Below, in pieces: positions 1 through 29,638 of a stretch of 29,638 bases of DNA. The position numbers and the translations under genes are program-made. The notes beneath the pieces are model-generated. The model searched no databases. It was not told where the DNA came from and was given only the letters and a program-made list of their open reading frames with translations. The stretch comes from a bacterium (GTDB lineage Bacteria > Thermosulfidibacterota > Thermosulfidibacteria > Thermosulfidibacterales > JALWSI01): NCBI GenBank assembly GCA_027080315.1, contig JALWSI010000033.1, positions 1 through 29,638 of the forward strand, given 5' to 3'. The first letter of the stretch is position 1. Each line of letters begins with the position of its first letter.

Positions 1-1170
1 CGGATTGACGATGTGGTGACCAACCGCTTCCTGGGCTTTCCCATCTTCATCCTGGCCATGTACGCCCTCTTCTACCTCACCTTCACCCTGGCCTCCTACC
101 CGGTGGAGCTCATCGAAACCGGGGTTGACCTTCTCGGGCGGTTCCTCAGCCACCACCTTCCCCCAGGCCTCGTGAGGGAGCTCCTGGTGGACGGAGTGGT
201 AAGCGGGGTGGGGGGAGTGCTCGTCTTCCTCCCCAACATCCTCTTCCTCTTCCTGGGGATAAGCCTCTTTGAGGACACCGGTTACCTCGCCCGGGCGGCC
301 TTTATCATGGACCGCGTGATGCACTTCCTCGGGCCCCATGGAAAGTCTTTCATCCCCATGGTGATGGGCTTTGGGTGTAATGTTCCTGCAATAATGGCCA
401 CCAGAACCTTGGAGAATCCCAAAGACAGGATAATCACCATTCTTATCAATCCCCTTATGTCTTGTTCTGCAAGGCTTCCCATATACGTTCTATTTGCTGG
501 GGCCTTCTTTGCACATCACGAGGGAACAGTTATCTTCTCCCTCTACCTTATCGGGGTTGTGCTTGCCATCTTGATTGCCAGGCTATTCAAGAGTCTTTTC
601 TTCAAAGGAGAGTCTGCTCCTTTGGTGATGGAGCTTCCTCCTTACCATCTTCCCACCGCAAAGGCCGTGTTTAGTACCACCTGGCACCGAACCTTTCTCT
701 TCGTTAAGAAGGCAGGCACGGTTATTTTTGCTGCGGTTATAGTGATCTGGATGCTTGCCCATCTTCCACCTGGGGTTGCCTATGCCAGCAGGGATACCCT
801 TATGGGCAAGATAGGCTCTTTTGTGGCGCCTGTGTTGAAGCCTGCAGGCTTCGGGTACTGGCAGGTAGCTGTGGCATTGATTTTTGGTATACTCGCCAAA
901 GAGATAGTTGTGGGCACTTTGGGTACCCTTTATGGAGGCGAGAATGGTTCTTTAGCCTCTGCTATATCCCAGCACTTTACCCCCCTCTCTGCCTACGCCT
1001 TCATGGTTATGAGTCTGGTCTATATTCCCTGTATCGCTACCATAGGAGTGATTCGCAGAGAGACCAATTCCTGGAAGTGGACCGCCTTGGCAGTGGGATA
1101 CAGCCTCTTCCTTGGGTGGTTTTTGGCGGTGCTCATTTACCAGGGAGGGAGGCTTTTGGGGCTTGGTTGA
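1..1170 (+). CDS. feoB: Ferrous iron transporter FeoB, membrane C-terminal part (5' truncated by the window)
   Basis: Inner-membrane permease for GTP-driven Fe(II) uptake. The frame is open to the first base (codons R-I-D-D precede the first GTG at 13), so the G domain and the start lie outside the window; about 389 residues are visible. FeoB core motifs are present: GFGCNVPAIMATRTL near base 367, the second gate motif MSCSARLPIY near 460, GILAKEIVVGTLGTLYG near 886, and the ending YIPCIATIGVIRRE before the final transmembrane helix. The end is intact. The next gene, 51 bases on, is a ferritin/VIT1 fusion, so the locus deals with iron. Oddity: codons before about base 360 are strongly G/C-ending with CGN arginine, those after are mixed with AGA/AGG arginine (see findings). 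Family identity is secure. Confidence 0.95.
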   Translation, partial: RIDDVVTNRFLGFPIFILAMYALFYLTFTLASYPVELIETGVDLLGRFLSHHLPPGLVRELLVDGVVSGVGGVLVFLPNILFLFLGISLFEDTGYLARAAFIMDRVMHFLGPHGKSFIPMVMGFGCNVPAIMATRTLENPKDRIITILINPLMSCSARLPIYVLFAGAFFAHHEGTVIFSLYLIGVVLAILIARLFKSLFFKGESAPLVMELPPYHLPTAKAVFSTTWHRTFLFVKKAGTVIFAAVIVIWMLAHLPPGVAYASRDTLMGKIGSFVAPVLKPAGFGYWQVAVALIFGILAKEIVVGTLGTLYGGENGSLASAISQHFTPLSAYAFMVMSLVYIPCIATIGVIRRETNSWKWTALAVGYSLFLGWFLAVLIYQGGRLLGLG

Positions 1171-1204
1171 TACGAGGTGCTCCTTGAAATCTGGACTTGT
1201 AGCA

Positions 1205-1220
1205 GGTAGAAGGCTCTACC
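1205..1220 (+). promoter_or_regulatory. Perfect 6-bp hairpin holding the ribosome-binding site of the ferritin-VIT gene
   Basis: GGTAGA (1205-1210) and TCTACC (1215-1220) are perfect inverted repeats around an AGGC loop, one base before the ATG at 1222. The only Shine-Dalgarno-like bases, AAGG at 1210-1213, sit in the loop and the top of the stem. It could act as an RNA hairpin that limits ribosome access, or as a DNA palindrome bound by a metal regulator. The repeat is seen directly; a regulatory role is inference. Confidence 0.4.
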
Positions 1221-1221
1221 C

Positions 1222-2340
1222 ATGAGCGATGAAGAGAATCGCATAGAACAGATAAAGGCTTTTATTCGAGATGAGAAAGAGGCAGCCTGGCTATACCGCC
1301 ATCTTGCCGACATAGAAAAGGATGAAAAGAGGGCCTCCCTCTTTAGGGAGATGGCAGAGATTGAAGAGAAACACGCCCTTTTCTGGAAAGAGGAGCTGAA
1401 AAAGCTTGGAGTCAAGGCGCCATCCTTCTCTAAGCCTTCCTTAAAGCTCCGTTTCTACTCCATGCTTGCCAGGTTGATGGGGCCTGTGAAGACCGCCAAG
1501 ATGCTGGAAGAGAATGAGTACTCCACTGTGCTTTCATACAAGAGAGCCCTCTCCTTTGTGAGCGAAGAGAGCAAAAGCGAGTTAGAGAGGATCATAAGGG
1601 ACGAAGAGGAGCATCAGAAGGCGGCTATGCACATCAGGTTTGGGGACAAGAGCGAGGAACCCTGGCACACTAAAGGGCTCTCAATAAGGGATGTGATCTT
1701 TGGCATGAACGATGGTCTTCTATCCATCTTCTCTCTGGTGACTGGCATGTCTGGAGCCACTGCCAACAACACCCATACCGTGGTCCTGGCGGGCTTTGCT
1801 GGCACCTTGGCTGGGGCCATCTCCATGGCGGCTGGGGCCTATGTTTCTGTGCAATCTGAGAAGGAGGCTCAGGAACGCCAGATATTCCTTGAAAGAGAAG
1901 AGCTTGAGGCTATGCCAGAGGAGGAAGAGAAGGAGCTGGTGGTCATGTTTCAGCTAAAGGGCTTCACCGAGGAGGAGGCTAAAAAGATAGCCTCTCGCAT
2001 GATGGAGGACAAAGAGAAGGCCTTGGAGCACATGGTTAGAGAGGAACTCGGTATAGACCCAGAAGGGTTGCCTCAGCCCTGGAAGGCTGGAGTGGCCTCG
2101 GGAGTCTCTTTTATGGTGGGCGCGGCAGTGCCTATGCTGCCTTTTCTCGTCTTTTCTCCTTCTTGGGCCATGCCCATGTGTGTTTTAATGAGCCTTGGTG
2201 GGTTCTTTGTGATAGGGGCTGGCCGCACCATAGTAACAGGGAAGAACCCCCTAAAATCGGGGCTACAGATGTTCTCCATAGGAACAGGAGCCGCAATAGT
2301 CACATATCTGCTTGGCAAGGTGTGTGGTGTTGCGGTGTAG
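1222..2340 (+). CDS. mbfA: Ferritin-like (erythrin) domain fused to VIT1/CCC1 iron transporter, MbfA-like
   Basis: 372 residues in two parts. Residues 1-145 form a ferritin-like four-helix domain with diiron-type ligands: E20 in helix 1, E48-x-x-H51, E97 in helix 3 and E128-x-x-H131. Residues 152-372 form a VIT1/CCC1 transporter: first helices with IRDVIFGMNDGLLSIFSLV, a cytoplasmic Glu/Met-rich helical segment (about 212-278) and final membrane helices from 288. This is the architecture of membrane-bound ferritin A (MbfA, Er-VIT1), known in rhizobia as an inner-membrane Fe(II) exporter whose ferritin domain senses or oxidises iron. Placement just after feoB suggests uptake and export are managed together. 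The ATG at 1222 is the first start of the frame; its ribosome site is weak and lies in a hairpin. Family call is firm; the direction of iron transport is inferred from homologues. Confidence 0.9.
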   Translation: MSDEENRIEQIKAFIRDEKEAAWLYRHLADIEKDEKRASLFREMAEIEEKHALFWKEELKKLGVKAPSFSKPSLKLRFYSMLARLMGPVKTAKMLEENEYSTVLSYKRALSFVSEESKSELERIIRDEEEHQKAAMHIRFGDKSEEPWHTKGLSIRDVIFGMNDGLLSIFSLVTGMSGATANNTHTVVLAGFAGTLAGAISMAAGAYVSVQSEKEAQERQIFLEREELEAMPEEEEKELVVMFQLKGFTEEEAKKIASRMMEDKEKALEHMVREELGIDPEGLPQPWKAGVASGVSFMVGAAVPMLPFLVFSPSWAMPMCVLMSLGGFFVIGAGRTIVTGKNPLKSGLQMFSIGTGAAIVTYLLGKVCGVAV

Positions 2341-2388
2341 GGTTTGAAGCCTATTTTTGAAATACAAAATCCTTAGCGTGGAGATGAG

Positions 2389-3081
2389 ATGAACCTTTTG
2401 AAGCTTGTGAAAGAGAATGGTGTGCTTTTGGCGCCCTCTGTTCTTAGCGCGGATCTGTGGCGTTTGGAGGACGATATTCGTTCAATTGAGAGGGGTGGAG
2501 CACACCTTATCCATCTGGACGTGATGGACGGGGTGTTTGTGCCTAACATCTCAATGGGTTTCCCTCTTCTGGATGCCCTGAGAGAGCGCACCTCTCTGCC
2601 CTTGGATGTTCATCTTATGATCGTTGAGCCTGAGAGGTATGTTGAGCGATTCGTTAAGGCAGGGGCAGAGATTGTGAGTTTTCAGGTGGAGGCCACCTAC
2701 CATCCCCACAGGGTGCTTGGCATGATTAAAGAGGCAGGGGCCAAGGCGGGAATGGTCCTGAATCCTGGGACCCCTCTGAGTGCCATTGAACACCTTCTTG
2801 AAGAGGCAGACATGGTGCTTGTTATGTCTGTGAACCCTGGTTTTGGAGGGCAGAGGTTTATCTCCTCTGTTCTCAATAAGATAGAGGCCCTTGTATCCCT
2901 TGTGAAACAGAAAGGTCTTTCAACGGTGATAGAGGTGGATGGAGGGTTGGGTGAGTCCACCATACCTTCTGTTGTGAAAGCGGGAGCCCAGGTGTTGGTT
3001 GCAGGTTCTGCGGTCTTTGGGGCTGAGGATGTTGAGAGCGAAACGAGAAAGCTGGTGAATTTGGCAAAGCTCAGCCTTTGA
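2389..3081 (+). CDS. rpe: Ribulose-phosphate 3-epimerase
   Basis: Interconverts ribulose 5-phosphate and xylulose 5-phosphate in the cytoplasm. 230 residues, usual for the (beta/alpha)8 family. Motifs in order: [16 protein letters not shown] near residue 13, metal-ligand strand [16 protein letters not shown] near 42, [12 protein letters not shown] near 66, phosphate-binding [14 protein letters not shown] near 142 and EVDGGL near 176. The catalytic Asp pair and metal His residues are in place. ATG 2389 follows GGAGATGAG. The next gene starts about 13 bases after the stop, so the two are probably co-transcribed. A transketolase in the same strand run (7116) works in the same pathway. Confidence 0.96.
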
Positions 3082-3094
3082 TGGAGGTGTGGGT

Positions 3095-5152
3095 GTGTCT
3101 TCTGCAATCTTCCCGGTAAACAGAATAAGAAACATGGGCATAGCGGCCCATATTGATGCTGGAAAGACCACCATAACCGAGAGGATCCTGTATCTCACGG
3201 GACGGATTCACCGCATTGGAGAGGTTCACGATGGCCAGGCGGTGATGGACTGGATGGAGCAGGAGAAGGAGAGGGGTATAACCATCACCTCGGCAGCCAC
3301 CTTTTGTGAGTGGAAGAAGCACGAGATAAACATCATTGATACACCAGGTCACGTTGACTTCACCGTTGAGGTGCAAAGGTGTCTCAGAGTTTTAGATGGG
3401 TTGGTGATGGTTTTTTGCGGAGTAGGGGGGGTTGAGCCCCAGTCTGAGACCGTTTGGCACCATGCCCAGAGCTACAAGGTGCCAACCATAGCCTTTGTGA
3501 ACAAGATGGACAGAATAGGTGCCTCAATGGACTCGGTGGTTGAACAGATTGAGGAGAGATGCGGGATCGTTCCCGTTGCTTTGCAGATGCCGATTGGTTC
3601 AGAGTCAAACTTCTCTGGTGTTGTGGATCTCATCTTAATGAAGGCCCTCCTGTGGGGGGAGAATGTTGAGGATATGAAGGAAGAGAATATCCCCTCAGAG
3701 CTGCTTGAAGAGGCCGAGCTTAGGCGTTCTAAGCTGATTGAGTTGGTTGCGGAGAACGACGATGAGGTGATGGAGGCCTATTTAGAAGAGAGGGAGATCA
3801 CCGAAGATGAGTTAAAAAAGGCCATTAAGCGAGCCACCCTTGCTGGAAGAATCATGCCTGTGCTCTGTGGGTCTGCCCTTAAGAACAAGGGTATTCAGCC
3901 TTTATTGGATGCGGTTGTCTGGTATCTACCCTCTCCCAAAGAGGCACCGCCCATTGAGGGGGTGGTGCCCAAAAGCGAGAAGAGGGAGAAGCGTCCTCCC
4001 GATCCCAAGGGGCCTCCCACTGCCCTTGCCTTTAAGGTCAGCATGCTGTCGGGGCATAAGCTGGTCTATTTCAGGATCTACAGCGGGGTTTTTAAAGAAG
4101 GCATGAGGCTTCTCAACACCACCTGTGACAGAAAGGAGAAGCTGGGCACTCTCCTTAGGATGCATTCAAACCGACAGGAGAGGGTTGATGCCCTTGGCCC
4201 CGGAGAGATTGCCGCCACTACCAGCCTTAGGTGGACAAAGACAGGAGACACCCTTTGCGATCCTTCTAAGCCCATAGTGCTTGAGGGAATGGAGTTTCCT
4301 GAGCCTGTCATCTCGGTGGCTGTGGAGCCCAGAAGCCAGTCAGAAGGCGATAGTTTAGAGGCAGCACTGGCCATGCTGGCAGAGGAGGATCCCACCTTCT
4401 CTTTTGAGAGGGACGAGGAGACCGGGCAGATCATAGTTTCTGGCATGGGTGAGCTGCATTTAGAGGTTCTATTTGAGAGGCTACGAAGGGATGTGAACTT
4501 GGAGTTCACCGTTGGTCAGCCCCAGGTGGTTAGAAAAGAGACCATCACTCGTCCGGTTGAGGTGGAGGAGCTTGTTGATAGGGTTCTTGGGGACGAGGAT
4601 GAGCAGCTCTTGCTGTTTGGTGGCGTCTCTTTGAGGCTTGAGCCTTTGGAGAGGGATGCGGGGGTTGAGATTGGATGGGAGGGAGATATTCCAGAAGGTG
4701 TGGACGAAGGGCGACATGCCAACCTCCTTAATGTCATACGCAAGGCCATAGAGGATGGCCTTACCGCTGGCGTGGTGGAGGGGTATCCCGTTACCGATCT
4801 CAGGGTATTGGTCACCGGATACACCTACGAACATGGGAAAACCACTGAGCAGGCCATAGCTATGGCTGCATCTTTGGCCTTGAAGAAGGGGCTTGAGAAA
4901 GGGGAGAGCGTGCTTCTGGAGCCCATAATGGAGGTGGAGGTGATAGTTCCCTCTGAGCACTTGGGGGATGTGACAGGGGACCTTGGCAGTAGAAGGGCGA
5001 GAATAGAGGGGATAACAGATAAAGGGAGCGTTCAGGTTGTGAAGGCCTATGTGCCTTTGCGCATGATGTTTGGTTACACCACCACCCTGAGATCCCTTAC
5101 CAAGGGCAGGGGAAGCCACTCTATGCAATTGCACCGTTTTGACGCGTTCTGA
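3095..5152 (+). CDS. Divergent elongation factor G paralogue (EF-G2-like GTPase)
   Basis: Translational GTPase with the five-domain EF-G layout, about 685 residues. G domain: AHIDAGKTT (G1), [13 protein letters not shown] (switch I/G2), DTPGHVDF (G3), NKMD (G4), CGSALKNKG (G5). Domain III has [11 protein letters not shown]. Domain IV is unlike EF-G1: the usual glycine-rich GGRGQYG stretch is absent and the tip carries [19 protein letters not shown] instead of the usual HDVDSSEMAFK-type sequence, while the domain V end ([26 protein letters not shown]) is normal. This points to a secondary EF-G, perhaps for recycling or stress rather than ordinary elongation. Start: GTG 3095 is preferred because GGAGG (3083-3087) lies 7 bases upstream; GTG 3089 would leave only one base. 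No str operon genes are nearby, which supports a paralogue. Confidence 0.88.
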
Positions 5153-5174
5153 GGCATGATAGGATCTTTTCCAA

Positions 5175-5201
5175 TTGACAGAGAGGCCCAACGCCTATAC
5201 T
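5175..5201 (+). promoter_or_regulatory. Probable sigma-70 promoter of sufCB
   Basis: A perfect -35 TTGACA (5175-5180) is followed after 15 bases by TATACT (5196-5201), in the 81-base gap before sufC. Spacing is shorter than the ideal 17. A short AGGC/GCCT inverted repeat lies in the spacer. A transcript would start near 5208 and reach the GGAGG site at 5224-5228. Confidence 0.5.
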
Positions 5202-5233
5202 GAAGAGCGGCGGTTGGCTTCTCGGAGGTAGGA

Positions 5234-6019
5234 ATGCTCAAGGTAGAAAATCTTAAGGTAGAGGTTGAGGGAAAGGAGATTCTGCACGGGGTCTCTCTGG
5301 AGGTGCCTGACGGAGAGGTGCATGTGCTCATGGGGCCCAATGGCTCAGGGAAAAGCACCCTTTTGATGGCCATAATGGGGTTTTCTGGATACAGGGTTAC
5401 AGAGGGTAGGATCCTCTTTAACGGGGAAGATATTACAGATCTACCCCTTCACGAAAGGGCGAGAAGAGGGTTGGGGATAGCCTTTCAGCGCCCTCCTGTG
5501 GTGAAAGGTATTAAAACCCGGCACCTTTTAGGCATATGCCTCAACAAGGGAGAGATTAAGCCGCTCACAAAGGATACCAAAGAGAAGATAGAGGCCCTTG
5601 CTGAGGAGATGAACTGCAAGCCATTTCTGGATAGAGAGGTGAATGCCGGACTGTCTGGAGGGGAGGTTAAACGTTCAGAGCTGATGCAGCTTTTGGCTCA
5701 GGATCCCAAGATGGTGCTGCTTGATGAGCCTGAATCGGGGGTTGACCTTGAGAACATTGCCCTTCTGGGAAAGGCCATAAACAGCCTTCTTGGCAGAGGG
5801 CTTGAGCCTAACGGCATTACCCCTCTCAAAGAGAAGAAGGAGAGAAGGAAGAGATCTGCCTTGGTGATAACTCACACAGGACACATCTTGAACTACCTCT
5901 TCTCTGATAGGGGTTATGTGATGATGAAGGGCAGAATTGTGTGCCAGGGTAACCCCCGTGAGATTCTCAGGACCGTTGAAAAGTACGGTTATCAGGAGTG
6001 TGTAAAGTGTCTTCGGTGA
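5234..6019 (+). CDS. sufC: Fe-S cluster assembly ATPase SufC
   Basis: Cytoplasmic ABC-type ATPase that powers the SufB scaffold. Walker [10 protein letters not shown] near residue 34, Q-loop FQRPPVV, signature [10 protein letters not shown] near 144, Walker [16 protein letters not shown] near 161 (the ESGVD form is typical of SufC) and switch His in VITHTGHIL. At 261 residues it is slightly longer than usual; the extra length is a basic stretch rich in Lys/Arg/Glu between the D-loop and the switch His. ATG 5234 has GGAGG 5 bases upstream. It overlaps the following sufB-type gene and has its own promoter candidate. No sufS, sufU, sufD or sufE is adjacent, so this is a minimal two-gene SUF unit; a cysteine desulfurase must lie elsewhere if one is used. 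Confidence 0.95.
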
Positions 6020-7071
6020 CAGATCAGAAAGATAAGCTCCTTATGGTGGGCATAGATACAGAGGAGAAGGAGAGAAGCGCCACCTTTATTCAAGAGGAGG
6101 ATAGGGTAGTCTCTTGCGGTGTTAAACAGGAAGGGGTGGAGCTTTTACCAGTGAAAAAGGCCTTAGAGAAGGGATATGGCGAGTATCTTTGGGGTGCCTT
6201 GGAGAAAGATCCCCAATATGAGGGCTTTTCTAACGGTTACTTTATCCGCTCTGAGCCTGGGGCTAAACCTGTGTTTCCCGTACAAGCCTGCCTGTATATT
6301 GCTAAAGAGGGGAGCGTTCAGCACGTTCACAACATAGTGGTGGCGGATGAGAACTCTGAGCTCCATGTGATCACTGGCTGCACCTCTGGAACCAAAAGGG
6401 GAACCCATATCGGGGTTTCTGAGTTCTACGTTAAGAAGGGCGCCCTTCTTCATTTCACCATGATTCACGCTTGGGGAGACGAGATTGAAACCTATCCTAA
6501 AACGGCGGTGGTGGTTGAAGAAGGTGGAACCTTCATTTCTGATTACATCTGCATGCATCCTGGTAAGGCCATAAAGATGTATCCTACGGTTTATCTTAAA
6601 GGGGCAGGCGCCACTGCCAGGTTTCAGAGCGTTCTGGTGGCTGTGCCAGGGGCCTCAATGGACATTGGTTCAAGGGTTTACTTGAGTGGTGAAAATACCC
6701 GAGCTGAGATCATTTCTCGAGCTGTTTCTGTGGGTGGAGAGATTATTGCAAGGGGCCATCTCATTGGCGAGGTGCCAGGTGTGAAGGCCCATCTTGAGTG
6801 TAGGGGGCTCTTGCTTGATCCCAAGGGTAGAATCCACGCCATCCCAGAGCTTGAGGGTAAGGCCATAGATCTTGAGATGACCCATGAGGCGGCAGTGGGC
6901 AAGATAGACAGGGAAGAGGTGGAGTACCTCATGGCGAGAGGTATGACAGAGGATGATGCGGTGTCGTCTATCGTGAGAGGCTTCTTGAACGTTGAGATTA
7001 TGGGATTGCCTGAGCCCTTGAAGAGGGAGCTTGACGAGATCATCTCAAAAAGCAACGAGGATGCTCTGTAA
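6007..7071 (+). CDS. sufB: SufB/SufD-family Fe-S scaffold (single SufB-like subunit)
   Basis: Partner of SufC; the beta-helix core scaffold on which Fe-S clusters are built. About 354 residues, shorter than the usual 450-480 of SufB, close to archaeal and minimal-SUF forms. Visible motifs: [44 protein letters not shown], a conserved Cys in HLECRGLLL (residue 265) matching the essential SufB cysteine region, then [20 protein letters not shown], the canonical C-terminal SufB/D signature. Start: GTG 6007 lies 8 bases after AGGAG (5994-5998) inside sufC; GTG 5998 and GTG 6016 are alternatives in frame. Overlap with sufC implies coupled translation. As the only SufB/D here it probably forms a homodimer with SufC; that is inference. 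Confidence 0.92.
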
Positions 7072-7115
7072 GGCTTTTAATAGATAAGGATATGGAAGGG
7101 GAGGAGGAAGACCAA

Positions 7116-9044
7116 GTGGACTCTTCTTGTTCGGCTGGATGGGGTAAAGACGTGGACTTCAGCAGATTGAGAGAGCTGGCGCGGCTGTGTAGGGGCGATA
7201 TACTCACCATGACAAATATCGCAGGATCGGGGCATCCAGGTGGCTCCATGTCCTCGTTGGACATTTATCTTACCCTATTCTCCGTTGCCAATGTGGATCC
7301 AAAGAACCCTTACGATCCTGCCAGGGACCGGATAGTGGTCAGCCACGGTCATACCTCTCCGGGAGTCTATTCTGTTTTGGGGAGGTTGGGTTTCATTTCC
7401 AAGGAAGAGGTTCTCTCTCTCTTCAGAAGGGGGGGGAGCCCTTACGAGGGCCACGTGGAGAGGTCAATTCCAGGCGTGGAGTGGACCACTGGGAACTTGG
7501 GACAGGGCCTTTCTGCGGGATGCGGTTTTGCCCTTGCCTCTCGCCTTCTTGGTATTCCCTATCATGTTTTTGTGGTGATGAGCGATGCAGAGCAGGCCAA
7601 AGGCCAGGTTGCTGAGGCGAGGCGTTTTGCCATAAAGCATGAGATAAACAACATAACTGTGATAATAGACTACAACGAGATACAGATCAGTGGCAGCGTT
7701 CATGATGTTATGCCTGTTAACATAGCAGCCAACTATGCCTCTGATGGTTGGAAGGTGATGGAGGTTGATGGGCATGACCACGAGGCCTTGTGTAAAGCGA
7801 TTCTTGAGGCAAGAGACCTACACTCTCCTGTGGTTATCATAGCAAAGACCACTATTGGCAAAGGGGTCTCCTTCATGGAGGGCAAAGAGGAGTACCACGG
7901 AAGGGCCCTGAACGAGGATGAGTTCCAGAAGGCCCTTAAAGAGCTTGATGTGTCTGACTACCGCAATGGCTATCGGAAAAAGAGAGAAGAGTTCGTTCCC
8001 GAGATGCCCGAGGCGGAGGTTCCTATTCCGTCTATTAATGTGGATGTTGGAACTCCCTTTTCGTATAGACCCGGTGATAAGATAGACAACAGGGCGGCTT
8101 TTGGAAAGGCCCTTGTGGATCTTGGGAAGAGGAACTGCGGAAAGAAAGGTCACACCCCCATAGCGGTTTTTGACTGCGATCTTGCCGACTCGGTGAGGAC
8201 GGGATGGTTCTCACGGGAGAAGGATCTAGCCCCCTACTTTTTTGAGGCAGGGGTGGCTGAGCACAATGCCGCCACAGTGGCTGGTTCTCTCTCAAGCCAG
8301 GGTGTGGTGGCCTTTTTTGGAGACTTTGGAGTTTTTGGGATAGACGAGGTTTACAATCAGCAGAGACTCAACGACATAAACCATGCAAACATAAAGCTTA
8401 TTCTTACACACCTGGGACTTGATGTTGGCCAGGACGGTAAGACCCACCATTGCATAGACTACATTGGTCTTTTGAGAAACCTCTTTGGTTTCAGGTTGAT
8501 ACTTCCCGCCGATGCGAACCAGATGGACCGAGCGGTGAGATACGTCTCTGAAAGGTACGGAAACTACGCCATTGGGATGGGAAGATCCTCGCAGCCAATC
8601 ATCACAGACCTTGAAGGTGAGCCCCTATTTGGAGAGGGCTACTCTTTTAAGTATGGGGCTATTGACCTTGTGAGAGAGGGAGGCGCTGCAACCATCATAT
8701 CTTACGGGCAGATGCTTCATAGAGCAGTTTTAGCGTGGGAGGCCCTGAAAAAAGAGGGAATAGAAGTGACGGTGCTAAACTGCTCCTCTCCTTTGCATCC
8801 AGAGGAGGGGCCCTTGCTTGAAGCAGCAGAGCGAGGACCCGTCTTTGTTTATGAGGATCATAACGCCTTTACAGGACTTGGGTGTGTTGTTGGTGGTGTC
8901 TATTTAAAGCACAGAATCTCTGTGAATCTGCACTGCTTGGGAGTGAGCACCTATGCTCCTTCTGGAGAGCCAGAGATACTCTATCAGTTGCAGGGCCTTG
9001 CCCCTGAACAGCTGGCCGAAAGAATTAGGGAGGAGATTGGATAA
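7116..9044 (+). CDS. tkt: Transketolase (full-length, atypical TPP motif)
   Basis: TPP enzyme moving two-carbon units between sugar phosphates. N-terminal PP domain: GHPGGSMSSLDIYLTLF, VVSHGHTSPGVYSVLG, TTGNLGQGLSAGCGFALASR. The TPP-binding GDGE element reads SDAEQAKGQ, with Asp and Glu kept but both glycines changed; the distal metal ligand is present in IIDYNEIQISG. Pyr domain: FFEAGVAEHNAATVAGSL with the catalytic Glu, then HLGLDVGQDGKTHHCIDY. C-terminal domain from about residue 500. Length about 642, near the usual 620-670. Start: GTG 7116 is 8 bases after GGAGG (7103-7107); ATG 7092 would begin with Glu-rich codons made of that ribosome site and has poor upstream spacing. The stop overlaps the next ATG (TAATG), so the two are coupled. 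Sugar specificity cannot be read from sequence. Confidence 0.88.
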   Translation: MDSSCSAGWGKDVDFSRLRELARLCRGDILTMTNIAGSGHPGGSMSSLDIYLTLFSVANVDPKNPYDPARDRIVVSHGHTSPGVYSVLGRLGFISKEEVLSLFRRGGSPYEGHVERSIPGVEWTTGNLGQGLSAGCGFALASRLLGIPYHVFVVMSDAEQAKGQVAEARRFAIKHEINNITVIIDYNEIQISGSVHDVMPVNIAANYASDGWKVMEVDGHDHEALCKAILEARDLHSPVVIIAKTTIGKGVSFMEGKEEYHGRALNEDEFQKALKELDVSDYRNGYRKKREEFVPEMPEAEVPIPSINVDVGTPFSYRPGDKIDNRAAFGKALVDLGKRNCGKKGHTPIAVFDCDLADSVRTGWFSREKDLAPYFFEAGVAEHNAATVAGSLSSQGVVAFFGDFGVFGIDEVYNQQRLNDINHANIKLILTHLGLDVGQDGKTHHCIDYIGLLRNLFGFRLILPADANQMDRAVRYVSERYGNYAIGMGRSSQPIITDLEGEPLFGEGYSFKYGAIDLVREGGAATIISYGQMLHRAVLAWEALKKEGIEVTVLNCSSPLHPEEGPLLEAAERGPVFVYEDHNAFTGLGCVVGGVYLKHRISVNLHCLGVSTYAPSGEPEILYQLQGLAPEQLAERIREEIG

Positions 9045-10381
9045 TGTCCAAGAGACTTGTTGTTATTGGAGGAGTGGCGGGGGGAACAAGTGCAGCCGCC
9101 AAGGCTAAAAGAACCAATAAAGAGTGGGAGATTCGTATCTTTGAAAAGGGCCCCTACGTTTCTTATGGCGGGTGTGGACTTCCTTACTTTGTAGGTAAAG
9201 AGATAGAGAAGAAAGAGGATCTCATAGTCAGATGGCCTCACCAATTTGAGGAGCAGGGTATTCGTGTGAGCGTGAACAGCGAGGTGAAGTCTGTGGACAC
9301 ATCAAAGGGTGAGGTTGAGGTGTTTCATGCCGATGATGGCACAACCGAAAGATACGGGTACGATTCGCTTGTGATTGCTACAGGGGCAAAGCCTTTTGTG
9401 CCACCCATCCCTGGAGTGGATCTTGATGGGGTTTATGTGTTGAGAACACCTTTGGATGGAGAGGCTATAAGAAAGAGACTGGAAAAAGGGATAAAAGAGG
9501 CAGTTGTTGTGGGGGGAGGTTTTATTGGGGTTGAGATGTGTGAGGCGTTGCTCAATTGGGGGGTTAAGGTGACCATGATTGAGCTTATGGATCAGATCTT
9601 GCCCCCAATGGATGCCGACATTGCCTCGTTGGTGGCTGAGCGCCTTACCAAGGCTGGGGTAGAGATTATCATCTCTTCAGGTGTGAGCGCTTTTGAAGGA
9701 GATGGCAGCTTAGAGAGGGTTATTGCAGGGGATCTGACTATTCCTGCGCAGCTGGCTGTGTTGGCTATTGGGGTTAGGCCCAATGTTGAGCTTGCCAAAG
9801 ATGCCGGAGTTGCTCTGGGACCTACTGGTGCTATTGCTGCTAATGAACGCATGGAGACCAATATTGATGGGGTATTTACCGCTGGAGACTGCGCAGAGGC
9901 GATTCATCTTGTAACTGGAGATCCCGTTTACATCCCCTTGGGAACCACTGCCAATAAGATGGGCAGGGTTGCAGGAACGAATGCAGTGGAAGGAAGGGCT
10001 ACCTTCAAAGGGGTTTTGGGAACCTCCATAATAAAGGCCCTTGACCTTGGTGTGGCCATGACCGGCCTAACGGAGAAAGAGTGTGAGAAGAAGAAGATAG
10101 CCTACAAGGTTGTCAAAATTAAAGGGCGTGATCGGGCTCATTACTATCCAGGTTCTCACCCAATTACCGTGAAACTGGTTTACAGAAGCGACGATGGAAG
10201 GCTTGTAGGTGGACAGATAGTGTCACACTGGACCGCTGCAAAGAGGATAGATGCTATTGCCACTGCGATTTATGCAGGGTTGACTGTTGAGGACTTTGGG
10301 CGACAGGATTTTGCCTACTCTCCTCCCTTCTCCCCGGTGTGGGATCCTATGCTCACTGCAGCCAACAGAGCGGTGAAGTGA
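9044..10381 (+). CDS. CoA-disulfide reductase / NADH oxidase family flavoprotein
   Basis: FAD- and NAD(P)H-dependent oxidoreductase of the single-cysteine disulfide reductase family. FAD-binding VVIGGVAGGTSAAAKAK at the N-terminus, redox Cys44 in SYGGCGLPYFVG, NAD(P)H-binding VVVGGGFIGVEMCEAL near residue 153, second FAD motif TNIDGVFTAGDCAEA near 276, and the dimerisation domain ending DFAYSPPFSPVWDP, the usual C-terminal signature of CoA-disulfide reductases. 445 residues, normal length. Members reduce CoA disulfide, polysulfide or elemental sulfur through CoA, or oxygen; sequence alone does not decide. No C-terminal rhodanese domain. Its ATG overlaps the transketolase stop by one base; lpxA follows after 3 bases. 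Confidence 0.88.
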   Translation: MSKRLVVIGGVAGGTSAAAKAKRTNKEWEIRIFEKGPYVSYGGCGLPYFVGKEIEKKEDLIVRWPHQFEEQGIRVSVNSEVKSVDTSKGEVEVFHADDGTTERYGYDSLVIATGAKPFVPPIPGVDLDGVYVLRTPLDGEAIRKRLEKGIKEAVVVGGGFIGVEMCEALLNWGVKVTMIELMDQILPPMDADIASLVAERLTKAGVEIIISSGVSAFEGDGSLERVIAGDLTIPAQLAVLAIGVRPNVELAKDAGVALGPTGAIAANERMETNIDGVFTAGDCAEAIHLVTGDPVYIPLGTTANKMGRVAGTNAVEGRATFKGVLGTSIIKALDLGVAMTGLTEKECEKKKIAYKVVKIKGRDRAHYYPGSHPITVKLVYRSDDGRLVGGQIVSHWTAAKRIDAIATAIYAGLTVEDFGRQDFAYSPPFSPVWDPMLTAANRAVK

Positions 10382-10384
10382 TTC

Positions 10385-11191
10385 ATGTCAGAGATTGACC
10401 CAAGGGCTGTGGTTCATCCAGAGGCCAGGCTCCATGAAGGGGTGGTGGTGGGGCCTTATGCGGTGATTGAAGAGGACGTAGAGATTGGTGAAAACTCCGT
10501 TGTTGCAGCCCATGCTGTGATCAAAAGATGGACCACCATCGGCACTGATTGCACCATAGGGGAGTTTGCCCTTTTAGGGGGCGCTCCTCAGGACATCAAC
10601 TATACGGGCTTTCCTTCTTATGTAAAAGTGGGAAACGGTAATGTTATAAGGGAGTTTGTTTCTATCCACAGGGCATCTCGTGAGAACGAGACCACTGTTG
10701 TGGGAGATGGAAACTTCATCATGGCCTATGCCCATATTGGCCATGACTGTGTTATTGGAAACAACACAATAATAACCAACTATGCGGGTCTCTCTGGCTT
10801 TGTTCAGGTTGAAGACAGGGCCATAATCTCGGGACACGTTGGAATCCATCAGTTTGTTAGGATAGGCTCCCTTGCCATTGTGTCGGGGTGTTCCGGTGTG
10901 GCCCAGGATGTTCCTCCCTATGCCATTGCAGCAGGCAGACCTGCTGAGGTGGCAGGGGTGAATGTGATTGGCTTGAGAAGAGCGGGATTCTCACCTGCTG
11001 AGAGAAAGGCCATTCAAAAGGCCTTTAAGATACTCTTCTTTTCTGGGATGAATCTCTCTCACGCTATTGAAGAGGTTTCAAAGGTGGAAGGAATGGATAG
11101 TGAACATATTGGGCATCTTTTAGACTTTATTCGTAATGCCAAAAGGGGAGTGTGTCGGCCAAAAGATGTGAGAAAGGGGATGGCTGAGTGA
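10385..11191 (+). CDS. lpxA: Acyl-ACP--UDP-N-acetylglucosamine O-acyltransferase LpxA
   Basis: First step of lipid A synthesis, transferring a 3-hydroxyacyl chain to UDP-GlcNAc. Left-handed beta-helix of hexapeptide repeats over residues 6-190, then a helical C-terminus. Catalytic histidine in AHIGHDCVIG (H120, with H117, matching E. coli H125 and H122), H155 in VGIHQF, and SGCSGVAQDVPPYA. The residue aligned with the E. coli Gly173 acyl-chain ruler is Gly168, which favours a long acyl chain. 268 residues against 262 in E. coli. The stop overlaps the next gene by four bases. It shows that the cell makes an LPS-type outer membrane. lpxB, lpxD and fabZ are not in the window. Confidence 0.97.
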   Translation: MSEIDPRAVVHPEARLHEGVVVGPYAVIEEDVEIGENSVVAAHAVIKRWTTIGTDCTIGEFALLGGAPQDINYTGFPSYVKVGNGNVIREFVSIHRASRENETTVVGDGNFIMAYAHIGHDCVIGNNTIITNYAGLSGFVQVEDRAIISGHVGIHQFVRIGSLAIVSGCSGVAQDVPPYAIAAGRPAEVAGVNVIGLRRAGFSPAERKAIQKAFKILFFSGMNLSHAIEEVSKVEGMDSEHIGHLLDFIRNAKRGVCRPKDVRKGMAE

Positions 11192-12156
11192 GAAAGGTTA
11201 GGGCTGGAGTGATAGGGGTTGGCCACATGGGACAGTACCATGCTGGGGCCTACATGGAGCTTCCTTATGTGGAGCTTGTGGGAGTGGCAGATGTTGACGA
11301 GAATCGTCTTGATAACATCACCCAACATTACGAGGTGAAGGGCTTTACAGACTTTCACCAGCTTCTACCCTTAGTGGACGTTGTTACTGTGGCTGTTCCC
11401 ACCCAGCTTCACTACTCTGTGGGTAAAGAGGTGCTCAATGCAGGGGTTCATCTCTTAATGGAGAAGCCCATTGCCCCTACAATGGAAGAGGCCATAGCCC
11501 TCACTGAGCTTGCAAAAAGTAAAGGCTTAACCCTGCACCTTGGCCATGTGGAGAGATTCAATGGGGCGGTTCAGGAGCTAACCAAGATTGTTACCAATCC
11601 CCTTCTGGTTGAGAGTAGAAGGTTGGGACCTTTTGTTAAACGGGTGGCGGATGATGGGGTGGTTTTGGATCTGATGATTCACGACATTGACATCATATTG
11701 CGGTTGGTGAACTCAAAGGTGGAGAGAATCACAGCCTCTGGAACCTCTTTTTACACAAAGAAGGGAGACGCCGCTGTTGTCACCCTCTACTTTGAGAGTG
11801 GTTGTGTGGCCTCAATAACCGCGAGTCGTCTCACCCAGAACAAGATACGCACCATGGCGGTTTCTGAGAAGGACTTTTACGTCTTTCTAAACTTTACCGA
11901 GCAGGACCTCCACATACACAGAGACGCTTTCTCTGAGGCCATCAGGACTCCAAAAGAACTGAGGTATCGTCAGAGCTCCATCATTGAGCAGGTCTTTGTG
12001 CATAAGGAGAACCCTTTGAAACAAGAGCTTGCCCACTTTATTGAAGCGGCCATGGGGGATTCGGGACCCTCTGTGCCCACAGAGCTGGATCTTGAGTCTC
12101 TGCGCATAGCCTTAGCTGTTGAAGATATGCTGAGAGAGCAAGGGGTGATTGAGTAG
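11188..12156 (+). CDS. Gfo/Idh/MocA-family dehydrogenase, candidate UDP-GlcNAc 3-dehydrogenase (GnnA-like)
   Basis: NAD(P)-dependent sugar oxidoreductase. Rossmann motif GVIGVGHMGQYH at residues 7-18, the family EKPIAPTMEEA element near 92, GHVERFN near 118 and catalytic-type DLMIHDIDIILRL near 162; 322 residues. GTG 11188 overlaps the lpxA stop (GTGA) and has AAGGGGAT upstream. Translational coupling to lpxA suggests a lipid A role: in Acidithiobacillus, GnnA oxidises the 3-OH of UDP-GlcNAc so that GnnB can install a 3-amino group, giving amide-linked lipid A. No GnnB-type aminotransferase is in the window, so this assignment is inference from fold and neighbour. Other sugar-nucleotide dehydrogenations remain possible. 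Confidence 0.75.
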   Translation: MRKVRAGVIGVGHMGQYHAGAYMELPYVELVGVADVDENRLDNITQHYEVKGFTDFHQLLPLVDVVTVAVPTQLHYSVGKEVLNAGVHLLMEKPIAPTMEEAIALTELAKSKGLTLHLGHVERFNGAVQELTKIVTNPLLVESRRLGPFVKRVADDGVVLDLMIHDIDIILRLVNSKVERITASGTSFYTKKGDAAVVTLYFESGCVASITASRLTQNKIRTMAVSEKDFYVFLNFTEQDLHIHRDAFSEAIRTPKELRYRQSSIIEQVFVHKENPLKQELAHFIEAAMGDSGPSVPTELDLESLRIALAVEDMLREQGVIE

Positions 12157-12165
12157 GAAAGAATG

Positions 12166-12228
12166 TAGTACTCTGCTTCCAATTTATTGATAAAACCTGT
12201 CAGAGATAGAGATGATGGTACTCTGTTT
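12166..12228 (+). repeat. Pair of 13-bp direct repeats upstream of hisE
   Basis: TAGTACTCTGCTT (12166-12178) and TGGTACTCTGTTT (12216-12228) match at 11 of 13 positions and start exactly 50 bases apart; a weaker third copy, GGTTACTCTTT, begins at 12232. They fill the 103-base gap before hisE, the longest gap in this same-strand run after the suf promoter. They may be binding sites for a regulator of the hisE-xseB-ispA-dxs run; that is inference. Confidence 0.3.
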
Positions 12229-12259
12229 GACGGTTACTCTTTAGACCTCAGGAGGATTC

Positions 12260-12574
12260 ATGACCGTTGGAGATAAACTATACCAGATTATTTTGAAAAG
12301 AATAGAGTTTGCCTCTCCTGAGGACTCCTATGTTGCCATGCTGTGTCGTAAGGGGGAGGATGCTGTCTTTAAGAAGGTAGGGGAAGAAGCAGTGGAGACT
12401 GTTTTGGCCCTTAAAGGTGGCAATAGGGATGAGATCCTTTATGAGGCTGCAGATCTCATATTTCACCTCTACCTCTCCTTAGCATATCGTGGGATAGATC
12501 CCAAAGAGGTCTGGAGAGAACTGGAGGCCAGGTTCGGAAAGAGCGGGCTAAGAGGGGGAAAAGATGAAGTTTGA
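12260..12574 (+). CDS. hisE: Phosphoribosyl-ATP pyrophosphatase
   Basis: Second step of histidine synthesis: hydrolyses phosphoribosyl-ATP to phosphoribosyl-AMP. An all-alpha MazG-like fold of 104 residues, the normal length. The metal-binding helices are clear: KKVGEEAVETVLALKGG near residue 38 (EExxE) and EILYEAADLIFHLYLSL near 58 (ExxD). AGGAGG at 12250-12255 precedes ATG 12260. It stands apart from other his genes and overlaps xseB by 11 bases, so it appears to head an xseB-ispA-dxs run. Confidence 0.94.
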   Translation: MTVGDKLYQIILKRIEFASPEDSYVAMLCRKGEDAVFKKVGEEAVETVLALKGGNRDEILYEAADLIFHLYLSLAYRGIDPKEVWRELEARFGKSGLRGGKDEV

Positions 12575-12773
12575 AGAGGCTGTGAAGAGGCTCCAAGAGA
12601 TCCTGTCTCTATTGGAAGAGGCCGATCTCCCTTTGGAGGAGTCCATAAAGCTCTTTGAAGAAGGCTCAAAACTGGTGAAGATGTGCGAGAAGATGCTTGA
12701 CGATGCAGAGAAGAGGATAAGGAAGCTTTCTGATTCGGAGGTTGAAGGGAACCTGGAAGATGCCAGGGAATAG
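12564..12773 (+). CDS. xseB: Exodeoxyribonuclease VII small subunit
   Basis: Small subunit of exonuclease VII, which degrades single-stranded DNA together with XseA. 69 residues, with the typical MKFEEAVKRLQEILSLLEE start and the LPLEESIKLFEEGSKL motif, forming two helices and an acidic tail. It overlaps hisE upstream and ispA downstream. The xseB-ispA-dxs order is a common bacterial arrangement; the usual xseA upstream neighbour is missing and hisE is in its place. Confidence 0.93.
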   Translation: MKFEEAVKRLQEILSLLEEADLPLEESIKLFEEGSKLVKMCEKMLDDAEKRIRKLSDSEVEGNLEDARE

Positions 12774-13671
12774 AGTAGAGCTGGACCAGCACCTCCGGGA
12801 AATGAAGGAGAAAATAGAGGCCTCGTTGAGGGGCTTTATTGAGAAGTACTCCCAGGGAGTGCCGTCTAAGTTGAAGGAAGCTGTTGAGTACAGCCTCTTT
12901 GCAGGGGGGAAAAGGATTCGTCCAATTCTCGCTTTGGAGGCTGCCGAGTTGGTTGGAGGTGTACATGAGACTGCCATGCCTGTGGCCTGTGGCATAGAAA
13001 TGATCCACACCTACTCGTTGATCCACGATGATCTCCCTGCCATGGACGATGACGATCTGCGCAGAGGTGTTCCTACAAACCACAAGGTGTTTGGAGAGGC
13101 TATAGCAATCCTTGCAGGAGATGCTCTTCTCACTTTGGCCTTTAATGTTATGAGCGATCTGGATAACTACCCAGAAGATGTGAGCCCATCTACTGTTCTA
13201 CAGGCGTTAGCTCTTGTGGCCAAGGCTGCAGGATGGTCTGGTATGGTGGGAGGTCAGGTGGTGGATATTGAGATGGAGGGTGCTGAGCCCTCTGCATGCG
13301 TGGTTGAAGAGATTCACACCAATAAGACCGCAAAGATGATCCAGGTGTCTCTATTGGCCGGTGCCTTGGTTGCAGGGGCGTCTCAGGAGGAAATGGGGAC
13401 GCTTGAAAGGTACGGCATGAGCTTAGGGCTCACCTTTCAGGTGGTTGATGACATCTTGGGGGCTATTGGAGACGAAAAGAGCCTTGGGAAACCGGTTGGA
13501 AAGGATATCCAGAGGGGTAAGATGACCTACCCTGCAGTGTGGGGGGTGGAGGAATCTAAGAGAAGGGCAGAGGAGCTTACAGATGAAGCCTGCAAGGCCC
13601 TTATACCCTTTGGGGATAGAGCTTATCGCCTCAGAGCCCTCTCAAAGATGCTGCTGGAAAGGGTCTCTTGA
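12760..13671 (+). CDS. ispA: Short-chain polyprenyl diphosphate synthase (farnesyl/geranylgeranyl type)
   Basis: Condenses IPP with allylic diphosphates to make C15-C20 prenyl chains. Motifs: FAGGKRIRPILALEAAEL near residue 48, first aspartate-rich motif DDLPAMDDDDLRRG near 87, HTNKTAKM near 188, and a second aspartate-rich region VVDDILGAIGDEKSLGKPVG near 228. In that region the third Asp of DDxxD is Gly (DDILG), a departure from most family members. About 303 residues. Start: ATG 12760 has AAGGGA 9 bases upstream; TTG 12742 directly abuts a GGAGG and is less likely. Overlaps xseB by 14 bases and the dxs ATG by one (TGATG). Chain length cannot be fixed by eye. Confidence 0.92.
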   Translation: MPGNRVELDQHLREMKEKIEASLRGFIEKYSQGVPSKLKEAVEYSLFAGGKRIRPILALEAAELVGGVHETAMPVACGIEMIHTYSLIHDDLPAMDDDDLRRGVPTNHKVFGEAIAILAGDALLTLAFNVMSDLDNYPEDVSPSTVLQALALVAKAAGWSGMVGGQVVDIEMEGAEPSACVVEEIHTNKTAKMIQVSLLAGALVAGASQEEMGTLERYGMSLGLTFQVVDDILGAIGDEKSLGKPVGKDIQRGKMTYPAVWGVEESKRRAEELTDEACKALIPFGDRAYRLRALSKMLLERVS

Positions 13672-15542
13672 TGGAGCTTCTACCTCAGATTGAGTCTCCC
13701 AAAGATATCCGTGACCTTTCCTATCCTGAGCTCAGGAGATTGGCAGAGGAGATCAGAGAGTACATAGTGGATGTGATCTCCAAACAGGGTGGACACCTTG
13801 CCCCCTCCCTTGGGGTGGTGGAGTTGACCCTTGCCCTCCATTACTGTTTTGACACTCCAAGAGACCGTCTCATCTGGGATGTGGGCCACCAGTGCTATGC
13901 CCATAAGATTATCACTGGAAGGCGTGAGGAGTTCAGAAAAATTCGATCCCGTGGAGGCCCTTCAGGTTTCCCTAAAAGAGATGAGAGCGTTTACGATCCC
14001 TTTGGAACCGGGCACAGTAGCACCTCAATCTCTGCTGGCTTGGGCATGGCCATTGCTCGTGATCTGCAGAAGGGTTCCCGAAAGGTTGTTGCTGTCATAG
14101 GTGACGGCTCAATGAGTGCTGGAATGGCCTTTGAGGCCTTGAACCACGCAGGCCAGACAGAAACGGATCTCGTTGTTGTGCTTAATGACAACGAGATGTG
14201 TATCTCTTCCACCAAAGGAGCCCTCTCTTCTTATTTATCCCGTCGCCTCGCTGATCCGTACTATTTGAAGATACGCAACGAGGTTAAGAGGCTCTTTAAG
14301 GATAAGCCTGGCGGAGACAAACTGGTTCTGGCTGTTAAGAAGGCGGAAGAGGCCCTGAAGGGCTTCTTCACTCCTGGCATCCTATTTGAAGAGCTCGGCT
14401 TCAAATATGTGGGTCCCATCAGGGGGCATAGGGTTAAGGATCTCATTGAGACCTTCAAGCAGGTTGGCAAGGCCAAAGAGCCTATTCTGGTACACGTTTT
14501 AACCAAGAAGGGTAAGGGGTACCCTCCTGCTGAAGAGAACCCCAGTCTTTTTCACGGTATTGGCCCCTTTGATAAAGAGACTGGTGAGCCTTTAAAATCC
14601 TCTTCTTTGCCAACCTATTCAAAGGTTTTTGCAAATACCTTGATAAAGATTGCCCAGAAAGATGAAAGGGTGGTTGCAATCACCGCGGCAATGCCAGATG
14701 GTACAGGATTAAGCGCTTTTGCAAGGAGGTTTCCTGACAGGTTCTTTGATGTTGGAATAGCGGAGCAGCATGCTGTCACCTTTGCCGCGGGGTTGGCTGC
14801 CGAGGGAATGATACCGGTTGCAGCCATCTATTCAACCTTTCTCCAGAGGGCTTACGACCAGATAATACACGATGTGGCTCTCCAGAATCTTCCTGTGGTC
14901 TTCGCCATAGATAGAGGCGGAATAGTGGGAGACGATGGACCAACCCACCACGGGGTGTTTGATCTATCTTATCTCAGGTCTATACCCAACATGGTGGTTA
15001 TGGCTCCCTCAGACGAGGCAGAGCTGGCCAATATGCTGTTTACCGCAATTAAACATGGCGGTCCTGTGGCGGTGAGGTATCCCAGGGGAGTGGGATTGGG
15101 GGTGGATATTCCTGAAGAGCTTGAGCCCTTGGAGATTGGCAAGGGGCGGCTTATTCATGATGGAGGGGATGTGGCCATTCTCTCAGTGGGCAACATGCTT
15201 AGGGCGTGTGAAGAGGCGGTTGCCTTGTTAAAAGAAGAGGGAATAACCCCATCTTTGATTGATGCAAGGTTTATTAAACCTTTGGATGAAGAACTTATAG
15301 TTGAAGCGGTTGGCAAAAGCTCTCTTGTGGTGACGGTTGAAGAGAACGTTTTAGCTGGTGGTTTTGGAAGCGGGGTGCTTGAGCTGCTTGCAGATAGGGG
15401 GCTCCTTGGAGGTGATAGGCAGGTGCTCCGTTTTGGGGTACCTGACACCTTCTTGCCCCATGCAAGCCAGGACGAAGTGCGCCGCATGATTGGACTAACG
15501 CCTCAGGCTATCTTTGATGCTGTGGTTAAGAGACTCGGATGA
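13671..15542 (+). CDS. dxs: 1-deoxy-D-xylulose-5-phosphate synthase
   Basis: First step of the MEP isoprenoid pathway: joins pyruvate and glyceraldehyde 3-phosphate on TPP. 623 residues. Motifs: LIWDVGHQCYAHKIITGR near residue 64, FGTGHSSTSISAGLGMA near 110, TPP motif VIGDGSMSAGMAFEALNHAG near 141 with the distal VVLNDNEMCIS, and the catalytic Glu in FDVGIAEQHAVTFAAGLA near 362. The C-terminal transketolase domain is complete. ATG 13671 overlaps the ispA stop by one base, so synthesis is probably coupled. Together with IspA and the pentose-phosphate enzymes in the same run it feeds isoprenoid synthesis. Its TPP motif is canonical, in contrast to the transketolase at 7116. Confidence 0.97.
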   Translation: MELLPQIESPKDIRDLSYPELRRLAEEIREYIVDVISKQGGHLAPSLGVVELTLALHYCFDTPRDRLIWDVGHQCYAHKIITGRREEFRKIRSRGGPSGFPKRDESVYDPFGTGHSSTSISAGLGMAIARDLQKGSRKVVAVIGDGSMSAGMAFEALNHAGQTETDLVVVLNDNEMCISSTKGALSSYLSRRLADPYYLKIRNEVKRLFKDKPGGDKLVLAVKKAEEALKGFFTPGILFEELGFKYVGPIRGHRVKDLIETFKQVGKAKEPILVHVLTKKGKGYPPAEENPSLFHGIGPFDKETGEPLKSSSLPTYSKVFANTLIKIAQKDERVVAITAAMPDGTGLSAFARRFPDRFFDVGIAEQHAVTFAAGLAAEGMIPVAAIYSTFLQRAYDQIIHDVALQNLPVVFAIDRGGIVGDDGPTHHGVFDLSYLRSIPNMVVMAPSDEAELANMLFTAIKHGGPVAVRYPRGVGLGVDIPEELEPLEIGKGRLIHDGGDVAILSVGNMLRACEEAVALLKEEGITPSLIDARFIKPLDEELIVEAVGKSSLVVTVEENVLAGGFGSGVLELLADRGLLGGDRQVLRFGVPDTFLPHASQDEVRRMIGLTPQAIFDAVVKRLG

Positions 15543-16429
15543 TGGCTGAAAAGGAGATTATCTTTGTTGGGATGGGCAGGGTTGGAACCGCCCTTGCCCT
15601 GACCTTAAAGAGAGCGGGATATTCAATCTTAGCCGTTGACGATGTGGATGAAGAGGCGCTTGTGAAGGCAAAGGAGATGTTGGGAGAGGTTGCCGTAGGT
15701 ATCTCCCAAAGCGCCGCTGATAGGGCCAGGGCCGTATTTATCACCACAAGAGACGATGCCATCCAGAGTGTGGCGGAGAACATCTCCAATCGGTTTAAGT
15801 GGAAAGAGAAGACCGTTTTTGTTCACACCAGCGGCTCACACACCTCCAGTATTCTGGGAGACAGATCCAGGCTATCCTTCCATCCTTTGCAGAGCTTTGC
15901 CCAGGTTGAAGAGGCCATAAAGAGGATACCTGAGGCGGTGTTCACCTTAGAGGGCAATGAAGATGGCCTGAAACTCGGCAGGGAGATGGCCAAAGACCTT
16001 GGAGTCTCTGCCGTTGAGATTGCTCCTCAGCAGAAGCCCCTGTACCATTTGGCTGCCTGTGTGGCCTGTAATTATGGGGTCACACTTGTCTATGAGGCGA
16101 AGAGGGTGCTTGAAAAACTGGGATTTCCCAGTGATCTGGCCGAGCGCGGCCTGTTGTCTTTGGTTGCAGGTACAGTGGCCAATATGGAGAGACTGGGTGT
16201 AGAGAAGGCCATAACTGGTCCAATAATGAGGGGGGATCTCTCCACCATAGAGACCCATCTGAACGCCTTGGAGTCTTACGGAGATCGCGATCTTCAAAGG
16301 CTTTATCTATTGCTTGGAAGGCTTACTGCTAAGATGGTGTTAAAAGAGTCCACCTCGGTTCCGGGGGAGGAGGGGAATGTGTCTGAGATAGAGAGTCTAT
16401 TGAAAGCTATTGATGATCAAAAGGAATGA
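15539..16429 (+). CDS. Rossmann-fold/DUF2520 oxidoreductase of unknown substrate
   Basis: 296 residues. N-terminal Rossmann domain with IIFVGMGRVGTALALTL (residues 7-23) and acidic D34-D37 after strand 2, which suggests NAD rather than NADP. The middle VFITTRDDAIQSV and the LSFHPLQSFAQ motif near 121 mark the DUF2520 family, distantly related to 6-phosphogluconate and pyrroline-carboxylate reductases. The C-terminal half is an all-helical dimerisation domain. The physiological substrate of the family is not established. ATGATG at 15539-15544 overlaps the dxs stop, so it is the last gene of that run. Its 3' end overlaps the end of pilP on the other strand by 23 bases. Confidence 0.82.
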   Translation: MMAEKEIIFVGMGRVGTALALTLKRAGYSILAVDDVDEEALVKAKEMLGEVAVGISQSAADRARAVFITTRDDAIQSVAENISNRFKWKEKTVFVHTSGSHTSSILGDRSRLSFHPLQSFAQVEEAIKRIPEAVFTLEGNEDGLKLGREMAKDLGVSAVEIAPQQKPLYHLAACVACNYGVTLVYEAKRVLEKLGFPSDLAERGLLSLVAGTVANMERLGVEKAITGPIMRGDLSTIETHLNALESYGDRDLQRLYLLLGRLTAKMVLKESTSVPGEEGNVSEIESLLKAIDDQKE

Positions 16430-17141
16430 TTCTCGTGCTGTTGCCTTCTTTCAGCACTATGCCATCAAGGTTTATGTCTGTCACCTTGTAATCTCTAAGC
16501 CCTACAATGTCTCCTATCTTTACTATGTAGGTCTCTCCGTCGGGGGCCACAACCAAGGCGAAGTGGATATCGTGATCCACCATTATTCCCTTTATTGTTA
16601 GTCTGTTTACACTGTAATTCTGTAAAGGAGACAGAATGATCCTCTTCTTTATCAACCTCTTCTTTCTTTTGGCCCTTTGGGCCCTTCTTCTGGCTTTCTC
16701 CGCTTCTCTTCTGGCTTTTTCAGCTAACATCCTGGCTTTCTCTTTCAACATCCTGGCCCTTTCGGCCTCTGCCTTCATCTGTCTGATCAACTCAGGGGGG
16801 ATAGCAAAGAAGTTTCTGTGCTTGGGGATTGGCGGCGGAGGTAGTGGCATAGCCTTGCTCAATTTTTGAGCGATCTCTTCTGCAGGTTGAGAGGAAGGCT
16901 GTTGGGGTGGGCTAAACCCTTTAAAGAACTCTTCCATTGATATTTGTGGCGCGCCGTTATCTTTAGCTGGAGGGGGCTGTCCATTGTTCTTTTTTGTTTG
17001 TAGAGCCCTGGTAAGGGCATCAACGTTTATTATGGCGTTTAATAGGGAGGTCTTTTTCTTTGAGCTCTTTGTGGCCATAACTGTTATGCTGTAACCTGCT
17101 ACTGCAACTATTATTATCGTTATGAGAGCGAATCTTTTCAC
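16407..17141 (-). CDS. pilP: PilP-like type IV pilus inner-membrane accessory protein with a heptad-repeat helix
   Basis: Last gene of the pilMNOP cluster. In type IV pili, PilP links the PilNO complex to the PilQ secretin. Residues 1-22 form a hydrophobic anchor (MKRFALITIIIVAVAGYSIT) with no lipobox Cys, unlike classical lipoprotein PilP. Residues 52-106 are Pro/Gln-rich. Residues 127-161 are five tandem heptads (ERARMLK, EKARMLA, EKARREA, EKARRRA, QRAKRKK), a long charged helix. The beta-domain from 174 has NYSVNRLTIKGIM, ALVVAPDGETYIVKIGDIVG and VTDINLDGIVLKEG, the PilP pattern. GTG 17141 has GGGAG upstream, 11 bases after the pilO stop. 244 residues, longer than the usual 170-180 because of the helix. 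Confidence 0.82.
   Translation of the reverse strand: MKRFALITIIIVAVAGYSITVMATKSSKKKTSLLNAIINVDALTRALQTKKNNGQPPPAKDNGAPQISMEEFFKGFSPPQQPSSQPAEEIAQKLSKAMPLPPPPIPKHRNFFAIPPELIRQMKAEAERARMLKEKARMLAEKARREAEKARRRAQRAKRKKRLIKKRIILSPLQNYSVNRLTIKGIMVDHDIHFALVVAPDGETYIVKIGDIVGLRDYKVTDINLDGIVLKEGNSTRIIPFDHQ
16659..16763 (-). repeat. Five tandem heptad (21-bp) repeats coding a charged helix in PilP
   Basis: Codons 127-161 of the pilP gene consist of five consecutive seven-codon units, each starting with Glu/Gln-Lys/Arg-Ala-Arg/Lys. The units drift from RML to RRR towards the C-terminal end, ending in a Lys/Arg-rich block. The periodicity suggests growth by unit duplication. The encoded structure is probably a single charged alpha helix acting as a spacer. 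Confidence 0.7.
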
Positions 17142-17152
17142 TCTTTACTCCC

Positions 17153-17698
17153 TCACTCTTTCTTTGTGTACCAATAGGTTTCTAAGGTACAAGAGACTGC
17201 AAGCTCTGGATCTAAACTCATAGCCGATTTTGATTTGATGGTAATATGTGTAGGTTTTATCAGCCTTTCAAGGGAGGTTATCCCTTTCATTAGGGACACC
17301 AGCTGTTCATAGGTGCAGGTGAAGTTCAGGCTCATAGATAGGGCCCCGTATATGCTACCGGCCCTCTCTCCCGCGGGTTTAAAGATGTCAAACACTATCT
17401 CGTTCTCAGCGCCCAGCTTAGGAACCTGCCTTAATAGTTTGGGAATGTCCTTTCTACTTGGCAGTATCCCCTTTAGCCTATCAAGTTGAATCTGTAGCTG
17501 TGCTATCTCTTTTTCAATCTCTGCTACCCTTTTCTGAGCGGCTTTTAACCTCGCTATCTCTTTATCAATCTTCTCTCTCTCTGTTATGATCTTTTTGATT
17601 GCCACCCGTTTGGGCTCTAAAAGGTAGGTGTTGCCTAAGTAGACAATTGCTACTCCTAACAGAAGGCCCACCAGTATCCTTTTTAGAGCCTCGTTCAT
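17153..17698 (-). CDS. pilO: PilO-like type IV pilus assembly protein
   Basis: Bitopic inner-membrane protein that pairs with PilN. 181 residues: a short cytoplasmic start, one membrane helix at about 8-26 (ILVGLLLGVAIVYLGNTYLL), a coiled coil at about 30-78 (Lys/Glu/Ile heptads) and a ferredoxin-like periplasmic domain from 80, with the MSLNFTCTYEQLVSLMKGI segment typical of PilO. Its ATG overlaps the pilN stop (ATGA) and pilP follows, so the cluster is one operon. Sequence similarity in this family is low; position and topology carry much of the assignment. Confidence 0.85.
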   Translation of the reverse strand: MNEALKRILVGLLLGVAIVYLGNTYLLEPKRVAIKKIITEREKIDKEIARLKAAQKRVAEIEKEIAQLQIQLDRLKGILPSRKDIPKLLRQVPKLGAENEIVFDIFKPAGERAGSIYGALSMSLNFTCTYEQLVSLMKGITSLERLIKPTHITIKSKSAMSLDPELAVSCTLETYWYTKKE

Positions 17699-18414
17699 CT
17701 CTTTCTCCTTTTTGTTGGTAGCTCAACTTTAGGAGGTGTACTTTTTACAGAAAGGGTGAACTCTTTCATGGTTATAGTGCTCTTCTCGCCTTTTTTACCC
17801 GCAAGTATCTTGGGAGCTGAGAGCTTAACCGTTTTCACAGGACCAAGGGAGTATTCTCCATAGTGGGGGCTTTGCTCTAAAGCGTCTATGAATCTGGCGA
17901 TCTCCATGTCTGACAGAGCATAACCGTGCAAGGAGAGGGATCTTCCCGGTGTGAAGTCAAACCTGTCTATGGAGATGCCATCGGGGACTATTTTCTCAAG
18001 CTCATCCAAAACTGCCGGCACTTCGTTGCGATCTGCCGACAGACTCTTTATGGTGTTAACCTTGGTGGTTAAGGCCTCTTTCTTTTTGTTGAGGAGCTTG
18101 AGCTTCTTCTCTATGGGTTTAAGCCTCTGGTATTCTCTCTTCCTCTGAGCCAGCAGATTGCGCTCCTCCCTCTCCTGGTTATTTAAAGCAGAATACTGCC
18201 AGCCCAACCAGAGTACAGGAGCCACTATCAACAGCACCATGATGATAGTGGCCATAGTCTCTTTGGTGATTTTGGGTGCCTCTATCTTTATGCGGGGTTT
18301 GGGTCTCTTACCCTTTTTTGTTCTTGTTGGTAATTTGAAAGAGATTTTCCGCTTTCCCTTTGGCTTCTCTTTCTTTCCTGAAAGGTCAATGTCTATGAGG
18401 GGGTAGTCTGCCAT
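17695..18414 (-). CDS. pilN: PilN-like type IV pilus assembly protein
   Basis: 239 residues. A very basic cytoplasmic region (1-50, many Lys/Arg/Pro) precedes one membrane helix at about 54-74 (MATIIMVLLIVAPVLWLGW), a coiled coil at about 78-125 and a periplasmic ferredoxin-like domain with VPAVLDELEKIVPDGISIDRF-type sequence. The usual PilN start (I-N-L-L-P), which docks into PilM, is replaced by PLIDIDLSG near the N-terminus, a weak version of that motif. The cytoplasmic tail is longer than usual, and the C-terminus ends in KRRKR. It starts directly after the pilM stop and overlaps pilO by four bases. Confidence 0.82.
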   Translation of the reverse strand: MADYPLIDIDLSGKKEKPKGKRKISFKLPTRTKKGKRPKPRIKIEAPKITKETMATIIMVLLIVAPVLWLGWQYSALNNQEREERNLLAQRKREYQRLKPIEKKLKLLNKKKEALTTKVNTIKSLSADRNEVPAVLDELEKIVPDGISIDRFDFTPGRSLSLHGYALSDMEIARFIDALEQSPHYGEYSLGPVKTVKLSAPKILAGKKGEKSTITMKEFTLSVKSTPPKVELPTKRRKR

Positions 18415-19443
18415 CTAAGCCATCAACTCCGCTTCAGTTATTGCTGCGCCCAATGCGTCTGCAGATCTTGTTAGGGCTTGGGCCTCAACGTCCACGCCTT
18501 CCCTTAAAGGTACTCCCCAGTCTTTAAAAAGAAGAGCTTCGCACTCCAGCTCTTCCTCTAAAATGTCTGTAAAACCTTTCACCAAGGAGCCTCCACCTGA
18601 GAGGTGTATCTCTTCGCAGGCGGGGAATGGCATTCCCATAGGCAGGCAGTAGTCTATGTTGTACCCTGCTTTATTGATAAGCTGGCTTGCCCACCTTTCA
18701 ACAATCCCAGTAGGAATAGCGTCTGCTTCCTTTTGCAGTTTCTCATCGGCAAGCTCTTTGGAGATTCCCAGCTCGTCAGACACCATCTTTATGAGGTCTA
18801 TTCCTCCATAGGCAATCTCTCGGGAGTAGTACAGCTCACCTTCAAACATCCATACCAATGTGGTTGTGCCCCTTCCAATGTCCATGATCAGTATAGAATC
18901 ATCGTCAATACCTTGGTACCTCTGAAGGTTTGCCAGAGCCACGCTTTTGGTTAAGACGGTACCCACAGCAAAGCCCATCTCTTCAAACAGCCTTGTCCAC
19001 TCCTCAACCTCTCTCCTCTTGGCTGCTACCAGAAGCTTTTTAGCCCCATCTTCTCCTTCCCCTAAGGGGAGTATATCTATCGTCATCTCTTCCTGGGTTA
19101 ATGGAAGATATGGGGCAACTTCAAAGGGGAGCCCTTCATCGTCCATCCCTAAGGGCATGGAGATCTGCCTTGTAAGGGAGTGCCCCCCTCCTATGCTAAT
19201 GGCAAGGTTTTCTGTTGGAAACTTGTGTTTCTCCCAGAACTCAAAGATTACACCTTTAAGGTCCTGGGAGTGTGCCACCTTACCCTCAGCTACGAGGTCC
19301 ACCGGGAGCACCCTCCAGTGGAATCCTGTGAGGGCTAGGGTGTCTTCGGAAAGAAAGGAGAAGGTTGCAACAGAGATCTTGGAGTGCCCAATAGAAACTC
19401 CGCAGAATTCTTCGCCTCCTCCCTTCTTGGACTTTCTTGCCAT
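18415..19443 (-). CDS. pilM: PilM-like actin-fold ATPase of type IV pilus assembly
   Basis: Cytoplasmic actin/FtsA-like protein that binds the PilN tail. 342 residues. Nucleotide-site elements are readable: phosphate-1 CGVSIGHSKISVATF near residue 14, phosphate-2 SILIMDIGRGTTTLVWMF near 193, and the adenosine loop HLSGGGSLVKGFTDILEEEL near 289. SMPLGMDDEGLPFEVAPYLP is the PilM membrane-proximal region. ATG 19443 has an excellent AGGAGG six bases upstream on the minus strand. It is the first gene of pilMNOP. A pilQ secretin gene, the usual fifth member, is absent, as are pilB, pilT and pilins in this window. Confidence 0.9.
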   Translation of the reverse strand: MARKSKKGGGEEFCGVSIGHSKISVATFSFLSEDTLALTGFHWRVLPVDLVAEGKVAHSQDLKGVIFEFWEKHKFPTENLAISIGGGHSLTRQISMPLGMDDEGLPFEVAPYLPLTQEEMTIDILPLGEGEDGAKKLLVAAKRREVEEWTRLFEEMGFAVGTVLTKSVALANLQRYQGIDDDSILIMDIGRGTTTLVWMFEGELYYSREIAYGGIDLIKMVSDELGISKELADEKLQKEADAIPTGIVERWASQLINKAGYNIDYCLPMGMPFPACEEIHLSGGGSLVKGFTDILEEELECEALLFKDWGVPLREGVDVEAQALTRSADALGAAITEAELMA

Positions 19444-19485
19444 TAAGTCCTCCTTTTTACCCCACCTTTGCTCCTATTCTGCCTA

Positions 19486-19518
19486 ACACGAAAGGTCGTA
19501 CTTGACAATACTTCGTGT
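19486..19518. promoter_or_regulatory. Inverted repeat in the pilM/antiporter divergent intergenic region
   Basis: ACACGAA (19486-19492) and TTCGTGT (19512-19518) are perfect 7-base inverted repeats with 19 bases between. They bracket the TTGACA at 19502-19507, so a bound dimer could control the rightward gene and possibly the leftward pil operon. The palindrome is seen; the operator role is inference. Confidence 0.35.
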
Positions 19519-19528
19519 CTAATTTAAT
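19502..19528 (+). promoter_or_regulatory. Possible sigma-70 promoter of the antiporter gene
   Basis: TTGACA at 19502-19507 with TTTAAT at 19523-19528, spacer 15 bases. The transcript would have a leader of about 60 bases before the GTG at 19595. The -35 is perfect but the spacing is short, so confidence is moderate at best. No equally good promoter was found for pilM on the other strand. Confidence 0.35.
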
Positions 19529-19594
19529 CAGCGAAGCCGTTTTAAGGGTGAAGAAGCTCATCATCGCATAAGCCGTAGGAAAGGAGAGTCTAAG

Positions 19595-21067
19595 GTGAAG
19601 AGACTGGCAACACCAAAGGGATTCTGGCTGGTTCTTTTTATTATTGCAGGGGTTCTCGTCTGTTTGAATCCTGCAATGGCTTCAGAGGCGGTTCAGGAGG
19701 CTGCCAAGCATGGGCATCAGGGCAGAGAGCTGGGAGAGCTACTGCCATTGTGGAGTATCATACCCTTTGCGGGAATACTTCTATCCATAGCTATCTTCCC
19801 TTTAGTGGCAGGAGAGTTCTGGCATCACCACTATCCCAAGATCTCTGCTATGTGGGCTCTGATCACCGCAGTTCCTTTCCTCATAGCCTTTAAGGGAGAA
19901 GGTCTTCACGAGATCCTTCATATCTACATAGCTGACTATGTGCCCTTCTTGATACTGATCGGTTCCCTTTACATTGTGGCTGGGGGAATCTTACTGAGAG
20001 GGACCCTTAGAGGTACCCCTTTGGTGAATACGGGTATGCTTGCGGTGGGGACCCTTCTGGCGTCGTGGGTTGGCACCACAGGGGCCGCAATGCTGCTCAT
20101 CAAGCCTTTTCTCAAGGCCAACAACTACAGAAAGACCAAGACCTACATGGTGGTCTTCTTCATCTTCCTCGTCTGCAACATAGGAGGCTCCCTCACACCT
20201 CTTGGAGATCCTCCCCTTTTCCTGGGATTCCTGCACGGGGTTCCCTTCTTCTGGACCTTCAAGATTCTGCCCCACATGCTCTTGGCTTCTGGGATTCTGC
20301 TGGTTCTCTTCTTCTTGATAGATACCTACTTTTACAAAAAGGACGGGGTTGAGGCTCCTCCCGATGCCACTGGTGAAAAGCTCAAAGTAGAGGGACTATT
20401 CAACCTGGGGCTTTTGGCGGTTATTGTTGGAGCCGTGCTCTTCAGTGGTATGGTTAAGCTGGGGAAGGTCTCAATCTTGGGTGTTCCAAGAGAGATAGAG
20501 TCTCTAATCAGAGACGGGGTCATGGTGCTCATGGCTGTAATCTCTTTTAAGCTGACTCCTAAGCATATCCGTGAGGGCAACGACTTCTCCTGGTTCCCCA
20601 TTCAAGAGGTTGCATATCTCTTTGCTGGTATCTTCATGACCATGATTCCCGCCCTTGCCATTCTCAGGGCAGGTGAGCAGGGTGCCTTGGCTGGGTTGAT
20701 AAGGTCGGTTAAGGAACCCTACCACTTCTTCTGGATAACTGGTATTCTCTCAAGCTTCCTTGATAATGCTCCAACCTACCTCACCTTCTTCAACACGGCA
20801 TTGGGTAGGTTCTTTGTGGGTGTTCCTGAGCATCAGGCGGTTCACATGCTCATTGCCCATAAGTCCCTTTACCTTGAGGCTATCTCTGCAGGGGCCGTCT
20901 TCATGGGCGCCAATACCTACATCGGCAATGCTCCCAACTTCATGATCAGATCCATAGCCGAGGAGGCTGGTGTTCCCATGCCCAGCTTCTTTGGTTACAT
21001 CCTTAAGTTCTCCTTGCCCATACTCATTCCCATCTTCTTCTTAGTCACCTTTGTCTTTTTCAGGTAA
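19595..21067 (+). CDS. Na+/H+ antiporter-like permease of the ion transporter (NhaD/ArsB) superfamily
   Basis: 490 residues, about 11-12 hydrophobic segments. An N-terminal signal-type helix ends in NPAMA-SEAVQ (residues 25-34), followed by a periplasmic stretch with HGHQG. Core motifs: LTPLGDPPLFLGFLHGVPFF near 206 and SSFLDNAPTYLTFFNTALG near 386, each in a half of the inverted-repeat fold, then FMGANTYIGNAPNFMIRS near 433. These match the NhaD-like 'sodium:proton antiporter' group often found in sulfur-metabolising and thermophilic bacteria; the substrate could also be an organic anion. GTG 19595 has AAGGAGAG about 7 bases upstream. A strong terminator-like hairpin lies 82 bases after the stop, inside the next gene. 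Confidence 0.8.
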   Translation: MKRLATPKGFWLVLFIIAGVLVCLNPAMASEAVQEAAKHGHQGRELGELLPLWSIIPFAGILLSIAIFPLVAGEFWHHHYPKISAMWALITAVPFLIAFKGEGLHEILHIYIADYVPFLILIGSLYIVAGGILLRGTLRGTPLVNTGMLAVGTLLASWVGTTGAAMLLIKPFLKANNYRKTKTYMVVFFIFLVCNIGGSLTPLGDPPLFLGFLHGVPFFWTFKILPHMLLASGILLVLFFLIDTYFYKKDGVEAPPDATGEKLKVEGLFNLGLLAVIVGAVLFSGMVKLGKVSILGVPREIESLIRDGVMVLMAVISFKLTPKHIREGNDFSWFPIQEVAYLFAGIFMTMIPALAILRAGEQGALAGLIRSVKEPYHFFWITGILSSFLDNAPTYLTFFNTALGRFFVGVPEHQAVHMLIAHKSLYLEAISAGAVFMGANTYIGNAPNFMIRSIAEEAGVPMPSFFGYILKFSLPILIPIFFLVTFVFFR

Positions 21068-21086
21068 TTCTTCACAAAAAGGGTGA

Positions 21087-21692
21087 ATGGTGGTATATCC
21101 TCCCTCCATGGGGAGGATGGGATGTAGTAAGGCCAATTGCGGGAAAACAAAGGGGAGAGTGATCCTCGGGATCATCCTCCCCTTTTTTATTCTTGTCTCT
21201 GTGGCCTTGGCTGCACAGGTGGAGGTGGCCTCTGTAAGGGTCTTTAGGGATAAGTGTAGAGATAGAGTGTCTATTGAGCTTAAGGGTCTTGAGCTCACAC
21301 CTGTTCAAGAGGCCATAGAGGGAGGTATCCCCTACACCATAGAGTACAGGGTAAGGATCATGGAAGAGAGGCTACTCTGGGACAAGACTGTGTGGGAGGG
21401 GATATACGACAGAACCCTTAAGTTCAATCTTATCACCAAAGAGTACAAGATAGAGGATCAGACCTCCTACCCAGAGAGGTTCTCAAATAAAGATAGATTC
21501 TTGAAAAAGGCTAAGGTTGCCATATTTCCTCTTCCAGAGGGTGTTCTGAAAAAAGGCGAAAAGTGTGCTCAGTATCTTGAGGTGAGGGTTTGCCGTAATA
21601 GCATTCACCTCTTCTTTCCCCTCTCCATTATTGCCCCTTTAATAAGGCCAGATTCGGACTTTGATACTGGATGGATAAGGGTGAAACAATAG
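21087..21692 (+). CDS. DUF4390 exported protein upstream of NtrYX
   Basis: 201 residues from ATG 21087. After a Lys/Arg-bearing start there is a signal-type helix (VILGIILPFFILVSVALA, ending at AQVEV), then a beta-rich domain with two cysteines conserved in position (FRDKCRDRVSIELKGLELT; KKGEKCAQYLEVRVCRNS). This is the DUF4390 pattern, a family repeatedly encoded just before NtrY kinases; it may be a periplasmic partner of the sensor, which is inference. Start is uncertain: ATG 21087 (AAAGGGTGA upstream), ATG 21108 and ATG 21117 are in frame. All of them place a terminator-like hairpin (21149-21185) inside the signal-peptide codons. It overlaps ntrY by 22 bases. Confidence 0.78.
   Translation: MVVYPPSMGRMGCSKANCGKTKGRVILGIILPFFILVSVALAAQVEVASVRVFRDKCRDRVSIELKGLELTPVQEAIEGGIPYTIEYRVRIMEERLLWDKTVWEGIYDRTLKFNLITKEYKIEDQTSYPERFSNKDRFLKKAKVAIFPLPEGVLKKGEKCAQYLEVRVCRNSIHLFFPLSIIAPLIRPDSDFDTGWIRVKQ
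21097..21182 (+). promoter_or_regulatory. Candidate attenuator: alternative pairings that compete with the 21149-21185 terminator
   Basis: Segment 1, ATCCTCCC (21097-21104), pairs perfectly with GGGAGGAT (21111-21118). Segment 2, GGGGAGGATG (21110-21119), also pairs perfectly over 10 bases with CATCCTCCCC (21173-21182), which is the right arm of the downstream terminator stem. The 2:4 helix therefore excludes both the 1:2 hairpin and the terminator, as in classical attenuators. Segment 1 falls on Pro-Pro codons if translation starts at 21087. The complementarity is read directly from the sequence; regulation is inferred. Confidence 0.5.
21149..21191 (+). terminator. Intrinsic-terminator-like hairpin inside the DUF4390 signal-peptide codons
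   Basis: The left arm 21149-21165 (AAAGGGGAGAGTGATCC) pairs with 21169-21185 (GGATCATCCTCCCCTTT) around a TCG loop: 17 positions with one G-T pair and one A-C mismatch, with TTTTTT across 21183-21188. It has stem strength and a U-tract like a Rho-independent terminator. It may end the antiporter transcript or, with the upstream segments, set how much transcription reaches ntrYX. It lies in frame within the DUF4390 reading frame, where the arms code for hydrophobic residues. Confidence 0.6.
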
Positions 21693-23809
21693 AAAAGACC
21701 ACCACTGGCTACTCCCGTAAGACCATTCTCCTTGTGGGGGTGGTTCTGGTACTCTTTGTGGGTCTCACGGTTTTGGAGGTTGCCCTGCAGGGCAAGAAGG
21801 GTCCCTCTATATTGCCCACCAATGTGATCATATTTGCCCTCATAAACCTTAACATCTTAGTGCTCATGGTCTTTATGCTCCTGCTGGGTCGTAACCTCGT
21901 TAAACTGTACTTTGAGAGAAGGAGCGGAGCCATTGGTTCAAAGTTCAAGACCAAGCTGGTGCTGGCCTTCATAGGACTCTCCATTATCCCCACCCTCATG
22001 CTCTTTTTGGTGGCCAGTGGGATCATCACCTCCTTAGTGGATAGCTGGTTCAGCGTGCAGCAGGATCTCTTCATGAAGGAGTCTCTCTCCATCTCTCAGG
22101 AATACCTTGAGAGGTGGAACGAAGAGGCCGAACGCATCTTTGAGGCCCTTGACAACTGTACAGGTCTGAAGATGGAGAGTCCTTATCTCACCTCTGATAG
22201 GTTGCTGAATGCTGCCTCTGAGCATGGGGCCAAGTTGATAGAGGTGTTTGGTTTTGACGGAAGGTTGATTGCCCAAAGCAAGTACAGACCCAAATACTCA
22301 ACTCCGCCAGAGATGCTCAAAGGCTTCTTGGATGGCTCAGAAAAGGTTAGGGGAGAGGAACTGGCCAAAACCTACAAGGTCTTTGTGAGGGGGAAAAACA
22401 GGGTTATGGTTGTCACCTTTAAGATACCATCTTCGGTAAGGAAAAGCCTCAACACTATCACCAACATCTACCAGGGGTATCAAGAGATGAAGTCTGTGAG
22501 CAAGTCTGTTAAGTGGCTATACATCATATCCTTCTTGGTTGTGACCATGCTAATCCTCTTCTCTTCCATGTGGATAGGACTTCAGATCGCCAAGGGGATA
22601 ACGGTTCCCATTGAGGCCTTGGCTAAGGCCACGGAAGAGGTTGCGGCAGGTGATCTTGATGTCTCGGTGGGGGTGAAAGCAGACGACGAGATAGGCATCT
22701 TGGTTAACTCCTTCAACTCTATGACCCAGGAGTTGAAGAAGAACAGAAGGCGTCTGGAGGAGGGTAAGAGGTATATTGAGACGGTGCTTGAGAGCGTTGC
22801 CACCGGGGTCATCTCATTGGACAAAGAGGGCAAGGTGATAAGCATAAACGCAGCCGCAAGAAACCTGCTTGGCATCGGTGAAGATAAGGGTTTTGAGGGA
22901 GAGTCTTACAGGGCCCTTCTATCAGAGGGGTCGTTTCACTCTTTGATGGAGACCATAAGGGACGCCTTGAGACAGGGAGATAAAAGGGGAAGAAGCGAGG
23001 TTAGGCTGGTGAGGGCAGAGGGGGTGGCCATTCTCAACGTCGGTGTAACCCCCATCTACGATCAAGGGGGCAAATACGACGGAATGGTGATAGTCTTGGA
23101 GGACATGACTGAGCTCGCCAAGGCCCAGAGGGCGGCGGCCTGGGAGGAGGTGGCCAGAAGGGTGGCCCATGAGATCAAGAACCCCTTAACCCCCATAAAG
23201 CTCTCAGCCCAGCGCATGAAGAGAAGGGTGGTGCGGGCGGAGATCCCCGAAGACGAGAAGAGCGTGATGAACCATTGCATTGACACCATCATTGATCAGG
23301 TGGATCTCATGAGAAACATGGTTAACGAGTTTCATCAGTTTGCGAGATTCCCCAAGATCACCCCTGTGCCCTGCAATGTGGAAGAGATGGTTGATGAGGT
23401 GCGCACCACCTACCACTCTTCGCATCCCAAGGTTGAGATCTCCATTGAGAAGGTTGGGGAGATCCCCACTCTCATGCTGGACAAGGAGCAGATGAAGAGG
23501 GTACTCATGAACCTCGTGGATAATGCCATTGAGGCCATGAAGGGGAAGGGAAGGGTTGAGATAAGGCTTTTGAGAGACAAGACCAACAATCAACTGGTTA
23601 TAGAGGTTAAGGACGAGGGTGAGGGGATTCCGGCAGAGGAGAGGGAGCTTATCTTTCAGCCGTACTTCACCACCAAAGAAGGAGGAACCGGTTTGGGACT
23701 GGCGATAGTGAACCGGATAGTTACTGACCACGGTGGCTACATAAGGGTGAGACCCAATAGACCAAAGGGATCTGTTTTTGTGATAGAGCTTCCCATAACA
23801 GAGGCCTAA
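21671..23809 (+). CDS. ntrY: NtrY-like membrane sensor histidine kinase
   Basis: 712 residues. Membrane helices at about 18-38, 51-73 and 97-122, a periplasmic sensor region at about 125-275, a fourth helix at about 279-300, HAMP at 300-355, PAS at about 362-470 (ETVLESVATGVISLDKEGKV), then the HisKA H-box VARRVAHEIKNPLTPI with phospho-acceptor H500. HATPase motifs follow: N-box LVDNAIEAMKG, G1 DEGEGI, F-box FQPYFTTK, G2 GGTGLGLAI. This is the NtrY topology; the partner regulator is encoded 3 bases downstream. NtrYX systems respond to nitrogen, redox or envelope cues depending on the organism, so the signal is unknown here. ATG 21671 lies inside the DUF4390 gene with no clear ribosome site, so its translation probably depends on that gene. 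Confidence 0.93.
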   Translation: MDKGETIEKTTTGYSRKTILLVGVVLVLFVGLTVLEVALQGKKGPSILPTNVIIFALINLNILVLMVFMLLLGRNLVKLYFERRSGAIGSKFKTKLVLAFIGLSIIPTLMLFLVASGIITSLVDSWFSVQQDLFMKESLSISQEYLERWNEEAERIFEALDNCTGLKMESPYLTSDRLLNAASEHGAKLIEVFGFDGRLIAQSKYRPKYSTPPEMLKGFLDGSEKVRGEELAKTYKVFVRGKNRVMVVTFKIPSSVRKSLNTITNIYQGYQEMKSVSKSVKWLYIISFLVVTMLILFSSMWIGLQIAKGITVPIEALAKATEEVAAGDLDVSVGVKADDEIGILVNSFNSMTQELKKNRRRLEEGKRYIETVLESVATGVISLDKEGKVISINAAARNLLGIGEDKGFEGESYRALLSEGSFHSLMETIRDALRQGDKRGRSEVRLVRAEGVAILNVGVTPIYDQGGKYDGMVIVLEDMTELAKAQRAAAWEEVARRVAHEIKNPLTPIKLSAQRMKRRVVRAEIPEDEKSVMNHCIDTIIDQVDLMRNMVNEFHQFARFPKITPVPCNVEEMVDEVRTTYHSSHPKVEISIEKVGEIPTLMLDKEQMKRVLMNLVDNAIEAMKGKGRVEIRLLRDKTNNQLVIEVKDEGEGIPAEERELIFQPYFTTKEGGTGLGLAIVNRIVTDHGGYIRVRPNRPKGSVFVIELPITEA

Positions 23810-23812
23810 GAT

Positions 23813-25168
23813 ATGGATAAAACCCGGATACTCATAGTGGACGACGAGGAGCCCATAAGGGCATCTCTCTCTGAGGTGCTTCAGGACGAGGGGTATCTTC
23901 CAGTTGCAGTAGAATCTGCAGAGGAGGGGCTTGAGCTCCTAAGATCCCAAAAGGTGGACCTGGTGCTGTTGGACATCTGGTTGCCAGGAATGGATGGGGT
24001 TACCGCTCTGCAGAAGATGAAAGAGGACGATCCTCTGTTGCCTGTGATCGTGATATCGGGCCACGGCACCATTGAGACAGCAGTAAAGACCGTAAAGCTT
24101 GGGGCCTACGACTTCGTGGAGAAGCCAATCTCCCTTGATGAGCTTCTCATAAGGATCTCCAACGCCTTAGAGCAGTCAAGGCTGCGAAGAGAGAACCTGC
24201 GCCTCAAGGCCAGAATGGAGGAGGAGCGCACCTTCATTGCCAAAAGCAAGGCCATGCAGGAGCTGCTGAGGCAGGTAGAGATAGTGGCCCCCACAGATGG
24301 ATGGGTGCTCCTCATGGGAGAGAGCGGCACAGGTAAAGAGCTTGTGGCGCGCCAGGTGCACGAGAGAAGCCTTCGCAAAGAGGGCCCCTTTGTAGAGGTG
24401 AACTGCGCCGCCTTGCCGGAAGAGAGGGTGGAGATCGAGCTTTTTGGAAGCGAAGAGATTGCAGAGGACGGCACCAAAAAGATCGTTAAGGGCAGATTTG
24501 AACAGTCCTCCGGTGGATCCCTCTTTCTGGATGAGGTGGGGGATATGTCTTTGGCCATTCAGGCCAAGGTGCTCAGAACCCTGCAAGAGCTTGCTGTGTG
24601 CAGGGTTGGAAGCAAAGAGGTGGTGCCTTTAGATCTGCGAATAATAGCCTCTACAAACAAGGACCTTGAGAAGGCCATACAGGAGGGGCTTTTCAGAGAA
24701 GATCTCTTTTTCAGGCTCAATGTGGTGCCCATAAGGGTGCCCCCTTTAAGGGAGCGCAGAGAGGACATAATGCCGCTTTGTGAGCACTTTGTCTCCTTTT
24801 TCTGCACCAAGTACGGCAGAAGGCTTAAGCATATCACCCCAGCGGCAGAGAAGCTGCTGGTGGGGTATTCCTGGCCGGGAAACGTGAGGGAGCTGAAGAA
24901 CGTTATGGAGAGGCTCATCATAATGGTGCAAGAGGACGAGATTGAGCCCCGACACCTGCCTTTGGCCATCCAGCAGCAGGATGGAGAGGGATACAGCCTC
25001 TACGATGATCGGCCTTTGAGGGATGCAAAGGATGCCTTTGAGCGGGAGTACATCCTTAAGCAGCTGGAGAAGCACAACTGGAACATCAGCCACACAGCAG
25101 AGGCCTTGGGCATAGAGAGAAGCAACCTTTACAAAAAGATGAAGCAGCTCAACATTGAAAGAAGGTGA
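23813..25168 (+). CDS. ntrX: NtrX-like response regulator with AAA+ domain lacking GAFTGA
   Basis: 451 residues. Receiver domain with acidic D10-D11 and phospho-acceptor D54 in LVLLDIWLPGMDG. AAA+ domain: Walker A MGESGTGKELVARQVHERS near 166, Walker B GGSLFLDEVGDMSLAIQAKV near 235, arginine-finger region RLNVVPIRVPPLRERREDI, and sensor II YSWPGNVRELKNVMERL. C-terminal Fis-type helix-turn-helix NWNISHTAEALGIERSNLYK. In the L1 loop, where sigma-54 activators carry GAFTGA, the sequence is ELFGSEEIAEDGTKKIVKG, so direct sigma-54 contact is unlikely. This loss is known for some NtrX proteins, which act as sigma-54-independent regulators. ATG 23813 with AGAGG upstream; encoded directly after its kinase. 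Confidence 0.92.
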   Translation: MDKTRILIVDDEEPIRASLSEVLQDEGYLPVAVESAEEGLELLRSQKVDLVLLDIWLPGMDGVTALQKMKEDDPLLPVIVISGHGTIETAVKTVKLGAYDFVEKPISLDELLIRISNALEQSRLRRENLRLKARMEEERTFIAKSKAMQELLRQVEIVAPTDGWVLLMGESGTGKELVARQVHERSLRKEGPFVEVNCAALPEERVEIELFGSEEIAEDGTKKIVKGRFEQSSGGSLFLDEVGDMSLAIQAKVLRTLQELAVCRVGSKEVVPLDLRIIASTNKDLEKAIQEGLFREDLFFRLNVVPIRVPPLRERREDIMPLCEHFVSFFCTKYGRRLKHITPAAEKLLVGYSWPGNVRELKNVMERLIIMVQEDEIEPRHLPLAIQQQDGEGYSLYDDRPLRDAKDAFEREYILKQLEKHNWNISHTAEALGIERSNLYKKMKQLNIERR

Positions 25169-25174
25169 TCCACG

Positions 25175-26206
25175 GTGAAGTATTCAGACGCAGGGGTGGA
25201 CATAGACAGGGGAAACCGGGTTGTTGACTCAATAAAGGAGATGGTGCGATCCACCTTCTCTCCCCTGGTGCTAAGCGACATTGGGGGATTCAGTGGCTTC
25301 TTTCAGTTGCCAGAGATTAAGAACCCTGTGCTTACCGCTTCCACAGACGGTGTGGGAACCAAGCTGAAGGTGGCCTTCATGGCAGGGGTGCACCATACCG
25401 TGGGGATAGATCTCGTTGCCATGTGCGTGAACGACCTTATTGTGACAGGGGCAAAGCCCCTCTTCTTCCTTGATTACCTTGCCACAGGCAAGATTGATGA
25501 GGATAAAGCGGTTTCCATCGTGAAGGGGATAGTTGAGGGCTGCAAAGAGGCTAACTGCGCCCTTCTTGGGGGAGAGACTGCTGAAATGCCGGGGTTTTAT
25601 CCTCCCGGAGAGTACGACTTGGCGGGGTTTGCAGTTGGTGTTGTGGACAGAGAGAGAATAATAGACGGAAGCTCGGTTGTACCAGGGGATGTGGTGATAG
25701 GGATTCCATCTTCGGGGCTCCACAGCAATGGATACTCTTTGGCGAGAAAGATCATCTTTGAGAAGAGAGGGCTCAAGGTTGATGATGTACTGCCCAATGG
25801 GGTCACAGTTGGCCAAGAGCTCCTAAAGCCCACCCGCATCTACGTGAAGGCCGTTGATGCCCTCCTCTCTCAGGGAATAAGGGTGAAAGCCATGGCCCAT
25901 ATTACAGGAGGGGGGCTGATTGAGAATCCAGTGAGGGTGCTTCCCCCGGGGGTTAAGATGGTTTTAGATGCCTCTCGGTGGGAGGTTTTGCCCATCTTTC
26001 GCCTCTTGATGGAGTGGGGGGAGGTTGAGCTTGAGGAGATGTTCAGGACCTTCAACATGGGAATAGGCATGGTGGTGGTGGTGCCGCCAGAGGACCTTGA
26101 AAGGGCATTGGAGATCTTAGAAAGAGTCTCCTTTCCTTCTGTGCTTATTGGGGGTATAGATAGAGGTGAGAAGGAGGTGCAGATAGAATGGAGCAGTTGC
26201 GCTTAG
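25175..26206 (+). CDS. purM: Phosphoribosylformylglycinamidine cyclo-ligase (AIR synthetase)
   Basis: Purine synthesis step 5: ATP-dependent ring closure of FGAM to aminoimidazole ribotide. 343 residues, usual length. Motifs: MKYSDAGVDIDRGNRVVDSI at the start, LTASTDGVGTKLKVAF near 49, GIDLVAMCVNDLIVTGAKPL near 72, ALLGGETAEMPGFY near 129, GLHSNGYSLARKI near 182, and HITGGGLIENPVRVLP near 239. The GTG start follows AAGGTGATC at the end of ntrX, so it may be co-transcribed with ntrYX. It overlaps purN by 19 bases. Confidence 0.97.
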   Translation: MKYSDAGVDIDRGNRVVDSIKEMVRSTFSPLVLSDIGGFSGFFQLPEIKNPVLTASTDGVGTKLKVAFMAGVHHTVGIDLVAMCVNDLIVTGAKPLFFLDYLATGKIDEDKAVSIVKGIVEGCKEANCALLGGETAEMPGFYPPGEYDLAGFAVGVVDRERIIDGSSVVPGDVVIGIPSSGLHSNGYSLARKIIFEKRGLKVDDVLPNGVTVGQELLKPTRIYVKAVDALLSQGIRVKAMAHITGGGLIENPVRVLPPGVKMVLDASRWEVLPIFRLLMEWGEVELEEMFRTFNMGIGMVVVVPPEDLERALEILERVSFPSVLIGGIDRGEKEVQIEWSSCA

Positions 26207-26844
26207 GGGTGCTGGTTTCGGGCAGGGGGAGTAACCTGCAGTCCATAATGGACGCCTGTGACAGAGGTGAGACCAAGGCCAAGGTGGTGGTGGTTTTGAG
26301 CGATAATCCCGATGCCTACGGCCTTGTTAGGGCCCAGAATGCGGGAATAGACACATACGTGGTGAAGCCCTCAGACTATCCTGACAGAGATGCCCATAAC
26401 GCCGCCATGGGGGATATTCTTGAGAGGTACCAGGTGGGGCTTATTTGCCTTGCAGGGTACATGAGGGTTCTTGCCCCTTCTTTCGTGGAGAGGTTCAGGC
26501 ACAGGATCATCAATATCCATCCTGCTCTCTTGCCCTCTTTCCCCGGTCTTCACGGTCAAGAGCAGGCCCTGAACTACGGGGTGAAGGTGTCAGGATGCAC
26601 GGTTCACTTTGTGGACGAGGGGGTTGATACGGGGCCCATAGTCATTCAGGCGGTGGTGCCGGCCTTTCACGATGACACAGAGGAGACCCTTTCAGCCCGC
26701 ATCTTGAAGTACGAGCACAAGATCTATCCTGCAGCCATCAGGCTTTATGCCGAGGGCAGGTTAAAGGTTGAGGGCAGAAAGGTGATTATTGAGGGGGATC
26801 CCCATAAAGAATGGGCGGTTACCAATCCCCCCTTGGACTTTTGA
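26188..26844 (+). CDS. purN: Phosphoribosylglycinamide formyltransferase (GAR transformylase)
   Basis: Transfers a formyl group from 10-formyl-THF to GAR in purine synthesis. 218 residues against 212 in E. coli. VLVSGRGSNLQSIMDA at the start binds the ribotide phosphate; GYMRVLAPSFVERF near 88, catalytic NIHPALLPSFPG (Asn and His) near 109, and GCTVHFVDEGVDTGPIVIQ with the catalytic Asp near 146. ATG 26188 lies inside purM with GGAGG upstream, showing translational coupling. Confidence 0.97.
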   Translation: MEQLRLGVLVSGRGSNLQSIMDACDRGETKAKVVVVLSDNPDAYGLVRAQNAGIDTYVVKPSDYPDRDAHNAAMGDILERYQVGLICLAGYMRVLAPSFVERFRHRIINIHPALLPSFPGLHGQEQALNYGVKVSGCTVHFVDEGVDTGPIVIQAVVPAFHDDTEETLSARILKYEHKIYPAAIRLYAEGRLKVEGRKVIIEGDPHKEWAVTNPPLDF

Positions 26845-26864
26845 GAGAAGGGGAGGGCGTTAAG

Positions 26865-27233
26865 GTGAGACTTGGTAGATTTCATATTCTGGTTCTTGGC
26901 CTACTGGGGCTGGTGGGGTGCACCTTTGGGAGCGCTAAGATGCAGGTTAACATTCTTAATCCTGCTCAACCTATCTACGAAGAGGGTATGGCGGCTTACA
27001 ACACCGGAGACATTGATACGGCAATAGATAGATTTACCGATGTGGTTCGCTACTATCCCCACAACGGCCTGGCCGACGACGCCACCTACATGCTGGCCAG
27101 GTGCTACGACCAGAAAGGTGATCTCTTGGATGCCGCTCGCTACTACAAGCTTTTTGTTGAGAGGTTTCCCAACGACAAGAGGGTTCCCGGGGTGAAGAGG
27201 AGGCTTAAGAGCCTGGAGTCCAAGTTGAAGTAG
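26865..27233 (+). CDS. Small TPR outer-membrane lipoprotein (BamD/CpoB-like repeat)
   Basis: About 122 residues from GTG 26865, chosen because GGGAGG (26851-26856) lies 8 bases upstream and the signal peptide then starts MRLGRFHILVL. A lipobox LVGC puts the lipidated Cys at residue 19. The rest holds two TPR-type helical pairs: PIYEEGMAAYNTGDIDTAID at about 40-62 and ATYMLARCYDQKGDLLDAAR at about 74-98, ending KRRLKSLESKLK. The pattern YYP-HNG-LADDA-YMLARC is seen in BamD, CpoB and similar scaffold lipoproteins. At this size it is smaller than BamD (about 245) and probably an accessory protein-binding lipoprotein of the envelope. An upstream in-frame start at 26811 is rejected because it would hide the signal peptide. 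Confidence 0.8.
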   Translation: MRLGRFHILVLGLLGLVGCTFGSAKMQVNILNPAQPIYEEGMAAYNTGDIDTAIDRFTDVVRYYPHNGLADDATYMLARCYDQKGDLLDAARYYKLFVERFPNDKRVPGVKRRLKSLESKLK

Positions 27234-27253
27234 CTGAGAAAAGGAGGCGAACG

Positions 27254-27514
27254 ATGGGAGAGGTTGAGGTAGGCAAGGTTACCAAGTTCTTCTCGCGGGT
27301 TAGCGTGGGGGCCATTGAGGTTTCAGGAGACGGCTTTGGCGTGGGAGACGAGCTTCACTTTAAGGGGGCGACCACCGATTTCACCCAGACCGTTGATTCA
27401 ATGGAGGTTGACAATCAGAAGGTTGAGCGGGCCAAGGCAGGGGATCTTGTGGGAATAAAGGTGAAAGAGAGGGTGCGTCCTGGAGACAAGGTCTTCTTGG
27501 TGAAGCCGGAATAG
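27254..27514 (+). CDS. Small EF-Tu domain-2-like protein of unknown role
   Basis: 86 residues, one beta-barrel resembling domain 2 of translation GTPases, without a G domain. Motifs: [64 protein letters not shown]; the last two are the typical 'GDxxxFxGxTTxF' and 'GDxVGIKV' pattern of annotated 'translation elongation factor-like' proteins. Ribosome site AAGGAGG at 27241-27247, seven bases from the ATG. It lies 20 bases after the lipoprotein gene and 10 before the MTH1187-family gene. The function of these stand-alone barrels is not known; binding to a nucleic acid or ribosomal partner is a guess. Confidence 0.8.
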
Positions 27515-27524
27515 AGGTGTTGCT

Positions 27525-27830
27525 ATGGCAATGGCAGAGGTGACGGTTGTCCCCATGGGCACCGGTAGCCCATCTTTGAGCAAGTACGTGGCAGAGGTGC
27601 TTAAGCTGGTCAAAGAGTCGGGCATAAAGTATCAGCTCACCCCAATGGGCACCATCTTGGAGGGGGATCTTGACGAGATCTTCAGCCTTGTGCGTCTTAT
27701 GCACGAGGTTCCCTTCTCTAACGAGGGTATCAAGAGGGTGGTGACCACCCTGAAGATAGACGACAGGCGAGACAAACCCCTCACCATGGAGAGCAAGGTG
27801 AAGGCCGTTACCAGCAAGATGGGGGAGTGA
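27525..27830 (+). CDS. MTH1187-family (DUF77) putative thiamine-binding protein
   Basis: 101 residues with a single ferredoxin-like ACT-type fold. [20 protein letters not shown] at the start, [19 protein letters not shown] in the middle, and [20 protein letters not shown] at the end, the hallmark of the MTH1187/YkoF-related family. Structures in the family bind thiamine-like ligands, and the oligomer is usually a tetramer. Two TPP enzymes lie elsewhere in this window, but no thi gene is adjacent. ATG 27525 (or the in-frame ATG 27531) follows AGAGG. It is the last gene of the plus-strand run and converges on the propeller gene with a 4-base gap. Confidence 0.85.
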
Positions 27831-27834
27831 GTTT

Positions 27835-28875
27835 TTAGAAGTCTGGTTTGGGAGAACCTTTCTTGTATTTGAGGAGACATGAACGGATGAAAGGTTCTCC
27901 TTGAGGATTCCCCTGGTAGTAAACGATGTTGAGCCATCCTTCTATGAAGCCGAGGTCTGTGTAACCCCCGTCGTAGGGGCTTCCCTGGTATCTTTCAATC
28001 ACCAGAGGGGTATTCTCCTCAAAGGGCTTTCGTAGCACCGTTGCCGATAGGTTCTCTTTTATGAGCCAGCGATGGGTTAAGAGGATCCCGTCTTCTGTTG
28101 CCAAGGCCATGGGGGCGTGGGCGGAGTTGATGAGCTTTTGTGGCCTGCTCCACTCTTGAAGGTTGTGAGAGGTTGAGTACCAGATGCCAAAGGGCGGGTC
28201 GTCTTCTCTTAAAAAGATCACCCAACCGCCGTGGTACTGGGTCAAAGAGCACTCGTTGAGCCTGTTGCCGTTGAGCATTGTGGGCAGGTGAGAGAGTAGC
28301 TCCCAGTGCTGGGTGTCGGTTACAAAGAGAAGCGGGCGCTGCAGTCCATCTTTTAGCACCCCGTATGCTGTAAAGACGTAACCTAAAGGGGTTTTGATGG
28401 GTTTGCCGTAAAAGGTGTGGTGGTTCACCCCTTTGACCTTAACGGGTTCTCTTTCGTAAAACTCAGGCTCGTTGCTGAAAGAGACAAAACAGGTGTTGTG
28501 GCTGTTGACAATGTTGTCTCTGGTACACAGAGCAAAGAGGTTGTGGTCTAACCGTGCCACAATGGCATCAAGCTCGTTCTCGGCGGCAAAGACGGTTCTT
28601 TCGGTGCCTAAGCGAGAAAGGGGTTGGTTAAGGGGCTCAAGGTGGGCGTTTAGGTACTCTTTTACCGGTATTTTTAGTCTTTTAACGACGCCGTGCAGGC
28701 CGTGAACCTGGGCGTTGCTGGTTCTGCCCTGGCGAAAGTAGATGTAGATGTGGTTTTGGTGTACCACAAAGGTGGGAAAGGCGGAGTAGATGCCTTCTTT
28801 GTGTTCAACTATGGTTCGTTTGGTCATCTCTACCCAGCGTTGCTTCTCTGGCGGTAAATGTCTTTTATCCCCCAT
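27835..28875 (-). CDS. Sialidase/BNR-type beta-propeller protein, cytoplasmic, substrate unknown
   Basis: 346 residues. No signal peptide or membrane segment. EGIYSAFPTFVVHQNHIYIYFRQGR near residue 27 resembles the first blade of sialidase-fold proteins; degenerate Asp-box-like turns appear at SFSNEPEFYE, VTDTQHWELL and YSTSHNLQEW, one per blade, suggesting a five- or six-bladed propeller. Full Asp boxes (SxDxGxTW) and the arginine triad cannot be assigned by eye, so the enzyme may act on another sugar (glycosidase or phosphorylase-like) or only bind. ATG 28875 has GAAGG upstream and an extended -10 promoter at 28947-28955. It faces the purM-MTH1187 run and lies next to mobile DNA, so it may have been acquired. 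Confidence 0.6.
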   Translation of the reverse strand: MGDKRHLPPEKQRWVEMTKRTIVEHKEGIYSAFPTFVVHQNHIYIYFRQGRTSNAQVHGLHGVVKRLKIPVKEYLNAHLEPLNQPLSRLGTERTVFAAENELDAIVARLDHNLFALCTRDNIVNSHNTCFVSFSNEPEFYEREPVKVKGVNHHTFYGKPIKTPLGYVFTAYGVLKDGLQRPLLFVTDTQHWELLSHLPTMLNGNRLNECSLTQYHGGWVIFLREDDPPFGIWYSTSHNLQEWSRPQKLINSAHAPMALATEDGILLTHRWLIKENLSATVLRKPFEENTPLVIERYQGSPYDGGYTDLGFIEGWLNIVYYQGNPQGEPFIRSCLLKYKKGSPKPDF

Positions 28876-28946
28876 AGCAGACCTTCATTTTTTGAGACGT
28901 ACCCCATAGGCAAGACAGTTTTTGTGTCAGTTTAAGATACACCTGG

Positions 28947-28955
28947 ATTATACCA
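28947..28955 (-). promoter_or_regulatory. Extended -10 promoter for the beta-propeller gene
   Basis: Read on the minus strand the sequence is TGGTATAAT, a perfect TATAAT with an upstream TGn. No good -35 is visible (GTGGCA at 17-base spacing). Start of transcription would be near 28940, giving a leader of about 65 bases to ATG 28875. The site lies just beyond the stop codon of the transposase remnant, so it could be part of the old insertion sequence end. Confidence 0.45.
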
Positions 28956-28966
28956 TTCACCATGAT

Positions 28967-29122
28967 CTATGCCACACAGACCAACCACGACTGGGATGTA
29001 TATGCCTCATGTGGGGTCAGATTTTTTAAGCCTTGGTGCAGCCGCTCATGGTTGTAGAACCTGAAATACTCGCTTAGTCTTTCTACCAGTTCCTTCACGC
29101 TGCTGTGGTACACCTCCCCAAC
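28967..29122 (-). pseudogene. Remnant of an IS3-family transposase (C-terminal integrase end)
   Basis: On the minus strand, codons from about 29116 down to the TAG at 28967-28969 read EVYHSSVKELVERLSEYF, then RFYNHERLHQGLKNLTPHEAY, and a short tail. The FYN-ER-HQ-L-TP-E-Y pattern is the C-terminal end of the rve integrase domain of IS3-type OrfB transposases. Upstream the frame hits a TAA at 29123-29125 and similarity stops, so only about 50 residues survive. No complete element or terminal repeats are present. The break coincides with the start of the structured GC-rich stretch at 29130. Confidence 0.75.
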
Positions 29123-29129
29123 TTATACG

Positions 29130-29190
29130 TCCGGCGGGTATGCGAAACCCGTAAGGGTTTGGGTGAGCGAAGCGAACCAAATACCCCCTT
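29130..29190. repeat. Compact nested inverted repeats interrupting the transposase remnant
   Basis: Within 55 bases there are: CGGGT (29135-29139) with ACCCG (29147-29151); AAACCC-GTAA-GGGTTT (29145-29160), a perfect 6-bp stem with a GNRA-type tetraloop; TTTGG (29158-29162) with CCAAA (29177-29181) over a GC-GAA-GC mini-hairpin; and outer arms GGGTAT (29136-29141) with ATACCC (29181-29186). Some pairings compete. A direct repeat CGGGTGC occurs twice at about 29227-29242. This resembles the structured end or noncoding RNA of a transposable element, but no transposase for it is in the window and I do not recognise the family. Confidence 0.45.
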
Positions 29191-29248
29191 GTTAAGTGAA
29201 ACTATAGGCATTAGGGTGGGGAGAGTCGGGTGCGACGGGTGCATTTTA

Positions 29249-29638
29249 CTATGTTTCATTCTTTATTACCTCTGATACTTTTAAAGGATCTCTCACATGT
29301 TGGTATATCTTAATAATGGGTTTGAAACCGGCTTTATGATAAACAATAGCATCCTGTATGATGTCTTCTAGTAAGTTAATAGAAAAAAGCGCAAATCTTG
29401 TTTCTTCTAAAGGACTTTCTTTAATGGTTGATTTATAAAGTCCTTCTTTCTCATCATAGTATTTGTCAATCGTTTGCAGCAGAATTCTTATTTTATCTTC
29501 TAACTCTTTTAATTCATTATCTTCAAGAATACTAATTTTTGAATATATGTAATCAAGTGAATATACAAGCATTGAAATTTCTTTTAAAATTAGTTTAGTA
29601 TTTGCATAACTCAAGAGATATACTAACCATAACTTTAC
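29249..29638 (-). CDS. AT-rich gene of unknown function, 5' end beyond the window
   Basis: The minus-strand frame is open to the window edge (codons V-K-L-W-L-V-Y-L precede the TTG at 29614), so the true start is probably outside; about 129 residues are visible before the TAA at 29249. The protein is helical, rich in Ile, Lys, Glu, Tyr and Leu (ILEDNELKELEDKIRILLQ; FALFSINLLEDIIQDAIV), with no motif I recognise. Base composition is far more AT-rich than any other gene here and codons end mostly in A or T, a sign of recent transfer. It sits beside the transposase remnant and the structured insertion. Confidence 0.55.
   Translation of the reverse strand, partial: VKLWLVYLLSYANTKLILKEISMLVYSLDYIYSKISILEDNELKELEDKIRILLQTIDKYYDEKEGLYKSTIKESPLEETRFALFSINLLEDIIQDAIVYHKAGFKPIIKIYQHVRDPLKVSEVIKNET

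Follow-up and report, generated by a model that had tools for sequence, protein, structure and literature searches.

The genes for an NtrY-like sensor kinase and an NtrX-like response regulator in this bacterium follow a DUF4390 gene whose first codons hold a strong hairpin ending in a T tract. The question raised by the locus is whether this hairpin stops RNA polymerase and, if so, what lets polymerase through. We analyzed the 29,638-nucleotide stretch of DNA that carries the locus (the window) within its 1.84-Mb assembly of 253 contigs and compared it with the phylum set of nine genomes, in which the nearest relatives are related at the order level. In our best explanation, to which we assign a probability of about 0.6, the hairpin at 21149-21188 works as a true intrinsic terminator where nhaD gives way to DUF4390-ntrYX; its 3' arm and T tract double as signal-peptide codons, and it is opened by translation. 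The genes and the candidate expression signals are:

19595-21067, plus strand: nhaD-like ion antiporter gene (CitMHS_2; Pfam PF16980, E = 4.6e-181)
21071-21099, plus strand: weak promoter-like pair TTCACA-17-TATATC, read from the sequence
21080-21086, plus strand: Shine-Dalgarno-like AGGGTGA before ATG 21087 / GTG 21090
21087-21692, plus strand: DUF4390 (PlrP-like periplasmic protein) ORF (Pfam PF14334, E = 8.6e-12)
21671-23809, plus strand: ntrY-like sensor kinase gene (NtrY_N, HAMP, PAS, HisKA, HATPase_c)
23813-25168, plus strand: ntrX-like sigma-54 response regulator gene (Response_reg, Sigma54_activat)

The DUF4390 ORF, when called mechanically, starts 20 nt past nhaD, and the nhaD stop codon lies 82 nt ahead of the hairpin. 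Homologues of nhaD that are 70-77% identical occur in seven of eight phylum relatives but are sited elsewhere in the genome. In the relatives that were read, nhaD is followed by a convergent gene, and sigma-70 region 4 (VTRERIRQIEAKALKK) is encoded on the opposite strand. Since nhaD has another setting in the relatives, the nhaD/DUF4390 junction (19595-21692) is lineage-specific; a terminator carried over together with nhaD was looked for in the relatives and rejected. DUF4390 was found in eight of the nine phylum genomes, and in all eight it immediately precedes an NtrY-type kinase gene (21087-25168 here; L072-L079). In the relatives the DUF4390-ntrY pair stands in a context other than nhaD. 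The PlrP pairing was described in beta- and gamma-proteobacteria, to which this small phylum does not belong.

The RNA elements under discussion, all on the transcribed strand, are:

21094-21126, plus strand: upstream hairpin (21094-21107 with 21112-21126, from folding), holding segments 1 (21097-21104) and 2 (21111-21118)
21110-21119, plus strand: segment 2, GGGGAGGATG, a near-copy of the terminator 5' arm, complementary to 21173-21182 over 10 nt without a mismatch
21149-21185, plus strand: terminator hairpin, segment 3 (21149-21165) with segment 4 (21169-21185), 16 pairs, one mismatch and a loop of 3; -23.9 kcal/mol at 37 C and -12 at 65 C
21183-21188, plus strand: T6 tract, the last three stem bases plus three

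The hairpin has the features of an intrinsic terminator: its stem is rich in G+C, a U tract comes after it, and a gene of the same orientation lies upstream. Complementarity between its arms extends to 20 nt at 85% (21146-21165 with 21169-21188), and the same bases also form a hairpin followed by T residues on the minus strand (-23.3). For transcripts with 5' ends from 21068 to 21098 and the RNA end at 21188, the probability of the 3:4 pairing is about 0.96. We placed the hairpin in a census of the window and other contigs of the same genome, covering 935 kb and then a further 157 kb (about 1.09 Mb, or about 59% of the genome). It ranked fifth in strength in the first 450 kb and ninth in 935 kb. 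Hairpins of -12 or below numbered 21 in the 450 kb, as against 1-4 in block shuffles, and about 60 hairpins of about -17 or below with a T tract were found in the whole census. By their position, most of these are terminators. With the window excluded, 40 other such hairpins lie within 150 nt past a stop codon, at a median distance of 22 nt, and other AAGGGGAGG...CCTCCCCTT palindromes of this genome also come after stop codons. The window hairpin shares stem strength, T tract, the AAGGGGAGG/CCTCCCCTT arms and a location after a stop codon with these terminators. It differs from them in lying 82 nt past the stop, within codons of the gene that follows; only two of the 40 comparable terminators are as far away, and this spacing counts against reading it as a terminator. 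The hairpin thus belongs to the terminator class of this genome by strength but not by spacing.

Also weighing against that reading, no terminator-like hairpin was found in the DUF4390 region (-300 to +150) of seven order-level relatives. A scan of the window against Rfam gave no match to a leader or riboswitch covariance model at the gathering score. An origin of the hairpin from a repeat element was rejected, as the genome holds no second copy.

Under the preferred reading, polymerase that comes in from nhaD or has initiated a short way upstream would stop near 21188 when no ribosome follows closely. When DUF4390 is translated, the leading ribosome would enter the 5' arm, the hairpin would stay open, and transcription would continue into ntrYX. 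Control, if there is any, would be set by whether the DUF4390 gene is translated and not by the pairing of segments 2 and 4. That polymerase does stop here and that ribosomes relieve the stop are both inferred. It counts against the reading that the hairpin must leave room for expression of DUF4390-ntrYX, so that termination would be partial or another promoter would lie downstream.

The reading depends on where DUF4390 translation begins, for which 21087/21090, 21108, 21117 and 21159 are candidate starts. Read from 21087, the frame continues to 21692, with no stop codon ahead of the terminator. In the relatives DUF4390 begins with MRK, MKK or similar, aligned with about 21150, and all of these proteins open with a short signal peptide. 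The h-region of the signal peptide is coded here by the 3' arm of the hairpin together with the T tract, T6 being read as Phe-Phe. The proposal of the first-pass annotation that the hairpin also encodes the core of an export signal therefore holds, and a dual function is plausible. The coding log-odds per codon are 0.0 for 21087-21158 and 0.35 for 21159-21221, compared with a gene mean of 0.26 and a 5th percentile of 0.03; values nearly as low over the first 24 codons occur in two of 22 genes (0.02 and 0.03). This weak coding character of 21087-21158 speaks against translation from 21087, but it is suggestive only.

The hairpin could instead be a plain and fully efficient terminator that serves nhaD alone, with DUF4390-ntrYX expressed from a downstream promoter and the protein made with a shortened signal peptide or with none. 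Its position after nhaD and its membership of the terminator class would fit, and two other ORFs (L092 and L102) are mechanically open through a preceding terminator with a likely start beyond it. However, the h-region is coded by the 3' arm at the place where the short signal peptides of the relatives align, no in-frame start past the hairpin would keep the signal peptide, and 82 nt is far for a terminator of this genome. We regard this explanation as unlikely. Frames open through the terminator of the preceding gene were observed at L092 (G000:C174, position 10365) and L160 (G000:C95, position 11138); at L092, where the likely start lies past the terminator, the case is a warning against choosing the first start codon.

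A further explanation is coincidence, in which a purine-rich start region and pyrimidine-rich hydrophobic codons pair by chance and no termination occurs in translated mRNA. Signal peptides do supply CTC, CCC and TTT codons. We therefore kept the peptide KTKGRVILGIILPFFI and drew its codons by local usage. T6 taken alone arose in 44% of these synonymous codings, but only 57 of 20,000 draws folded as stably as the real hairpin, and stability and T6 came together in only 29 of 30,000. As this combination is rare, hydrophobic codons do not by themselves account for the RNA shape. In a set of 200 ORFs with a hydrophobic N terminus, hairpins of -18 or below were found in two, as against 0.1 expected from synonymous draws. 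One of the two is the window hairpin, which prompted the test; this weakens the case for a terminator and leaves a single independent hairpin to set against about 0.1. With these numbers, coincidence appears quite improbable.

The second case (L132; G000:C216, minus strand, position 4129 of the reverse complement) is a terminator-like hairpin of -18.5 within the signal-peptide codons (MMRGAVLIPLLFILWAPLCHAG) of a gene for a TPR-like protein, where GAGAGGGGCGG...CCGCTCCTTTTTATT encodes RGAVLIPLLFI. It lies 31 nt past the preceding stop codon, and an AAGGAG motif is present at that stop. None of the relatives checked showed the L132 hairpin, although in some of them the open frame that was read is not clearly the homologue.

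The remaining explanations involve the upstream segments. The first-pass annotation had described a switch in which segment 1 pairs with 2, segment 2 with part of 4, and segment 3 with 4 ahead of a U tract. All of these pairings were recovered at the coordinates given above, including an 8-nt perfect match of 21097-21104 with 21111-21118 and TTTTTT at 21183-21188. The region folds with a z-score of -3.35 relative to dinucleotide shuffles. The 1:2 pairing as drawn is a minor register (P about 0.01-0.04), and the pairing of 21094-21107 with 21112-21126 is favored (P about 0.97). The upstream hairpin is only modestly beyond the synonymous null (705 of 20,000). The 10-nt match between segments 2 and 4 exceeds dinucleotide shuffles (p = 0.003), but it stands among about 60 screened terminators, and another of these, L102, has a match of equal length; if 21110-21119 is coding, such a match arises in 12% of synonymous codings. 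L102 (G000:C201, minus strand, position 10926 of the reverse complement) combines a terminator with a perfect 10-nt upstream copy of its 5' arm, in the same duplicated-arm layout as the window; a tRNA-like 3' end lies on one side of it and a gene that begins MRVEELIAGLDGIF on the other.

One use of these segments would make termination depend on the 5' end of the transcript. RNAs reading through from nhaD would hold segment 1, keep segment 2 locked and terminate, while RNAs started at about 21106-21110 would lack segment 1, so that segment 2 could compete for segment 4 and some polymerases would pass into DUF4390-ntrYX. The computed probability of the 2:4 pairing with the RNA end at 21188 is indeed 0 at 37 C for 5' ends up to 21102, 0.08 at 21106 and 0.81 at 21110, and at 65 C it is 0.47 for a start at 21106 and 0.65 for 21110. 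The weak promoter-like pair at 21071-21099 would predict a start near 21106, downstream of segment 1. However, this pair falls under the cut-off of the promoter scan and, taken alone, is at chance level, and the advantage of 2:4 has almost vanished by a start at 21114. The inner 3:4 hairpin, moreover, forms first (P 0.48-0.77 with the RNA end at 21176), and equilibrium values are poorly informative on kinetics. We consider this mechanism very unlikely.

In the original attenuator proposal, a ribosome paused at Pro-Pro would mask segment 1 and free segment 2 to pair with segment 4, blocking the terminator. Like the trp/his-type attenuators, the locus allows four segments with mutually exclusive pairings to be drawn, and every proposed pairing exists. 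Antiterminators of the trp type take the 5' arm of the terminator. Here, on the other hand, segment 2 would have to capture the 3' arm, the last part of the stem to be synthesized, so that the 2:4 helix has no chance to form ahead of the terminator. In transcripts that begin at 21102 or farther upstream, the computed probability of 2:4 with a complete stem does not exceed 0.001 at 37 C, and for 5' ends at 21068 or 21087 the 3:4 pairing is favored over it by about 14 kcal/mol, with 2:4 at a probability of 0; 2:4 is thus no effective antiterminator in long transcripts. The proposed masking fails as well, since a ribosome whose P site holds Pro5 (21099), and which we take to protect the RNA to about 21114, would cover half of segment 2. 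The trp/his-type systems differ further in having a leader stop codon and a run of regulatory codons. Here there is a single Pro-Pro in a stretch of weak coding character (21087-21158), and no stop codon precedes the terminator; as the frame continues across the hairpin, ribosomes translating it would unfold the stem in any case. In a literature search we found no paper joining ntrYX, attenuation, leader and terminator. A four-part RNA switch is not supported, and we consider this proposal the most remote of those weighed here.

A terminator opened by translation has an experimental precedent in the pil1 locus of Streptococcus gallolyticus, where translation through a terminator was shown to raise downstream transcription (PMC3894217). 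Common to pil1/pil3 and the present locus are an intrinsic terminator close to the 5' end of the operon transcript and a reading frame through the stem, translation of which would hold the stem open. As in pil1, the reading frame here is open through the stem. A start upstream of the stem is suggested by the AGGGTGA before 21087/21090, yet the coding character is weak up to 21158. The pil1 system uses a separate, phase-variable leader peptide; in the window the peptide would be the signal peptide of the structural gene itself, and no repeats were seen. In Escherichia coli, premature and ORF-internal 3' ends are widespread (PMC7815308); the type of element is therefore not new, while its placement is uncommon.

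The gene order recalls plrP-plrSR of Bordetella, in which a DUF4390 signal-peptide protein, PlrP, likewise directly precedes an NtrY-type kinase and an NtrX-type regulator, and genetic evidence made PlrP the third component of an NtrYX-family system (PMC13001219). The promoter there lies in the 3' end of rsmB, and a text search of that paper gave no hit for "terminator". A role for DUF4390 has thus emerged only recently, with PlrP as the third component of an NtrYX-type system. If the hairpin described here terminates transcription in the cell, translation of the signal peptide of the periplasmic partner would gate the expression of both that partner and the NtrY-type kinase. The locus would then be a clear case of one sequence that serves both as a terminator and as an export signal, with a second candidate in the same genome.
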